NCBI GenBank assembly: GCA_027484425.1
Contig: JAIXSZ010000081.1
Coordinates: forward strand, 186,001 to 250,000
From: Sphingobacteriales bacterium
GTDB lineage: Bacteria; Bacteroidota; Bacteroidia; Chitinophagales; Chitinophagaceae
Direction: 5' to 3'
Length of the DNA: 64,000 bases
Shown: positions 1 through 64,000 of the stretch, piece by piece
How positions within the stretch are numbered: position 1 is the first letter of the stretch
Layout: every line of letters begins with the position of its first letter
Position numbers and translations under genes: made by a program
The notes under the pieces: generated by a model
What the model was told of the DNA's origin: nothing
Seen by the model: only the letters and a program-made list of their open reading frames with translations
Database searches by the model: none

Positions 1-281
1 TCTTGTGCGCCAAAGTTGTTGGCAGGAAAACCTATGATCACCAATTTTCCTTGATACTTCAGATGCAATTTCTGTAGGTCGGCATACTGTGGCGTATTAC
101 CGCACTGCGATGCAGTGTTCACTATCAGTATCTTTTTACCCTTGTACTTTGCGAAGTCGATTGTTTTTCCGTCTACCGCCTCTACCTTGAAATCATAAAT
201 ACTCTTCGGCACTTCGCTTTTCGGTGCACTAAAGAAAAACAGAAGATTCAACATCATCATCAGTTGCATTGTCATATACAT
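1..281 (-). CDS. Glutathione peroxidase-like protein (cut by window edge)
   Basis: N-terminal 93 codons of a thioredoxin-fold peroxidase that reduces hydroperoxides; the rest lies beyond base 1. A hydrophobic leader (about residues 1-20) is followed by the family pattern: strand, then VNTASQCGNTPQY with the peroxidatic Cys (Cys form, not selenocysteine), then IIGFPANNFGAQ, the block that normally carries the Gln partner. The leader suggests export to the periplasm. ATG codons at 281, 275 and 269 are all in frame; the first is used here. The gene diverges from the TPR gene across a 265-bp spacer. The family call is firm; the exact substrate is unknown. Confidence 0.85.
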   Translation of the reverse strand, partial: MYMTMQLMMMLNLLFFFSAPKSEVPKSIYDFKVEAVDGKTIDFAKYKGKKILIVNTASQCGNTPQYADLQKLHLKYQGKLVIIGFPANNFGAQ

Positions 282-523
282 TAGTTTTAGTAGTGCGAAT
301 TTACGGGGTTTTAAACCCATGAAATAAAGATTTTTCTATAGGGGTATATACAACACCAAGTGGGCGCCACTAGCCCAGCCATCTAAAACCAATAGGGTTT
401 GGCAATAAGTGAATTAATGATTATTTTGCCCATATATATAAGGAATTCAAACACAAACAAAACGACCACACTCCCCCTCCAAACATTAGTTGCCAAAGGG
501 AAGAAATTGTGGGCACTACGTTT

Positions 524-531
524 TACTTTTG
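524..531 (+). promoter_or_regulatory. -7 box TACTTTTG upstream of the TPR membrane protein
   Basis: Exact match to the Bacteroidota -7 consensus TAnnTTTG, 15 bases before the ATG at 547. A TTG at 507-509 could be the -33 element, though the spacing is shorter than usual. It lies inside the longer reading frame opened by the TTG at 490, which argues for the ATG at 547 as the true start. Confidence 0.5.
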
Positions 532-546
532 AGCATTACATACTAT

Positions 547-2478
547 ATGGCAAAGCAAAAACAACCTAGCAAAACACCACAACCCAAGCCGCAACCAGCC
601 GCTGCCCCCAAGCAAGCTACTGCTACCAGCGTACCATCACCAGCTACCTCTGATGCTCCATCACTCAAGTGGCTCATGATAATACTAGCCGCAGTGGTGC
701 TGCTCGTCAATGTGCGCACTATAGGTTACGACTACACACTCGACGATCCTTTTTTCACCAAAGACAACCCAAACGTAAGCAAAGGCCTATCGGCAGTGAA
801 GGAGTTCTTCACCCATGCTGCTTACTATGGCGTATTCAAAAACCATGATGCTTCTTATCGCCCGCTGATGCTCACCAGCTTTGCTGCTGAGAAAGACCTC
901 TTTGGCTTCAACCCACATACTGGCCACCTTATCAATCTGTTGTTGTTTGCGCTAGAAGTTGTGCTGCTGTTTCAGTTGCTACGGCGGCTATTTAACAGCA
1001 TGTCGGTATATGTACCGTTTTTTATGACCATGCTTTTTGCCTTGCACCCCATACACACAGAGGTGATAGCCAGCATCAAAAGCCGAGATGAGATAATGGG
1101 TTTGCTATTCTCTATCCTCACACTCACCCAAACCCTCAAATATGCCGACACTGGCAAGATGAAACACATGCTACTTACAGGGCTGTTTTTCTTCTGTGCA
1201 CTCATGTCCAAGGAAACACCCATAGCACTGGTGCTCATTGCCCCCATGACGTTATATTTTTTCAGAGAGCAGCCATTATCTGCCATCATCAGGGCCACTG
1301 TGCCCTATGTGGCTGTGGCAGCGGTCTACATGGTAATGCGTGCTCTATTTATAGAGAGCGATGGCGAAAAAGTAGTGATACTAGTAAACAACAATGCACT
1401 GATGGCTGCCACCAACTATGGCGAAAAACTAGCCACCATTCTGTTCATCCAACTAAAATACCTGATACTGCTGGTTTTGCCTCACCCGCTGTCTTACGAC
1501 TATTCTTACAGCCAAATACCCATCATCAGTTTTGCCAACCCCAAGGCGTTGGCAGCACTGGCAGCTATAGTAGCCATGTTTGTGTACGCCCTTCGAGGCT
1601 TCAGCAAAAAAAATGTGTTTGCCTATTGCATACTGTTTTATGGCATGTCGGTTATTATCACCTCCAATCTGCTGGTAGATATAGGTGCTACGATGGCCGA
1701 GCGATTTATTTTCACTGGCTCTCTGGGTTTCTGTATGGCGGCGGTGTTGTTAATAGCTCGTGCCATGAAGGCCGATACTAAAAGCATCAGCATGGCAACG
1801 GCAAAGCCCTTTCTGGGAGTAATGACAGTGGTATGCGCCCTCTATGCTGGCAAAACATTTGCTCGCAACGAGGCTTGGCGCGATAATTTATCCCTATACC
1901 TTACCGGCATGGAAACAGCACCAGATAGCTGGCGGGCACAGTACCTGCTAGGCGTGGAGTACACCAAAATGATCAGCACCGAAACCGATCTAGCTACCAA
2001 AAAAGAACTGTACACCAAGGCTATAACATGCTTCAACAGAAGCCTGCAAATACTGCCCAATAACAGCGATGTGTACCTGCTAAAAGGTTATGCAGAGGAG
2101 TTTGCAGGTAATAATGATTCTGCTATGGTATCATACACCAATACCATAACCCTCGATAGCAGCAACACTCAGGCTCAGGTAAACTTGGGCGGATTACTAC
2201 TGCGCAGTGGCAAGTTAGACGACGCCATAAAATTGCTGAGCAAGGTACTGGCAAGAGATCCCAACAATGTGGGCGCACTCGCCAATATCGGAGCTGCCTA
2301 CGGCAACAAAGGCATGTTTAAAGAGTCGATAACCTTCTACGAAAAAGCCATACAACTGCAGCCCCAGCAGCAACCCAATGTGTACATGAGTATGTGCAAT
2401 GTGTATCGCTACCTGGGCGACTCCACCAACACTCAAAAGTACAGAGCGTTGCTAAATAAGGCTTCCAGCGGACAGTAA
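547..2478 (+). CDS. TMTC-like multi-pass membrane protein with C-terminal TPR repeats
   Basis: 643-aa integral membrane protein. A Lys/Pro/Ala/Gln-rich cytoplasmic tail (about residues 1-50) precedes about ten hydrophobic segments and then four or so TPR units (about residue 480 to the end). The loop ALHPIHTEVIASIKSRDEI matches the conserved motif of the DUF1736/TMTC O-mannosyltransferase-like family, and an early acidic DYTLDDP motif fits a GT-C-type catalytic loop. Known relatives transfer sugars from lipid carriers to proteins in eukaryotes; bacterial function is mostly unproven. Start chosen at the ATG because a TAnnTTTG box lies just upstream. Stands alone, diverging from the peroxidase gene. 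Confidence 0.8.
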   Translation: MAKQKQPSKTPQPKPQPAAAPKQATATSVPSPATSDAPSLKWLMIILAAVVLLVNVRTIGYDYTLDDPFFTKDNPNVSKGLSAVKEFFTHAAYYGVFKNHDASYRPLMLTSFAAEKDLFGFNPHTGHLINLLLFALEVVLLFQLLRRLFNSMSVYVPFFMTMLFALHPIHTEVIASIKSRDEIMGLLFSILTLTQTLKYADTGKMKHMLLTGLFFFCALMSKETPIALVLIAPMTLYFFREQPLSAIIRATVPYVAVAAVYMVMRALFIESDGEKVVILVNNNALMAATNYGEKLATILFIQLKYLILLVLPHPLSYDYSYSQIPIISFANPKALAALAAIVAMFVYALRGFSKKNVFAYCILFYGMSVIITSNLLVDIGATMAERFIFTGSLGFCMAAVLLIARAMKADTKSISMATAKPFLGVMTVVCALYAGKTFARNEAWRDNLSLYLTGMETAPDSWRAQYLLGVEYTKMISTETDLATKKELYTKAITCFNRSLQILPNNSDVYLLKGYAEEFAGNNDSAMVSYTNTITLDSSNTQAQVNLGGLLLRSGKLDDAIKLLSKVLARDPNNVGALANIGAAYGNKGMFKESITFYEKAIQLQPQQQPNVYMSMCNVYRYLGDSTNTQKYRALLNKASSGQ

Positions 2479-2553
2479 GGATGATAATTAGCCAAACTTA
2501 TCGATCCGTTCTTTTGCAACATGCTATTATCTAAAACTCAGTAACTTTATAAA

Positions 2554-2859
2554 ATGTCTCATCAACAACAATATCCGCAATTCGATAGACGAATATTTTG
2601 GGATGTGAATTTCGATAAGCTTGACTATGACGGCAAAGCAAGTTTCATCATAGAGCGAGTATTTGAGCGGGGCGATGTACCAGATATACGTATGTGCAGA
2701 AGGTATTACGGTGATGAAAAAATAAGACAAGTACTAACCTCTGCAAAATGGCTGTCCTTACAAACCATTTACCTTGCCTGTGCGGTATTAAATAACGAAC
2801 TAACAGACTATAAATGCTACAATACAGCACTGTCGAACCCCGAAAACTGGAGGTACTAA
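2554..2859 (+). CDS. DUF6922-family small protein
   Basis: 101-aa soluble protein. The pattern FWDVNFDKLDYDGKASFII, then ERVFERGDVPDIRMCRRYYG, and a C-terminal CYN..SNPENW segment match the DUF6922 family common in Bacteroidota. Members often sit directly upstream of an AbiEii-type nucleotidyltransferase, which suggests an antitoxin-like role, but no such partner follows here: the gene ends in a terminator. A near-consensus TAACTTTA box at 2542-2549 lies only 4 bases before the ATG. Family recognition is moderately sure; function is unknown. Confidence 0.7.
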   Translation: MSHQQQYPQFDRRIFWDVNFDKLDYDGKASFIIERVFERGDVPDIRMCRRYYGDEKIRQVLTSAKWLSLQTIYLACAVLNNELTDYKCYNTALSNPENWRY

Positions 2860-2899
2860 AAAAAGGACTGACCCACATAAATGGATCAGTCCTTTTTTC
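2858..2899. terminator. Bidirectional terminator between the DUF6922 and DPP III genes
   Basis: Near-perfect hairpin: an A-run plus GGACTGA, a loop of about 13 bases, then TCAGTCC plus a T-run. The A-run on one side and T-run on the other allow it to serve both converging genes. Confidence 0.85.
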
Positions 2900-2917
2900 A
2901 ACTTAATAATCTAAAAT

Positions 2918-5014
2918 CTAGTTAGTCACAGGCAGGAAGGCGTAGTTTTTGCCATACTCCATCATCTGGCTGTAGAAGTTATCGGGGTATTCTATTTTCA
3001 CATCTGTTATTTCGTCGTCGTTCATTACAGGCACTAGTTTAGGCTGTATAAACCCTCTGTAAGGTTTCATACCTAGCTTCACAAAACGCTCTAGTATCTC
3101 CTTATGCAGCACAGGGTCTACCTTCACACCATAGGTTTCCACCAGGTTTTTACCTGCCTTATAGTCCCCCTCCGATTTTATGCGTTGTATCTCTTTCAGC
3201 AGCTCACCAAACAACACTCTCAACTTTTGGTAGTCGTTCACCTGTACATAGGTTTTGTTGTCTTTTTTCACCAGTGTCACCACGCTATCTTTTTTACCCT
3301 TTTCATACGCCCAGCGAGCCACCAGTGCCCTGTTGCGCATGTGCGCCTCCTCCAGTTGTTCTCCGGGTTTCAGGCGTGTCAGTTGGGTTATTATGCCATT
3401 CATCATATAGTTGTCGTAACCCGCCTTTCCCACTTCCAGGCTAGGCATTACACCCAATTCCACCAGCTTCTGGTCGTATATATAGTACAGCCCCACCAGG
3501 TCGGCACGGGCTTCTTCCAGGCAGCTAGCGTAGTTTTTCAGTGTCTTATCGGTTGTTTCTACACCGGGGTTCAGCTTGCCACTGGCATGCCCTATACACT
3601 CATGCATATCTGTGTGCAAGTCAGAAGCCAGCGAACCATGTTTTTTCATGCGTTGCAGCACCTCATCATTTACCGCAAACTCTGCCGCCATACCACCCTT
3701 GGCACTAGCTACATTGTAGGAGTGAATAATGTTGCTCAGCGATACCGACTTAGAGCCATGCTCCTTACGTATCCACTCAGCATTGGGCAGATTAATGCCT
3801 ATAGGCGTGCTGGGCGCAGCATCACCACTCTCCACTATTACCGTTATTGCCTTGGCAGATATCCCTTTTACGGTATCCTTCTTATGCTCCTTCATTATAG
3901 GCGAGTTATCCTCAAACCACTGCGCCTCTTTGGCTATAGCTTCCAGACGTTTGGTTTCTTCCATATCCTTCAGCGACACTGTACTTTCAAAGCTGCCCTT
4001 TTTGCCTATCGCATCCAGATAGACCTCTATAAAGCCATTCACCGCATCTAGGCGCGATTCTGTGTCTTTTGCCCATGCTATGCTGTAATCATCAAATATT
4101 TTCAGGTCACCAGTTTTGTAGTACTGCACCAGCAGCTCCAGCGTCTTTTTCTGTTGTTCGTTTTCGGCTACTCCTGCTGCTTTCTCCAGCCAGTAGGCTA
4201 TCTTGTCTATAGCAGCACCATACATGCCACCACTCTTCCATACCTTCTCCACTATCTTTCCGTTTTCCTTCACTACCTTGCTGTTCAGCCCCCACGATGG
4301 TGCATTGCCCTTGGTATCAAAGGCATCGTAGTACTTTTCAACTTCCTTCTGGGTCACACCCTCATAAAAGTTATTGGCAGAGTTTACTATGTTGTCTACG
4401 TTAGGGCGCAGGTCCACAGCCTTTGGCTTGTATTTAGCATCATACACTACTGGTTTTATACGTGCCAGAAACGCATCTGTACTTTCGCCCGCATTCTTAG
4501 GCAGGCGGGTAGTGTCGCTCGCCTTCACAGTTGCCACAAAGTATTCGTAAGCACACTCTGGCACAAACTTCTCATTAGAGTAGTGGTGATAGTTACCATT
4601 GCTAAACCACACCCTGCCTATGTAGGTCTGCAGCAGTTGCCAGTCTGGGCTGTTTTTATCACCTGTGTACGAGCCGTATATGGTTTCAAGTGTTTTGCGC
4701 AGTAGCAGTCCTTCCTTGCTTTTTTGGTCATAAATGATGTCTCTGCCACACAGCGCGGCCTCGTACAGGTAGTAAGCCAGTTTTTTCTGCTGCAGCGGCA
4801 GGCTATTAAAACCCGGCACCTGATAGCGTAATAGTTGCAGATCGGCAAACGACTGTGCTTCTACCACAAAGTTGTCGTCATAGCCATCGGCCACAGCTAC
4901 GGTGTCCGTTTTCGCAGTATTGCTAGTGGCATCTCCATTACCACATCCTGTCATCAAGTGTGCACTCATTGCCATAAGCGGAATCGCCAGTTTAAGGCTC
5001 ATTTTATGTTTCAT
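2918..5014 (-). CDS. Dipeptidyl peptidase III family metallopeptidase (M49), lipoprotein
   Basis: 698-aa zinc exopeptidase expected to release dipeptides from peptide N-termini. The M49 hallmark HExxxH is present as HECIGH (H471, E472, H476), followed about 35 residues later by CLEEARADLVGLY, the block holding the third zinc ligand. The N-terminus has a signal peptide ending in a lipobox (LMTGC, Cys24), so the enzyme should be lipid-anchored in the envelope, unlike cytosolic eukaryotic DPP III. Length fits the family. The gene is monocistronic, bounded by a hairpin downstream. Homologues are sometimes misannotated as dihydrofolate reductase. Confidence 0.9.
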   Translation of the reverse strand: MKHKMSLKLAIPLMAMSAHLMTGCGNGDATSNTAKTDTVAVADGYDDNFVVEAQSFADLQLLRYQVPGFNSLPLQQKKLAYYLYEAALCGRDIIYDQKSKEGLLLRKTLETIYGSYTGDKNSPDWQLLQTYIGRVWFSNGNYHHYSNEKFVPECAYEYFVATVKASDTTRLPKNAGESTDAFLARIKPVVYDAKYKPKAVDLRPNVDNIVNSANNFYEGVTQKEVEKYYDAFDTKGNAPSWGLNSKVVKENGKIVEKVWKSGGMYGAAIDKIAYWLEKAAGVAENEQQKKTLELLVQYYKTGDLKIFDDYSIAWAKDTESRLDAVNGFIEVYLDAIGKKGSFESTVSLKDMEETKRLEAIAKEAQWFEDNSPIMKEHKKDTVKGISAKAITVIVESGDAAPSTPIGINLPNAEWIRKEHGSKSVSLSNIIHSYNVASAKGGMAAEFAVNDEVLQRMKKHGSLASDLHTDMHECIGHASGKLNPGVETTDKTLKNYASCLEEARADLVGLYYIYDQKLVELGVMPSLEVGKAGYDNYMMNGIITQLTRLKPGEQLEEAHMRNRALVARWAYEKGKKDSVVTLVKKDNKTYVQVNDYQKLRVLFGELLKEIQRIKSEGDYKAGKNLVETYGVKVDPVLHKEILERFVKLGMKPYRGFIQPKLVPVMNDDEITDVKIEYPDNFYSQMMEYGKNYAFLPVTN

Positions 5015-5123
5015 TGCATATTATTGTTGTCGTGTAAAAATACAGTAAAGCCCGTGAATGTAAAAGGTGAGGAAAAAAGGGAGATTTGGCAGAAGAAGTA
5101 TAACCATTGATTTGGTTGTTTCA

Positions 5124-7562
5124 CTACAGCTCCACCGACAACCCAAACACCAACTTGCCATTCTGCTCCAAATTAAATACCGGAGTAGGATTGTAAAAAT
5201 AACCCAAATTGAGCGTAGTATAATAAGTGTTACCTGAGCGCATACGCAACAGATTATTCAGTATCAACCCAGCCTCATGGTAGCCATTGTAAGGCACACC
5301 TATGGCCACATTACGGTGGCTAGATCGTTGGCTGAGCGTGCCATGCAATAGGTTGTATTGCAGCGCTATGTTGGGTGCAGCACTTATCTTACTCTTCACC
5401 GATTCTATCCTGAATAACTTCCAATTGAAATCGTGCCTGTAACACACCTGCACATACTCATCTGTATAGTACTCATATGGATACATAGTCATTAACCCAC
5501 CAAATGCGTAGATAGACAACAGTGAAGCTGCATCATACTTAAACCCATTACCCGCAAAAAGCTTGGAAAGTGGCAACGGTGCGTCGCTCCACACCTTACC
5601 AGCTTGTACCATCAGTCGCTCATTGCCCAGCCGGTTGATATGTTTTTGCCAAGTCACTGCTGTTATAGCTTGAATGTAGTTGGTGGTAGTAGCACCCGCG
5701 GTGAGCACACCAGCAGTTACCTTGCCATACCACACCGGGTACCTGCTACCCATGGTGTAGTACTTACCCATAAAGGGTGCTGTGCGACTGGCATATGCGT
5801 AGCGCAAACCTAGTGTAGCCTCTCTTGCCTGAAAGAGGTTATATTCCTGCCCTTCTACTTGCAAAGCATATCCATATCGGGGTATTATATCTTGTTGCAG
5901 CGCGCTTACTTCAGCATCCCAATAGCCCATTTTTTTACGCACCGACACTGTCATTGTTTTGGCTTCATCTACCCTTTGTAGCAGAAACGTGCGCAGGTAG
6001 TTCTTGTCTAGGTCATGGTGCAGTCTTATTCTCCCTGGGTCAGCTATATCATCAGTATAGGCAGCTCTTATCACAAACTCTTTATACTTATCAGCATAGA
6101 CCTCAGCAAATGCGCCATACTTCCATTCCTTATCCTTGAAACCGTATCCGGCCCAGCCACCTACCGATAGCCATTTTACCAGCTTATCATTTGTCTGTAA
6201 ACCTAGCCCAAGGCGCACATTTTCATACTGATTAAAACTAAGTAGGCGTTTCAAGTCCAAATCTACTGGACCTAGAGATATTCTCCCTTCTGGTATATTG
6301 CGCAACACATGCATCATATCGTCTGCATGGGCTACATTCCCAAAACTATCTATCACCCTGTAAGTACGCATTTCTTTGTCATTCAACGGGGCTGGGCGCA
6401 GGGCTGTCAGCCTATGAGTTTCACTATTTTCGGCATCTGGCGCCATTCTTACCGTATGTTGCTTATCAAACTTTACTCCTAGTTCCTCCCCCCAACTTAC
6501 CGAGTCTATCTGTGAATTACCCTTCAGGTGCAGCGTACTAAAGCTACTCCCTTTTTCCATTTGTCGGTCTATTATGTAGTTAAGACTAGCGGGAAACCAG
6601 CGCATTTGTCCATTGTCATTTAGCTTCTTGTACTGTTGTTCTATCTTTATTATTTGCCCCAGCAGAGTATCCTTTGCTGTGGCTACTATCCTCGATATGG
6701 CATACCCACCAGAGTGGATGTATACCTTACCTGTCAGTAAGTTGCTGTTCCTTCCCTTGGGTCTGAAACTCAATATCCACACCGTGTCTGTACCATCCAG
6801 CATTTCATCGGCAAGGTTAAAGCTATATTTCCGCTCATATCCTTTGCTCATGGGGTTTTGGTAGTCTTTACCATTCATGGCTATGTAGCTGTTGTATGCA
6901 TGAAACGGCAACACATCTGTAATGGTACTGGTAAACATCGCCTTCTTCAACCCCGATAGCCTTGTAGCTAATATATCTTCTTGCAAAGTCTGTGGACTAC
7001 GCCACCTGCGAATACTATACGTCTCAGACAGCAACAAATGCTGATTAGTCACAAAATCTGTTTTCCTTCGGCTACTGGCAGCAGTGTCTTTCATTACTGA
7101 GTCTGGTAGACTAATATCAGCTACCATCTTATAATAGATATGGCATTTATACTGCGCATATTTGTCTGGGTTATTTTGGTTGTTGTTAGCTATCACCAGA
7201 TTTATCAGCCTTCTCATTTTATCATAGGGTGGTGTCACAGTCACATCTGCCATGGTGTTGCTTACCGGTTGCAGATACAGATTATACGCGCTCAGCGGTA
7301 GTGTCATTCGCAATGGCGAATAGCCCATACTCGATATTTCTATTGACGATAAATCATCTGCAGCATTGGGTATGGGTAGCTCGAAAACACCATCCAGTCC
7401 GGCTATTACACCTTGTTTGCCAGCTCCATACTTGATCGTAGCAAACGGTATTGGCTCTCGTGTTGTTTTATCAAACACCCTTCCAGTTACTAATTGTTGA
7501 CAACTAACAGACAATGGTGCTAACAACACACCCAATACACACAGCAATCTGAATGAAAACAT
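5124..7562 (-). CDS. DUF5686/carboxypeptidase-like domain outer-membrane protein
   Basis: 812-aa envelope protein. A signal peptide (through about residue 21) leads to a carboxypeptidase-regulatory-like beta-sandwich (VTGRVFDKTTREPIPFATI), then the long DUF5686 region with many alternating beta strands ending in an aromatic/hydrophobic C-terminus (LVFGLSVEL), typical of an outer-membrane barrel. These proteins resemble TonB-receptor barrels without a plug; their cargo is unknown. A GTG 48 bases further upstream (7610) would add 16 residues, but the ATG at 7562 begins a clean signal peptide. Diverges from the lipoprotein gene at 7638. Confidence 0.8.
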   Translation of the reverse strand: MFSFRLLCVLGVLLAPLSVSCQQLVTGRVFDKTTREPIPFATIKYGAGKQGVIAGLDGVFELPIPNAADDLSSIEISSMGYSPLRMTLPLSAYNLYLQPVSNTMADVTVTPPYDKMRRLINLVIANNNQNNPDKYAQYKCHIYYKMVADISLPDSVMKDTAASSRRKTDFVTNQHLLLSETYSIRRWRSPQTLQEDILATRLSGLKKAMFTSTITDVLPFHAYNSYIAMNGKDYQNPMSKGYERKYSFNLADEMLDGTDTVWILSFRPKGRNSNLLTGKVYIHSGGYAISRIVATAKDTLLGQIIKIEQQYKKLNDNGQMRWFPASLNYIIDRQMEKGSSFSTLHLKGNSQIDSVSWGEELGVKFDKQHTVRMAPDAENSETHRLTALRPAPLNDKEMRTYRVIDSFGNVAHADDMMHVLRNIPEGRISLGPVDLDLKRLLSFNQYENVRLGLGLQTNDKLVKWLSVGGWAGYGFKDKEWKYGAFAEVYADKYKEFVIRAAYTDDIADPGRIRLHHDLDKNYLRTFLLQRVDEAKTMTVSVRKKMGYWDAEVSALQQDIIPRYGYALQVEGQEYNLFQAREATLGLRYAYASRTAPFMGKYYTMGSRYPVWYGKVTAGVLTAGATTTNYIQAITAVTWQKHINRLGNERLMVQAGKVWSDAPLPLSKLFAGNGFKYDAASLLSIYAFGGLMTMYPYEYYTDEYVQVCYRHDFNWKLFRIESVKSKISAAPNIALQYNLLHGTLSQRSSHRNVAIGVPYNGYHEAGLILNNLLRMRSGNTYYTTLNLGYFYNPTPVFNLEQNGKLVFGLSVEL

Positions 7563-7637
7563 AGACAGAGAAGAGTATGAAAATTTTATCGAAAATAATG
7601 ATTTTTGCACTAACTTTAACCTTGCAAAAATCCGATT

Positions 7638-8174
7638 ATGAAGAAGGTAATATACGCTTCCCTATTATGCGCCTTATCGTTAGGTGTAGTATCTTGTAGC
7701 AACGGCGACTATCAAGCAGACCCAAATAGTAATGCTAATGGCGCTGTAAACCCCCTTACCCCACTTACTGCCGAAGAATTCACTTGGGGTGGAGATGAAA
7801 TAATGGTTGCCGAAATCAATGGCAATAGATGGGAAGCAGACTCTGTCTATTTTACATTGGATACTAGTGGTGGAAATGTAATTGTGGGCACAAGAAAAAA
7901 TAGCACAGCGTCGTTACGCTTTTACCTTAAAGATGTATGGACTGGAAACCTGTATAGTATGGAGTGGGAAGACTACAACAGAAATTGTATGTTGGGTGAT
8001 AGTGTGGGCGGCTTCTACAAAACCTATTACAGCTTCCTCAGCAACTCTGGCGGTATCAACATCACCAAAAATGACTCTGCAGTTATTAAAGGGAAGTTTT
8101 ACTTCAAAGGTGTAAGTGCCGACGGAAAAGTAGCCAATATCAGCAAAGGTTACTTCAATGTAGACAAGTTCTAA
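7638..8174 (+). CDS. DUF6252-like lipoprotein
   Basis: 178-aa predicted lipoprotein: signal peptide with lipobox VVSC (Cys20), then a Asn/Asp-rich linker and a single beta-rich domain beginning AEINGNRWEAD and containing SLRFYL and KGKFYFKG strands. This arrangement resembles the DUF6252 family of Bacteroidota lipoproteins, which has no assigned function. Ends 26 bases before a strong hairpin terminator. Confidence 0.6.
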   Translation: MKKVIYASLLCALSLGVVSCSNGDYQADPNSNANGAVNPLTPLTAEEFTWGGDEIMVAEINGNRWEADSVYFTLDTSGGNVIVGTRKNSTASLRFYLKDVWTGNLYSMEWEDYNRNCMLGDSVGGFYKTYYSFLSNSGGINITKNDSAVIKGKFYFKGVSADGKVANISKGYFNVDKF

Positions 8175-8200
8175 ATCGGTTATAATTAGTACAATATTAT

Positions 8201-8238
8201 AAAGGGACTCACCAGCGGTTATTGGTGAGTCCCTTTTA
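8201..8238 (+). terminator. Rho-independent terminator after the DUF6252-like gene
   Basis: Perfect 14-bp stem (AAAGGGACTCACCA with its complement), 7-base loop, trailing T-run. Also palindromic enough to act on the minus strand. Confidence 0.85.
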
Positions 8239-8280
8239 CTTTAGAGGTAACGCTACTTTTGTTTCCCCAGCCATTACCCA

Positions 8281-8320
8281 AAGAAAAAGTCCCGAAATAT
8301 ATCCGGGACTTTTTCTTTTT
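8281..8320 (-). terminator. Terminator of the ribosomal protein operon
   Basis: Stem AAGAAAAAGTCCCG (8281-8294) pairs with 8304-8317 around a 9-base loop. Read on the minus strand it lies about 20 bases past the rplL stop and closes the rplKAJL operon. Confidence 0.8.
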
Positions 8321-8338
8321 CTTTAAGTAAGTATGTAA

Positions 8339-8713
8339 TTAAACAACTTCTACTTCTGCACCAGCTTCTTTCAGTTTGCCAGCTACATCATCAGCTTCAG
8401 CTTTGCTTACGCCTTCTTTTACATTTTTAGGAGCGCCGTCAACTAGTTCTTTCGCTTCTTTCAGACCCAGACCAGTTAGATCTTTAACGATCTTAACAAC
8501 GTTCAATTTAGAAGCACCAGCGCTTTTCAATACTACGTTGAATGAAGTTTTCTCAGCAGCAGCAGGAGCAGCGTCGCCACCACCTGCAGCAACTACGACT
8601 GCAGCAGCAGCTGGCTCAATGCCGTAATCTGCCTTTAATACATCTGCCAGTTCCTGTACTTCTTTTACAGTAAGGGCTACTAATTGTTCAGCTAATGCTT
8701 TTACGTCTGCCAT
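8339..8713 (-). CDS. rplL: 50S ribosomal protein L7/L12
   Basis: 124-aa stalk protein that recruits translation GTPases. It has the N-terminal dimerisation helix, an Ala-rich hinge (about residues 36-53) and the C-terminal domain with [20 protein letters not shown]. Last gene of rplK-rplA-rplJ-rplL. A 173-base gap separates it from rplJ; that gap contains a small ACCTT..AAGGT hairpin on the transcribed strand that could tune the L12:L10 ratio (inference). Confidence 0.98.
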
Positions 8714-8886
8714 TTTATTATGTTTTTGTTTGTGTTTTTAAAATTGTTTCTTTTTACTGTTTGTACTGTAATATATATTGACTTGGAAGCCGTTTTTGGG
8801 GACCAGAGGAGCACCTTTTAAGGTTCTAAACTGGCAATTTGAGCGATGAAAAACTAAAGATATGGGCACAAACCCAGTAGCTGTAG

Positions 8887-9414
8887 TTATTCAGCAGCAG
8901 CTGGTTCAGCCACAGCAGCACCTTCTTTCTGCTCGTGGTGATGCAACAATGCAGCCAACACACGCTTAGCAGGAGACTGCAATAAGCCGATAACTTCGCC
9001 GATAAGCTCGTTTTTAGTTTTGATTTTGGTAAGATTTACCAGCTCGTTATCGCCAGTAAATACATCTGTACCTATCAAAGCAGCTTTAAGTACTGGTTTC
9101 TCCTTGTTCGTTTTGCGAAACGATGTAAGGATCATAGCCGGCTCTTTGGGCATGTCTGAGAACATAAGGGCAGTTACACCATGCAGCGACTCATACAAAC
9201 CAGCGTATTTATCGTCGTTAAAGCTTTCAAGAGCTTTGCGGATAAGTGTGTTTTTAGCCACTTTGATTTCCACATTCTTTTCAAAACAAAGTCTGCGGAG
9301 CTTGCTCACCTGATCAACCGTAAGTGATTCGGTATTGGTGATATAAAAATTGTCGTACTGTGCGAATTTCGCCTTCAGCACTTCTATTGCTTCTGATTTT
9401 TGAGCAGGAGTCAT
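8887..9414 (-). CDS. rplJ: 50S ribosomal protein L10
   Basis: 175-aa base of the ribosomal stalk. The N-terminal domain has VDQVSKLRRLCFEKNVE and KNTLIRKAL; the C-terminal helix ends in an Ala/Glu-rich tail. The frame stays open to a TTG at 9447, but the ATG at 9414 starts the usual L10 N-terminus and is preferred. Lies 151 bases downstream of rplA. Confidence 0.97.
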   Translation of the reverse strand: MTPAQKSEAIEVLKAKFAQYDNFYITNTESLTVDQVSKLRRLCFEKNVEIKVAKNTLIRKALESFNDDKYAGLYESLHGVTALMFSDMPKEPAMILTSFRKTNKEKPVLKAALIGTDVFTGDNELVNLTKIKTKNELIGEVIGLLQSPAKRVLAALLHHHEQKEGAAVAEPAAAE

Positions 9415-9532
9415 TTTTTTAAATTTGAGTATTTGAGTGATTGACAATTAGAGCATTCATCTTAGCGGTACTCTTATTTGTGTTCAATCTTCAAATTGTT
9501 AATGATGTTTTTTCTTTCCTCAATTTTTGTGA

Positions 9533-9553
9533 AGGTTTTTTTTAAAACCTCCG
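9533..9553 (-). other. Hairpin in the rplA-rplJ spacer (possible L10 leader)
   Basis: AGGTTTT and AAAACCT arms pair around a short A-rich loop on the transcribed strand, about 120 bases before rplJ. In many bacteria the L10-L12 complex binds a structured leader here to repress rplJL; this is a candidate only. Confidence 0.3.
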
Positions 9554-9565
9554 CTTTCACTGTTA

Positions 9566-10255
9566 TTACCCTACAGATTTTGTATCTATAGCCAGACCTG
9601 GACTCATAGTCGAAGCCATGCTGATACCTTTCAGGTAAGTACCTTTAGCGGTAGGGGGCTTCATACGCACCAGCGTATTGATAAGCTCCTGTGCATTTTC
9701 GGCAAGTTTAGTTGGCTCGAAAGATACACGACCTATAGAGGCGTGAATGATACCTGCTTTGTCTATCTTGAAGGCAATTTTACCACCTTTTACTTCAGTT
9801 ACAGCATTCGCTACATCGTTGGTAACGGTACCTGTTTTAGGGTTTGGCATCAGGTTACGTGGACCTAGTATTTTACCAAGACGACCTATTTTAGGCATTA
9901 CTGATGGTGTAGCAACTATTACATCTACATCCGTCCAGCCACTTTCTATTTTCTGTACATACTCATCAAGACCTACGAAGTCAGCACCAGCTGCTTTAGC
10001 TTCAGCTTCTTTATCGGGCGTACACAGTACAAGTACACGTTTAGTTTTACCAGTACCATGTGGCAATGTGACAGTGCCGCGTATAGCCTGATCAGCTTTC
10101 TTAGGATCTACTCCTAGGCGGATATGTACATCTACCGAGCTGTCAAATTTTGTGAGATTGATTGTCTTCACTACACCAGCAGCTTCTACTAGTGTATATT
10201 GCTTATTTTTATCGAGTTTAGCTTCTACAGCTTTTCTTTTTTTAGTGATTGCCAT
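9566..10255 (-). CDS. rplA: 50S ribosomal protein L1
   Basis: 229-aa two-domain L1 of normal length that binds 23S rRNA at the L1 stalk. Shows the signature [18 protein letters not shown] and a C-terminal [19 protein letters not shown]. Second gene of the operon, 52 bases after rplK. The ATG start matches the family. Confidence 0.98.
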
Positions 10256-10307
10256 TGTCAGTTCTTTTGAATAAAGTAAAAAATACTGTCCAGATAGTAG
10301 TTTACTA

Positions 10308-10760
10308 CTACTTTACAGTGATGCCCTCAGGAGGAGTTCCCTCTACAGTGAAGCCCATGCTACGTGCTGTACCCGCCACCATGCTTATAGCACTGACAAG
10401 CGTGAAACAGTTCAGATCAGGCATTTTGTCTTTGGCAATTTCTTCTACCTGAGCCCAGGTTACTTTACCAACTTTCTGACGATTTGGCTCTTTAGAACCC
10501 TTAGATTGTTTGGCAAGCTCCATCAACTGCACAGCAGCAGGAGGAGTTTTGATAACGAAGTCGAAAGACTTATCTGTGTATACTGTAAGTGTTACAGGCA
10601 ATATTTTACCTGCTTTATCCTGCGTACGAGCATTGAACTGCTTGCAGAATTCCATAATGTTGACGCCTTTTGAGCCTAGCGCCGGGCCGATTGGTGGCGC
10701 TGGATTTGCTGCACCGCCTTTTACCTGCAGCTTCACTAAGCCGCTGATTTCTTTAGCCAT
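10308..10760 (-). CDS. rplK: 50S ribosomal protein L11
   Basis: 150-aa L11, part of the GTPase-associated centre. The N-terminus [20 protein letters not shown] and the C-terminal RNA-binding domain ending in [11 protein letters not shown] are canonical. First gene of rplKAJL here; nusG/secE, often upstream, are not within the 355-base spacer toward dnaJ. Confidence 0.98.
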
Positions 10761-10870
10761 TTTTAATTTTTTTTGGTGTTAACGAATTGGCCTTATCTTC
10801 TTTGCAGAAAATCAAGGTTTACAACTCTTCCAAATGCAACCTGTTAAAGAGCAATATGAGAATTGGAGCG

Positions 10871-10878
10871 CAAAGGTA
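10871..10878 (-). promoter_or_regulatory. -7 box of the rplKAJL operon (TACCTTTG)
   Basis: Exact TAnnTTTG match on the minus strand, preceded by a very AT-rich upstream stretch that could act as an UP-like element. It implies a leader of about 100 bases before rplK. No clear -33 TTG at ideal spacing. Confidence 0.5.
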
Positions 10879-10954
10879 TGGTGAAAATTTAAAAGTAAAA
10901 AATAAAAAACAAAATTTTTGCACTTATCCATTCCCACTCCTATTTTCATCAACA

Positions 10955-10996
10955 AAAATCCCCGCTCATCAGGCATACACCTCACACAAGCGGGAA
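10955..10996 (-). terminator. Possible terminator of grpE-dnaJ
   Basis: On the minus strand CCCGCT and AGCGGG(G) arms enclose a loop of about 24 bases with partial inner pairing, followed by ATTTTTG. The large loop lowers confidence. Confidence 0.4.
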
Positions 10997-11115
10997 CTTT
11001 CTATTATCTAATTTGCAATAAGTCCTAAATATCAATAACTACTAATAACTACATACTAGTAAACATTGATACAAAATGACTATCTACTAGGTACTATCAA
11101 CTCTCTACTAAAACC

Positions 11116-12294
11116 CTAACTACCAAAAGCATCTTTTATCTTATCAAAAAAACCACGCTCTTCTTTTTCCGCTTTGGCATTGGGACCTGGCTTAAAGTTG
11201 GGTGAGTTTTTCAATTTCTCCAGCATATCTTTTTCATCATTAGTCAAGTTTTGGGGCGACCATATATTCACCTCTACAAGCTCATCTCCTTTTTCATACG
11301 ACTGAAACGCCGGAAACCCTTTGCCTTTCAGCCTGAATATTTTACCACTTTGTGTACCAGCCGGTATTTTTATTTTGGCTTTGCCATCTATAGTAGGCAC
11401 TTCTGCCTGCATACCTAGTACTGCCTCAGGGAAAGATATATGTAATTGATACACCACATCCAGATCTCTACGGGTAAGGTGTTCATGTTTTTCTTCTTCT
11501 ACCACCAGCAGCAAGTCTCCGGGTGGTCCACCACGCTCACCAGCATTGCCCCTTCCATGCATACTCAACTGCATACCGTCCTGCACGCCGGCCGGGATAT
11601 CCAGACTCAATGTTTCGTCGCCATACACCCTACCCTCGCCACGGCAATTGCCGCACTTTTGGGTTATAGTGCTACCCTCACCATTGCAGGTAGGACAGGT
11701 AGTTACGGTTTGCATTTGCCCCAAAAACGTATTGGTCACCCTACGCACCTGACCCGAACCCGAGCATGTACCACAGGTTTGCACAGAATTTTTGTCTTTA
11801 GCACCACTACCACTGCATTGTGTACAGGATACGTGTTTTTTTACCTTTATTTTTTTATTGGCACCATTGGCTATCTCAGCATAGTCCATTTTCAGTTTTA
11901 TGCGCAGATTGGCACCACGCGAGCCTTGCCTACGGCCACCGCCTCCTCCCTGACCATTAAACATGTTGCCAAACATATCATTACCGAATATGTCGCCAAA
12001 GTTTTGGAAGATGTCTTCCATACGCATACCACCCTGCGGCCCGTAACCACCATAACCACCGCCACCTGCACCTGTAGCCGCATGACCAAAACGGTCATAC
12101 TGCGCTTTCTTATCAGGATTGCTTAGTGTATCATATGCTTCAGCTGCTTCCTTGAACTTCTCTTCGGCATCAGCATTGCCAGGATTGCGGTCAGGGTGAA
12201 ACTGAAGAGCTATCTTACGATAGGCCTTCTTTATTTCATCGGCGCTAGCACCCTTTGCTACACCCAGCACCTCATAATAATCTCTTTTCGACAT
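11116..12294 (-). CDS. dnaJ: Chaperone protein DnaJ
   Basis: 392-aa type I Hsp40 that stimulates DnaK ATPase and delivers substrates. J domain residues 1-70 with HPD at 33-35; Gly/Phe-rich linker about 76-127; zinc-binding domain with four CxxCxGxG-type repeats (Cys 158/161, 175/178, 201/204, 215/218); then the two substrate-binding beta domains. Lies 125 bases downstream of grpE on the same strand; dnaK is not in the window. Confidence 0.98.
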
Positions 12295-12419
12295 ATATAC
12301 TCATTACCCGCACTTAAGCGAGACAATTTCTCTTACCTCCCTACAGAAGGCAAACAGCGTGAATAATATTATTTAAACTTTTTGCTTTCAGAAAAACATT
12401 TCAGTAGATAAAAAGCAGT

Positions 12420-13043
12420 TTATGCTTCTTTACCCACTATTACCTTGGCAAATCTTATTAACTTATCATTTAGGTAATAACCGCTCTCCAGCACATCTAC
12501 CACCTTTCCTTCCTTACCTGGCATAGGTATTTCGGTTATAGCTTCATGGAGGTCTGCATTAAAATCTTCACCTGCAGCTTCCATCTTACGTAGTCCTTTT
12601 TGGTGCATTATGTTGCGCAGTTTACTGAACACCAGCGCTATACCTTCTTTAATGGCAGTTGTGTCTGTGCTGTTTTCTTGTTGTTTTTCAGCACGGTCCA
12701 CATCATCTAGCACCACCAGTAGTGACTCTATAATGTCTCTACCAGCAGTCTGAATCAGTTCTACCTTCTCTTTTGCCTGCCTGCGCCTGAAATTTTCAAA
12801 CTCAGCTATCTGGCGCAAATGCCTATCTTTCAGCTCTGCTATTTCTGCTTGTAGCTTTTCTATTTCTTCATCATTCCCTTCACTTACCAGATCTTTGGCA
12901 CTTATACTGTCATCAGTATTGAGGATGTTTGCCAAAACTTCATCCATATTTTCATTTTGCGACATCTTGTCGGTATTCTCGTTGGCACGGGTAGTGTTGT
13001 CATTATTGCTTTCGCTCATATCCTTCTTTTTTTTGAAAAACAT
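12420..13043 (-). CDS. grpE: Nucleotide exchange factor GrpE
   Basis: 207-aa DnaK nucleotide exchange factor. Acidic/Asn-rich N-terminus, long coiled coil (about residues 55-125; RQIAEFENFRRRQAKEK) and the C-terminal beta domain with HEAITEIPMPGKEG and GYYLNDKLIRFAKVIVG. An alternative ATG lies at 13019 (residue 9). Upstream partner of dnaJ. Confidence 0.97.
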   Translation of the reverse strand: MFFKKKKDMSESNNDNTTRANENTDKMSQNENMDEVLANILNTDDSISAKDLVSEGNDEEIEKLQAEIAELKDRHLRQIAEFENFRRRQAKEKVELIQTAGRDIIESLLVVLDDVDRAEKQQENSTDTTAIKEGIALVFSKLRNIMHQKGLRKMEAAGEDFNADLHEAITEIPMPGKEGKVVDVLESGYYLNDKLIRFAKVIVGKEA

Positions 13044-13135
13044 AGTATTCTATTTATTGTCAATTTCTTTGCCAAAGTGAATTTACAAGACAAAATGTCG
13101 GGCAGTAAAATTAAAACATAAATTTTGCTACGATT

Positions 13136-13486
13136 TCATTTTTCTTCATCATCTACATGCAACAGGTGAAATAATCTGTGAGCTGCTGGTGCCAATATGA
13201 TGCCAATATTTGTAATAAACGCAACACCGCTAAACAAGGCATATGCCGAAGAAAACAATTTCCCGGCTGTATTTTTTATTTCTACTACAGGCCCCATACC
13301 ACTCAGTATCATTGAGGCATTGTGTATGGCATCTATCCATACTATTGCAGCAATGTAATGATACCCAAACACACCTATTAGAAGACAAACCAACAGCAGC
13401 AAAAACGCCATCAGTATATTTTTCAATACTCTCGAATAAAAAACTTGTTTAGGAGCTAACGGTTCATCTTTGGTTTCGTACATCAA
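13136..13486 (-). CDS. Small two-TM protein resembling a K+ channel pore with a degenerate filter
   Basis: 116-aa membrane protein. TM1 about 22-44; re-entrant-like segment WIDAIHNASMILSGMGP (50-66); TM2 about 77-100; short charged tail. The layout TM1, pore helix, filter, short loop with AGKLF, TM2 mirrors two-TM potassium channels, but where a channel has TVGYG the protein has SGMGP. From memory similar small GMGP proteins occur in other Gram-negative bacteria without assigned function. It could be a non-selective or inactive pore, or an unrelated fold. Ends 92 bases from grpE and lies 96 bases downstream of a GT-C-like gene. Confidence 0.55.
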   Translation of the reverse strand: MMYETKDEPLAPKQVFYSRVLKNILMAFLLLLVCLLIGVFGYHYIAAIVWIDAIHNASMILSGMGPVVEIKNTAGKLFSSAYALFSGVAFITNIGIILAPAAHRLFHLLHVDDEEK

Positions 13487-13582
13487 TAATAAATTACAAA
13501 ATATAAAATAAATACCTGAAAAACACCCCTATGAAAATGTACCCTTCGCTCCGAATGACTCCTGTTTACAATAGTCAAATAC

Positions 13583-15892
13583 TTATCTGACAAACAAGTG
13601 ATTGTTTACCATACATTTCCCATCTGCCTGTTTGTTCAGATACACTCCTGCTGCTGGACGCAACATTAGTTCATCCATTACTAGGTAAGCATCGGGTGTA
13701 TCACTGTGTAACATACACCTAATTCTTGCACAGTTCTCCGGCATCCTAAAATACCCTCCTGCTCTAAACCACATACCTTTGCTGTCTGTACTTTCTTTGG
13801 TAAATATAGTTTCTGTGCGCAGCACATTACCGCTAATATCTAAGAAATCTAACAAATAATAGGGACTCTGATAAGTGTTTTTATCCAACAAAAACCAACA
13901 AGAAAACTCATATAGCCTTCCCGCCACAGTATCTTGCACTATTATCTCTTGCACATTGGTTACGTCTTCAGGTATAGCCTTTTTGGCACCCTTACTATAT
14001 AATGCTGCTGCATTAGGCATATCGTCATAGTGATTTACATAAAAAGTTCCACCTCCACCTATTACATTATCACCCACAGGTAGTACTGGCAACATTTGCC
14101 GCACACTATCATTCAGTACACTGTCATTCTGCCTGATACGAGCAGGATAACAAGCAAAAACACGCCACTCATGAAAATCACCTAAATAGTCTGAAGCCTC
14201 CAATAGATATTGCTCATCCGCATTTAGCGAATCATCCTCCATATTCAGCAATAAAATTGGTTTGTTGTTAGGCAGGTCATCCAGTATTGGTTTGTGAACA
14301 AAGGGTCCCCCCATGAGTTTCACCTGATTTTGTATCTGCGACCAAGAAGACCTTGACATCATAGCATCTATAGTAGGTAGCCGCAACTGTAAGCCTGTCA
14401 ACACCACTCCCTTTATTGCCCGTCCAACTATGTCATTGCCGAGCCATAATTTATCTGTGCCTATTTCTATAAAACTCAGCACCAACGATGCCTGAAAATC
14501 ACTAGACGAATGATTATGCAATCGCAGAAAATCTTCCCAACTATGATTATACTGACCTGTTATTATAATTTCATTTTCCTTTTTGTGCTTGAAAATCTCT
14601 TGCTTAGCCACTACATAACCTACAGTCTCAGTACTCCACATACCTATTGCCAACAAAAGAAGTAATGATGCCGCCATTTTTTTACCTTCTTCCATTTTTC
14701 GCTTTGCTATAGCAGATATGTATACTGCTGCATAAACTGCTATTATATAATAGAATATCCAACTGAATCTCCCCAATGTTCTGAACTGCCTGAAAAAAGA
14801 TAAGTACTTCAACAACCAATCCATATGCCATACAAATGGCACACCCATACTAAACAGAAGTGCACCAAAAGCCACAAACAACCACATACCTTCAAATGAA
14901 TAGTTGGTCACATCTGGCACTATCACCTTTTTCTTGCGGGCTCTCACAGCAACTATCAATGCCATAACTACAGTTACAATAGGCACCATACCCGGATAAC
15001 AATAACCTTCACCACCATTCACAGCGTTAATGTTAACAACATTTCGCTGAAAAGCTTGCCATATAGGCGAATAAGAAGATGTAAGAATTTCAGGCCCAGT
15101 AGCACAGTACACCAGCATTCCATAGGGTGCAACAGGGCGGTCGGTCAATGTATCTGTAAGCCCCATAAATAACCCAAACCCACCTAGCAAAAACCCTGCT
15201 GCCAATACAATAGGTAGTAAGTGAGCCAGATATTTCTTTATAGTCTTGCGATAAAACACAACATACCCGACCACATACAATGCCACCCATATAAACACCA
15301 AGGCAGAAAAGTATGGATGCAGAAACACTGCACAAATGCCCAGCACCAATATATACAATGCATACATGCGCCTAGATGTAGCATGATACTGCACCGTAAA
15401 ATAAAACAACATGGGCACCACAAACATATAAGATAACCCGTAATGTCCATCAAACCGCAACACCTGTGGCGACAGCAACCCTATGAGCACTGCAAACAAC
15501 AATGCCAACGGCTGAATCACCCTAAAGTGTACTAAAGTGCGGTATAAATAAACTATCGACAATACAAAACCGGTAGCTATCGCCAGCCACATCACCCCTG
15601 TAGCCTGTTTGGCAGTGATACCTGGCACATATCCTAGTGCTACGGATAACAATGGCTGCCCATCTGTAAACACGATGTGCTCGCCGTATGGGTAGTTCAT
15701 CCCTGTAAAATGCAGCCCTTTGCCATTTAGGACATGATATAGGAAAGTGAATAGATTTTTACCCCCATCGCCATTTACAGATATAAAACAACGAGATGGC
15801 GAGAACACCATATCGGGAAAAGACAACGCAACAGCTGCTGCCGATACTATTATCGCTACCAACAACCATATTTGCCTTCCTGTTTTGTTCAT
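13583..15892 (-). CDS. GT-C-like multi-pass membrane protein with C-terminal beta domain (twin B)
   Basis: 769-aa protein: signal-anchor TM, large lumenal loop with DGGKNLFTFLYH and GMNYPYGEHIVFTD, about ten further TM segments to residue 430, then a soluble C-terminal region of about 330 residues ending in a beta-rich module (YEFSCWFLLD to YLVMDELMLRP). The loop motif resembles DUF6311-type GT-C glycosyltransferases that use lipid-linked sugars; the family assignment is inferred. Strong paralogue of the gene at 16506-18818, with the same architecture and shared motifs throughout. Separated from paaD by 116 bases. Confidence 0.65.
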   Translation of the reverse strand: MNKTGRQIWLLVAIIVSAAAVALSFPDMVFSPSRCFISVNGDGGKNLFTFLYHVLNGKGLHFTGMNYPYGEHIVFTDGQPLLSVALGYVPGITAKQATGVMWLAIATGFVLSIVYLYRTLVHFRVIQPLALLFAVLIGLLSPQVLRFDGHYGLSYMFVVPMLFYFTVQYHATSRRMYALYILVLGICAVFLHPYFSALVFIWVALYVVGYVVFYRKTIKKYLAHLLPIVLAAGFLLGGFGLFMGLTDTLTDRPVAPYGMLVYCATGPEILTSSYSPIWQAFQRNVVNINAVNGGEGYCYPGMVPIVTVVMALIVAVRARKKKVIVPDVTNYSFEGMWLFVAFGALLFSMGVPFVWHMDWLLKYLSFFRQFRTLGRFSWIFYYIIAVYAAVYISAIAKRKMEEGKKMAASLLLLLAIGMWSTETVGYVVAKQEIFKHKKENEIIITGQYNHSWEDFLRLHNHSSSDFQASLVLSFIEIGTDKLWLGNDIVGRAIKGVVLTGLQLRLPTIDAMMSRSSWSQIQNQVKLMGGPFVHKPILDDLPNNKPILLLNMEDDSLNADEQYLLEASDYLGDFHEWRVFACYPARIRQNDSVLNDSVRQMLPVLPVGDNVIGGGGTFYVNHYDDMPNAAALYSKGAKKAIPEDVTNVQEIIVQDTVAGRLYEFSCWFLLDKNTYQSPYYLLDFLDISGNVLRTETIFTKESTDSKGMWFRAGGYFRMPENCARIRCMLHSDTPDAYLVMDELMLRPAAGVYLNKQADGKCMVNNHLFVR

Positions 15893-16008
15893 TTATACCC
15901 GTTTTATCAAAATACCGCCCACAACAGCAGTAGGTATCTGAATGTAATTTATAAAAATTGCAGCTCAGGATACAAATGTATTCAACATTGCAAGGGGTTA
16001 CAACAATC

Positions 16009-16509
16009 CTAATGACACTTGAAATACTCAAATGGCTCCTTGCAACTATGGCATTTATACAGTGCCTTGCAGGATGTAGGCCCGAACTGACTTACCAGCT
16101 CAGTATCAGTTGCCGCACACCTAGGGCAGGTCACTAGCTCAGTTTCAAATAGCCCCAACGACTCAAATGCCTTGCGATTAGGTGGCGCTATACCATAATC
16201 CCTCAGTTTTCGTTTGCCATCTTCCGTCATCCAGTCTGTAGTCCATGCTGGACTCAGTTGTTGGGTCACTGTTAGGTTGGGCACACCACGGCTGGCCAGT
16301 GCCATTCTTATACCTATAGCTATTACATCCATAGCAGGGCAGCCACTATAGGTAGGTGTTATCACCACATTTACTGCTTGTGGATGGTGGCTTACTACTA
16401 CATCTCTTACTATGCCTAGGTCTAGTATAGTAAGCGCAGGCACCTCAGGGTCTGTTACTTCTGCTAGCCACTGGTATATCTGCTCTTTGTTTATCAGCTC
16501 TCTCGTCAT
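16009..16509 (-). CDS. paaD: PaaD-like Fe-S maturation factor (phenylacetyl-CoA epoxidase accessory)
   Basis: 166-aa MIP18-family protein. N-terminal domain carries VTDPEVPALTILDLGIVRDV and the conserved PTYSGCPAMD; the C-terminus has a CxxC..CxxC zinc ribbon (CPRC and CHSC) typical of PaaD/PaaJ. Known PaaD supports assembly of the PaaABC(E) phenylacetyl-CoA 1,2-epoxidase, but no paaA/B/C/E is in the window. Its ATG overlaps the stop of the upstream GT-C gene by 4 bases, implying translational coupling with glycan genes. Family call is good; the role in this context is unclear. Confidence 0.85.
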   Translation of the reverse strand: MTRELINKEQIYQWLAEVTDPEVPALTILDLGIVRDVVVSHHPQAVNVVITPTYSGCPAMDVIAIGIRMALASRGVPNLTVTQQLSPAWTTDWMTEDGKRKLRDYGIAPPNRKAFESLGLFETELVTCPRCAATDTELVSQFGPTSCKALYKCHSCKEPFEYFKCH

Positions 16510-18818
16510 CGTTCTGCACTATTATATATATGATTGTTTGCCATTACCCGTCCATCTGGTAGCTTCGACAGCATTAGTGATGAAGCGGGCCGAAGCAGCA
16601 ACTCATCCATTGCCAGATAAGACGGATTGGGGGAGTTCAGCAATTTACATTTTATCTGTTTACATCCAGCAGGCACCACAAAGTATTCTGATGCTCTGAA
16701 CCACATATTATCGTTATCTACACTCTCTTTAGTCGTTATCACCACTTCTTTCAGTTGCTTACCATTACCATCTTCCATTGACAGCGCAAAGTGTGGCGAC
16801 TTAGGGTCCTTGTCGCCCAGCAACACCCATACCGAAAACTCACTTAGTTGACTATCTGCCATCCCCACCACAGGTACAGTAGCTATCAGGCTATCGTCAC
16901 CTGCAATAGCAGTTAGGGCACCACTTCCATAAAGCTTATCCTTACTCTTACCTGCATCATAGTGCTCATAATACCACACACCTCCACCCACGCAAGTATC
17001 CGTACCCGTCATAAAAGGCACTATCGCTGCCACACTATCGCTCATCTTTTTATCATTTTCAGCTATCCTATCGGGGTAGCACACATATACGTAGCACTGC
17101 GAGTAGTGCCCCAAATAGTCTGATGCTTGTAATATATATTGTTGGTCTAGATCAAGTTTTTCTTCATCGAAATGCAACAATAAAAATGGCTTTCTATTGG
17201 GTATTGCCCTCAGCATGGGCTTATCAGAAAATGGTCCCGCTACCGTTCGCACCTGAGCCTTTGTTTGACCCCACGACGAGCGCGACATCATCACATCTAT
17301 TATGGGTAGTTGCAACTGCATGGCAGCTCGTGTACCCATTGTGTTTGACCACGCACCATTACCCACCCACAGCTTCTCACTACCTACATGAAAAAAACCA
17401 AGTATTAAGACCGCCTGAAAATCACTTCCTTTTAGTTGATGTTCCTTCAAAAACTGAGTCCAGTTTTGTTCATGTTTGGAGGTCATCATATCATAGTTGT
17501 AGGTGGCATTTTGCGCTACTTTTCGGGTGTAGGCTGTATAACCACTTACCTCTATAGCCCATATCAATACACACACCACCAGCAACCCATACCCCATCGT
17601 CACCTTTCCTCTGTTCACCAGCTTGCGCCATACCATATGTAGCAGCACTACACCATATATAGTTATAATATGATAGAAAAACCAACTAAATCTACCCATC
17701 GCCCTAAACTGTTTGAAAAACGACAAATACTCCATAAGCCACATCATGTTCCAGATAAATGGCACACCCATACTGAACAACAGTATTCCCCCAGCCATCA
17801 ACAGCCATATAGGCTCAAAACCCGCTGGATAAATGACAGACACTACCTCTTGTCGTTTTACCTTGCGCCTCCATGCCCACGCCCAGCACAACAGCACCAC
17901 CATTAGCACCACTATGCCTGGGTAAGTATATCCCTCACCACCCCGCTGCAGCTTACCTATCAGCCCCGTACGTTCTATTAGCAACGATAGCGGCGAGTAA
18001 GCCGAGGCAAATATCTGCTTGATGTGTGTATTAGCCTCCATAGGGTTGAAGGGGGTCACAGGTCGGTCTTTTATGGGGTCAGTTAGCCGCATAGTTATGG
18101 CTATCAGCAGCAGCACCCCAGCCACAGCAGCTACCAGTGGCGCAGTGTGCCTCACCCTTTGCAGCATAGGCATACGATAGCACACCAAGTGACCCACCAC
18201 ATAAGCTCCCACCCACACCAGCAGCATTGCCGCATAGTAGGGGTGCAGAAACGCAAAGAAACTTGTAGCCACTAGCAACCAAACCGCATACCGCAGCGCT
18301 CCAGTGCGGTGGTACCTCAGCGTCCAGTAAAACACCATAGGCACAAAACACGCATACGATAATGCATAGTGCCCCAATATGCGCTGTAATTGGGGCGAAA
18401 ATATACCCACCAAACACGCAAACACGATAGCCGATAATGGCGGCACGTTGAACTCCAGCAGTATCCTACTGATGAATATTATAGACACCACAACACTCAT
18501 ACTCACCAGCACCCATAGCACCGTAAGCGCAATAGGTGCAGTCACATTACCTATTGATGCAAAAAACACCGACAACAACGGCATGGCATCTGTAAATACT
18601 ATATGCTCACCATAAGGGTAATTCATCCCCTCAAACCAATACCCCTTTCCCTGTGTGCTATGATATAGATAAGTGAAATTATTCTTTGCACCATCGCCTC
18701 CTATATCTGGCAATATATGCCATGGCTCCAGTGCAATGTAAGAGAGTGCGTATACCACCACACACACTGCCACCACTACCGTCAGCAATAGCCATAAGTT
18801 GCGATGCAGTCTGCTCAT
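16506..18818 (-). CDS. GT-C-like multi-pass membrane protein with C-terminal beta domain (twin A)
   Basis: 770-aa paralogue of the 13583-15892 gene: N-terminal TM, loop with DGAKNNFTYLYH and GMNYPYGEHIVFTDAMP, about ten TM segments, and a C-terminal soluble beta domain ending YLAMDELLLRPAS. The frame is open 77 codons further upstream, but that part overlaps the GT2 gene and lacks protein character; the ATG at 18818 lies 2 bases after the GT2 stop. Predicted to use the polyprenyl-phosphate sugar made by the GT2 enzyme (inference from order). Confidence 0.65.
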   Translation of the reverse strand: MSRLHRNLWLLLTVVVAVCVVVYALSYIALEPWHILPDIGGDGAKNNFTYLYHSTQGKGYWFEGMNYPYGEHIVFTDAMPLLSVFFASIGNVTAPIALTVLWVLVSMSVVVSIIFISRILLEFNVPPLSAIVFACLVGIFSPQLQRILGHYALSYACFVPMVFYWTLRYHRTGALRYAVWLLVATSFFAFLHPYYAAMLLVWVGAYVVGHLVCYRMPMLQRVRHTAPLVAAVAGVLLLIAITMRLTDPIKDRPVTPFNPMEANTHIKQIFASAYSPLSLLIERTGLIGKLQRGGEGYTYPGIVVLMVVLLCWAWAWRRKVKRQEVVSVIYPAGFEPIWLLMAGGILLFSMGVPFIWNMMWLMEYLSFFKQFRAMGRFSWFFYHIITIYGVVLLHMVWRKLVNRGKVTMGYGLLVVCVLIWAIEVSGYTAYTRKVAQNATYNYDMMTSKHEQNWTQFLKEHQLKGSDFQAVLILGFFHVGSEKLWVGNGAWSNTMGTRAAMQLQLPIIDVMMSRSSWGQTKAQVRTVAGPFSDKPMLRAIPNRKPFLLLHFDEEKLDLDQQYILQASDYLGHYSQCYVYVCYPDRIAENDKKMSDSVAAIVPFMTGTDTCVGGGVWYYEHYDAGKSKDKLYGSGALTAIAGDDSLIATVPVVGMADSQLSEFSVWVLLGDKDPKSPHFALSMEDGNGKQLKEVVITTKESVDNDNMWFRASEYFVVPAGCKQIKCKLLNSPNPSYLAMDELLLRPASSLMLSKLPDGRVMANNHIYNSAER

Positions 18819-18820
18819 TA

Positions 18821-19528
18821 TTATTTGTTTAACACTAGGCGAATAAAGTTCACCATTTCGGGCAGCAAAATACGATAATCCATCTTTCTGAATGTTATCT
18901 CCTCCCTTAGCCGTACAGGCACAGCTCGCACACGCAACTTGCCTCCCCTGAAACACTTGTAAATAAACTCCAAATCGAACAAGTATCTGTCTATGGTCGT
19001 GGATAGAAAAACACCTACAGCACTCCGCTGCATCCCTTTTAGCCCGCACTGAGTATCGGTAACAGGCATAGACAAAAACATACGAATAAAAAACCTCAGT
19101 ATCCTCGATATCATTCGGCGCACCACAGGCACATGGGCATAGTAGTCCTCATCCTTTACACCAGCAGCCACATCACATGCATTTGCCAGCAGCAGTTGGT
19201 ATATTTCATACATGCTATTTGTGCTGTAAGGAAAGTCCACATCTGTATATATAATTATGTTCCCTTTTGCAGCTTGCACACCCATCCTGGTAGCATATCC
19301 TTTACCCATGTTAGTGTCATATTGCAATACAGCTACATTGGGTATTGTACTTCGCAGTGTGTCCATTGCGTTGGCTATGCTTGTTTGTGCAGTAGTAAGC
19401 CCATCTAGTACTAAGATAAGCTCCACTGGGAGCCCTACCTTGTCTGCAAACATAGAAAACTCTTTGCATATCACCTGCTCCCAGCCTGGCTGAGGGTTGT
19501 AACATGGCAAGACTACTGATACAGACAT
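18821..19528 (-). CDS. GT2 family glycosyltransferase (polyprenyl-phosphate hexose synthase-like)
   Basis: 235-aa cytoplasmic GT-A enzyme. It has the N-terminal SVVLPCYNP strand, NMGKGYATRMGVQ, the metal-binding DxD as YTDVDFPY (D96, D98) and TQCGLKGMQRSA, as in dolichyl/undecaprenyl-phosphate glucose or mannose synthases. No membrane segments. First gene of a tight operon with a GT-C-like partner, the classic donor-maker plus donor-user pair. Sugar specificity cannot be read from the sequence. Confidence 0.85.
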   Translation of the reverse strand: MSVSVVLPCYNPQPGWEQVICKEFSMFADKVGLPVELILVLDGLTTAQTSIANAMDTLRSTIPNVAVLQYDTNMGKGYATRMGVQAAKGNIIIYTDVDFPYSTNSMYEIYQLLLANACDVAAGVKDEDYYAHVPVVRRMISRILRFFIRMFLSMPVTDTQCGLKGMQRSAVGVFLSTTIDRYLFDLEFIYKCFRGGKLRVRAVPVRLREEITFRKMDYRILLPEMVNFIRLVLNK

Positions 19529-19670
19529 TAGGGGAAATAATAAGGTGCAGAGAAGTATAACGCCATACTGGTCAAAAAATTATACATCAGACACCAAAGA
19601 GTACATATTTGGTATTCGGCAATAAAGACGCCATATAAAGCGTAGACTAAAACTTGGCTATACTTTACTA

Positions 19671-20513
19671 CTAATTAAACTTATCGTGTTGGTTGTAAGT
19701 ATCGTATGTGTTCCACCAAGCCCACTCTTTCCATCCACCTGAGAATGGCATTATGATGAGCGATGCCATGAGATGTCCACTAGAGCTTATCGTGAATGGA
19801 CCATCATTGTATGTACCCACTTTGCGGTTCACATCGAGTAGATTGATATTTCCTGCAGAATACATAAACCTCAACTTCCAGCAAAAGGCTGTAAAAAAAG
19901 AAAGATCCAACTTTGCATACGGTGTAAACCCATATCCATACTGTGCCTTGAAGCTACTTACGTCTGGTAATGTAGTCATTGTAAACTGTGGCATAATACC
20001 TGCTCCAAGTGCCAGCCCCAACGGGAGTCGCTTTGTAAGTATAGCATCTGTACCCAATTTGTAGTCGATACCTATGGGCAAAGCTATCTGCATGGTAGTT
20101 GCATTCAATGGTGTTGGGTCAGCTTTGTAGCTACCATCGGTACCATACGTTTGGTTCAGGTCTGCCCAAGTATTCATATTGCCCACTAGGTGTATGGTAG
20201 CAGCCCAGCAGCTTATGTGACCAGTAGCCTTAAATGGTAATGCCAATCCTATAGTACCACCAAAACCCATAGAGCTGATAGCACGTTTGGCAGTAGTGTC
20301 TCCTCTATATAACCCGTTAGATCCGTTTACACGCACCACACCTGTAAAATTACCCGACGCCATCACCAGTCCTCCACCTATTTCATAACGCTTAAGGTTT
20401 CTGAAATTGCTGAGAAATGGGGATACAGTGTGCTGGTATTGTGCCATAACCATATCTGGCATCAACACAAACAATATCGCAAATACAATACAGGCTTTCC
20501 TGATCAGTTTCAT
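19671..20513 (-). CDS. Putative outer-membrane beta-barrel protein
   Basis: 280 aa with a signal peptide (cleaved near VMAQ, residue 25) and alternating amphipathic strands throughout, Gly/aromatic rich, with short Asp/Asn turns, as expected of an 8-12-strand barrel. The tail (WWNTYDTYNQHDKFN) lacks a terminal Phe-type insertion motif. No family recognised. Flanked by glycosyltransferase genes on one side and the divergent SET-domain gene on the other. Confidence 0.55.
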   Translation of the reverse strand: MKLIRKACIVFAILFVLMPDMVMAQYQHTVSPFLSNFRNLKRYEIGGGLVMASGNFTGVVRVNGSNGLYRGDTTAKRAISSMGFGGTIGLALPFKATGHISCWAATIHLVGNMNTWADLNQTYGTDGSYKADPTPLNATTMQIALPIGIDYKLGTDAILTKRLPLGLALGAGIMPQFTMTTLPDVSSFKAQYGYGFTPYAKLDLSFFTAFCWKLRFMYSAGNINLLDVNRKVGTYNDGPFTISSSGHLMASLIIMPFSGGWKEWAWWNTYDTYNQHDKFN

Positions 20514-20614
20514 ACTAAAGTGCCTTTGGGTTGTAAATATATAAAAAGACTATTAAAAATACTATTTTACACCGAATTCAACTAACCCAGTATTCTAGCG
20601 CTCAAGTTACGCCT

Positions 20615-21001
20615 ATGCCAAAACCAGACATTTACCTCGCCCATACCCCCGGTAAAGGCAGGGGCATGTTCACTCGCAAAGCCATTAAAGCAGAAACTAT
20701 TATAGAAACAGCACCCGTCATTGTGATGACACATGAGGAGCGCCTGCACCTAGACCAAACTATACTGCACAACTATATCTTTGAGTGGCAGCCTGATGGA
20801 CAGCAACTATGCTGTATGGCGCTGGGGCTGATACCGATGTATAACCACTCTTATCAGTCTAACTGTGAGTATTATATGGACTACGACAACAACGAGATAT
20901 TCATACAAGCCGTTCGTAATATATTGCCGGGCGAAGAGCTCACCATCAACTACAATGCAACCTGGAATGACGAAACCAAACTTTGGTTTGATGCTATATA
21001 G
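20615..21001 (+). CDS. SET domain-containing protein (putative protein-lysine methyltransferase)
   Basis: 128-aa stand-alone SET domain. Motifs: GKGRGMFT (residues 13-20), MYNHSYQSN (N77-H78, SAM-binding NHS/C type) and GEELTINY (106-113). These match the SAM- and substrate-binding core of SET lysine methyltransferases; the pre- and post-SET cysteines of eukaryotic enzymes are missing. Length is close to the minimal domain. Target unknown. Converges with lolA across a hairpin. Confidence 0.85.
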   Translation: MPKPDIYLAHTPGKGRGMFTRKAIKAETIIETAPVIVMTHEERLHLDQTILHNYIFEWQPDGQQLCCMALGLIPMYNHSYQSNCEYYMDYDNNEIFIQAVRNILPGEELTINYNATWNDETKLWFDAI

Positions 21002-21019
21002 CCCCTGTAATAAACTGAA

Positions 21020-21060
21020 AGCGAACCACCCCCATTGTTAGGTTGCAGTTCGCTATTTTA
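21020..21060. terminator. Hairpin between converging SET and lolA genes
   Basis: AGCGAAC (21020-21026) pairs with GTTCGCT (21048-21054); an inner ACC/GGT extends it; followed by TATTTTAT. Confidence 0.55.
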
Positions 21061-21095
21061 TATGTAATGCCCAGCAAATGGTCTGGCAACTATTC

Positions 21096-21752
21096 TTATC
21101 TCAGATCCACCACCTCTACACCTGCGTGCTCTTTAGTGTTCCAGCTGAATTTGCTATCAGATATATCAGCATTCTGTACCACATTACTGATTGTTATAGC
21201 GTATTTGTTGCCGTTTTTTTCCCAGTAGGTACCACCTGCTATCATAGCGGTAGCCTTGTCTACTGCCAACTCTATTTTAGCCAGTTGTTTGCTCCTGTCG
21301 TGGGGTATCAACTCCACTATATCACAGTTTTTACCCTGCTCCTTGCGCTCACCCTTGTAGGTATAGTTATACTCTTTTTCAAAAAAACTAGGTGTAAACA
21401 ACTTAGCTGGTGACATTGTCTGCTCAGCAGGGTTATACTTTGTTACTTGAACTTCTTTAGCCTCTGCATTGTATGTCCACACAGTAGCATTGTCGCACAG
21501 GATCTGTTGCGAACCGATCGACACATGATACTTTTGCCCTTTTAGCATTAGCGAACCTTTTCTGGTGTCAGTGACACTACCACCCTTTCCGCCAGTTAGT
21601 TTCAGGGCGAAGTCAGCCTTCATCGTCTTCAGGCCGCTCACCTTTTTGCTTACACCATCCAGTACAGCTTTAGCCTTAGGGTCGTGTTGTGCCCATACAC
21701 TCTGCCCCAGACCCAACGCCAGAGCAATACTTATTGTAACAAAATACTTCAT
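21096..21752 (-). CDS. lolA: Outer-membrane lipoprotein carrier LolA-like protein
   Basis: 218-aa periplasmic protein. Signal peptide to about residue 21 (SVWAQ), then the LolA-fold pattern: MKADFALKL, GSLMLKGQKYHVS, CDNATVWTYNAEAKEVQV and VELIPHDRSKQLAKIELAVD. LolA shuttles lipoproteins from the inner to the outer membrane. The frame extends to 21800 but the ATG at 21752 begins the signal peptide and follows a TACTTTTG box. LolB/LolCDE are not in the window. Confidence 0.85.
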   Translation of the reverse strand: MKYFVTISIALALGLGQSVWAQHDPKAKAVLDGVSKKVSGLKTMKADFALKLTGGKGGSVTDTRKGSLMLKGQKYHVSIGSQQILCDNATVWTYNAEAKEVQVTKYNPAEQTMSPAKLFTPSFFEKEYNYTYKGERKEQGKNCDIVELIPHDRSKQLAKIELAVDKATAMIAGGTYWEKNGNKYAITISNVVQNADISDSKFSWNTKEHAGVEVVDLR

Positions 21753-21787
21753 GAAAACAGATTTGATTATTATTGTTTTATGCTCCG

Positions 21788-21795
21788 CAAAAGTA
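21788..21795 (-). promoter_or_regulatory. -7 box of lolA (TACTTTTG)
   Basis: Exact TAnnTTTG match on the minus strand, 36 bases before the lolA ATG. It lies inside the longer frame and so supports the shorter start. Confidence 0.5.
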
Positions 21796-21950
21796 AACAA
21801 ACAAATCTATGTATTATGTTAATCCATGCTGCCAAACACACTACTATTGTTGGTAGGATTTTATTCAATATTAAATGTGCTCTTGCCTTTTTAGCTAAAA
21901 TTGCTGTTGATAGGACAATTTTAGTCTTTCTTTTGACAGTGCCTTGTTTT

Positions 21951-22785
21951 CATATTGCGTTTAAGTTTAATTTCCGGTTTGTTTCCGGTGTTTTCATGTG
22001 TTTTGAGACTTAACTCGTTGATTATCAATACTATTCACTTTTCCGGTATGCATGCATTTTCCGGTATTTCATAGTTTTTTTTGGAGCGAGGAAGAGAGCG
22101 GGACCGGAGGGACAACCGAAGGGGCTGTGTTTCCGGTTTGTTTCCGGTGTTTTCATGTGTTTTGGGGCTTAACTCGTTGATTATCAATACTATTCACTTT
22201 TCCGGTATGCATGGATTTTACGGTTGGGTTTTTCGAGAAAATAATATTTGGGATTTTAGAATTTCAGGATTGGGTGCTGTGGTTTTGTAGTCATATTGCG
22301 TTTAAGTTTAATTTCCGGTTTGTTTCCGGTGTTTTCATGCGTTTTGGTGCTTAACTCATTGATTGTCAATACTATTCACTTTTCCGGTATAGATGCATTT
22401 TCCGGTATTTCATAGGTTTTTTGGGAGCGAGGAAGAGAGCGGGACCAGAGGGACAACCGAAGGGGCTGTGTTTCCGGTTTGTTTCCGGTGTTTTCATGTG
22501 TTTTGAGACTTAACTCGTTGATTATCAATACTATTCACTTTTCCGGTATGCATGCAGTTTCTGTTTGATTTTTGTCTGAACCATTGATTCATCTGATTGA
22601 TTTGATTTTCAGGATGTGGGTTGTATGGGTATTGAGGTTTTATGTTCATATTTTATTTATTGTTTATCTATTTTTTTGCCGGTTTTTTGCCGGTTGTTTC
22701 ATGTGTTTTGGTACGTAAGTGATTGATTATCAATACCATTCATTTTTGCAGGTTGTATGCATTTGCCGGTAGTTTTTGCGGTAAG
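21951..22785. repeat. Irregular tandem repeat, five copies
   Basis: Core units begin with TTTCCGGTTTGTTTCCGG at 21971, 22130, 22312 and 22471, plus a diverged fifth from about 22674. Each runs through the palindromic TTGATTATCAA to CTTTTCCGGTATGCATG, about 85 bp. Spacing alternates 159, 182, 159 bp: copies 1 and 3 are followed by a GC-rich block (GAGCGAGGAAGAGAGCGG..), copies 2 and 4 by AT-rich sequence, giving a 341-bp super-unit repeated twice. Copies 1-4 are almost identical, so duplication is recent. No protein frame is conserved across copies. Confidence 0.9.
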
Positions 22786-23010
22786 GTGTGGCACACTTTT
22801 GAAAGTGTCGGGTGGTGTGGATGATGTGTGGTGCAGAGGGCTTGAGAAATGAGCTACTGACATAATGATAATTTGGTTTAAAGGAAAGTGGATAAATAGA
22901 ATGCGCTATACTGATGCCGCAAAAAGTGGGCCAATATGGGTAGATTGGGGTGGTGGCAGAGAGTAAGATATCCACAATTTGGAATGTAATATTTCTGCAA
23001 GTGAGGGTTA

Positions 23011-23093
23011 GTAGCTGGATAAGTAAACGACAGCTTCATAGCCCTGATTTCGCTAAGTGCCTTACGGAAAAAGCTGGAGACACAACGACCACG
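23011..23093. repeat. Dispersed repeat R1, copy a (left of higBA)
   Basis: About 85 bp, roughly 85% identical to 23901-23985 by eye, in direct orientation. Shared landmarks: GTAGCTG, CCCTGATTTCGCT, AGTGCCTTA, GGAAAAA and GACAACGAC/ACAACGAC. Together with copy b it brackets the toxin-antitoxin genes. Confidence 0.75.
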
Positions 23094-23111
23094 GAAGAAG
23101 TAAATAAACGC

Positions 23112-23128
23112 GTAACCATATTGGTTAC
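23112..23128. promoter_or_regulatory. Palindromic operator candidate of higBA
   Basis: Perfect inverted repeat GTAACCATATTGGTTAC (7-bp arms, 3-bp spacer), located just upstream of the -7 box and covering the -33 area. HigA-type antitoxins repress their own operon through such palindromes. Confidence 0.6.
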
Positions 23129-23135
23129 TATTTTC

Positions 23136-23143
23136 TACCTTTG
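23136..23143 (+). promoter_or_regulatory. -7 box of higBA (TACCTTTG)
   Basis: Exact TAnnTTTG match 14 bases before the higB ATG and 7 bases after the palindrome. Confidence 0.6.
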
Positions 23144-23157
23144 TGAAAATGTGAGGT

Positions 23158-23466
23158 ATGAATGTTTACAATCTCAGTTCTATTATTTCGTTTTACACCA
23201 CACACCCAGACTGTAAACAAAGTCTTCAGAAATGGTATCATGATGTACTAAGTAGGCGATGGCTAAAGCCGGCTGATATTACAAAAGACTATAACATGGC
23301 TCGGACAATAAAAAACAACAGGGTTATATTCAAAATTATTGAAAACGACTATCGTCTGATTGCTGAGATTAACTATGAAAAGGGATGGTTGTTTATAAAA
23401 TTTATAGGTACACATGCAGCCTATGATAGGATAGATGCTGAAAATATAAACCAGTTTAAAAAGTAA
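23158..23466 (+). CDS. higB: HigB-type mRNA interferase toxin
   Basis: 102-aa RelE-fold toxin of the HigB/COG4680 type, which cleaves mRNA on the ribosome. Typical pattern: FYTTHPDCKQSLQKWYHDV near the N-terminus, IKNNRVIFKIIENDYRLIAEI in the middle, and FIKFIGTHAAYDRID with the conserved His/Tyr near the C-terminus. Full length. The antitoxin gene follows after 5 bases; toxin-first order is usual for higBA. Confidence 0.9.
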   Translation: MNVYNLSSIISFYTTHPDCKQSLQKWYHDVLSRRWLKPADITKDYNMARTIKNNRVIFKIIENDYRLIAEINYEKGWLFIKFIGTHAAYDRIDAENINQFKK

Positions 23467-23471
23467 ATAGT

Positions 23472-23828
23472 ATGACGCTAAGTATCATAAAAACCAAAGA
23501 CCAATATCTGGCAGCACTGGAAAGATTTGAAAGTATTTTTCAGTGTAGTGCAGGCACGCCCGAAAGTGATGAGGCAGATGTATTAGCATTGCTGATAAAA
23601 AACTATGAGGAGCAGCACTATGTGATAGACGCCCCTGACCCTATAGCTGCAATACAGTACCGGATGGAACAACAGGGAATGACCAATAAAGAACTGGCAG
23701 CGATATTGGGATATAAAAGTAGGGTAACAGATATATTCAGAAGAAACAGAAAACTGAATCTGAATATGATAAGAAAGCTGCACGAACTGTTGCATATTCC
23801 GTTGCAATCTCTTGTAAAAGAGTATTAG
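23472..23828 (+). CDS. higA: HigA-type antitoxin (XRE helix-turn-helix)
   Basis: 118-aa antitoxin that neutralises HigB and represses the operon. The N-terminal half (about 1-60) matches the COG5499 type; the C-terminal half carries a Cro/CI helix-turn-helix (MTNKELAAILGYKSRVTDIF, about residues 71-90). Co-transcribed with higB. Candidate binding site: the palindrome at 23112-23128. Confidence 0.9.
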   Translation: MTLSIIKTKDQYLAALERFESIFQCSAGTPESDEADVLALLIKNYEEQHYVIDAPDPIAAIQYRMEQQGMTNKELAAILGYKSRVTDIFRRNRKLNLNMIRKLHELLHIPLQSLVKEY

Positions 23829-23900
23829 AAGGAACTAGGCTGTAAAATACCTATGGGAGTTTCAATTGATCTGAAGGAACAACTGGAACAACGAGTGCTG

Positions 23901-23985
23901 GTAGCTGAATAAATAAACGTCAACTTCATAACCCTGATTTCGCTGAGTGCCTTAAAGGAAAAACTGCAGAGACAACGACGACGGA
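23901..23985. repeat. Dispersed repeat R1, copy b (right of higBA)
   Basis: Direct-repeat partner of 23011-23093, offset 890 bp. Between them lies exactly the higBA module with its control region. Confidence 0.75.
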
Positions 23986-24158
23986 TCCACAATTTTAGTT
24001 TTCGTAAACGAACACATGTGGTGATAGGGAGCGAGTGAAACACTAGTCGAAGCGGGTATTGATAACCGATAAAAACTACTATGGTACAAGTTCAGGTATA
24101 TCTATTGAAGCATAGAAATTAATTATTGACCTTCCAAAAGTCAGGCATAACAATTGCA

Positions 24159-24166
24159 TATTTTTG
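24159..24166 (+). promoter_or_regulatory. -7 box TATTTTTG of the T9SS gene at 24187
   Basis: Exact TAnnTTTG match 20 bases before the ATG; no clear -33 TTG at standard distance. Confidence 0.5.
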
Positions 24167-24186
24167 TTCAATTCTAAATAGATTTT

Positions 24187-25482
24187 ATGAAACATTACTT
24201 TCTATCGATCCTACTGGTATCATCTGCATTTACAGCGCAGGCACAGTCTACAAGCGTGTTCTATGGATTGGCAAGGAGAAATACTCCAGACAACTCTGTT
24301 TATCTTTCTACTGTAAATACCTCAACAGGAGTAGTCACCAACATAAGTACTACTTCACTTTCTACCTATGTGAACCTAACTGGTGCAGCGCTGGACCCAT
24401 ATAATAACCATTTTCATTTTATGGGTGCTAATGAAATCAAAACTGTTGACCTTACCACTGGAAGTACGACCAGAAGTGTAGCTATTTCTAATCCGATAGC
24501 GGATAGCTATTTTGACAATTACAGATTTAATAATTCAGACACGACATTGTATGGCCTGGCACATAGGGTGTTGTATGACTCCACCAGTATGACCAGTACT
24601 ACCGAGGTATATCTTGCTACTATTAATACCACTACTGGCGTAATAACTCAATTATCTCCAACGTCGTTGAGTAATGGTTACGCGCTGTCGGGCAGTGCTA
24701 TTGACCCCTACGAAAAAGTATTCTATTACTCGACAGGGACGAAATTTATAGGTGTGGATATGTACACTGGTGGCATTTACTCTAATGTAACCATGGTGAT
24801 ACCAAATGGTATCATGTTTGACAACTTTGCTTACAGTTGTGCTGATTCATCGATTTATGGTCTTATCAGACAAAACTATTATGATACTATCTATGACCCT
24901 ACTGACCCAACGGTGTATTATACAGAGGTGGATTCAACCACCATACATTTGGGCAAGATAGACCCTAACACTGGTGTAGTATCTGCGATTTCACCTTTTT
25001 CGTTAGACCAAGGGGGATATAGCTTAAATTCTGGTGCTACAATTGATCCGTATACGATGACTTACTATTACAACAATGGATATGAACTGATAGGTGTATC
25101 ACTGACAACAGGCCTAATGACAGTAAGAGAAACACTGACAAATGTGAATGGACAGTTCTTTGAACTGATGCGCATTGATGCTAATTGCATAACTGCTACA
25201 TTGCCAGCCCGTCAGGCTCCCGGCGCAACAAATGTATCTGATTACAATAAAACTAAAGTTGCCTCTGTTTCTCCTAACCCTGCTACTGAATTTATAAACA
25301 TAACCACCTCATCTACTGTGAATGAAGTTGTTGTTATGAACAACCTGGGACAAGTAGTGGTAAAGGAAACACTAAAAGGAAACAAACCACAGATAAATGT
25401 ATCGGGTCTGGTACCTGGTAGTTACATTGTTAGGATAGCTACTGATGGTGGTATTACCACTTGTAGATTTATTAAGCAGTAA
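24187..25482 (+). CDS. T9SS type A sorting domain protein, beta-propeller-like
   Basis: 431-aa secreted protein. Signal peptide to about residue 19 (TAQAQ). The body has three or four repeating units with VYLATINTTTGVITQLSP-like strands and DPY..N/F..TG landmarks, resembling a propeller fold. The last about 75 residues are a type A sorting domain (VSPNPATEFINI, MNNLGQVVV, GLVPGSYIVRI, FIKQ) that directs export through the type IX system and is cleaved at the surface. No catalytic motif seen; a binding or adhesive role is possible. Confidence 0.8.
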   Translation: MKHYFLSILLVSSAFTAQAQSTSVFYGLARRNTPDNSVYLSTVNTSTGVVTNISTTSLSTYVNLTGAALDPYNNHFHFMGANEIKTVDLTTGSTTRSVAISNPIADSYFDNYRFNNSDTTLYGLAHRVLYDSTSMTSTTEVYLATINTTTGVITQLSPTSLSNGYALSGSAIDPYEKVFYYSTGTKFIGVDMYTGGIYSNVTMVIPNGIMFDNFAYSCADSSIYGLIRQNYYDTIYDPTDPTVYYTEVDSTTIHLGKIDPNTGVVSAISPFSLDQGGYSLNSGATIDPYTMTYYYNNGYELIGVSLTTGLMTVRETLTNVNGQFFELMRIDANCITATLPARQAPGATNVSDYNKTKVASVSPNPATEFINITTSSTVNEVVVMNNLGQVVVKETLKGNKPQINVSGLVPGSYIVRIATDGGITTCRFIKQ

Positions 25483-25726
25483 GGCAACCAACCTGTAAAA
25501 ATAGTGAGCTAGCATGGGTGTGGTAGTAATTATGCTATCTCCCTTTTTGAGATGTGGGATTATGGTCAATGCCGAACGCCAATGGCTACGGAAAAGCTGG
25601 AGTGACTTAAAAAAATCATGTAGCGGCAAAAAAGTGAAAGTATTTGGGAGATAGATTTTATTGGCTGTTATGGTTGCCCCGAGGGAACAACTGGAGTTTC
25701 TGTAATTTTACAAAAAGCCAAAGCGG

Positions 25727-26440
25727 ATGAGTAATGAACAACTGGCTGAAGAACGCCCTTCAGAGCTTGTTTTGTACCACATAAAGTATATGTCACCACT
25801 GGCTCAGACCATCGGTGTTTTGACAGCAATATGCTCTCCTGTCTTGTTTATACTGATTATTGCCATTTTGAAGTTGAATGGTTTTATACTTATCTGCGGT
25901 TTGCCTATACTAGCTGTCGCAATTTACTATTTCTTCAAGAATTTCCTAACTCAGAGAATGACCGTTTCGTTTGCTGATGGAGGCATGCACGTTAAGTATT
26001 CTTCAAAACCCTTTTTCGATAAGGAGTATGATAGGGTTGTTTTCCCTAAAGACATAATGTCCTACGAAACTACAGATTTTAAATATCAGGGCCTAATACT
26101 TCACCTGGTCGACGGAACAAAACTGGGCGCTACAAAAGCTGAGCACGAGCAAGAAAACGATTTTGTGAAAGTTAAAGAACTTATTATGGCTATGATAGCG
26201 GTGGAAAACGCTTCTGGAAGCGCACGAATGGTTGAAAGGACTGATAATCAGTTTGAAGGCAAAAGAGGAGCGAAGCTAGCTATTGTTTTTATTGTATTGA
26301 TTTGCCTGATGATCATTGGTATATTGTTTTTCCCTGACCGACATAAACCCAAAGACGTAGTTTTTGGGCTTGGGTATGTAGTGGTGATGCTTAGCTATGT
26401 GATTTACATATATAGTCAACAGAAAAAGAATAGGGACTAA
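25727..26440 (+). CDS. Unrecognised membrane protein
   Basis: 237 aa. Two adjacent hydrophobic segments near residues 28-72, a soluble middle region of about 110 residues with beta strands (MTVSFADGGMHVKY, LILHLVDGTKLGA), then two more hydrophobic segments near the C-terminus. The middle resembles a small PH-like or DUF-type domain but no family is recognised. A TAATTTTA element lies at 25703-25710, the same variant seen before the two minus-strand T9SS genes. Confidence 0.5.
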   Translation: MSNEQLAEERPSELVLYHIKYMSPLAQTIGVLTAICSPVLFILIIAILKLNGFILICGLPILAVAIYYFFKNFLTQRMTVSFADGGMHVKYSSKPFFDKEYDRVVFPKDIMSYETTDFKYQGLILHLVDGTKLGATKAEHEQENDFVKVKELIMAMIAVENASGSARMVERTDNQFEGKRGAKLAIVFIVLICLMIIGILFFPDRHKPKDVVFGLGYVVVMLSYVIYIYSQQKKNRD

Positions 26441-26575
26441 ATTTCTTATCACAGCAACTAGGGAAAAAAGTAAACTGCAGCTCTATTTTTCTACAGGGAT
26501 TGCCTTGGTCATGGTTGTACATTTCGCTTTTTTAAGGGTCAAGAGCCAGCCATAAGGAATAAGTTCAGCGTCGGC

Positions 26576-26631
26576 ACCCTGATGTCGGTGAGTCCCCCGC
26601 AGAAAAAGCGGGGAGACTCACCGAGGACGGA
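26576..26631. repeat. Dispersed repeat R1, copy c, with intact hairpin
   Basis: Aligns with copies a and b over ACCCTGAT.TCG.TGAGT..CC, GAAAAA and GAGAC...GA.GACGGA. Here the unit folds into a long hairpin: CGGTGAGTC (26586-26594) plus CCCGC (26596-26600) pair with GCGGG (26608-26612) and GACTCACCG (26615-26623) around AGAAAAA. Lies between two converging genes, so it may also stop transcription, although no T-run follows. Confidence 0.65.
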
Positions 26632-26660
26632 AGGAACAACTAGAACAACAGTTTTAGAAT

Positions 26661-28196
26661 CTACTTTAATATATAGATTATTTTGCTGAATATTATATTG
26701 CTATTGTCTGAAACTATTATCATGTAGTTGCCATTATCTAAGTCACCTACATCGATGGTTGTTTCGAAAGTATTTGACTTAATGTTAATGGACTTAATAG
26801 TTCTTCCTTGAGTATCTGTAATGGAAATAACATAATTACTAAGCCGTATGCTACTGCTGATGTGTAAGGTGTTTTGGGTAGGATTGGGATATACAGAAAA
26901 TTTATTCTTTTTAGAATCCGTAATATTTGCCGTCCATGGAGCAAAAACAGCAAGAAACAAATCAACTAAACCATGATTATGTAAAGTTGAGAAAGTACCG
27001 TTGCTTAAATAATAAGATCCACCAACCAAAACGGTACCGTCAGCCAAAGGATATACTATTTGCCCTCTATCTTTATCATTGCTGCTCATCACCATCTCAT
27101 GCAAGAGATTACCAGAACTATCTGTATGAACTAAGTACACATCATCGTAATTTTCATAATTAAATCCATTTATCCATACGCTGCCATCTGTAGCCTTGCA
27201 TATAGCCAATGGTACTTCGGTATTGGCAGTGCCATAGCAGTTGCTCCATACTATATTGCCTAAGGTATCAACCTCCACTACCCAATAGTCGCCACCACCG
27301 TGATAATTGACTACATCGTGGTCGGAGGAGCTGGTATTGACTGCCATGATGACACCACCTGAGCCATTGCTACAAGCAGCAGTAGCAGCATCGTGCGAGC
27401 TGCCCCCCATGCAACGATGCCACATGATGCCGCCTGTATCGTTGAGCCTAACCAAATATGCTGACCCACCACCAGGATTGCCAGTGCAATCGTAATCGTA
27501 AGACCCTGTACCACCTACTACATAAAACCCATTGTCGGGACCTGGCACCAATGCTGCGCCACTCTCATGCTCAGTGCCTCCTATTACCCTACTCCATACT
27601 TTGTATCCATTACTATCAACCTTGAGCAGCCAGATATCGAAAGTGCTCCAAGAGCCATAATGTGTAAGTACATTGGTATCTGTTCTGTGCGATTCGCCCA
27701 TCATTATATAACCACCATCGTTGGTGGGCATCATAGCATTGAGCAATGAACCAAATCCTTTGCTATAGTTGCGCTGCCAAATAGTATTGCCTGCGGCATC
27801 TTGTTTGGTGATAAGCCACCCCCATCCTGCTGTTGAGTTGAACAAACCACCTAAAACAACAGATTTGTCAGGTTTAGGGAAAATATGTAATAAAAAACTA
27901 TCTCCACTAAATCCATAACACTTAGACCATTCAATTACAGTTGCATTTTGGTTATATTTTATAAATATTTCTCTTTTTGAAATGTCATTACAAAATGAAT
28001 CTATGTTACCAGTCCCTATTGTTGAAGATGTTTCAATATGAATAATAAATCCGTCGTCTATAGTTTTTTTAATAGTGGGTGTAAACGCTTCGCCACCATT
28101 TCCCCCTATCCCTTTCAAAGAAAGCATGTGTGGCTCTGGCACCTGCGCCTGTGAGCAGAAAGGCAGAAAAAGGAAGAGAAAAAGGAGCTTTTTCAT
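26661..28196 (-). CDS. T9SS type A sorting domain protein with repeated propeller-like units
   Basis: 511-aa secreted protein. Signal peptide (MKKLLFLFLFLPFCSQAQ), then about six repeats built around DGGYIMMGES, YLVRLNDTGGIMWHRCMGGS and WVVEVDTLGNIVWSNCYG, a pattern common in surface proteins of Bacteroidota. The C-terminal about 75 residues form a type A sorting domain (FSVYPNPTQNTLHISS, ITDTQGRTI, DLDNGNYMIIVSD). No catalytic residues recognised. The signal peptide and upstream leader are near copies of those of the NHL-repeat gene at 31949. Confidence 0.8.
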   Translation of the reverse strand: MKKLLFLFLFLPFCSQAQVPEPHMLSLKGIGGNGGEAFTPTIKKTIDDGFIIHIETSSTIGTGNIDSFCNDISKREIFIKYNQNATVIEWSKCYGFSGDSFLLHIFPKPDKSVVLGGLFNSTAGWGWLITKQDAAGNTIWQRNYSKGFGSLLNAMMPTNDGGYIMMGESHRTDTNVLTHYGSWSTFDIWLLKVDSNGYKVWSRVIGGTEHESGAALVPGPDNGFYVVGGTGSYDYDCTGNPGGGSAYLVRLNDTGGIMWHRCMGGSSHDAATAACSNGSGGVIMAVNTSSSDHDVVNYHGGGDYWVVEVDTLGNIVWSNCYGTANTEVPLAICKATDGSVWINGFNYENYDDVYLVHTDSSGNLLHEMVMSSNDKDRGQIVYPLADGTVLVGGSYYLSNGTFSTLHNHGLVDLFLAVFAPWTANITDSKKNKFSVYPNPTQNTLHISSSIRLSNYVISITDTQGRTIKSINIKSNTFETTIDVGDLDNGNYMIIVSDNSNIIFSKIIYILK

Positions 28197-28216
28197 GGCA
28201 AGGAATATATGTATAC

Positions 28217-28224
28217 TAAAATTA
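28217..28224 (-). promoter_or_regulatory. Probable -7 variant TAATTTTA of the T9SS gene at 26661
   Basis: Lies about 20 bases before the ATG in a leader that matches the one before the 31949-33286 gene; the conservation between the two leaders is the main support. Confidence 0.35.
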
Positions 28225-28265
28225 AGGAATTATTATGTGATTTATGGGTCAGGGTGTGATAGGGA

Positions 28266-28340
28266 AAGTCCCTCATTACCCCGCCCGTACAAGAGTGCGA
28301 TGCAATGCCCGCTGCTAGTAGCCACACCGTTGGGAGCAAA
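28266..28340. repeat. Dispersed repeat R2, copy a
   Basis: About 75 bp, roughly 80% identical to 34171-34248. Invariant core GCGATGCAATGCCCGCTGCT (20 bases) plus flanking CCCCGC, GTACAAGAG, AGTAG and GGGAGC. Located between two minus-strand genes. Confidence 0.75.
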
Positions 28341-28354
28341 TCTCCCTGTTTTTT
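28332..28354 (+). terminator. Terminator-like hairpin at the end of R2 copy a
   Basis: GGGAG (28332-28336), CAAAT loop, CTCCC (28342-28346), then TGTTTTTT. It points along the plus strand where no plus-strand gene precedes it. Confidence 0.5.
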
Positions 28355-28393
28355 GTGGTTGACTGGAGGAATAAGGGCTGTGGTACACTAGAG

Positions 28394-28792
28394 TTATCCA
28401 TACAAACCAACCACTAAAAATGCCCAGCTAAAGTATGTCCACAATAATGTAAACAAAACATGTATGGCAGTTTCAAAGATTTTGCCCTGCCACAACTTAG
28501 GGGAATAAACGAATAGCTGAAAAAACAGCCTGACTGCCCAGAAAAAAGAAAAGCCTAAACAAATAACATGGCCTAGTGGACTGAGTAGTAAATCGGCAGT
28601 ATTGTGGATACACAATAGCCCCATGAGTAGCACAGTGAGGAAGATAAAAAAGGTATGCACATACATCATTTGCCGGTTGATGAGTGATAGACCGGCGAGG
28701 TCTTTTTTCCAACCAAAATAGGTAGGGAAACCTATGTGTATGAATGCGAGTAGTACTAGTAAGTAGCCAATTAGCTGAAGATGTAGTCCCAT
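28394..28792 (-). CDS. Small four-TM membrane protein
   Basis: 132 aa, almost entirely hydrophobic with four predicted helices; loop motifs FPTYFGWKKDLAGLSLINRQ and FVYSPKLWQGK. No family recognised with certainty. The frame is open further upstream, but the ATG at 28792 lies 1 base from the stop of the methyltransferase gene and gives a clean N-terminus. Last gene of the set DoxX-like, DUF2071, methyltransferase, this protein. Confidence 0.65.
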   Translation of the reverse strand: MGLHLQLIGYLLVLLAFIHIGFPTYFGWKKDLAGLSLINRQMMYVHTFFIFLTVLLMGLLCIHNTADLLLSPLGHVICLGFSFFWAVRLFFQLFVYSPKLWQGKIFETAIHVLFTLLWTYFSWAFLVVGLYG

Positions 28793-28793
28793 A

Positions 28794-29543
28794 TTATTGT
28801 AGGATAAATGTAGTGATGAATCTGTTTGCGGCAATAGTATGTACCGGCTGTAGGTGGGCGCCTGTGAATGTTTTGTGCCACTCGTGGCTGGGGTAAAAAT
28901 GAAGGAACCCAATGTTGTAAGCTATAAAATTTGGTAGGTTTCGTAGGTGCTCTGTCACTAGTATTGTGCCACCGGGCTTCAGGCATCTTTTCAGCTCTTT
29001 GAAAAACTGGATTCTTTCTTCGGTATTCCTTATTTCGTGGGCTGCAAAGATGAGTGTGATGCAGTCTGCACTGGCATTAGCTAGTGGCAGCGTTTGTGCT
29101 GGTATGCTCACAGTGCCGGGATAAGGTGGATAGACTTTTCTGGCTCTTCTGATAGATACTTCGGTGTGCGTGAGCGGGTGATAAAAGTCGTATACCAGCA
29201 GGGTAGCATTGCTGAATGTAGCTGCTATTTTTTGGCTGGTTTCGTCGAAGCCAGCGTGTATGTTGATGATGGTAGCACCATTGGCAATAGTGATATCGTT
29301 CAACCATGCTAAATCATACAGATTGCTGCGGTCGTAGATATAATGAGATACTAGCAAAGACAACACTGTGCTACCTGCTACAAGCATAGCGGCTACTGCC
29401 AAAAGCGTGGCAACTGGTGGAGGGGTGCTAGCAGCAATACTAAGTAGTAACCCAATAAGGAGTGCTGCCAACACGTAAAAATGCCAGTTGAACCTGATAA
29501 TGTTCCACACGCCCTGATAAGGTGTTCTTAGGTTTTTTGCCAT
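28794..29543 (-). CDS. Membrane-anchored class I SAM-dependent methyltransferase
   Basis: 249 aa. Two N-terminal TM helices (about 17-65) tether a Rossmann methyltransferase domain. Motif I reads TIINIHAGFDETS rather than the usual D.GCG.G; later motifs are normal: LPLANASADCITLIFAAHEI, ELKRCLKPGGTILVTEHL. The unusual first motif may alter SAM binding or mark a distinct subfamily. Overlaps the DUF2071 gene by 16 bases at its start. Substrate unknown; the anchor suggests a lipid or quinone-like substrate. Confidence 0.8.
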   Translation of the reverse strand: MAKNLRTPYQGVWNIIRFNWHFYVLAALLIGLLLSIAASTPPPVATLLAVAAMLVAGSTVLSLLVSHYIYDRSNLYDLAWLNDITIANGATIINIHAGFDETSQKIAATFSNATLLVYDFYHPLTHTEVSIRRARKVYPPYPGTVSIPAQTLPLANASADCITLIFAAHEIRNTEERIQFFKELKRCLKPGGTILVTEHLRNLPNFIAYNIGFLHFYPSHEWHKTFTGAHLQPVHTIAANRFITTFILQ

Positions 29544-30271
29544 AGTTCGGTTCTACCTTTTTTCCAGTGGTAAGGTACGTCTGTTATCATAAATGCATTG
29601 GCAAGGACAGCCCCTTGCAGCTGCATTTTGTTTATAAAGCCTACATCTGCCTTTAGTATACTTATGGGTGTGGGTGTCCACTCTTCTCTTACTCCTTCAA
29701 CTATTAGTACTTTATGGGTGGTTTGGTTGTAGCCAAAAGTGAAGGGCATGGGTCCAGTGAATCTTCGGGCTTCTTTCCAACTGGGGAATGGTGAGTTTGT
29801 AGGCAATGAGGCTTGCTCATTGCTGGTATCTGCCACCACAATGAGTGCAGACTTTGCCGACTGGATAGTTGTCGATGAGCCTTCGGTTTTCAGGGAAATA
29901 TCGGTGGTGGTATAGTTGTAATGAGTGAAAAGGTTGCCCAATAATGCCATTTTTTGCTTGTCGGTTTCGGATTGTACAATATACAAACCACGTAGTCTTT
30001 TGCCTCTTCGGTCGGTGTATCTTACAAATATCCTGTACCCTACCAAAACAAAATCATTGCCCATAAACTTAGGAAAACCCTTGGGGCGAAGGTGATGAGC
30101 GGTAACAACTGCTACTGCTACAAAACCCCATTTGCCGTCCCAAGTATCGAGCTCTAAACAAGGGGGCAAGAGGGCGGTAAGCTGCTGCGCAGGTATGGCA
30201 TAGGTAAGCACTATGGTAGAAGAAAAGAAAGCCTCTACTGCAAATGGGTGATTTTTGAGGAAGGATAACAT
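29528..30271 (-). CDS. DUF2071 (YqjF-like) family protein
   Basis: 247-aa soluble protein. It has the DUF2071 features LTYAIPAQQLTALLPPCLELD, FVAVAVVTAHHLRPKGFPKF and YRIFVRYTDRRGKRLRGLYIVQSE, related to the acetoacetate decarboxylase-like fold. No activity is established for the family. Sits 12 bases after the DoxX-like gene and overlaps the methyltransferase gene, indicating one operon. Confidence 0.8.
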   Translation of the reverse strand: MLSFLKNHPFAVEAFFSSTIVLTYAIPAQQLTALLPPCLELDTWDGKWGFVAVAVVTAHHLRPKGFPKFMGNDFVLVGYRIFVRYTDRRGKRLRGLYIVQSETDKQKMALLGNLFTHYNYTTTDISLKTEGSSTTIQSAKSALIVVADTSNEQASLPTNSPFPSWKEARRFTGPMPFTFGYNQTTHKVLIVEGVREEWTPTPISILKADVGFINKMQLQGAVLANAFMITDVPYHWKKGRTELWQKT

Positions 30272-30283
30272 AATGCGTGCGGT

Positions 30284-30676
30284 TTATGTTGATTTTGGTG
30301 TGGTGCTGAGCCGGTAGTGGGTGTAAATACAAACAATAAGGACAGCAGCGAGTAAGATATTGCCCCTACCAAACAACAACAGATGAGGCACCATGGTAAA
30401 CTCTAAAATATTCATAATAGCTATGGTGGCTATCTGGACGATAGCGCACCATTTGGGTTGTATCTTGCTGAGTATCCATACTACCATTAGTATTTCGGTA
30501 ATGCCTATTGTAGTTGTGAGGAGCGCTGCATGATCATAGCCCAGTATCTCGCCTACTATTTGCCGGTGACGGGGTACGAGGTTGAGTACTTTGCAGCAAA
30601 AACCATTGATGAGCCACACCAAGGTAATACCCCAATGGAGCAGATGCAGCAGCCGTATTTTGAAACTATTGGTCAT
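30284..30676 (-). CDS. DoxX-like four-TM membrane protein
   Basis: 130 aa with four hydrophobic helices and the DoxX-like pattern WGITLVWLINGFCCKVLNLVPRH..IVGEIL and GITEILMVVWIL. DoxX relatives are linked to quinone/thiol redox functions in other bacteria; the role here is unproven. First gene of the four-gene minus-strand set; 41 bases separate it from the COQ4 homologue stop upstream, so it may share that transcript. Confidence 0.7.
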   Translation of the reverse strand: MTNSFKIRLLHLLHWGITLVWLINGFCCKVLNLVPRHRQIVGEILGYDHAALLTTTIGITEILMVVWILSKIQPKWCAIVQIATIAIMNILEFTMVPHLLLFGRGNILLAAVLIVCIYTHYRLSTTPKST

Positions 30677-30717
30677 GAGAGAAAGTATAACGGAAGATAG
30701 TGTTTTGCAGCGTTTTA

Positions 30718-31263
30718 TCAGATTTTATCAAACTTCGCCAGTTTTTCAAGCAGGTCCGGATTGTTTACCGGTTGGTGGTTGATGATCTTTTTGAGGTCGG
30801 CAAAGTTTTCGTTTAGTAGTTCCTTAAAATTCCACTTTGCTATGCTGCGGGCTGTACGTCCGCGTGCGAACTGACGGCGGAAGTAACCCCATTGGTCGGG
30901 CAGCATCATGCCAGCAAAAACTGCTGTGCCGAGCGTGAAGGGAGATATTTTGCCGTTGCCAATAAGGTAAAACTGCATTGCTGCCTCGTCGTAAATGTGC
31001 GTACTGAAATCGAGCAGTATGTGGAAAGCATCGTGCCGCTCTACCTTGGGTACTGGTTGCAGCTCTTCGTCTCGCAGAAACATACCTAACTCACGCCCTA
31101 GGGTTCCCTTGGGGTAGGTCATTAGATCTTCCATACGCAGGCCCCAGGGCTGGCGTTTTTCGTACAACCGTGCGTGTATAGGTATAACCTCGCCCAGTAA
31201 GAATAAAAGAATGCGTTCGCGAACACCATGTTCTGTCTTGTACTTGATAATAATTGGTTTCAT
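30718..31263 (-). CDS. COQ4-like protein
   Basis: 181 aa. Carries the COQ4 metal-binding signature HDxxH-x11-E exactly: H77, D78, H81 and E93, preceded by VPKVERHD. COQ4 acts in ubiquinone biosynthesis, recently linked to C1 oxidative decarboxylation of the quinone head group. Bacteroidota normally make menaquinone, so the substrate here may differ. ATG at 31263; a 24-bp palindrome lies 26 bases upstream, identical in layout to the one before the GbsR-type regulator gene. Confidence 0.8.
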   Translation of the reverse strand: MKPIIIKYKTEHGVRERILLFLLGEVIPIHARLYEKRQPWGLRMEDLMTYPKGTLGRELGMFLRDEELQPVPKVERHDAFHILLDFSTHIYDEAAMQFYLIGNGKISPFTLGTAVFAGMMLPDQWGYFRRQFARGRTARSIAKWNFKELLNENFADLKKIINHQPVNNPDLLEKLAKFDKI

Positions 31264-31288
31264 GTTTCTATTTTTATTTTAATTACGG

Positions 31289-31312
31289 AATTTTCAGAAA
31301 ATATTGAAAGTT
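31289..31312. promoter_or_regulatory. Operator candidate upstream of the COQ4-like gene
   Basis: AATTTTCA-N8-TGAAAGTT. Inner edge 26 bases from the ATG, as at 31897-31920. The spacer contains a TATTTT run on the minus strand that could be part of the -7 box, so binding would block transcription. Confidence 0.6.
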
Positions 31313-31364
31313 ATTGTCCCTTAAAAACCGGGAATTTATCCCGGTAGTAAGTAAGTAAAACCTG

Positions 31365-31871
31365 TTATTTAAATAGTTTGAGTAAGGTACCAGTAAACCA
31401 ATTATCGCTAGCAGCTACCAGTCCTGTCAGTGCTTTGTCGCCTTTTAGCGCAAAGCGCTCTATGGATAGCATGGTTTCCAGAAATTCAGCGCTCTCCTTA
31501 CTAGCACCGCCATCTTCTATTTCTTTGAGGTCAGTTACTGTTTTCAGCAGTGGGTCAAACTCTTTTTTCTTGCGCTCCTGCACTATGCACATTGCCACTT
31601 TCCAAATGTCTTTTTCTGCTTGAAAAAATTCTTTGCGCTCTCCTGGTTTCAGTACCTTGTTCACTAGTTTCCAGTCTATCAGTTCGCGCAGATTCATATT
31701 TGCATTGCCTCTGCTTATCTGTAGTTGCTCCATCACATCGTCGGCGCACAGCGCATCTGGTGCTATTAGGAGCAATGCATGTATTTGCGCCATTGTCCGG
31801 TTAATTCCCCACTGGGTGCCTAGCACCCCCCAACTCTGTATAAACTCCTGCTTGGCTTCTTCGAACTTCAT
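31365..31871 (-). CDS. GbsR/MarR-type transcriptional regulator
   Basis: 168-aa winged-helix repressor. N-terminal FIQSWGVLGTQWGINRTMAQ and the recognition region VMEQLQISRGNANMNLREL (about 45-63) match the GbsR branch of MarR. The C-terminal half is helical with a Lys-rich segment and a likely dimerisation helix. Upstream on the same strand of the COQ4-like gene, 101 bases away. It has its own palindromic operator candidate, which implies autoregulation and control of the downstream genes (inference). Confidence 0.85.
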   Translation of the reverse strand: MKFEEAKQEFIQSWGVLGTQWGINRTMAQIHALLLIAPDALCADDVMEQLQISRGNANMNLRELIDWKLVNKVLKPGERKEFFQAEKDIWKVAMCIVQERKKKEFDPLLKTVTDLKEIEDGGASKESAEFLETMLSIERFALKGDKALTGLVAASDNWFTGTLLKLFK

Positions 31872-31896
31872 GACACAAAGAAAGGACTATTTATTG

Positions 31897-31920
31897 AACT
31901 TTCAAAATTTACTGAAAGTT
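31897..31920. promoter_or_regulatory. Operator candidate upstream of the GbsR/MarR-type gene
   Basis: Perfect AACTTTCA-N8-TGAAAGTT palindrome, 26 bases before the ATG at 31871. Same arms, spacer length and distance as the site before the COQ4-like gene. Confidence 0.65.
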
Positions 31921-31948
31921 ATTTCATGATGTCGGAAATGTACTTTTG

Positions 31949-33286
31949 TTATTTTACTACCGTTAATTTATTAGTTGTAGAAAAATGTTCTGTCGTTGCT
32001 TTGATAAAATAAACACCAGATGGAACATCTAGGTCTAGCTGTTCTACACTGTTGGTTTTGATGTCAAATTTCTTTACTTCCTTACCCCATACATTGGTGA
32101 TAACTATAGTCACTAGCTGCGTTTTTAGTCCTTCGATAGAGATGCTAAACTTACCATTACTGGGGTTTGGATATATGCTGATACTTGGTATTAGTTTTTC
32201 CGCTGTAACAAAATCCAAGAAGTTAGCTATTTTCCTAATCCTGTTGTTGTTCTCATCTGAAATATAAATGTCAAGACCGTCAAAAGTAATACTTGTTATT
32301 ACTGTAAATTTTGTATCCAATGGCGGTAAATAGTCTCCATTGAATCCGCCAACACCATAACCTGCTACGTTTGTAATGATGCCTGCTGCGTTTATTTTTC
32401 TTATTCTGCCTTTTATGCCCAATGTGAAGCCATCCCCTCCTTCTGAGATATACACATTTCCTTTATTGTCTACAGCCACATCGAGAGAACCAATTTGAGC
32501 AGCGGTGGCGGGGATATTATCTCCGTTATAACCACCAATACCTGTACCAGCAATGGTAGTGATGATACCCATATTGTCAACTTTACGAATTCTGTATCCC
32601 CCATTTTCGGCAATAAATAGGTTGCCTTGTTTGTCAAGTGCTATGCCTGAAGGTCCCATTAACTGAGCTGAAGTAGCAGGACCTCCATCGCCTAAAACAG
32701 AACCTCCACCTGCTATGGTAGTGATAATACCAGCTGTATCAACTTTACGAATACGTTCATTACCACCATCAGCAATGTACATGTTGCCCAAACTATCTAA
32801 AAAAACATCCGTGGGGTTTTTCAGCAAAGCCGAAGTAGCAGGACCATTGTCGCCAGCAAACCCCCAAACTCCAGTACCCACAACTGTGGTGATAATGCCA
32901 GAAGTGCTGATTTTCCTGATGCAACTATTGTGTACTTGAGCGAAATAAACATTGCCCGTATCATCGACAAACACCCCATAAGATATACTGATCTTGGCTG
33001 ATGTAGCGGGTCCGTTATCGCCATCGTAGCCGATAAGACCATTGCCAGCTATTGTAGTAATAACTCCGGAAGTGTTAATTTTTCTGATTCGGTAATTACC
33101 TGCATCAGAAAAATAAATATTGTGATTTTTATCTACGAATACCCCTTGTGGACCAAAAATATCGGCGGTTATAGCTAACATACTATCTCCGTTGTAGCCT
33201 TGAATACCTGTACCAGCAACTGTGGTAACAACCTGACTAAAAGAAGTATAAGGCAGGAAAAGGAATAGGAAAAGGAGCTTTTTCAT
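31949..33286 (-). CDS. NHL-repeat T9SS-secreted protein
   Basis: 445 aa. Signal peptide (MKKLLFLFLFLPYTSFSQ), then six or so NHL beta-propeller units, each with TTIAGTG..GYNGD..PATSAQ and GNVYISDGGN.RIRKV landmarks, then a type A sorting domain (SIYPNPSNGKFSISI, NVWGKEVKKF, VPSGVYFIKATT). Exported through the type IX system. Propellers of this kind bind ligands or proteins; no enzyme motif is visible. Shares its signal peptide and leader with the 26661-28196 gene. Confidence 0.85.
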   Translation of the reverse strand: MKKLLFLFLFLPYTSFSQVVTTVAGTGIQGYNGDSMLAITADIFGPQGVFVDKNHNIYFSDAGNYRIRKINTSGVITTIAGNGLIGYDGDNGPATSAKISISYGVFVDDTGNVYFAQVHNSCIRKISTSGIITTVVGTGVWGFAGDNGPATSALLKNPTDVFLDSLGNMYIADGGNERIRKVDTAGIITTIAGGGSVLGDGGPATSAQLMGPSGIALDKQGNLFIAENGGYRIRKVDNMGIITTIAGTGIGGYNGDNIPATAAQIGSLDVAVDNKGNVYISEGGDGFTLGIKGRIRKINAAGIITNVAGYGVGGFNGDYLPPLDTKFTVITSITFDGLDIYISDENNNRIRKIANFLDFVTAEKLIPSISIYPNPSNGKFSISIEGLKTQLVTIVITNVWGKEVKKFDIKTNSVEQLDLDVPSGVYFIKATTEHFSTTNKLTVVK

Positions 33287-33307
33287 GGTAAAGGGATGTA
33301 TGTATGC

Positions 33308-33315
33308 TAAAATTA
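33308..33315 (-). promoter_or_regulatory. Probable -7 variant TAATTTTA of the NHL gene
   Basis: About 22 bases before the ATG; a TTG on the minus strand lies 17 bases further upstream at roughly -33. The same variant sits before the 26661 gene. Confidence 0.4.
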
Positions 33316-33323
33316 AGGGATTT

Positions 33324-33731
33324 TTAAAGTTTCAATTGGGTTTTGAATTCATCAATATTCACAACGTTTATGCTTGGGAACGGTATAGATTTTAGTATTG
33401 AAAAATGGCTATCATGAGTGATTAAATAACTTGCACCGGCTGCAACAAAACAATCGACAAACTTGTTGTCATCTTTGTCTGAAATTAAATCCCATTTAAA
33501 AAAAACTTGAGTAAAATGAACGTTGGGTAGTTCTTTTAATGCCGTGAGGAAATTATTTGCTACAATAGGTGCATACTTACGGCTTAATATTTCATCATAC
33601 TCAAATAAAATATCATCAGTAACATAGATGTCAATTTGTTCGTTTAAAATAGCCACTACTAACCAGTGATATATTGATTTTGATGATAATGAAGCTACCA
33701 GAACATTGGTATCAATTACTACTTTAATCAT
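33324..33731 (-). CDS. PIN-domain toxin (COG1569-type ribonuclease)
   Basis: 135-aa nuclease toxin. Motifs: VVIDTNVLVAS (D7), a central acidic region with FEYDEIL, and SDKDDNKFVDCFVAAGASYLITHD, giving the acidic metal-binding set. The ATG at 33731 gives the standard N-terminus MIKVVIDTN; a longer start at 33749 is less likely. Overlaps the antitoxin gene by 8 bases. Targets are unknown; relatives cut RNA. Confidence 0.85.
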   Translation of the reverse strand: MIKVVIDTNVLVASLSSKSIYHWLVVAILNEQIDIYVTDDILFEYDEILSRKYAPIVANNFLTALKELPNVHFTQVFFKWDLISDKDDNKFVDCFVAAGASYLITHDSHFSILKSIPFPSINVVNIDEFKTQLKL

Positions 33732-33939
33732 TTGTAGTATTGTTTTCATTTAGCCACTGGTTCATGGTGGTAGTACTATATTTTTTCTCTTCCCAAATTT
33801 TATCTGCTTCTTCTATTGCTTTTTGGGCAAAGTACGTTGCTAAATACCGTTTTATATTCAACAAATCATTTTCCGGCACATCTGCTGCATAAAGCTTTAA
33901 TAATTCTTGCTGGATGTTACTTAATGAACGGGCTGGCAT
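33724..33939 (-). CDS. Antitoxin partner of the PIN toxin
   Basis: 71-aa acidic, helical protein (MPARSLSNIQQELLKLYAADVP.., EEADKIWEEKKYS). The order antitoxin then overlapping PIN toxin is typical of VapBC-like modules. The N-terminal half may bind DNA, the C-terminal half the toxin. A perfect palindrome overlaps its -7 box. Confidence 0.75.
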   Translation of the reverse strand: MPARSLSNIQQELLKLYAADVPENDLLNIKRYLATYFAQKAIEEADKIWEEKKYSTTTMNQWLNENNTTND

Positions 33940-33948
33940 AATTTAAAT

Positions 33949-33967
33949 TTTGTATGATACAAAGTTA
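33949..33967 (-). promoter_or_regulatory. Promoter and operator of the PIN toxin-antitoxin module
   Basis: Perfect palindrome TTTGTATGATACAAA (33949-33963; 7-bp arms) overlaps the minus-strand -7 box TAACTTTG (33960-33967), 10-28 bases before the antitoxin ATG. Well placed for autorepression. Confidence 0.55.
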
Positions 33968-34170
33968 AGCTTTTGCTTGTAATCGGATTTACCAGAGTGC
34001 GGTATGTACTGAATAAACGGAATACGAGCTTGAAAGGTGTGGTATTTAGGATTTGCAATGGCTGATGGTCATTCCGTATTGAACGAGTTCATTGCAGAAT
34101 TAGTGGGGAGACACAACGACGACGCAGAAAATAAAAATGGACTATACATTACTAGATGCCTACACAGGAC

Positions 34171-34248
34171 AAAGCTCCTCACTGCCCCGCAGGTACAAGA
34201 GAGCGATGCAATGCCCGCTGCTAGTAGTGGTGAGGCTGGGAGCCAAAA
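34171..34248. repeat. Dispersed repeat R2, copy b
   Basis: Partner of 28266-28340. This copy is flanked by complementary ends (GCTCC with GGAGC, TCAC with GTGA), so it could fold as one stem. Both copies keep the frame read as LPR.YK.AMQCPLLV. Confidence 0.75.
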
Positions 34249-34293
34249 GAGAAAAAATGATATAGGGTGATAGTACTGCTGGGTATAGTGTGT

Positions 34294-34301
34294 TATTTTT
34301 G
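34294..34301 (+). promoter_or_regulatory. -7 box TATTTTTG immediately before the LD-carboxypeptidase gene
   Basis: Exact TAnnTTTG match ending 5 bases before the ATG at 34307, which would give a leaderless or almost leaderless transcript. Confidence 0.4.
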
Positions 34302-34306
34302 AGGGT

Positions 34307-35215
34307 ATGATGCATCCTGAGTATTTATCGGAAGGTTCGGTGGTGGGTATTACTTGTCCATCGGGTTATGTAAGTGCAGAGCGGGTGAGCTATGCGGTGA
34401 CGGTACTGGAGCGGTGGGGCTATAGGGTGGTGGTGGGTAGCACGGTGGGCAATGAGCACCACTACTTTGCGGGTACTGATGCTGAGCGGCTGGCTGACCT
34501 GCAGCAGATGCTGGACGACCCAACAATAGATGCTATACTGATGGGCAGGGGTGGCTATGGTATGAGCCGAATAATAGATGACATAGACTGGAGGGGCTTT
34601 GTGAAAAAACCTAAATGGATCTGTGGCTTCTCTGACATAACAGTAATGCACAGTCATGTGCAGGCACAGTATTATATACCTACGCTACACAGCCCAATGT
34701 GTGGGGCTTTTAAGCCCGATACGGAGCTCAGCGAGTGGCTATTGTCGCTACGGAAGGCACTGACGGGGCAGCCGCTGGTGTACCCTACTTCGCGCTGTGC
34801 TTATAACCGACCGGGCAAGGCTACGGCTGTGCTGACAGGGGGCAACCTGGCTATGCTGGCGCACCTGACGGGATCGGCAAGTGAAGTAGACACTACGGGC
34901 AAAATACTGTATATAGAAGATATAGGGGAACACCTGTATAATGTGGACCGTATGCTGCTGAACCTAAAGCGGGCGGGCAAACTGGCGCACCTAGCAGGAC
35001 TGGTGGTGGGAAGCTTCACGGATATGCAAGACACTGAACGCCCCTTTGGGCAGACTGTGGAGGAGATAATAACTGATAAAGTGCGTGAGTATGATTATCC
35101 GGTATGTTTTGGGATGCAGGCAGGCCACCAAACAGTTAACTATACGCTGGTGCTGGGGGCACTGCATACGCTACATGTGACAGATGAAGGTGGTGTGCTG
35201 AGTTTGGTACACTGA
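34307..35215 (+). CDS. LD-carboxypeptidase (peptidase family S66)
   Basis: 302-aa serine peptidase that trims the terminal D-Ala from murein tetrapeptides during cell-wall recycling. The S66 triad is visible: nucleophile S109 in ICGFSDIT, E204 in YIEDIGEHLYNVDRML and H274 in GMQAGHQTVNYTLVLGA. Two starts (34307 and 34310) are adjacent. No signal peptide, so cytoplasmic as expected. Converges with a GT39-like gene. Confidence 0.9.
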   Translation: MMHPEYLSEGSVVGITCPSGYVSAERVSYAVTVLERWGYRVVVGSTVGNEHHYFAGTDAERLADLQQMLDDPTIDAILMGRGGYGMSRIIDDIDWRGFVKKPKWICGFSDITVMHSHVQAQYYIPTLHSPMCGAFKPDTELSEWLLSLRKALTGQPLVYPTSRCAYNRPGKATAVLTGGNLAMLAHLTGSASEVDTTGKILYIEDIGEHLYNVDRMLLNLKRAGKLAHLAGLVVGSFTDMQDTERPFGQTVEEIITDKVREYDYPVCFGMQAGHQTVNYTLVLGALHTLHVTDEGGVLSLVH

Positions 35216-35234
35216 TAGTATTTTCATGATTTTG

Positions 35235-36749
35235 TTAGCGGAGGGTATATAACCAGTAGCCGGGTGCTATGTGGGCACTATCGGTAGGGTGCTGGTGCTG
35301 TGACAGATAGGTTTTGTAATAGTCGTCGACTATGCCCTCCATGAGCAGGAGGTATTTGACCCGCATATTGTCGAAGACTCTTTTGTTTTCGGTCATGGGG
35401 TGCTGCCATGCGTGAATGATGCACTTTTTGCCTGTGTAGAGGGTGAGCAGCCGAGGGCGGGCACAGAGTATTATATCTGAGTCATTGACATGGCTGCGTA
35501 TATACTGAAACGCTTTGTAGTCGGGGGCTGTAGGGACATAGGTAGAGGGGGTGTGCATAGTAGACTTGAGGTATCTGCCACCGGCATAGAGACACAAGAT
35601 AGTGATGCCCACCCCTACAAAACGCAGTGGCACGGTGGTAATGGCTGGCAGCAAGCGCAGCAATGCCTGGTAACAAAAGAAATAAACGATAACAATAACT
35701 GGCAAGAAATAACGAGGATCGTGAATGGGATAGTACAAGACCATGCCAGAAACGAGCACAAAAAAGATATGCTCGAAGGTGAGTTTGCGGGCTGCTGTAA
35801 GCCCAAAACCTATGAAACATAGTAATAGACCTGCACTCTTGATGAGGGTGACAATAGAAGTGCGGATACTGTTCTGGGTATCGTAATGAAAAAAACTGGT
35901 GATGGACTCAAGGTAAAAATTGACATTATCGCGCACTATGGTGAGTAACCCCTTACTCAGTGTACTGAGCAGAAAGGCTGTGTAAAACCCTGATGCGGTA
36001 GATGGTGCAGGAAAAATAAGTTTGTTGAGCACCAGACCCATAAGCAATGCTAGCCCTATGATACGCCATGACCTGTGCTGCGCAAGGAGACGAAGATTAA
36101 GTCGCTTGTGCTTGTAGGTATCTATCACAATGGCGTGAACCATCAACAGCCCTTCTGCCAGTAGTAGCAATACTGACTGGGTGCGGATGAGTATGGCCAT
36201 AGCGGCAAAGGCGGCGAGTAGGGCTACACGCCCCCAGCTATTGCTGGGGTACTGGCGGGCAGTGAGATAGAGCATGACAAATAGCAGGCAGGTAGTGTCG
36301 GACAACACAGCTTGCTTGAGCCCAATCATCTGCCCACTGTAGGTGATGAGCACGGCAATGCAGATAGCAGCTACCGTGCTCGTGTGCCGGCGCAGATAGT
36401 AGTAGATGGTGAGCAGCAGGCAGAGCGCCACAACGGAGTTGAAATAACAAAAGGGCTGAATGCCTATGCCCCACAGCTTGACAATGGGTGCCAGCAGTAG
36501 TGGATAGCCGGGTGGGTAATGTGGAGGTGAGTAGCAGTTGTTGTATGGATTGAAGAGGTAGTTGGTTTGGTACCAGGGTTTGCCGGTGGCTATGTTTTGG
36601 GCCTCGTTGATGTAGAGTGCATAGTCGTCGCCACCGGCAGAGTGGGTATTGTGTATGTTGAGGTAAAATAATGGCACCGCCAATAGCAAAAGTGCAAGTA
36701 TTGGCAGCCACGATTTGGGAGATAGATACATACGGTGCTGAATGTGCAT
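35235..36749 (-). CDS. GT39-like membrane glycosyltransferase
   Basis: 504-aa multi-pass protein (about 10-11 TM). The first lumenal loop has GGDDYALYINEAQNIATG, with the Asp/Glu pair typical of ArnT/PMT-type GT-C enzymes, and HYPPGYPLLLAP, another hallmark. The C-terminal soluble part of about 80 residues has DSDIILCARPRLLTLYTG. Likely transfers a sugar from a polyprenyl phosphate to an envelope acceptor. Ends close to the LD-carboxypeptidase gene; 42 bases separate it from the ligase gene upstream, so the two may be co-transcribed. Confidence 0.75.
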   Translation of the reverse strand: MHIQHRMYLSPKSWLPILALLLLAVPLFYLNIHNTHSAGGDDYALYINEAQNIATGKPWYQTNYLFNPYNNCYSPPHYPPGYPLLLAPIVKLWGIGIQPFCYFNSVVALCLLLTIYYYLRRHTSTVAAICIAVLITYSGQMIGLKQAVLSDTTCLLFVMLYLTARQYPSNSWGRVALLAAFAAMAILIRTQSVLLLLAEGLLMVHAIVIDTYKHKRLNLRLLAQHRSWRIIGLALLMGLVLNKLIFPAPSTASGFYTAFLLSTLSKGLLTIVRDNVNFYLESITSFFHYDTQNSIRTSIVTLIKSAGLLLCFIGFGLTAARKLTFEHIFFVLVSGMVLYYPIHDPRYFLPVIVIVYFFCYQALLRLLPAITTVPLRFVGVGITILCLYAGGRYLKSTMHTPSTYVPTAPDYKAFQYIRSHVNDSDIILCARPRLLTLYTGKKCIIHAWQHPMTENKRVFDNMRVKYLLLMEGIVDDYYKTYLSQHQHPTDSAHIAPGYWLYTLR

Positions 36750-36791
36750 ACCTGATTGATAACCAGAAATGCTAAAGTAAGTAATAAACCG

Positions 36792-38030
36792 CTAAGTGGT
36801 GGTGGGTGCTGTGGGTTTGGGTGACCCAGAAGCAGATGTAGTGCCTAGCTCTTGTAGGTGTAGCAGCAGGAAAAACAGGTATACAAACACCCCAAACTGC
36901 ACCTCTAGCACTGGCTCTATGAGTAGCTGCACCAGTAATATGAGCCACACTATAACAAAGAAAAAACTTTGTCTGTTGCGCCGAAGGCGGAGTAGGGGTG
37001 CCAGTATCCATGCTATAAATACGAGCATGGCAGGCACACCACAGCCTAGCCCCACCACCAAAAACTGATTGTGCGGCAGCAGCCTGCCATGTTCGTCTAT
37101 CTCTGGGTGGCGCTGGAAATAAAGTGCATCCATCTCTGCCTTCATATCGCCTGTGCCTACGCCTGTGAGGGGGTGCTGAGCTATGAGGTCGGAAGCGAGG
37201 TCGTAAGATATGATGCGGGCTATATCGCCCAGCATAGCAGTGCGATGACCGTGATTGTACATATAAATGGTGTAGCCTATGTAGGTGGCACGCTCTCTGA
37301 GGGTGGGAACGAGTTTGAGCGCTAGTGTAACAGTGAGCGGAATGGCTATGATAACTGCCAGCCCCAGCAGTCTTTGCTTGCCAAACGACAAATAAAGACC
37401 CCAAGCAGCTACGAATAGGTATAATGAGATGAGCCCAGTTTTGGCAGCCAGCACATGTATGTATGCTACCAATAGGGCTATGCATACCCCTACCAGTGCC
37501 CTGATGCGCTTATTTGTAAGTTGTGGCCAAGCATATATACACCATATCACAAACAGTGCCGCAGTCATGCTACTGCGAATGTGGTCGTTTTTGGGTAATG
37601 TAGGCAGCATGTGCGACACCTTGTACTCGCTAATGTAAAAATGTGGGTCTATGAAAAAATGTGATATGGTGTATCCAGCAGAGCCTATAAGCATGAGTGC
37701 TACCGACAATGTAAATATTTGAATTTGCCGGGGAGAGAACTTGGGCTGATAGGAAAAAGCAAGCGGTAATAGGAGGAAAGGTAATTTGGTTTGGAGGTGA
37801 TTGCTCCATTCGCCCTTAACTTCTGACCAAAACCAAGACAGGGCATACATTGCCACCCACACTAACCCCAGCAACCACCACCGCTGCCGGAGCCACTGAC
37901 GAGGAGGCACATCGCGGATGGCATTGATACCAAAAAGAAACATAGAAATGGACAATGCCACCCTGGAAACCAGAAAACCTGCAAACATACCCAGTATGCA
38001 AATCAGCGCAATACGCGATTTATCATACAT
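36792..38030 (-). CDS. O-antigen ligase family membrane protein (Wzy_C)
   Basis: 412-aa protein with about 11 TM segments and a long periplasmic loop (about residues 235-315) containing RTAMLGDIARIISYDLASDLIAQHPLTGVGTGDM and LLPHNQFLVVGLGCG, the Wzy_C/WaaL pattern with conserved Arg and His. Predicted to join polyprenyl-linked glycan to lipid A core or to another acceptor. A GTG at 38060 could add 10 residues; the ATG is preferred. Divergent from the MeaB gene. Confidence 0.8.
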   Translation of the reverse strand: MYDKSRIALICILGMFAGFLVSRVALSISMFLFGINAIRDVPPRQWLRQRWWLLGLVWVAMYALSWFWSEVKGEWSNHLQTKLPFLLLPLAFSYQPKFSPRQIQIFTLSVALMLIGSAGYTISHFFIDPHFYISEYKVSHMLPTLPKNDHIRSSMTAALFVIWCIYAWPQLTNKRIRALVGVCIALLVAYIHVLAAKTGLISLYLFVAAWGLYLSFGKQRLLGLAVIIAIPLTVTLALKLVPTLRERATYIGYTIYMYNHGHRTAMLGDIARIISYDLASDLIAQHPLTGVGTGDMKAEMDALYFQRHPEIDEHGRLLPHNQFLVVGLGCGVPAMLVFIAWILAPLLRLRRNRQSFFFVIVWLILLVQLLIEPVLEVQFGVFVYLFFLLLHLQELGTTSASGSPKPTAPTTT

Positions 38031-38047
38031 TTTATCGTTTAGAAAAC

Positions 38048-38055
38048 TACTTTTG
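38048..38055 (+). promoter_or_regulatory. -7 box TACTTTTG of the MeaB-WecA operon
   Basis: Exact TAnnTTTG match. It predicts a start of transcription near 38061, inside the long open frame of the MeaB gene, and overlaps a TAGTTTTC element on the minus strand that may serve the divergent ligase gene. Confidence 0.5.
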
Positions 38056-38106
38056 CTCACAAGTCAGATACTGTTACCTTTAGAAAACGCAGAAAACGAA
38101 TATTTA

Positions 38107-39024
38107 GTGCAAAGCAACATCGATACACTATATCAGGAGATAAGGAAAGGTAGTTTTGCAGCGATAGCAAGGGCCATAACCATAGTAGAAAACGAACTAG
38201 ATGGGTATGAAGACCTGCTGCTGCACCTGCACGAAAACAGGCATGCACGGGTGGTAGGTGTTACCGGCCCTCCGGGCGCGGGCAAAAGTACACTTGTAAA
38301 TGCACTGCTGCACCACTGGATAAAAGAAAATAAAAAAATAGCGGTTATAGCTGTTGACCCGTCTTCGCCATTTAATTATGGTGCCCTGCTTGGCGACCGG
38401 ATAAGGATGAGCGAGTTTTACACTAATCCTAATATCTATATCCGTTCATTGGCGACCCGTGGCGCACTAGGCGGGCTTAGCGCACGTATAATAGAGGTAA
38501 CAGATATTGTAAAAGAAGCCCCTTTTGATGTAGTGCTGGTAGAGACTGTAGGTGTGGGACAAAGCGAAGTGGAAATAGCTGGCCTTGCCGACTGTACAGT
38601 AGTGACGCTTGTACCCGAAGCTGGTGATGAAGTACAAACGCTGAAAGCTGGAATAATGGAAATAGCCAATCTGTTTGTGGTAAACAAAGCAGACAGAGAT
38701 GGGGCTGAGGGGCTGTACAGAAACCTGCGTATAATGGCTCATGAAAAAGCCAATGGCAATGATGAAACCCCAGTATTCAAAACCACAGCTACCGAAAACA
38801 CTGGTGTGGCAGAGCTGGCAGCAGCTATAGAGCAATATCTGGCACATCTGAACAACATACCAGAAAAACGCCTACACCTCCTCACTGAAAAATGCTGGCA
38901 ACTGATACAGGCTCATAAAATGAGGGGTATCAGTCAACTAAGTATAAAAACTGCGTTGGAATCTGAGATAGGAAATAGTGGCTTTAATCTATATTCGTTC
39001 ACTCGTCACTTTTTATCAAAATAA
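38107..39024 (+). CDS. meaB: MeaB/ArgK-type GTPase (methylmalonyl-CoA mutase chaperone)
   Basis: 305-aa G3E GTPase that protects and loads B12-dependent acyl-CoA mutases. Walker A GPPGAGKST (54-62), then AVDPSSPFNYGALLGDRIRM, VLVETVGVGQSEVEIAGLAD and the base-recognition NKAD. The frame is open from 37918, overlapping the divergent ligase gene, but the -7 box at 38048 makes the early ATGs unlikely; the GTG at 38107 starts near the family N-terminus. This start is inferred. No mutase gene adjacent; WecA-type gene follows after 28 bases. Confidence 0.88.
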   Translation: MQSNIDTLYQEIRKGSFAAIARAITIVENELDGYEDLLLHLHENRHARVVGVTGPPGAGKSTLVNALLHHWIKENKKIAVIAVDPSSPFNYGALLGDRIRMSEFYTNPNIYIRSLATRGALGGLSARIIEVTDIVKEAPFDVVLVETVGVGQSEVEIAGLADCTVVTLVPEAGDEVQTLKAGIMEIANLFVVNKADRDGAEGLYRNLRIMAHEKANGNDETPVFKTTATENTGVAELAAAIEQYLAHLNNIPEKRLHLLTEKCWQLIQAHKMRGISQLSIKTALESEIGNSGFNLYSFTRHFLSK

Positions 39025-39052
39025 ATACCTAGACCCTACGTTATAACTTGTG

Positions 39053-40129
39053 ATGATACACGACGTGCCCACATACCTGCTATACAGTGCTGCTGTGTTA
39101 TTGTCTGCCATAATCAGTATGTATGCAGTTAAAAAGATCATTTTTATTACGCGTCACAGAGGACTATTTGATATACCTGACAACATTCGAAAAATACATG
39201 GGGCAGAGATACCTAGTCTGGGTGGTATAGGCATATTTGTAGGTTACATGGTGATAGCCGCGTTTTTTATAGATATGCATGGCTACCCTATCATTGCTGC
39301 ATCTGTTGTTTTGTTCTTCACAGGTATTTATGATGACATCATGAATATGCGGCCCTCCAAAAAACTGTTGGCACAACTATTAGCAGCTAGTTTACCTGTA
39401 CTATTTGCTGATATTCGTGTTGCGTCATTACAAGGTATAGCTGGCATTGGGGAGCTACCCTATTGGGTAAGTGTGGGTGGTACTATATTTTTGTGTACTT
39501 TCTTCATCAATGTATTCAACTTTATGGATGGTATAGATGGGCTTGCCTGTACCCTTGCTATACTGTATACAGGCATTTTGGGAGGCATGTTTGCAGCTAG
39601 TGGGGCTACCAATATGGCTTGTATCTCATTCAGCCTTACAGGTGCAACTATGGGGCTGCTTTACTTCAACATAGCACCTGCACGCATTTACATGGGCGAT
39701 ACCGGATCTATGCTACTAGGGTTTATGATTTTTACTTTATCGGCAATATACCTGAGAATAGAAGGTTATGATATTAAGTTTTCAGGATTAGAAAAATCAA
39801 ACCATGACCTATTAGTATTGATAAGCCTTGTATTCATACCTGTTTTTGATGCCCTTAGAGTGTTTGTGTTGCGCGCATCAAAAGGGATTTCCCCCCTCCG
39901 TGCCGACCGTACCCATCTACATTATTACCTGCTAGATGCTGGCTTTAGCCATAGCGGAGCGGTGGCCGTGATAGCCATAGCCAATGTAGTGCTTACTGGC
40001 ATCGTGTGGCTGCTACAGCCAATGCCGGCTGTAGTGCTACTAGGTATCATGGTAGTATTTACTAGTGCATTAGTGATGCGCATAGGAGCCATGCGTAAGG
40101 TAGCAATGACCCATACGGAAGTTAAGTAA
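39053..40129 (+). CDS. WecA/MraY-family undecaprenyl-phosphate N-acetylhexosamine-1-P transferase
   Basis: 358-aa polytopic enzyme that starts lipid-linked glycan synthesis. Family motifs in order: IPSLGGIGIF, DDIMNMRPSKKLLAQ, NFMDGIDGLA, YMGDTGSMLLG and HLHYYLLDAGFSHS. The lack of MraY-specific loops points to the WecA/TarO/WbpL side. GTG at 39050 precedes the preferred ATG. Likely co-transcribed with meaB. It should supply the carrier for the ligase at 36792 and the membrane glycosyltransferases. Confidence 0.9.
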   Translation: MIHDVPTYLLYSAAVLLSAIISMYAVKKIIFITRHRGLFDIPDNIRKIHGAEIPSLGGIGIFVGYMVIAAFFIDMHGYPIIAASVVLFFTGIYDDIMNMRPSKKLLAQLLAASLPVLFADIRVASLQGIAGIGELPYWVSVGGTIFLCTFFINVFNFMDGIDGLACTLAILYTGILGGMFAASGATNMACISFSLTGATMGLLYFNIAPARIYMGDTGSMLLGFMIFTLSAIYLRIEGYDIKFSGLEKSNHDLLVLISLVFIPVFDALRVFVLRASKGISPLRADRTHLHYYLLDAGFSHSGAVAVIAIANVVLTGIVWLLQPMPAVVLLGIMVVFTSALVMRIGAMRKVAMTHTEVK

Positions 40130-40210
40130 CGGTATGCCTAATAATAACTCATTGATTTTATGGTATTTGAATGAACAGTAGTATGTTTACTGTCATATTC
40201 ACATAGGGTT

Positions 40211-41251
40211 ATGAAAAAGACTATTTTAGTTTCTTCTGCTGTTTTATTACTTATTACCACTAGTGTATCTGTAGTACGCGGCTGGGGAACATGGGGACAC
40301 AACCACATTAACAAAGGTGCAGTTTTGGCTTTGCCCCAAGAAATGGGTATGTTTTTTTACAATCATGTTGACTATATAGTAGAAGAATCGACCGTACCTG
40401 ATTTGCGTAAGTATACAATGGGCGACAAGGCTGAAGGACCGAGACACTACATAGACCTAGAAAAATATGACTACAAAAATGACCCAATGCCTAGAACACT
40501 GGAAGAAGCTATAGCGAAATATAGCCTTGATAGTGTGAATAGATATGGAATATTGCCTTGGCACATTCAGGATATGATGGAGAAACTTACTACTGCCTTC
40601 AAACAGAAGAAGAAGACTGAAATTCTGTTTTTGGCAGCCGATTTGGGACATTATATAGGTGATGCACACATGCCACTCCATACTACCATCAACCATAATG
40701 GACAGCTAACTGGGCAGCAAGGCATACATGCATTCTGGGAGTCGCAGTTGCCGGAGCTATTTGGCAAAAACTATAAGCTGTATACTGGCGAAGCCAAATA
40801 CATTAAAAACATTGAAAAAGCTAGCTGGAGTATTGTTGATAGCAGCTATGAGCGCATTGAAAAGCTACTAAAACTGGAGCGTAAAATGAAAAATGACAAC
40901 CCAGAAGATAAACAATATGTAATGGGTAATGATGGGAAACCACTCAAAAATAAGTTCAAACAACCTATTCATACCTACGAATATGCCCATGTGTACCATG
41001 AGCTACTAGAAGGAATGGTAGAAAAGCAAATGAGATTGGCCATTCAGTTCACTGCAGATTTTTGGTATACGGCCTGGGTTAATGCTGGTAGCCCAGACCT
41101 AAGTGACATGGACAATGAGTCGCTGACTGAACGTAATATACCGTACTATAAAGCTGACATGAAGGCTTGGAAAACTGGAAAAGTTAAAGGTTGTAGAAGC
41201 GATAAAGAATTTCCTGAAGTGAAAGGCCCTAAAAACGAACAGCCTAACTAA
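40211..41251 (+). CDS. S1/P1 nuclease or zinc-dependent phospholipase C family protein
   Basis: 346-aa secreted zinc hydrolase. Signal peptide ends before WGTWGHNHINKGA, whose N-terminal Trp and His are the first zinc ligands of the family; later ligands lie in RHYIDLEKYD, DLGHYIGDAHMPLHTT and GIHAFWES. Expected to cut single-stranded nucleic acids or phospholipids in the periplasm. Full length for the family. Confidence 0.8.
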   Translation: MKKTILVSSAVLLLITTSVSVVRGWGTWGHNHINKGAVLALPQEMGMFFYNHVDYIVEESTVPDLRKYTMGDKAEGPRHYIDLEKYDYKNDPMPRTLEEAIAKYSLDSVNRYGILPWHIQDMMEKLTTAFKQKKKTEILFLAADLGHYIGDAHMPLHTTINHNGQLTGQQGIHAFWESQLPELFGKNYKLYTGEAKYIKNIEKASWSIVDSSYERIEKLLKLERKMKNDNPEDKQYVMGNDGKPLKNKFKQPIHTYEYAHVYHELLEGMVEKQMRLAIQFTADFWYTAWVNAGSPDLSDMDNESLTERNIPYYKADMKAWKTGKVKGCRSDKEFPEVKGPKNEQPN

Positions 41252-41293
41252 AGATAGCTAGGCTGTATAAAATGGTGGCAAAATAATAATGTT

Positions 41294-41692
41294 CTATGAT
41301 CTTAAAGAGGCTACTATCGTCGATTGTATATGCCTCATTCGCTCAGGCGTTAGTTTTAATTTAGGGCGAGTAAAATTAAGATCATCAGCGGAATTGATAG
41401 GTACAAGATGCATGTGAGCATGCGGCACTTCAAGACCTACAACACTCATACCACAACGATTGCATGGAAAAGCCTTCTCAATGGCTTTTGCAATCGGTTT
41501 TGCGAAAAGGAACCAACATGCCAGCACATCATCGTTAAGGTCGAAGAACTTATCAATTTCTATCTTAGGTACAATCAATACATGCCCCTCGCACATAGGT
41601 GCGATATCTAGAAATGCAAAAAACAGCTCGTTTTCAGCAATTTTGTAGCTAGGTATTTCACCTGCTATAATCCTTGAGAATACACCTGCCAT
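41294..41692 (-). CDS. HIT family nucleotide hydrolase
   Basis: 132-aa histidine-triad protein of the HINT/Fhit type. The triad HAHMH occurs at residues 91-95, preceded by CGMSVVGLEVP, and the N-terminus has FSRIIAGEIPSYKIAE. Hydrolyses nucleoside phosphoramidates or related nucleotides. The start is 2 bases after the greA stop, so the pair forms an operon. Confidence 0.93.
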   Translation of the reverse strand: MAGVFSRIIAGEIPSYKIAENELFFAFLDIAPMCEGHVLIVPKIEIDKFFDLNDDVLACWFLFAKPIAKAIEKAFPCNRCGMSVVGLEVPHAHMHLVPINSADDLNFTRPKLKLTPERMRHIQSTIVASLRS

Positions 41693-41694
41693 AG

Positions 41695-42168
41695 TTAGAT
41701 AGTAATGTCTTCAATCTTAAATTTGAAAGTACCACTAGGTGCTGTAACCTCAGCAATTTCTCCAATGTGTTTCCCTAACAACCCTTTACCAATAGGGGAA
41801 GTAACAGATATTTTACCTATTTTAAGGTCTGCTTCTGTTTCTGAAACTATTTGATAAATAACTGTTTTTTTGTTGTTGAGATTGGTAACAGTTACTTTGC
41901 TCAGGATAGACACTTTACTTATGTCTATGTTTTTAGCATCAATTACTCTAGCAGAAACAATTACAGACTCTAGCTGAGCAATTTTAGCTTCATGATGACC
42001 TTGGGCTTCTTTAGCAGCATCGTATTCTGCGTTTTCCTTAAGGTCTCCTTTTTCTCTTGCTTCAGCGATTTGCCTTGCAATTTCTGCTCTACCAACGGAT
42101 TTTAATTTGTTGAGCTCTTCTCTCATCTGCGCCAAAGTTTCTTTGGTGAGATAGTTCAAATCAGACAT
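41695..42168 (-). CDS. greA: Transcription elongation factor GreA
   Basis: 157-aa factor that rescues backtracked RNA polymerase. N-terminal coiled coil (about 1-75; ISR-like REKGDLKENAEYDAAKEAQ with the acidic tip) and C-terminal domain with SPIGKGLLGKHIGEIAEV and FKFKIEDI. The frame is open to 42237 but this runs into a terminator hairpin; the ATG at 42168 starts the normal N-terminus. Confidence 0.96.
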   Translation of the reverse strand: MSDLNYLTKETLAQMREELNKLKSVGRAEIARQIAEAREKGDLKENAEYDAAKEAQGHHEAKIAQLESVIVSARVIDAKNIDISKVSILSKVTVTNLNNKKTVIYQIVSETEADLKIGKISVTSPIGKGLLGKHIGEIAEVTAPSGTFKFKIEDITI

Positions 42169-42193
42169 ATACCAACAGTTTAAATGAATATAA

Positions 42194-42231
42194 GAAAAAA
42201 TGCAACGCTTCTGCGAGACAGAAGCGTTGCA
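42194..42231 (-). terminator. Terminator of the TonB-T9SS-PorV operon
   Basis: Perfect 13-bp stem TGCAACGCTTCTG (42201-42213) with 5-base loop, followed on the minus strand by a T-run (42194-42200). It separates the operon from greA. Confidence 0.9.
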
Positions 42232-42257
42232 AAACAAAAATACGATAAAAATCAGAA

Positions 42258-43340
42258 TCAGCGTGAAAAACGCAACGACATCATGTGCACACCATTAGCT
42301 GGACGCTGAGTAGGACGGAAAGAGTAGTCTATTGACACTAACGGACCACTTTCACCTAGACGCTTTTGAGCAGTTGCACCAACAGCGATACCCGAATACA
42401 TTGTGGTTGAAGTCTCAAGGTTACCAATACCTTTTTCGTAACGATAAGCAGCACGCAACTGAATCATTTCTTTAAAAGAATACTCAACACCTGCACCAAT
42501 GTAGTCATTATTGAATGAGTTTGACTGGAAATTGAACATCGCGGTCAATTTGTGTTTTGGCAAACTGTCTTTGCTCATAAGGTGATGCTCATCTAGGTAG
42601 AAATCATAAGCTGCACCAAAATTAAGGTATGTTGGCATTGAGAACTTATCTGCAGGATAAGTCTGAGAAACTGCAAAAGTAGGAGAGCTCTGAGGTTTAT
42701 CAGCGTTCACTGCAAAACCAGTACCAGAGAAGCGCATGTTGCTACCCAGGTTACGAAGCGTGATACCGAAATGGAAATTATCTCTCTTTCCAGTTACATA
42801 TTGTATACCACCCTCGAAAGCTATGCCTAATGCTGTGATGTTACCCACCTGCTCAGAAACGTAAGTGGCTGATGCACCTGCATTTACATGAGAAGAAAAT
42901 TGCTTAGCATAACCTAGCTGCATATTAAGGAACTGAGGACGATAAGTACCGAAACCTTCTGGCTCGAAATAGGAAGTACTAGTAATATCACCAAAGTTCA
43001 TAGACATAAGGTTGATACCAATAACCCCAGCTTCACCGATTTTTTGACCAATGGCAATGTTATTAATATTGATATTGGTACCACTGAGGTACATACCTCT
43101 AGAGACACCTATATCAGTAGAAGTGACCTGAGCTAAACCAGCTATGTTGGTTTTCATGGCTTCTGCCCCACCAATATGAGAAGTGTTAAGACCAAATAGA
43201 CCAGTAGTACGGGCCCAAGGGTTGATCACCATTTCAGGAGCACCTGCCTGACCAGAACGGTCTTTGTTGCCTGCAAACGCACTAAATGACATGCCAACGG
43301 CACACAAAGCAACTATTGATTTTATCGAAAATTGTTTCAT
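42258..43340 (-). CDS. PorV/PorQ-family outer-membrane protein
   Basis: 360 aa. Signal peptide to about residue 23 (SAFAG), then a FadL-like barrel pattern: GGAEAMKTNIAGLAQ, GVIGINLMSMNFGDI, GAGVEYSFKEMIQLRAAYRYE and a final VHMMSLRFSR. In type IX secretion PorV shuttles cargo from the translocon to the attachment complex. This paralogue may serve the 1341-aa protein encoded just upstream. Third gene of the operon, ending at a strong terminator. Confidence 0.8.
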   Translation of the reverse strand: MKQFSIKSIVALCAVGMSFSAFAGNKDRSGQAGAPEMVINPWARTTGLFGLNTSHIGGAEAMKTNIAGLAQVTSTDIGVSRGMYLSGTNININNIAIGQKIGEAGVIGINLMSMNFGDITSTSYFEPEGFGTYRPQFLNMQLGYAKQFSSHVNAGASATYVSEQVGNITALGIAFEGGIQYVTGKRDNFHFGITLRNLGSNMRFSGTGFAVNADKPQSSPTFAVSQTYPADKFSMPTYLNFGAAYDFYLDEHHLMSKDSLPKHKLTAMFNFQSNSFNNDYIGAGVEYSFKEMIQLRAAYRYEKGIGNLETSTTMYSGIAVGATAQKRLGESGPLVSIDYSFRPTQRPANGVHMMSLRFSR

Positions 43341-43366
43341 AAGTATGAAAAATAATTATTTATTAG

Positions 43367-43389
43367 TCCGGGCGGGGACACCGCCCGGA
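43367..43389 (-). other. GC-rich hairpin between the T9SS and PorV/PorQ genes
   Basis: Perfect 9-bp stem TCCGGGCGG/CCGCCCGGA with a 5-base loop, 12 bases past the stop of the 1341-aa gene, with no T-run. It may stabilise or process the transcript. Confidence 0.55.
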
Positions 43390-43401
43390 TTTAAAATCAG
43401 A

Positions 43402-46400
43402 TTAATACTGGGTAACATCCAATGGACGAAGTGAACCAAACCATTTGATTACAGTTTCACCTATACCATCTGCTTTAACATGTATCATGTACATACCACT
43501 AGCTATTGGCAAACCAGCAGCGTTTCTTATATCCCAATCAATGAAAGAGGAATTAGGATCACTCTTAGAAAGCGAGCGAACTAATGTACCGTCTAGAGAA
43601 TAGATATTGATTGCGGCCTTAGCAGGAAGATTAATAATCCTGATTTTGGTATCAAAACGACTGTTTGGTTTTTCATAACCTGAATAACCATAGTATGGAT
43701 TAGGCACAGCATGTATTCTGCTTATGAGTTTATCACGATCAGAATCTTTGTTGAGAGCCGTAGGTGCTAGATCCTTGGTACTGAACGTGTAATAAGGATT
43801 TGCAGCCTGATTAGCAGTAACAGTAGTACCTGGAGTAGCGAACACTGAGTTAGTGTCAGTAGCTGCATAAGGCATGTATGGTCTATCAACTCTGAATCTC
43901 AACCTTGTAGTTGTTGGTATCAAACCATCTTTCAGCGACAGCATTTTAACCAATGGATTCTGCATTGGTACACCTACCCATTGGAAAGTAGAATAAGCTG
44001 TACGTAAGAATGTGTTAGATGGAGTAGCACGTTTAGCATTAGCTAAGAATACTTTATCGCTATCATATTTGGTATTAAGTACATAAACGAAGTGTTTTCC
44101 ACCAAATACTATAGAGAAGTCGAAAGGATTGAAACCATTAGTACCTTTTGGTGCAGTTGGATTCCAAATCATATCATTACCATTGTCACCAGAAAGATAA
44201 GAATCTTCACCGAAAACGATGTTTAACCTTTCGCCAGTATTCTGATCAACCGCATAACCTGGGAACCAAGACATACCTTCATCTTCTATGCTCTCAGAAT
44301 ATTTAGGAGTGTTACCATCTGCAGAGAACTCAAGGTTCCAACCTTTGTGTTTACGAGGATAGAACTTCTGTCCTTTGTTTTCGGCAAGCGAAGTATCTTC
44401 TTGCATTTCAATAACTACACACCTTGTCCATTTAGACTTATCTGAAGTGAAGACTATATCTACATCACCTAGCAGTTTGAATTGATTGAGCGTAAGAGGA
44501 TAAGCAGCAACGTGATGACCACATGGCAGACCAGCTTGGAACACACCACCTTGGAAATAATTGGCAGCCAAACCATAAGGTCCCCAAGTACTTCTCAAAG
44601 AAGAGAAGTTAGGAATCATACTACCAAAGTTAGACTGAGGATCGTATGTTTTGTCATTGAAAGAGCAAGGGTTGGTAGATGATGGAGAAAGGAAATAGTT
44701 AGTAGAACCAGCTCTTAACCAGTTTGCGAAACTACTATCTGACTCATCTTGTACACCCCACAACCAAGGCTGAGAAGGATCGTTGAAAGTAACACCAGAA
44801 GTTAGGTAACCATTAGCAGTTCCTTTAGCCTGAGCACCTGGAGGCGCAACTTGTTTAACAGAAACAGAAAGACCATATTTTTCGAGTATTTGCTCATTAG
44901 GAGTACCTATAGAACTCTCACCATAAATAGTATCTACTGCAACACCATTGCTATAGCCAGTAAGTGTCCAAGTACCGCTATCAACAATACCGTCAACAGA
45001 ACTAGCGAAACCTGGTATGAATCTGTTATTGCCATGTATTTGTAGCACCCAATCCATTGCAGGAACGCGAACTGGATCTACTACTTTAACATCGATTGGA
45101 CCAAGACCTTGCATGTAAGTAGGTTGAGCGACAGCATTCTTTTCTATTGCTGTTTTTTCAGACTCTTCATCCAACTGTACTTCATTTCCTCCATTACCTG
45201 TACCTTGAATCCTTTTAACAATTACCCCAGAACCATAATCAGAATTAATTACAGTACCCATTGCACCGTTAGCTGGGTTTGGAAGAGCTGCGATTACTCT
45301 GATATCTGTGTTACCAGCACCATGTGAGCTAGCGATGTACGGAACGTCTTGCGTAGAAACTGTATTTCTAGCGTCGAAAGGAGCAAAATTATTGTATGCA
45401 TAAGCAACTGCAACGAAGTAATAGTTACGATAGTTTACGAAACTTTTGTCACTACCAGATGCAAACTGATCTTGCGTCAATTGGAAGCTGTGTACTATAC
45501 CGCTGTCTCTACCTTTAACTTTGATTTGTGCAGAGTGAGTAGTATCACTAACAGTTATGTTTTTAACATAGTTTACTATCTGAGTAACACTGTCAGTTAT
45601 GTCGCACTGGAATACTTCAATTGCTTTACTGTTATCAACCTCACCGGTGTTAGGATCAAAGATTTCCGCAGAGGTGATTTGACTGTTAGCCAATTGGAAT
45701 ACACGGTATCCTTGGAACTTATATAGAGAATCGTTACTCACGCCTTTAGATTTCACCACAACCTGATGATACTGAGTAGAGTCATTGTATTTGCCATCAG
45801 TGCGACCATAATTTTCACCATAGTTATTGCTACCGTAATCGTTTACGATGTAGAATACTAATCTTCTGTCTAACTCGCGAACCACTAATCTTGGAGCTTC
45901 TGGACCTTCGATAGTTTTGAAACCATTGTCGAATAATGCCTGAGCACCATCATCTATGTTTTTGATTGTTTTAAAGTTAGTGTTAGGACAACCACCAATA
46001 CCTGAAGCCCAAATGCTACCAAAAGTGATATCATTTACAGCACCAGGGAACAACTGGAAGGGACCAGATGAGAATACGAAACGACGATCGCCTGGGTTAT
46101 TGTCGCAGGCACACTCAGACCACTGAGTATTGTCTGATGGATCTCCCCAGAATACGAAATTAGACACAGGGCCGGCGCCATAACCTTTAGAAGGAACACC
46201 TGGACCTTGATAATCATAAGAGAAGCGTTCACCATTTCTGATGGAACCAGTCATGTAATAATAAATCTGGATACCGTTACTTGGGTTACCAATGATACTA
46301 GGGTCATTGTTGTAATAAGTAAAGTTAGTCATGTCCAACTGTTCAACAGTATCTGTTAAACCTGGACGTTTGGTAACACGTTTTGGACCTTGAAAGAAGT

Positions 46401-47427
46401 CAAGCGCTATTTGCGGTGGGTTAACACCATAAGCATTTGCTGGGTTACCAGCTGCACCACCGTCATTGTTAGTACCGTTGTAAAGTATACCCAAACCTCT
46501 AGAAGTATCGCAACCAATAAAGTCATCTAGATAATAACCAAGGTCAGCATCATCCCATACTGCGATGTAGGTACTATCAATAGTAAGAGGACCACGATTG
46601 ATAACGCGATAGTTGTAGAAGGTAGCATTATTCAGGAAATCCTGAGTAGCATACGCAAACGCACTTGTTTGCACCTCTATACCCATAGCAGCAGTAAGAG
46701 ACTGTTGCTTAACGTTACCAGCGTCGTTACATACCCACCAAATATACTGGTCACCAGTGATATCTGGATATTCCCCTTCTTCTGGTTGGTATTTACCATC
46801 ACCATTTACGTCCACGAAAGGAGCGTAGGTGTTGTTTGGGTTCAATGTAAGTTTAGTGCCTGACTGACCTTGAACATTATTGTTGCCACGAGCAGGCCAC
46901 TGATTGATTACGTCGTAATCGGAAGAAGAAAGATCGCCACCGATTTTGTACGCTTGAACGAATTTTTTGATAGTAGACTTATCTACTTTCCAAAATTTAT
47001 CCCAAGCAGCACACTGCTCAGAAGTAATTTTACCATCGTTATCGAGGGCACCTGGCCAGTAGTCATTACCGTCTTGACGGTAAGTTTGGGCAGCTACTTT
47101 AAGCTGACCTTGCTGATCGAAACCACCAATCCAGCAGGAAGCAGCAAACTGAGCGTGTCTTCCTGATCCCTTTGGAACCTCATAAGCAGCATTTCCCTGA
47201 CTGTTGTTCCACCACATATCGCCACCGGTCATAAGACGAGCGCGAACGTTGTTGATGTCAAGATCGATAGCTGAATTTGCTGGCTGACAAGCCGCAGCAG
47301 TGGTTTTTAGTTGAGCGGCAGGGCGTTTCGCTCCAATGTTCTCACGCGCACTCACCGTGCTGGCTATTCCCATCACCCCCAGCAGCACAACCGCGCGAAC
47401 ATACTGTATTTTATTTCTGAAAATCAT
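43402..47427 (-). CDS. Large T9SS-associated surface protein (1341 aa)
   Basis: 1341 aa. Signal peptide (to about 27, STVSA), long beta-rich region with an early DLDINNVRARLMTGGDMWW motif, an Asp-rich VDVNGDGKYQPEEGEYPD segment near residue 205 (calcium-binding-like), and a C-terminal module IINLPAKAAINIYSLDGTLV..SLSKSD, FIDWDIRNAAGLPIASGMYM, which is FlgD-Ig/type IX sorting-like. No catalytic motif recognised. Lies between a TonB receptor (26 bases upstream) and a PorV/PorQ protein, a set I recall as recurrent in this phylum. Confidence 0.75.
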   Translation of the reverse strand: MIFRNKIQYVRAVVLLGVMGIASTVSARENIGAKRPAAQLKTTAAACQPANSAIDLDINNVRARLMTGGDMWWNNSQGNAAYEVPKGSGRHAQFAASCWIGGFDQQGQLKVAAQTYRQDGNDYWPGALDNDGKITSEQCAAWDKFWKVDKSTIKKFVQAYKIGGDLSSSDYDVINQWPARGNNNVQGQSGTKLTLNPNNTYAPFVDVNGDGKYQPEEGEYPDITGDQYIWWVCNDAGNVKQQSLTAAMGIEVQTSAFAYATQDFLNNATFYNYRVINRGPLTIDSTYIAVWDDADLGYYLDDFIGCDTSRGLGILYNGTNNDGGAAGNPANAYGVNPPQIALDFFQGPKRVTKRPGLTDTVEQLDMTNFTYYNNDPSIIGNPSNGIQIYYYMTGSIRNGERFSYDYQGPGVPSKGYGAGPVSNFVFWGDPSDNTQWSECACDNNPGDRRFVFSSGPFQLFPGAVNDITFGSIWASGIGGCPNTNFKTIKNIDDGAQALFDNGFKTIEGPEAPRLVVRELDRRLVFYIVNDYGSNNYGENYGRTDGKYNDSTQYHQVVVKSKGVSNDSLYKFQGYRVFQLANSQITSAEIFDPNTGEVDNSKAIEVFQCDITDSVTQIVNYVKNITVSDTTHSAQIKVKGRDSGIVHSFQLTQDQFASGSDKSFVNYRNYYFVAVAYAYNNFAPFDARNTVSTQDVPYIASSHGAGNTDIRVIAALPNPANGAMGTVINSDYGSGVIVKRIQGTGNGGNEVQLDEESEKTAIEKNAVAQPTYMQGLGPIDVKVVDPVRVPAMDWVLQIHGNNRFIPGFASSVDGIVDSGTWTLTGYSNGVAVDTIYGESSIGTPNEQILEKYGLSVSVKQVAPPGAQAKGTANGYLTSGVTFNDPSQPWLWGVQDESDSSFANWLRAGSTNYFLSPSSTNPCSFNDKTYDPQSNFGSMIPNFSSLRSTWGPYGLAANYFQGGVFQAGLPCGHHVAAYPLTLNQFKLLGDVDIVFTSDKSKWTRCVVIEMQEDTSLAENKGQKFYPRKHKGWNLEFSADGNTPKYSESIEDEGMSWFPGYAVDQNTGERLNIVFGEDSYLSGDNGNDMIWNPTAPKGTNGFNPFDFSIVFGGKHFVYVLNTKYDSDKVFLANAKRATPSNTFLRTAYSTFQWVGVPMQNPLVKMLSLKDGLIPTTTRLRFRVDRPYMPYAATDTNSVFATPGTTVTANQAANPYYTFSTKDLAPTALNKDSDRDKLISRIHAVPNPYYGYSGYEKPNSRFDTKIRIINLPAKAAINIYSLDGTLVRSLSKSDPNSSFIDWDIRNAAGLPIASGMYMIHVKADGIGETVIKWFGSLRPLDVTQY

Positions 47428-47453
47428 AACCGTAAAGTTATATTGTAAAATTA

Positions 47454-50400
47454 TTAAAAGTTGAATTCAAGAGAGAAACCTACAGTCCTAGCATAGTTTA
47501 AGAAACCAGGGTTATTCATGTAGATAGTATAAAGATCAGTGTAAGAACGAGGATCTACCTGCTGAGGTACAAACTGCTGACCGAATGGAGAAACCAAGTA
47601 GCCATTGTCATCTGTACGACCAGTATAACCATGTACACCCAATACTTCGCGTGTGTTAAGCAGGTTGTTGATCATCAAGATAGCTTTAAGGTAGTTAGGA
47701 CGTTTTGGTTTAACACCTTCAACCGCTTCTTTATTTCTTTTACCGAATTTCAAAGCGAAGTCTTTATCTATACGTAAGTCAGTACCAAAGTGCCAAGGAA
47801 GGCGAGCACCATTTACACCACCCACCACTGTTTGACCAAGAGCGTCAGAGTAACGAGTGTATGGCTCACCACTTCTAGTTTTAAGGATAAGGTTAGCACC
47901 TGCGTTCTGAAGGATATGTTTTCCACGAACAACAGGACCTTCGCCATCGAAGAAACGATAATCAGCATTTGCTGCGATGTAGTGACGTGAGTCGATGTTA
48001 AGAGGAGTAACATAGCGCAGGTTAGGTAAACCTTCGAGTATCAAGTTGTTCAACAAACCACGACCACCATTATAAGTAGAACCAGTACCTTCTGCAAACT
48101 GTAATGTGTAAGAAACAGTCATTTTAAGGTGATTAGTAGCACGCATATCATACATCAAAGTAGTACCTTTTGTTGTAGAGAAGTCACGATTGCCAAAAGT
48201 CTGATAGCTATAAGGGAATGCATATATATAAGGTACAAGATTCACCATGTCTTTACGCTCTTTGTAGAAGGCAGTAATGGTAATAGCTGAATGATCTGTC
48301 AATTTCTGCTGGAAACCTACTTCATAGTCAAAAGTCTTCTGTGAGCGAAGGTTTGCATTGTTGATTGGGTCTGTAGGAGCGGCTTGTGATAACTGATAGT
48401 AATCCCAAGCGGTAGCATTACCGATAGTGTTTGGATAAGGGCGCTGAGCATAAATATCGTAGTGAGCGTAGAAGTTAGCCACATCAGATATAGGGAAGTT
48501 AAATTGGATACGTGGCATTACAGTCACCTGAGGAGAGTAATCAGTGAAAGACAAGTTAGGATTGAATGAACTGTCTCTCATGTTGATGTTCTTGTACTGA
48601 GTAGGAATCAATGGCTGAGGGTCGCGACCATCGGAGTATTGTTTCAACACTGCTGGATCTTCAACTACACGACCAGTAGGGTCGAACCAAGTGTTTCCGC
48701 TGCGGTAACCTATGATTGTAGGAGAAGTAGATTGGTTGTCGCTTACATAAACCACCGCATCTTTACCTACGTTTGATGGGTGGATACCACCGTTAACTGT
48801 ATTGGTAGTACCTGCAACTTGACCTAAAGTAGTAACAGGATACAAAGAATAAGGATCTCTCAATACTTTAGTATTAGCTGAATAACGATCGACACGTACA
48901 CCAATGTTGAAGTTTACATCTTTATAAGTGAATCTGTCTTGGATATAACCAGCAATGTAGGTAGGAGTGAATGCACCTATTGGGCGTGTGTAGTTGCCGT
49001 TAGCATCTTTCTGTGTCCAGAAATCGTTAAAGTTTACTGCACCAGACTGACGCTGACCTGTGTAAGAATATCCGAAATAGTTGACGAAGGCGTTACCACT
49101 GATGTTCAACAATTCGTCGGCAGAGAACATATCCAAAGACAATTTGTTTGGATCAATTTCATCGATGTTTACGATAGCGTTATCAGCAACATTCAATTTT
49201 TTACGAAGGTTTTTATCGAAAGTACCTGTACCAATGTTTTTCAGGTTGTAAACGATAGTATCTGTAGGACCAGGGATAATGTTAGCAATGTTACCGCTTT
49301 TGTCATAAAAAGTACCCTGACCTGGAGTAGAACCAGCAACATACGTATACTCTTGACCGTTTACACGGAAAATTGGGTTTTGCTGATCTAATCTGAGGTT
49401 TTGGTTATCTACAGTAGATACCAAGTTTCTCATTTGTGACCATATAGAGGTTGTACCACCTAGGTTAGAACTAGCGCTATATGATTTGATGATACGTTGC
49501 TGATAATATAAACCGAATTCGATCGCATGTTTTGTTTTACCAGCTTGTAGGTCGAAAGAAGCGTTTACATCAAGAGCGTATTGGTCTGAAAGGAAGCTAG
49601 AATAACCACCGATAGAGCGACCTGGGCTGTTAAATAGACCTACACCGTTAAAGCTATATGTAGTACGTGGCATGTCACCGTTTGCCATTGCATTGTTGGC
49701 CTGTATAGCTAGGATGCTACCTGGCACGTTACCATCCAAAGAATTGTAGTACTGAGTAGTATAGTTAGCGAGAATTGGGTTGATTTCAGAGCGTTTGAAA
49801 TCGTAACCATTTGAAGAAGATCCCAATAAAACGACACCGTTACGAGTACTAACTGAGTCGGTACCGAATGGGTTGTAGATGTTAGATCTTTCTCTTGCTT
49901 TGAACTCGCCCACGTAAGCATATTTAAAGAAATCTTTTTTGAAGCGAGGATCTTCGCGCCATGTGTGCGTGCGTTGGAAATCGGCCTGAACACTATAGAA
50001 GGCGTTAGAAATAATGCTGCTTCTAGAAGATGTATCGTTCATTTTACCGAACTTCTGTGTGAAACGTATGAAACCACGACCAGTGAAGTCTTTACGTACA
50101 GTAGTACCAGCAGAGGCCATCAAGCTACCTTGGCGAGACCACTCGTCATCGTTAACATAGTTTATCATACCACCAGTAATAACGCGGAGGTTGTCTGTAA
50201 TTTGGTAATCTAATTTACCATTCAGACGAGCATCTTGAGTTTTGTTGTTTGGAACAATTTTACGACGCTCTAGGTCATCGAAAGTAACATAGTTAGATTC
50301 GTAGTTGTAAATTCTAGCACCGCTGTTATCTGAAAGCACACGAAGTGGATTAGCTTCTATTTGTTTGCGTCTTTCATCTTTGATCACGTATTGCTGATCG

Positions 50401-51293
50401 TAAGTAGGATACCTGTTGCGGTCGTCATAATAATCACCACTAAGTGCAAAACCAAATACTGGCTTTTTGTTTACGCTATCGCCTTTAATTTTTTTCTTGT
50501 ACAATGGACCAGCCAAAGAGAAAGAAGCAAAACGGTTGTTGTAACCATCTATAGATTGTTGTAGTCTGACAGTACCAGTAGTTTTACGAGCTACACCTCT
50601 TGAAGTAATGTTTACTACACCACCCGCTACGTCACCATATTTGGCAGGGATACCAGAAGTGATTACTTCCATTTGCTCCACCGCACCCTGTGCCATGTTG
50701 ATACCAGTATTGGCTTCTTCGCCTATGTTCTGTACCTGCACACCGTCTATGATGTACAACGTACCAGAAGAACGGGCACCACCCATACTTACGCCTCTAC
50801 CACGCTGAGACTGATACAGGGCAGGTGCAAGACCCACCATATCAGATATTTCCGTAGTAGGTAGCACCTTGATATCGTCTGCAGTTAATACTGTTTTACC
50901 AGCATTATCAGAAACAAGTGCTTTTTTGTAACCTTTAACGACAAACTCAGAAAGACCTTTTGATACACGCTGCATAGTAAAGTTCTGAGTAGTTCTACTA
51001 CCTGGCTGCACTACTACTCTAGTTATCATCATAGAATCGTAACCAGCATAGGTAACAAGTACGTCATAGAAACCGGGATCGAGGGGTTTAACAAGGTAAA
51101 AACCATCGAAGTCGGTCACATTTCCTCCCTTCAAAATTCCCCCCTGAAAAATTTGTACCGTTGCACTGATAAGCGGCTCTTTCTTATCATCAAACACTTT
51201 ACCGCCTATTTCTCCCTGCGCAAAAGCTGCAAAGGATAACCCGGTAAATACAAACAAAAGCAGATAACGTAGTGTACGTGTCATATCCAACAT
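47454..51293 (-). CDS. TonB-dependent receptor with carboxypeptidase-like N-terminal domain
   Basis: 1279-aa outer-membrane receptor. Signal peptide (FAAFAQ), carboxypeptidase-regulatory-like domain (about 27-110; GGKVFDDKKEPLISATVQI), plug (about 115-225; SDMVGLAPALYQSQRGRGVS, YIIDGVQVQ, GVVNITSRG) and 22-strand barrel ending in GFSLEFNF with C-terminal Phe. Active-transport channel driven by TonB; not a SusC because no SusD follows. GTG at 51347 is the earliest frame opening; ATGs at 51293 and 51284 fit better. Possible -7 box TATCTTTA at 51319-51326. Heads the three-gene operon. Confidence 0.92.
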   Translation of the reverse strand: MLDMTRTLRYLLLFVFTGLSFAAFAQGEIGGKVFDDKKEPLISATVQIFQGGILKGGNVTDFDGFYLVKPLDPGFYDVLVTYAGYDSMMITRVVVQPGSRTTQNFTMQRVSKGLSEFVVKGYKKALVSDNAGKTVLTADDIKVLPTTEISDMVGLAPALYQSQRGRGVSMGGARSSGTLYIIDGVQVQNIGEEANTGINMAQGAVEQMEVITSGIPAKYGDVAGGVVNITSRGVARKTTGTVRLQQSIDGYNNRFASFSLAGPLYKKKIKGDSVNKKPVFGFALSGDYYDDRNRYPTYDQQYVIKDERRKQIEANPLRVLSDNSGARIYNYESNYVTFDDLERRKIVPNNKTQDARLNGKLDYQITDNLRVITGGMINYVNDDEWSRQGSLMASAGTTVRKDFTGRGFIRFTQKFGKMNDTSSRSSIISNAFYSVQADFQRTHTWREDPRFKKDFFKYAYVGEFKARERSNIYNPFGTDSVSTRNGVVLLGSSSNGYDFKRSEINPILANYTTQYYNSLDGNVPGSILAIQANNAMANGDMPRTTYSFNGVGLFNSPGRSIGGYSSFLSDQYALDVNASFDLQAGKTKHAIEFGLYYQQRIIKSYSASSNLGGTTSIWSQMRNLVSTVDNQNLRLDQQNPIFRVNGQEYTYVAGSTPGQGTFYDKSGNIANIIPGPTDTIVYNLKNIGTGTFDKNLRKKLNVADNAIVNIDEIDPNKLSLDMFSADELLNISGNAFVNYFGYSYTGQRQSGAVNFNDFWTQKDANGNYTRPIGAFTPTYIAGYIQDRFTYKDVNFNIGVRVDRYSANTKVLRDPYSLYPVTTLGQVAGTTNTVNGGIHPSNVGKDAVVYVSDNQSTSPTIIGYRSGNTWFDPTGRVVEDPAVLKQYSDGRDPQPLIPTQYKNINMRDSSFNPNLSFTDYSPQVTVMPRIQFNFPISDVANFYAHYDIYAQRPYPNTIGNATAWDYYQLSQAAPTDPINNANLRSQKTFDYEVGFQQKLTDHSAITITAFYKERKDMVNLVPYIYAFPYSYQTFGNRDFSTTKGTTLMYDMRATNHLKMTVSYTLQFAEGTGSTYNGGRGLLNNLILEGLPNLRYVTPLNIDSRHYIAANADYRFFDGEGPVVRGKHILQNAGANLILKTRSGEPYTRYSDALGQTVVGGVNGARLPWHFGTDLRIDKDFALKFGKRNKEAVEGVKPKRPNYLKAILMINNLLNTREVLGVHGYTGRTDDNGYLVSPFGQQFVPQQVDPRSYTDLYTIYMNNPGFLNYARTVGFSLEFNF

Positions 51294-51318
51294 TAATAAA
51301 TTATTAGCAAATGAGGCG

Positions 51319-51326
51319 TAAAGATA
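51319..51326 (-). promoter_or_regulatory. Probable -7 box of the TonB-T9SS-PorV operon (TATCTTTA)
   Basis: One mismatch to TAnnTTTG, 26 bases before the ATG at 51293, in a very AT-rich region. Confidence 0.35.
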
Positions 51327-51519
51327 AAAAAATCTGTTAAAAGTCACCTTTCTAACGCAATTATTTTATTTGCCTCTTTCCTTTCCTAGACTATATCTTA
51401 ACAACAAGGTGTTAAAAATACGTGTCCTGTATATAAAGACGTGTAACAATAACATAATCTTGGGTCTGTGTTAAAAAAAAATTATCCTAATGTGTGTTCT
51501 TGACTACAGCAATGGAACC

Positions 51520-52455
51520 TCACAAAGCCGAAATTTTACTGAGCAGTGTAGCGCTCATCTTGTAAAGTGCCTCGAAAGTGTATCCCGCTATATGGGGGGT
51601 AAAAACGACATTGGGGAGGGAGGTGAGTTGTAGTATCTGAGAATGTAGTGGCTCAGATGCCTTTGTGACTGGTTCTTGCTCAAAAACATCTAGACATGCC
51701 CCCGTAATTTTACCAGATTCCAACCCTTTTACAAGTGTACCAGTGTCTATTACCTGCCCACGCGAGGTATTGATAAGAATAAAAGGTCGATGCATTGCAG
51801 CCAAGAAAGCTGCATTAAAATAGTGTAAAGTATCGTCCTGATAGGGCACATGAAAACTAATGATATCGGCAGTATCGAATATGGGTTGTAATGTATCACA
51901 CCTCTTCACATAATGAGGAACCACCTGTGGGGTATACTTATCATAGGCCAACAAATGCATATCGAAACCCGACAACTTGCGTGCAAAAGCAGCACCTGTG
52001 TGCCCAAACCCTATAATACCGAGTGTTTTGCCCTCCAACTCATAACCTCGGTTTTCATCGCGCTTCCATACTCCGTCTTTTACCTCTGTATGACTCCAGC
52101 TTATACGTCTTATAAGTGCCAGCAACATACCGAGAGCATGCTCGCCCACTGCATTGCTATTGCCCTCTGGGCTACTAAATACCTTTATACCTAACTGTGC
52201 CGCATGATGGAGGTCAATGACCTCCATACCTGATCCCATACGCCCTATCCATTGCAATTGGGGGGCGGCATCGAGCAATTCTTTATTGAGTTGTAGCCGA
52301 GTAGAAGTAATAACGCCCACACAGTTTGCAAGAAGGGTAGGTGCAAGCTGCTGGGTAATAGCCTCTTGATGAATACACCGATACCCCATACCTTCCAAGC
52401 CCTCTGTAAGCACTGAGTGAACGGGAGCTGCTATGAATACATTACCCCTGATCAT
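51520..52455 (-). CDS. D-isomer-specific 2-hydroxyacid dehydrogenase
   Basis: 311-aa NAD(P)-dependent enzyme of the phosphoglycerate dehydrogenase type. Nucleotide-binding GIIGFGHTGAAFARKL, catalytic Arg in LINTSRGQVIDTGTL, Glu in CLDVFEQEP and His in TPHIAGYT. No ACT domain, so a short form; substrate could be phosphoglycerate or another 2-hydroxyacid. Overlaps the rsmA stop by 14 bases (20 if the ATG at 52461 is used). Confidence 0.88.
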   Translation of the reverse strand: MIRGNVFIAAPVHSVLTEGLEGMGYRCIHQEAITQQLAPTLLANCVGVITSTRLQLNKELLDAAPQLQWIGRMGSGMEVIDLHHAAQLGIKVFSSPEGNSNAVGEHALGMLLALIRRISWSHTEVKDGVWKRDENRGYELEGKTLGIIGFGHTGAAFARKLSGFDMHLLAYDKYTPQVVPHYVKRCDTLQPIFDTADIISFHVPYQDDTLHYFNAAFLAAMHRPFILINTSRGQVIDTGTLVKGLESGKITGACLDVFEQEPVTKASEPLHSQILQLTSLPNVVFTPHIAGYTFEALYKMSATLLSKISAL

Positions 52456-53206
52456 TGCCATAACTATTGTAAAGGGTTACAAAATCGGCTACTGAGAGTT
52501 GCTCGGCACGTTTGTCCATGAGCGGTCCTTCCAGTCCACCGGGTGGTAGAATGCTTTTAAGCGCATTTCGTAGTGTTTTGCGGCGCTGATTGAAAGCTGC
52601 CTTAACCAGAATTATAAATTTTCTTTTGTTATTTATGTTATGTGGATTGTGGAGGTTGGTAAACCGTAGCACCCCACTTTTCACCTTAGGAGGTGGCGTA
52701 AAGCAATTTTCATGTACGTCGAACAAATACTCTACACTGTAAAATGCCTGCATGAGCACACTGAGTATTCCATACACCTTGGAGCCTGGACCAGATGCCA
52801 CCCTGAGTGCTACCTCTTTCTGAAACATACCTATAACCTCTGTAACCTGAGGCTCCCAGTCGAGGACCTTAAATAAAATGGGTGATGAAATATTGTAGGG
52901 GAAATTGCCCACGACACTGAAAGTATCGGAAAATGGAGCATCAGCCTGCAGGATATCCTGCATAATTATTTTGCCTTTAAGTACTGGGTACGTCTTATGA
53001 AGGTAAATCACCTTTTCTTCATCAATCTCTATAGCCTTGTAGCTGATATCAGCCCACTGCAATAGGTATTTGGTGAGCGCTCCCCCACCCGGGCCAACCT
53101 CTAATAACTGCATATTGGCAGTATGGGTGATGTGGTCTACAATTTTACGGCACATATTTTCGTCGTGCAGAAAATGCTGACCTAAACTTTTCTTGAGCGT
53201 ATACAT
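52442..53206 (-). CDS. rsmA: 16S rRNA dimethyladenosine methyltransferase RsmA (KsgA)
   Basis: 254-aa enzyme that dimethylates two adjacent adenines near the 3' end of 16S rRNA. Motifs: LGQHFLHD, LEVGPGGGALTKYLL (motif I), VGNFPYNISSPILFK (catalytic N-x-P-Y) and FNQRRKTLRNAL. The ATG at 53206 gives the standard N-terminus; the upstream extension to 53221 contains the promoter. Confidence 0.95.
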   Translation of the reverse strand: MYTLKKSLGQHFLHDENMCRKIVDHITHTANMQLLEVGPGGGALTKYLLQWADISYKAIEIDEEKVIYLHKTYPVLKGKIIMQDILQADAPFSDTFSVVGNFPYNISSPILFKVLDWEPQVTEVIGMFQKEVALRVASGPGSKVYGILSVLMQAFYSVEYLFDVHENCFTPPPKVKSGVLRFTNLHNPHNINNKRKFIILVKAAFNQRRKTLRNALKSILPPGGLEGPLMDKRAEQLSVADFVTLYNSYGNDQG

Positions 53207-53210
53207 GTAG

Positions 53211-53218
53211 CAAAAGTA
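53211..53218 (-). promoter_or_regulatory. -7 box TACTTTTG 4 bases before rsmA
   Basis: Exact TAnnTTTG match on the minus strand, ending 4 bases before the ATG at 53206. Transcription would start at or very near the A of the ATG. Confidence 0.5.
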
Positions 53219-53321
53219 CAAACTTGAAAAAGATAAAACCCGAATAATATAAGGGGGGAAATCCTTGCGGATAGCTAGCGCACGGCAATGAATGTATTTG
53301 CAATTTGTTGATTTTAGAAAA

Positions 53322-53329
53322 TACTTTTG
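53322..53329 (+). promoter_or_regulatory. -7 box TACTTTTG of the aminopeptidase-pdxA pair
   Basis: Exact TAnnTTTG match with TTTG at 53297-53300 as a possible -33 element (21-base spacer). Predicts a leader of about 30 bases. Confidence 0.55.
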
Positions 53330-53363
53330 ATTATACGCTACCTTCGTTCATTAATTTTACGAC

Positions 53364-54800
53364 ATGGAAATAAAAATATTACAAAGAGCTACAGGCGGCA
53401 GCTACGTATGGATAATAGATGACGTGAAAAAACTGAGCCTGGTTACCGGCATTACTCCTGAAGAAAGCAAGTATACTACAGACTGCTTTGACACTGAACA
53501 GAACTTTGTGACACTGAACAGATACAGCAATTTTATGTTTGTGGTGTTGCTAAAAGCTAAAAATACAGAGTGGCAAACGGCAGATACTGTAAGAAAAGTA
53601 GGTGCAACACTAGCCGCAACCTGCAACAAACATAAACTAACTGAAATAGTGATATGCAATGGCACCGCAGTGAGCAATGCTGCATTGTTGTTGGCAGAAG
53701 GGGCTTCATTGGCCAACTATCAGTTTCTTAAATACCTAACAGAAGGAAAAAAGAAAACAAATTCATTGGTGCGCATTTTGATCACCAAAGATTCGGCTAC
53801 TGTAAAAGAAGTATCGCAATTGCAAACAACTATTGATGCTATATACAAAGCGCGCACACTGGTCAACGAACCACTCAACTATCTGTCAGCGGAACAACTG
53901 AGCAAGGAGATAGCACTAATGGGCAAGGACGCAGGCTTTAAGGTGACCGTGCTGAACAAAGCAAGAATAGAAAAAGAAAAGATGGGCGGATTGCTGGCAG
54001 TGAACAGAGGTAGCCTTCAACCACCTACGTTCAGCATAATGGAGTATGTGCCTAAAAAAGCACTTAATAAAAAACCAATAGTGCTTGTGGGTAAGGGCGT
54101 GGTGTATGATACAGGTGGCTTGTCGCTGAAACCAACCCCCAACTCAATGGACCGCATGAAAAGCGACATGAGTGGTGCGGCAGTGGTGAGCTGCGCAATG
54201 TATGCAATAGCCAAAATGCAACTACCTCTGCATGTAATAGCACTGGTGCCTGCAACTGACAACAGACCCGGGGAAGAGGCATACGTGCCTGGCGATGTAA
54301 TAACGATGTATAGCGGTGCAACTGTAGAGGTACTGAACACCGATGCTGAAGGCCGCATGATACTGGCAGATGCACTACACTGGGCAAAGAGATACAAACC
54401 CGAACTGGTATTGGACTTTGCCACACTGACTGGCGCTGCTGCCGCCGCTGTGGGCGACCACGGCATAGTATGCATGGGTACGGCTGATGATGAAACTAAA
54501 AATGCACTAAACCAAAGTGGTAAACGCCAGTATGAAAGACTGGTAGAGATGCCACTGTGGGATGAATATGGAGACCAGATAAAATCTGAAATAGCAGACA
54601 TAAAAAACATAGGAGGCCCTACTGGTGGAGCTATGACAGCCGGTAAATTTCTAGAGCACTTTACAGACTACCCATGGATGCATTTTGATATAGCCGGAGT
54701 TTCATTTAATACTGGGAATAAAGGCTACATTCCATTTGGCGGAACTGGATATGGCATCAGAATGCTGTTAGACTTCCTTACCCACTACAGCAAAGCATAA
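53364..54800 (+). CDS. Leucyl aminopeptidase (family M17)
   Basis: 478-aa two-metal exopeptidase. C-terminal catalytic domain: VGKGVVYDTGGLSLKP (metal Lys and Asp), DRMKSDMSGAAVV, NTDAEGRMILADAL (Asp, Glu, catalytic Arg) and IGGPTGGAMTAGKFLEHF. N-terminal about 150 residues form the macro-like domain. Cytosolic, cleaves N-terminal residues from peptides. Followed by pdxA after 34 bases. Confidence 0.93.
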   Translation: MEIKILQRATGGSYVWIIDDVKKLSLVTGITPEESKYTTDCFDTEQNFVTLNRYSNFMFVVLLKAKNTEWQTADTVRKVGATLAATCNKHKLTEIVICNGTAVSNAALLLAEGASLANYQFLKYLTEGKKKTNSLVRILITKDSATVKEVSQLQTTIDAIYKARTLVNEPLNYLSAEQLSKEIALMGKDAGFKVTVLNKARIEKEKMGGLLAVNRGSLQPPTFSIMEYVPKKALNKKPIVLVGKGVVYDTGGLSLKPTPNSMDRMKSDMSGAAVVSCAMYAIAKMQLPLHVIALVPATDNRPGEEAYVPGDVITMYSGATVEVLNTDAEGRMILADALHWAKRYKPELVLDFATLTGAAAAAVGDHGIVCMGTADDETKNALNQSGKRQYERLVEMPLWDEYGDQIKSEIADIKNIGGPTGGAMTAGKFLEHFTDYPWMHFDIAGVSFNTGNKGYIPFGGTGYGIRMLLDFLTHYSKA

Positions 54801-54834
54801 ACTACTCACTCATAACACACAACGACAACTAGAC

Positions 54835-55911
54835 ATGCATACACACAACGAAAAACCTGTAATAGGCATCACCACTGGCGACCTGAATGGTATAGGCATA
54901 GAAGTGATAATAAAGACGTTTTCGGACAATAGATTTTTGGACCTTTGTACTCCAGTAATATTTGCCTCAAACAAGGTTATCAACTTTTATCGGAAAACTA
55001 CCGCCGATCTGCCTTTCAACTTCACAAGTACGAAAGACATGTCTAAACTGAACCCGAAGCAAGTAAATATATTTAACTGCTGGGAAGATGAGGTGCCATT
55101 GCAGCCAGGCGTACTCACTGAGGCAGGGGGCAAGTATGCGGTGCGCTCCCTACTAGTGGCTACCCAATGTCTGAAAGATGGAGAACTAGATGCTCTAGTA
55201 ACTGCACCTATACACAAAAGCAACACTAACTTACCTGACTTTCCCTACACTGGACACACACCCTTCCTAAAAGAGAAGTTTGGTGCCAAGGACGTGTTGA
55301 TGCTGCTTTACAGCAACACACTACGTGTGGCACTAGCTACCGAGCATATACCCATAAGCAAAGTAGCCAGCGCAATAACCAAAGAATTACTGCAAACTAA
55401 ACTAAATATACTCAAGGAAACATTGATCAAAGACTTCGGGATAGATAAGCCAAAAATAGCTGTACTTGGCCTGAACCCGCATGCTGGCGATGATGGTCAG
55501 ATAGGGAATGAAGAGCTAACTATTATCAGACCCGTAGTGGAAAGCTACAAACTAAAAGATGTGCTGGTGTTTGGGCCCTATAGTGCAGATGCTTTTTTTG
55601 CGAACAGTAGTTATACACAGTTTGATGCTGTATTAGCAATGTATCACGACCAAGGACTGGTGGGCTTCAAATCGCTTGCAAAAGGGGAAGGTGTCAACTA
55701 TACTGCTGGACTGCCGGTGATTAGAACCTCCCCAGATCATGGAACTGCCTTTGATATAGCTGGTAAAAACATTGCAGACCCTTCTTCATTCAGAGAGGCT
55801 GTATACCAGGCAATAGACTTGCTGCGTCAGCGGAAACAATATGGCGAAAACACGGCTAATCCACTGCGTAGAGGAAAGATAGAAAAAGAACGATCGGAAG
55901 ATAATAGTTAG
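54835..55911 (+). CDS. pdxA: 4-hydroxythreonine-4-phosphate dehydrogenase PdxA
   Basis: 358-aa NAD-dependent enzyme of pyridoxal-phosphate synthesis. Motifs: GITTGDLNGIGIEVIIKTF, APIHKSN, GHTPFLKEKF, LNPHAGDDGQIG, YHDQGLVGFK and RTSPDHGTAFDIAG, including the conserved metal-binding His residues. Full length plus a charged tail. Ends 30 bases before a strong terminator. Confidence 0.95.
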   Translation: MHTHNEKPVIGITTGDLNGIGIEVIIKTFSDNRFLDLCTPVIFASNKVINFYRKTTADLPFNFTSTKDMSKLNPKQVNIFNCWEDEVPLQPGVLTEAGGKYAVRSLLVATQCLKDGELDALVTAPIHKSNTNLPDFPYTGHTPFLKEKFGAKDVLMLLYSNTLRVALATEHIPISKVASAITKELLQTKLNILKETLIKDFGIDKPKIAVLGLNPHAGDDGQIGNEELTIIRPVVESYKLKDVLVFGPYSADAFFANSSYTQFDAVLAMYHDQGLVGFKSLAKGEGVNYTAGLPVIRTSPDHGTAFDIAGKNIADPSSFREAVYQAIDLLRQRKQYGENTANPLRRGKIEKERSEDNS

Positions 55912-55941
55912 AACAACACAACATTACTATATAGGTGTATC

Positions 55942-55971
55942 AATGCCTGCTTTCACAGCAGGCATTTTTTG
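55942..55971 (+). terminator. Terminator of pdxA
   Basis: 10-bp stem AATGCCTGCT/AGCAGGCATT, 5-base loop, then TTTTTTG. Confidence 0.9.
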
Positions 55972-56205
55972 TGCGTACTACCGCAATTGCAAAGGCACAA
56001 TAAAGAGTGTTCCGCACCACATTCGACACAATAGGCATTTCATCTGCATTTGCATACACCGCAACTGTAGATAACAAACGTACATGAGCAACAGCAACAA
56101 CAATAGTCCTGCAGAACAATGCGCTGAAAACACCAAGTAAAAGCAACAATTATTAAGTAACGTAACAAGCTGAAACGCAATGCTGTAGCGGCTTTGGGGC
56201 TAGGC

Positions 56206-56244
56206 AAAAAAAAATCCGGCAGAGTTGTGAGCTGCCGGACTTTT
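56206..56244 (-). terminator. Strong minus-strand terminator downstream of batC
   Basis: TCCGGCAG/CTGCCGGA stem, 9-base loop, followed on the minus strand by nine T residues (56206-56214). It lies about 210 bases past the batC stop, an unusually long 3' tail. Confidence 0.75.
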
Positions 56245-56455
56245 ATGAAGGATGGGTTAGTAAGCACAATCCTTGTACAATATTAGAAAGAAAATTTTCT
56301 TCAAAAAAAATAATTATTGCATTTTAGAAATAGCAGCAAAAGATGTTGACACGTTATCCACAATTCTCGAATAATTATGGAAAAACAAGTCGTTTGATTA
56401 GTGACTCATTAAGAGGAAAACTGAGAATTATGTGATGGAAAATTATGCCCGATAT

Positions 56456-57232
56456 TTACCAGTCTTTGCTCATTTTCACAGGCACTCCTTTTTCTTTTTT
56501 CATCTTGTCTTGTAGCTTTTTCTCTTCTTCTTTCAGTGCATTTAATAGTTGCTCTGCTTGCTTCTGAGATAGCTTGCTGGGTTGACTCTGCGGCTGTTGT
56601 TTCTCCTGATCTTTTTGGTCTTTATTATCCTTTTCCTGATTGTCTTTATTATCCTTATTCTGGTCGTCTTTTTTGTCCTGATCCTTTTTTTGGTCTTTGT
56701 TCTGGTCGTCTTTTTTGTCCTTATTTTCTTTATCTTTTTTGTCCTTGTTTTCTTGTTGTTGCTTTTTCAGCATTTGCTCAGCATAAGATAGATTATACTT
56801 AGCGTCGGCATCTTGCGGATTAGCTCTAAGCGTTTTTTTATAGGCATCTATTGCATCTTCCCATTTCTGCTGAGACATGTAAGTGTTACCAATATTGTAG
56901 TTGGCAGCGGCTTTACTTCCTTTATCTTTCGCCACCTTCTCAGTCGCTTCCATCACTTTTCTGGAAGAGTCAAACTGTTTCTGCTGATACAGGCTGTTGC
57001 CCAAATTGAACAATCCAGGTGTATATGTAGGATTTTTGGCTACAGCTTTGGCATAGTCGGCTGCGGCTTCTTTATATCTTTTTTGCCCATACAGCGTGTT
57101 GCCCTGATTGAGATAACGTGTCACCTGCGCCGTGGCAGATGATGCTACTGATAGCAACAATATCAGCAACATACTTGCACGCAAGCATTCAGCTGAACAA
57201 GCAGTAAAACAGTGTTTATGCAGTTGCTTCAT
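56456..57232 (-). CDS. batC: TPR protein of the Bat aerotolerance cluster (BatC-like)
   Basis: 258 aa. N-terminal hydrophobic leader (to about residue 36), three TPR units (about 37-150; GNTLYGQKRYKEAAADYAKA, FNLGNSLYQQ, YNIGNTYMSQQKWEDA), then a long Lys/Asp/Asn/Gln-only stretch (about 160-215) and a coiled-coil tail. The order BatB then overlapping TPR gene (17 bases) is that of the Bat operon, linked to oxygen tolerance in Bacteroides and to a MoxR-type chaperone. The low-complexity linker is likely unstructured. Confidence 0.8.
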   Translation of the reverse strand: MKQLHKHCFTACSAECLRASMLLILLLSVASSATAQVTRYLNQGNTLYGQKRYKEAAADYAKAVAKNPTYTPGLFNLGNSLYQQKQFDSSRKVMEATEKVAKDKGSKAAANYNIGNTYMSQQKWEDAIDAYKKTLRANPQDADAKYNLSYAEQMLKKQQQENKDKKDKENKDKKDDQNKDQKKDQDKKDDQNKDNKDNQEKDNKDQKDQEKQQPQSQPSKLSQKQAEQLLNALKEEEKKLQDKMKKEKGVPVKMSKDW

Positions 57233-58238
57233 TCTTTTTCAATTTTTCTATTTTTCTAGCACCCGGTAGCAGCCATTCTGCTATGAGTAAAATAAAACCT
57301 GTAAGCAAGAAATACTGGAAGTAACTTGTAAAATCTGTAAACATCAATGAGCCCAGATTTTTCTGTTCCATTCCTTCTAGTGAACTATTTAGTTTGTCTG
57401 CGACCTCATCTGCATTCACCAGTAAACTATAAGAGCCGTGTCCTGCCATAGATATAGATTTTAGGGCTTCTTCATTTAACTTACTCACAACGGGATTACC
57501 GTTTTCATCGAGCTTTAGCGACTTTGTTTCAGGATCGAATAGTGTACTTCCTTGCGGTGAGCCCACACCTACAGTATGAATGATAACACCTTCATCGGCT
57601 GCTTTTCTTGCTGCCTCTACGGCTTGTTCATCATGGTCCTCGCCATCCGAAATGATAATCAATGATTTATACTTACGTTCATTTCTAGAGAAAGACTCCA
57701 TACCCATATTTATAGCATCAGCTACCACCGTACCTTGGGATGGCACCATATCTGGCGACACATTTTGAAGGATCATTTTTACAGCACTATAGTCCACCGT
57801 GAGCGGTACTTGCATATAAGATTTACCAGCAAAAATGACCAACGCTACCCTATCATTTTTCATTTTGTCTGTAAGGCGCATTATTAGTTGTTTGGCTCGT
57901 GTAAGCCTATCAGGTTGCAGGTCTTTTGCCAGCATACTTTTGCTTACATCCAGCGCTACTACAACATCTACACCCTTGCGCTCTACCTTTTCGGTTTTGT
58001 CCCCCATACGCAGATTTGCCCAGCCTATTACCATCGCAGCAAAAGCTATTGATAGCAAAATGAACTTAAATGTATTGCGACCAGGGATGTATCCTTGAAT
58101 CTGCTGCGACATCAATATTTCATCGCCTATTTTCTTTAGCTTTTTCTTACGCCAATATATGAGGCTTACGAAAAGCACTGTGAGCAGTGGCAATAGAGCC
58201 AATGCATACAAATAATCTATGTGTTGAAACTGGAACAT
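57216..58238 (-). CDS. batB: von Willebrand factor A protein BatB
   Basis: 340 aa. N-terminal TM helices (about 8-28 and 57-76), a VWA domain with the MIDAS motif DVSKS at 97-101 (DxSxS) and later DGEDHDEQA, and a C-terminal TM helix near residue 312. Extracytoplasmic metal-binding domain of the Bat system. The upstream partners MoxR, DUF58 and BatA expected in this operon are absent from the window. Confidence 0.85.
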   Translation of the reverse strand: MFQFQHIDYLYALALLPLLTVLFVSLIYWRKKKLKKIGDEILMSQQIQGYIPGRNTFKFILLSIAFAAMVIGWANLRMGDKTEKVERKGVDVVVALDVSKSMLAKDLQPDRLTRAKQLIMRLTDKMKNDRVALVIFAGKSYMQVPLTVDYSAVKMILQNVSPDMVPSQGTVVADAINMGMESFSRNERKYKSLIIISDGEDHDEQAVEAARKAADEGVIIHTVGVGSPQGSTLFDPETKSLKLDENGNPVVSKLNEEALKSISMAGHGSYSLLVNADEVADKLNSSLEGMEQKNLGSLMFTDFTSYFQYFLLTGFILLIAEWLLPGARKIEKLKKNEATA

Positions 58239-58251
58239 ACTGTAGTAGGTA

Positions 58252-58259
58252 CAAATTTA
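58252..58259 (-). promoter_or_regulatory. -7 box TAAATTTG of batB
   Basis: Exact TAnnTTTG match 14 bases before the batB ATG, with a TTG about 22 bases further upstream. Supports a separate start for batBC. Confidence 0.45.
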
Positions 58260-58534
58260 GTAGGGCGAACCAAAAAACCTGCAATAAAGAAATGTGATTT
58301 TAATATTCTTTAACAAGTGCAATCTACTAACATAAACCCATGAAATACTGTTGGAAATGAGTTAAAAGCGCAAATGGCATATTGGATTGGTACCACTACT
58401 TTATCGAATTGGCAATAGCAGGCGTAGAAATAGTTCTAAAATAGCCCTATACTGGCAGAAAATGATTGTTTCATTCAAAACCTATTTTAATGCCTATTTT
58501 CGTATTGCAAATCACCAAAGATTCTTCTCATAAC

Positions 58535-59350
58535 ATGTACAGACACAACGCTTTCTTTCAAACTCTACCACTTATCGTTGTGCTGTTGGTAGCCAATAAT
58601 ACCATGGCACAAACAGACACTGTATTTTTAAACGAAAACAAAATTAAGTGCGCTGCAACTGAGGCAAAATACTATAGGATCTTCAAAAAAATAACTGAAG
58701 GATACTTTCAGCAAAACGAATACTATGTTACCACAAACACGATACACCTTAGTGGCTTCAGCAATAGGATAGATTCAGCCAAACTGCAAGGACACTGCAT
58801 CTACTACACAGAAAATGGGAAAATGAGCTCACAAGGCTATTACAAAGATGGTACGGAGGATGGCTACTGGGCATCTTACTACCCAGACACCAACATCATT
58901 TGGTTCACCTCTACTTATGAAGAGGGTTCACAAATTGGAAAGCTAGAAAGTTATTACCTAAGTGGCAAACTAAAACGTGTGCAGACATTTAATATAAACA
59001 GTGGAAAAGCCACAGGCAAATGTTATGATGAGACAGGGAAGAAAATACCTTTTACACCGTTTGAGAAGATGCCAGAAGCTGGCTACTCTATTCGTAAATA
59101 TCTCAGAAAAACTATGACTTATCCCGACAATACGCGAAAACATAAGATAGAGGGTAGAATAATCATCAGTTTTAAGATAGATACAACTGGCGCCGTAAAA
59201 GAAGCAAAGGTGGTAAAATCACTCAGTCCCGAAAGTGATGCTGAAGCCCTGAGAGCAGTAGTAAACATGCCGCCCTGGCAACCCGGCTTACAAGACGACA
59301 AAAAAGTGGACGTTTTATTTACTCTGCCTATTGTGTATAAGCTGGATTGA
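58535..59350 (+). CDS. TonB C-terminal domain protein with MORN-type repeats
   Basis: 271 aa. Signal peptide or anchor (to about residue 26, NNTMAQ), MORN-like repeats in the middle (GHCIYYTENGKMSSQGYYKD, GYWASYYPD, KLESYYLSGKLKRV), and a C-terminal TonB domain (GRIIISFKIDTTGAVKEAKV, AVVNMPPWQPG). Such proteins are often named energy transducers, but the short anchor and lack of a Pro-rich span make periplasm-spanning unlikely; a peripheral role is possible. The frame opens at 58466; the ATG at 58535 gives the signal peptide. Confidence 0.75.
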   Translation: MYRHNAFFQTLPLIVVLLVANNTMAQTDTVFLNENKIKCAATEAKYYRIFKKITEGYFQQNEYYVTTNTIHLSGFSNRIDSAKLQGHCIYYTENGKMSSQGYYKDGTEDGYWASYYPDTNIIWFTSTYEEGSQIGKLESYYLSGKLKRVQTFNINSGKATGKCYDETGKKIPFTPFEKMPEAGYSIRKYLRKTMTYPDNTRKHKIEGRIIISFKIDTTGAVKEAKVVKSLSPESDAEALRAVVNMPPWQPGLQDDKKVDVLFTLPIVYKLD

Positions 59351-59399
59351 TGCCAATTGAATTCAAATAAATTGCAAAAGAGTATCGCTACTACACAAC

Positions 59400-59429
59400 A
59401 AAACACCACAGTATGACTGTAGTGTTTTG
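59400..59429. terminator. Bidirectional terminator between the TonB-C gene and lpxA
   Basis: 12-bp stem (one mismatch) AAAACACCACAG/CTGTAGTGTTTT with 5-base loop, T- and A-rich ends. Confidence 0.8.
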
Positions 59430-59451
59430 AATAGTATTAATCGGCGATAAT

Positions 59452-60252
59452 TTATGGCAAATCTTCAGAGTGGCGACGAATGTAGCCCTTCATGATACCG
59501 CGACCAGTATCGCGGACGAAAGAGATGATTTCATCGCGTTCATCAGATACGGGGATCTCTGTTTCTATGATACTGAGTGCCTTAGATACGTTGTAACCAC
59601 GCACAAAAAGGATACGGTATATGTCCAGTATGTGATTGATTTTGTCGATAGAATACCCTCTGCGCTTGAGGCCCACAGAGTTTACACCTACATAAGACAA
59701 CGGCTCACGAGCAGCCTTTACGTATGGTGGAATATCCTTCCGCACCAAAGACCCACCAGTAACAAATGCATGTGACCCAATACGCACAAACTGCTGCACA
59801 GCAGTGAGCCCAGCTAGTACCACACAATCGCCCACGATTATATGCCCTGCCAGAGTAGTATTGTTGGAGAATATACAATTGTTACCTACCTCGCAGTCGT
59901 GTGCAATGTGTGTATAGGCCATTATAAGGCAGTTGTTGCCTATTTTAGTAGCATTACGGTCAGTAGTGCCTCTGTTGATGGTTACACACTCGCGAATGGT
60001 GGTATTGTCGCCAATGATGGTGATCGTGTCTTCGCCCTTGAATTTGAGGTCCTGAGGGATAGCTGAGATGACAGAGCTAGGGAAAATCTGACAATTTTTG
60101 CCAATTCTCGCCCCTTCCATTATCGTTACATTGGACCCTATCCAGGTACCTTCTCCTATCTCTACATTTTTATGTATGGTGGTGAAGGGGTCAATCTTCA
60201 CATTAGGAGCTATTTTAGCGTCCGGGTGGACGTATGTAAGCGGGTGGATCAT
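59452..60252 (-). CDS. lpxA: UDP-N-acetylglucosamine acyltransferase
   Basis: 266-aa left-handed beta-helix enzyme, first step of lipid A synthesis. Hexapeptide repeats occupy residues 1-190; the catalytic His is in THIAHDCEVGNNC; the C-terminal helical part has GLKRRGYSIDKINHI. Its ATG overlaps the lpxC-fabZ stop by 4 bases. Last gene of the lipid A set. Confidence 0.96.
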   Translation of the reverse strand: MIHPLTYVHPDAKIAPNVKIDPFTTIHKNVEIGEGTWIGSNVTIMEGARIGKNCQIFPSSVISAIPQDLKFKGEDTITIIGDNTTIRECVTINRGTTDRNATKIGNNCLIMAYTHIAHDCEVGNNCIFSNNTTLAGHIIVGDCVVLAGLTAVQQFVRIGSHAFVTGGSLVRKDIPPYVKAAREPLSYVGVNSVGLKRRGYSIDKINHILDIYRILFVRGYNVSKALSIIETEIPVSDERDEIISFVRDTGRGIMKGYIRRHSEDLP

Positions 60253-61664
60253 TTTTTATCTTTTCTTATGATTTGTGCTACCAGTTCCGCTTCGGTAGCG
60301 AGTTTGTTACCTACATATGCTGTCCCCTTCATTTCACAAATACCGCGGCGGATGGGGCTGAGCAATTCTAATTTCAAAATAAGCGTATCACCTGGACGAA
60401 CAATGTTTTTGAACTTTACCTTGTCAATCTTCAGGAAATACGTATCATAGTTCTCTGGGTCACTGATGTTATTTAGAGCCAATATTCCACCTGTTTGAGC
60501 CAATGCTTCTATTTGAAGCACACCAGGCATTACTGGGTTTCCGGGAAAATGCCCTTGAAAAAAATGTTCGTTGAATGTTACGTTCTTGATTCCCACCACA
60601 TGGCTATCACTGAGCTCTATAATCTTGTCTACAAACAAGAATGGAAACTTGTGTGGCAATGCCTTAGTAATATGATTTATATCGTAAATAGCCTGCTGAG
60701 AGGGATCATAGTGAGGAATATCAGCTATGTGCTTATTTTTCTTGATGTATTGTTTTATTTTTCTAGCAAACTCTACATTAGAAGCATGTCCGGGTCTGCT
60801 GGCTATAATGTGTGCTTTTATAGCATGACCAGCCAAAGCAAGATCGCCGATTACGTCTAGTAACTTATGACGCGCGGGCTCGTTGGTAAAGTGGAGTTGT
60901 ACGTTGTTCAGTATCCCTTCCTGCTTTACCTCAATCTTTTGTTTGTTGAATATTTTTGCAAGTCTGTTCAGTTCTTCTGGATCTACCACTTTGTCCACAA
61001 CTACTATTGCATTGCTAAGATCGCCCCCTTTTATAAGGTTGTTGTCTAGTAAATACTCGAGCTCATGCAAGAAACAAAATGTGCGACAAGGACCAATCTC
61101 TGTTCTAAAATCAGCAATGTGCTTGAGTGCAGCATGTTGTGTACCGAGCACTGGCGAATTGAAGTCGATTAGTGCTGTAATCTGGTAGTCGTTTGAAGGC
61201 AGAGCCAGCATGTCTACCTTTTTTACAGGGTCGTAGTAGTGTATGTTACTGTCAATAGAGTAAACTATTCTTTTGGCCTCTTGTTCTTCGATACCCACGC
61301 TATCTATAGCCTCCATAAACTGTTTAGAGCTACCATCCATTATGGGCACTTCAGGTCCGTCAAGTTCTATCAATACATTATCTATACCTAAGCCCACGAG
61401 TGCCGCAAGTGTATGCTCAATTGTGCTTACTCTTGCGCCATTGAGTTCTATTGTTGTGCCACGAGATGTGTCTACCACGTAGTCTACATCTGCTTTTACA
61501 ATTGGTTTATCCTGCAGGTCTATTCGCTGAAAACGTATTCCATGTCCTGGATTAGCGGGCTTCATGGTCATGGTAACTACAGTACCCGTATGCAGGCCTA
61601 CTCCATGCAGCGTCACCTGACTTTTCAGTGTATGCTGATTCTGATTATTATTACCTGCAAGCAT
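60249..61664 (-). CDS. lpxC: Bifunctional LpxC deacetylase and FabZ dehydratase
   Basis: 471-aa fusion found in Bacteroidota. Residues about 1-310: UDP-3-O-acyl-GlcNAc deacetylase with HTLAALVGLGIDNVLIELDG and HKLLDVIGDLALAG (zinc ligands His, His, Asp). Residues about 325-471: hot-dog dehydratase with FQGHFPGNPVMPGVLQIEAL, whose His is catalytic, for fatty acid elongation. A GTG at 61715 overlapping the lpxD stop would add 17 residues; the ATG at 61664 is chosen with moderate confidence. Confidence 0.96.
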   Translation of the reverse strand: MLAGNNNQNQHTLKSQVTLHGVGLHTGTVVTMTMKPANPGHGIRFQRIDLQDKPIVKADVDYVVDTSRGTTIELNGARVSTIEHTLAALVGLGIDNVLIELDGPEVPIMDGSSKQFMEAIDSVGIEEQEAKRIVYSIDSNIHYYDPVKKVDMLALPSNDYQITALIDFNSPVLGTQHAALKHIADFRTEIGPCRTFCFLHELEYLLDNNLIKGGDLSNAIVVVDKVVDPEELNRLAKIFNKQKIEVKQEGILNNVQLHFTNEPARHKLLDVIGDLALAGHAIKAHIIASRPGHASNVEFARKIKQYIKKNKHIADIPHYDPSQQAIYDINHITKALPHKFPFLFVDKIIELSDSHVVGIKNVTFNEHFFQGHFPGNPVMPGVLQIEALAQTGGILALNNISDPENYDTYFLKIDKVKFKNIVRPGDTLILKLELLSPIRRGICEMKGTAYVGNKLATEAELVAQIIRKDKK

Positions 61665-61711
61665 AGTATCTGACTTTTTCCTGTTTTCTGATTTTAAAAT
61701 ATTTTCTATAT

Positions 61712-62785
61712 TCACTTTTTATACTCCAGATTTTGCGATCTAATAAATGCAGATAATTCCTGCACCATATCTTCCAGTTTCTGCAATCGATGTTGCATTT
61801 CTGGCAAATTTCTAAAAATTGCTTGACTTTTTAGAGAACTTTTATATTCAAAAGCAGGCGTTCCGTTTAAAGTAGTGTTTTCGTGTGAGATGGACTTTGA
61901 TAATCCACTCTGAGCATTGATACGAGTACCATCAGCTATATGAATATGTCCCACAATACCTACCTGCCCTCCAATCACACAATTTTTACCAATCTTAGTA
62001 CTACCTGACACTCCGGTTTGTGCAGCTATTACTGTATTGGCTCCAATTTCTACATTGTGTGCTATTTGTATCAGGTTATCCAGCTTTACACCGCTTCTTA
62101 TAATTGTTGATCCCATTGTGGCGCGGTCTATTGTAGTGTTAGCACCAATTTCGACGTCATCTTCAATTATCACATTTCCTATCTGAGCAATTTTTTTGTA
62201 AGTACCATCCATCAAGGGTGCAAAACCAAACCCATCTCCACCTATAGTAACACCTGAATGAACTACCACTCTATTTCCTAACACGCAAGCATGATAAATT
62301 TTAACACCTGCATATATTTTAGATCCAGCTCCTATAACGACATTATTACCTATGTAGCTGCCGGGATAAATTTTAACCCCATCGCCTATTATCACATTCT
62401 CACCAATGTATGAAAAAGCACCTACATAAACATTCTTACCTATTTTGGCATTTTCGGAAATAAAAGAGGGAGACTCTATACCTATATTACCACTTCCAGA
62501 TATCATGTTATTGTACTGCTCCAGTAAAAAGGCAAAACTACTATATGCATCTTTTACCCTTATAAGGGTAGGGGTGAAAGGTTTGTTAGTTTCAAAATTC
62601 TCATTAACTAGAATTACAGAAGCGTTTGAAGAGTATAAAAACTCTTCATATTTTGGGTTAGACAAAAAGCACAAATCACCTGACTGTGCCTCTTCAATTT
62701 TTGCCACATTACTTACAGGTGCATCCGGATTACCTTCCAGTATGCCTTGTACCAGGGTAGCTATTTGCTGCGCTGTAAACTGCAT
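61712..62785 (-). CDS. lpxD: UDP-3-O-acylglucosamine N-acyltransferase
   Basis: 357-aa trimeric beta-helix enzyme. The N-terminal uridine-binding domain (about 1-105) precedes hexapeptide repeats; the catalytic His lies in [14 protein letters not shown]; a C-terminal helix ([15 protein letters not shown]) may bind acyl carrier protein. Third step of lipid A synthesis. Directly precedes lpxC-fabZ. Confidence 0.96.
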
Positions 62786-62890
62786 GTATCTATTGGTTTC
62801 AATGGTTTATACTTTAATACAAACACTATTCAAGAGTAACGGCAAAACAAAAACCATATCACTTACTAGCCAGTTAGCGCATAAAATTTC

Positions 62891-64000
62891 TTATTGCATA
62901 TAGCAAATGTAGTTTTTATGTACGGCTTTGGCAAGCGTATGATTAACTAATGAATCCTCAATTTCAGTTATATTTTTAATTACTCCGTTTTTAGTCTCTA
63001 TTTTTATTAATTCGTCATTAATATTGTAAGTACTGTTTGATGCCTCGCCCTCAAAAACGAAATAATGCACATCTTTTTCTTCGATTCCCAATCTTTTTTT
63101 CACAACGTCTCTTTTTTCAATCAAAATACTTGCCAAAGATTCGGAGTTAAAAGAAACTTTGTATAAATTTCTTAAAATAAGCATTTTACACAACTCAGAA
63201 AGAATCTTATCTCTACAACCAATCCATACTTTTATAGATGACATTACGTCAGTATCATCAAGTGTACAAAATGTATCAAGATGTATAGGATTGTCCTTAA
63301 AATCTTTTACAGTAAGATTCCTTTGCAAAAAATAAGACAAAGCCGGAGTAGCAAATAATTGCATACCATCGAGCGTCAACTCCTTAGCACGTTTCAAGAT
63401 GTTAACAAGTAACAGTTCAGTTCCTAATACAGTTTTGTGCAAATACACTTGCCAATACATAAGCCTGCGTGCAATGATGAATTTTTCTACTGAATGTACA
63501 CCTTTCTCTTCCACTAGTAGTTCATTGTTGCTCACTGTAAGCATTTGTAATATTCTGTCATATCCTATTACACCTTCTGAAACACCTGTATAAAAACTAT
63601 CTCTGTTTAAATAGTCCATCCTATCGACGTCCATTTGGCTAGATACTAATTGATGTAAATAGTGCGCTGGGTAAGACCTATCAAAAACCTGTATTGCTTT
63701 CCCTAGTATTCCACCCATTTCTTCATTCATCCGCTGCATTATCATTCCAGATAGATTTTCATGAGAAACACCACCTACCAATGATTTTTCCAAAGAATGA
63801 GAAAAAGGTCCATGACCCACATCATGGAGTAATGCTGCCATTCTGGTTGCCAAATATTCATCATTATGGGTAGCTATTCCTTTTGCCCTCAATTCATCCA
63901 TCGCTTTCCCTGCTAAATGACAAGCACCCAAAGAATGTGCAAACCTTGTATGCACTGCACCAGGATAAACGAGATCAGCCATTCCCATCTGCTTTATTCT
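62891..64000 (-). CDS. HD-domain phosphohydrolase (cut at window end)
   Basis: 369 codons visible, frame open through base 64000; the N-terminus lies outside. Metal-binding HD pattern: YPGAVHTRFAHSLGACHLA (first His), AALLHDVGHGPFSHSLE (HD and later His), and QMDVDRMDYLNRDSFYTGV (Asp), as in dGTPase/SAMHD1-like proteins. The C-terminal half is less conserved. Often lies before lpxD in this phylum, as here (105-base gap), though no lipid A role is proved. The internal ATG at 63988 is not likely to be the true start. Confidence 0.88.
   Translation of the reverse strand, partial: RIKQMGMADLVYPGAVHTRFAHSLGACHLAGKAMDELRAKGIATHNDEYLATRMAALLHDVGHGPFSHSLEKSLVGGVSHENLSGMIMQRMNEEMGGILGKAIQVFDRSYPAHYLHQLVSSQMDVDRMDYLNRDSFYTGVSEGVIGYDRILQMLTVSNNELLVEEKGVHSVEKFIIARRLMYWQVYLHKTVLGTELLLVNILKRAKELTLDGMQLFATPALSYFLQRNLTVKDFKDNPIHLDTFCTLDDTDVMSSIKVWIGCRDKILSELCKMLILRNLYKVSFNSESLASILIEKRDVVKKRLGIEEKDVHYFVFEGEASNSTYNINDELIKIETKNGVIKNITEIEDSLVNHTLAKAVHKNYICYMQ

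Follow-up and report, generated by a model that had tools for sequence, protein, structure and literature searches.

In a stretch of 64,000 nucleotides from a genome of the family Chitinophagaceae (the window), the same palindrome stands before a gene for a GbsR/MarR-type regulator and again before a COQ4-like gene that follows it on the same strand. This raises the question whether one regulator controls both itself and the neighbouring run of genes, and what kind of circuit such an arrangement would be. On the plus strand, positions 31289-31312 read AATTTTCAGAAAATATTGAAAGTT (with one arm mismatch) and positions 31897-31920 read AACTTTCAAAATTTACTGAAAGTT, a perfect 8+8 palindrome; the AAYTTTCA-N8 palindrome given for both places in a preliminary description can thus be read from the sequence as described. 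The same description put both sites at an identical distance of 26 bases from an ATG (31263 and 31871, both on the minus strand). The distance is indeed identical, but 26 is the difference between coordinates and the real spacer between each 24-mer and its ATG measures 25 bases.

Allowing up to three mismatches, a pattern search of the window returned six matches (three places, both strands) against a mean of 2.1 in shuffled sequence, six being attained by 3 of 100 shuffles, and with zero or one mismatch only the two sites named above are found. They are also the only zero-mismatch copies of a slightly looser pattern in the whole 4.58-Mb window genome (G000), where the single one-mismatch copy lies inside an ORF; at up to two mismatches this genome has 23 forward matches against 7 with a reversed-pattern control. 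Three near-sites of the window genome were dropped: C4 is located within an ORF, C28 coincides in part with the start predicted for a 138-aa ORF, and C26 carries a mismatch in one arm, with no ORF of at least 70 aa beginning within 300 bases of it. The sequence TTCAGAAA after operator 1 was also dropped as a third half-site, as it can be read as the palindrome's own symmetric continuation together with AT-rich sequence. Features of the locus, including the two putative operators, are collected in Table 1.

Table 1. Features of the regulator locus in window coordinates.
Feature	Positions	Strand	Basis and remarks
Operator 1 (putative)	31897..31920		perfect palindrome AACTTTCA-N8-TGAAAGTT, 5' of the regulator gene
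Likely -7 promoter element, TTTCTTTG	31876..31883	-	5/6 to TAnnTTTG; 4 bases before the ATG; position inferred
GbsR-type (MarR superfamily) regulator, 168 aa	31365..31871	-	1ku9 match, structure model, Foldseek
Probable terminator of the regulator	31327..31345	-	hairpin ACCGGGA-TAAAT-TCCCGGT followed by T's; folding z -3.43
Operator 2 (putative)	31289..31312		palindrome 5' of the COQ4-like gene
COQ4-like protein, 181 aa, HDxxH-x11-E	30718..31263	-	PF05019
DoxX-like membrane protein (DoxX_3)	30284..30676	-	PF13781
DUF2071 protein	29528..30271	-	PF09844
UbiE-like methyltransferase, N-terminal membrane segments (read from sequence)	28794..29543	-	PF08241, PF01209
Small membrane protein, last gene of the run	28394..28798	-	no match in family search

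The gene names proposed earlier (GbsR/MarR, COQ4-like, DoxX, DUF2071, methyltransferase) hold by family and structure matches, and the five genes behind operator 2 share one strand with short or overlapping gaps. A Pfam search with the regulator gave no match. By sequence its best solved relative is 1ku9/Mj223 (E 3.6e-17), which is, however, archaeal; matches to METTL21D in the same search were judged spurious. The predicted structure of the single chain has a mean pLDDT of 87.6, and a Foldseek search with this model ranked 1ku9 first by E-value, with a higher TM-score for 4nb5. The model points to the fold of the GbsR family: an N-terminal winged helix-turn-helix and a C-terminal helical dimerisation part like that of Mj223. 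Against the NCBIfam CudC equivalog the regulator scores 51.9 bits, under the cut-off of 218, which by this score places it outside the osmostress GbsR/CudC group. The COQ4-like protein exceeds the Pfam Coq4 cut-off (29 bits against 22.9) and carries HDAFH-x11-E in its sequence, which aligns with the motif of 3msq in a weak match (E 0.016); HDxxH-x11-E is a Coq4 signature. Bacteroidota are mostly menaquinone users, so a part of this protein in ubiquinone synthesis would be conjectural. A consensus terminator scan of the window listed no terminator after the regulator gene. As to the surroundings, the upstream neighbour on the same strand (31949-33286) is an NHL-repeat protein with a T9SS sorting tail, and the protein at 26661-28196 seems by eye to end in such a tail as well. 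Positions 33324-33749 encode a PIN-domain protein of the TIGR00305 toxin type, overlapped and preceded by a 71-aa ORF (33724-33939) that could be its antitoxin.

We compared the locus with the genomes of its family (here Chitinophagaceae) and class (Bacteroidia). At E 1e-10, 105 of the 195 family genomes contain a relative of the regulator. All but one of these (G170, whose sequence was not fetched) were used for counting, and 19 separately gathered loci, several of them from genomes already counted, were kept out. In 97 of the resulting 104 genomes, the window's included, TTTCA-N8-TGAAA occurs perfect within 200 bases upstream of the regulator; three others match at 9 of the 10 positions and four at fewer. 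Among 360-base control windows taken elsewhere, with the whole neighbourhood of the regulator excluded, just 1 of 1180 contains a perfect copy. An earlier control gave 49 of 1666, a number that could include operator 2 because only 400 bases around the regulator start had been excluded. At class level (regulator relatives at E 1e-15 in 79 of 247 genomes) a perfect operator 1 is present in 24 of 28 loci of other families, against 1 of 350 in the control; these 28 are the best 30 class matches minus the window and a same-family locus (G034). Aligning the regions upstream of the regulator in relatives had been proposed with the preliminary description, and the palindrome proves conserved in such an alignment, ending 27-29 bases before the start codon in 68 of 100 aligned sites. 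Autoregulation is strongly supported by this comparison.

The aligned sites also suggest a promoter geometry. When TAnnTTTG was sought 12-23 bases behind the palindrome (without a shuffled control), its best match, at 4-6 of 6 positions, proved to lie 15-17 bases after the palindrome in 100 of 100 sites. This sequence is the -7 box of the main flavobacterial sigma factor (PMC9723704). If it serves as -7 box here, the right arm of the palindrome, which in operator 1 holds TTTTG, would fall at -33, and the transcript would have hardly any leader; leaderless mRNAs are rare in flavobacteria (5.5%; PMC9723704).

Operator 2 is less widespread, and the genes behind it change. In the interval from 60 bases upstream to 300 bases downstream of the regulator's stop codon, a perfect TTTCA-N8-TGAAA was found in 60 of the 104 family genomes (44 are without one) and in 14 of the 28 loci from other families, to be compared with the same controls as for operator 1 (1 of 1180 and 1 of 350). 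Both operators are perfect in 59 of the family loci, operator 1 only in 38, operator 2 only in one and neither in six. The alignment of operator 2 took 59 of the 60 loci (L128 dropped out); its consensus shows a T-tract roughly 12 bases ahead of the palindrome, in many cases accompanied by a GC hairpin, though in some relatives no GC stem is visible beside the tract. The next start codon follows 16-19 bases after the palindrome in 28 of the 59. Inspection by eye of the aligned relatives revealed no -7 box at operator 2, and no clear promoter emerged there from these relatives together with a consensus scan of the window. Among the cases in which the first gene behind a perfect operator 2 could be placed in a group, the commonest encode a small four-helix membrane protein, another small membrane protein, a TIGR01777-like epimerase and a DCC1-like protein, all named by resemblance, with only the epimerase of G026 checked against Pfam. 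Operator 2 is retained in G097 and G171, both from the same genus as the window, where it precedes a gene for a small membrane protein; operator 1 is kept in G097 and matches at 9 of 10 positions in G171. No COQ4-like gene was found in G097 at E 1e-6, and G171 has a 34%-identical one elsewhere in its genome.

The preliminary description had placed the COQ4-like gene under the regulator; comparison does not show COQ4 to be a conserved target. There are 24 COQ4-like loci in the family, from 22 of the 195 genomes, and a perfect palindrome within about 1.5 kb occurs at only two of them, those of the window genome and of G026, which belongs to a different genus. These are also the only genomes with COQ4 behind operator 2 (in G026 as the third gene). 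Ten further COQ4-like loci of the class (E 1e-25) are without the palindrome, including a gene of another family that is 68% identical (G430). COQ4 was rejected as a general target on these counts, which, as far as genome comparison goes, make it a local payload.

A different palindrome, CTTTG-N5-CAAAG, was noticed in 21 of the 34 COQ4-like loci examined (including L057-L077 and L368-L376; no chance control). In several loci it lies directly before the COQ4-like gene, and the upstream sequence ends, judged by eye, in what could be another small regulator gene. The COQ4-like locus of G430 has neither this palindrome nor the GbsR operator; upstream of its 68%-identical gene lies a 97-aa protein that looks winged-helix-like by eye (L367:263-556).

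More distant targets were sought through pattern sites in 20 genomes, which led to the promoters of a type II NADH dehydrogenase (Pyr_redox_2 + NDH2_C) and of a pair of small membrane proteins. Among 23 hand-picked distal sites, six precede the NADH dehydrogenase, seven the membrane pair, and one lies 400 bases before a DoxX gene; the other nine were dropped, being located within genes, far from them or ahead of unrelated ones (the three near-sites of the window genome included). The membrane pair consists of adjacent genes (L227:2121-2888), has no Pfam match, and is found behind the operator in five genera among those examined.

For the NADH dehydrogenase we could relate the site to the presence of the regulator. 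In family genomes a perfect operator lies within 300 bases upstream of the gene in 48 of 54 regulator-positive cases against 1 of 13 regulator-negative ones (Fisher p 3.6e-8, uncorrected for kinship), leaving 6 of the 54 without a site. These 67 genomes hold copies at least 60% identical to that of G160, among the matches listed; G012 and G158 were added to the count later. Thirteen loci missed by tblastn were placed by coordinates, nine of the counted clade and four of another clade, the latter being weak in that the assumed start codon is not ATG. The one regulator-negative genome with a site is G012, which is 72% complete and may for that reason simply lack the contig with the regulator. 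The other 12 negatives are at least 98% complete, so that among near-complete genomes without regulator the site occurs in 0 of 12. A contrast is seen even within one genus, where G008 has both regulator and site and G179, without the regulator, matches at no more than 8 of 10 positions. Among the matches listed, 54 of the 105 regulator-positive genomes have a copy of the tested clade. NADH dehydrogenases of other clades have the site in 1 of 9 copies examined, and the copy of the window genome (57% identical, of another clade) is among those without. DUF2071-like genes, named by resemblance, lie behind operator 2 or behind the target NADH dehydrogenase in a few relatives; in G160 such a gene (L215:3425-4000) follows the operator-bearing dehydrogenase.

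Members of the membrane pair were sought in the window genome at E 1e-5 and none was found. Given also that its NADH dehydrogenase has no site, the known targets here would be only the regulator itself and the COQ4 run. Counted over whole genomes, strict palindromes average 3.10 per genome in the 105 regulator-positive genomes, where the reversed control gives 0.58, and 1.33 in the 90 regulator-negative ones, where it gives 0.77 (a mild excess). A looser search over 98 genomes was discarded as too noisy.

A sequence of this type is bound by a characterised homologue. CydE of Alishewanella sp. WH16-1 is a GbsR-type repressor of cytochrome bd with two footprinted sites, the first of which, TATTTCAGAAATTTCTGAAAGTTCA, was confirmed by gel shift with a short fragment (PMC6096048); both the binding of such a sequence and the repression have thus been demonstrated by others. 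Site 1 (TTTCAGAAATTTCTGAAAGTTCA) shares both its half-sites and the 8 bases between them as a spacer length with TTTCA-N8-TGAAA, whereas the second footprinted site, GGGATGCGCATATGCAAAT, is unlike the palindrome of the window, and neither 'palindrome' nor 'motif' occurs as a word in the text of that paper (PMC6096048). The likeness extends to the GbsR type, to the binding by CydE of its own promoter region and to its respiratory target, cytochrome bd, which is encoded in one operon with cydE; the reported inducer is sulfate (PMC6096048). Here, unlike in that system, a second, like operator precedes a separate COQ4 run, and in relatives an NADH dehydrogenase gene elsewhere in the genome. Moreover, neither cydAB nor cydDC adjoins the regulator gene, the neighbours found being COQ4, DoxX, DUF2071 and methyltransferase genes. 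Having a CydE-type operator but no cyd neighbour, the regulator would work like CydE without being filed as CydE.

Further support for the operator comes from proteobacterial plasmids, 166 records of which matched the regulator (33-44% identity in the 40 best) and nine loci of which were hand-picked. The palindrome lies 12-26 bases before the start in all six fetched relatives beside cydD or cydAB, at loci of 54-69% GC. A copy from Cupriavidus that is not annotated likewise shows AACTTTCA-N8-TGAAAGTT, with half-sites identical to those of the window; one of two orphan homologues matches at 9 of 10 positions and the other is without a site. The palindromes before cyd-linked relatives, CydE site 1 and the NADH dehydrogenase link together identify the circuit, as judged by comparison, as a CydE-like respiratory one.

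Other members of the family show both shared and deviating traits. CioR of Chromobacterium violaceum is likewise GbsR-type and a direct feedback repressor of its own respiratory operon, there encoding cytochrome bd, and iron and zinc disrupt its binding in vitro (PMC11837568). Among the Bacillus regulators GbsR, OpcR and OpuAR, OpcR has its operator on the promoter and GbsR has it past the start site (PMC7396694, PMC6207618). Unlike here, the GbsR operator has a 4-base spacer and the targets of all three are osmoprotectant genes; GbsR senses choline, and OpuAR choline and glycine betaine (PMC7396694, PMC6207618). The 2018 survey of the GbsR family reports that the aromatic cage for choline/betaine is absent outside the osmostress group, and that gene neighbourhoods give no consistent picture for Bacteroidetes (PMC6207618). 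The preliminary description knew of no earlier account of the circuit. This stands for the regulon, as none of the papers listed in searches of the open-licence literature deals with a GbsR regulon of Bacteroidetes or with TTTCA-N8-TGAAA (subscription work may exist), but not for the operator type, which had already been footprinted for CydE (PMC6096048).

Taking these results together, we consider it very probable that the regulator is a CydE-like repressor of the GbsR family that acts on TTTCA-N8-TGAAA and controls itself, the run behind operator 2 and, in relatives, respiratory targets. It would be a winged-helix protein, most likely a dimer, of the CydE-like (respiratory) branch. At operator 1 it would cover the -33 region of its own near-leaderless promoter and so repress itself; at operator 2, just past the terminator-like hairpin, it would stop transcription into the COQ4-DoxX-DUF2071-methyltransferase-membrane-protein run. 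In relatives it would also repress the type II NADH dehydrogenase, the membrane-protein pairs and any genes placed behind operator 2, and release might come from a signal linked to respiratory or quinone trouble. The earlier suggestion of one regulator for itself and the adjacent operon thereby gains support from the palindromes on either side of the gene, from the NADH dehydrogenase site that tracks the regulator, and from the footprint and gel shift of the CydE homologue (PMC6096048).

Several alternatives have to be weighed against this reading. The palindrome might be read by some other regulator encoded elsewhere, the GbsR-type gene being merely one of its targets. That the regulator binds the palindrome here is itself deduced from comparison, and another reader would also suit the AT-rich palindromes elsewhere in the window genome and the mild excess that persists in regulator-negative genomes. 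Nonetheless, a palindrome on both sides of the regulator gene across the class, the missing NADH dehydrogenase site in near-complete genomes that lack the regulator, and the resemblance to the CydE footprint (PMC6096048) render such a reader quite improbable. Still less credible is that the repeat is mainly a -33 promoter element, kept for RNA polymerase and not for a repressor. The fit of the right arm TTTTGAAA to -33 and the uniform position of the TAnnTTTG match would agree with it, but the left arm is conserved equally well in the aligned operator 1 sites, the palindrome lies nearer to the -7 box at NADH dehydrogenase promoters than at the regulator promoter, and operator 2 has no matching -7 box by eye. 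In addition, the palindrome is present in GC-rich proteobacterial loci, and in the NADH dehydrogenase contrast it depends on the presence of the regulator.

We give just as little room to activation of the operon in place of repression: position by itself does not preclude activation at every promoter, yet the operators appear to overlap the promoter core and the characterised relatives GbsR, OpcR, OpuAR, CydE and CioR are repressors (PMC7396694, PMC6207618, PMC6096048, PMC11837568). A variant that is compatible with repression by a CydE-like regulator concerns operator 2, which might act as a roadblock or RNA element on read-through from the regulator promoter. The T-tract, often with hairpin, shortly before operator 2 (in the 59-genome consensus and as a hairpin in the window) and the lack of a clear promoter there would favour it, and B. 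subtilis GbsR does act as a roadblock downstream of the start site (PMC7396694). On the other hand, a terminator ahead of operator 2 argues for a promoter of its own, and the T-tract has no visible GC stem in some relatives, so that we regard this variant as possible but rather doubtful.

With the CydE-like repressor as the preferred reading, it may be argued more broadly, and we incline moderately to this view, that TTTCA-N8-TGAAA and its GbsR-type reader form one ancient code common to Proteobacteria and Bacteroidia for the quinone side of respiration (cytochrome bd or type II NADH dehydrogenase). In Bacteroidia the code would have taken the form of an operator-regulator-terminator-operator cassette, an exchangeable socket for membrane and quinone-related genes that here holds COQ4.

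Overall, looking at operators instead of neighbours gives the beginning of a consistent picture for the Bacteroidetes GbsR group. On this evidence the regulator seems to act on its own gene, on the set downstream of operator 2 and, in at least 48 of the 105 regulator-bearing family genomes, on a type II NADH dehydrogenase encoded elsewhere. An uncharacterised group of regulators thereby becomes directly testable, and candidate roles in respiratory or quinone stress are suggested for unnamed membrane proteins and for bacterial relatives of COQ4, DoxX and DUF2071. The motif may also be used to predict such regulons in other phyla.
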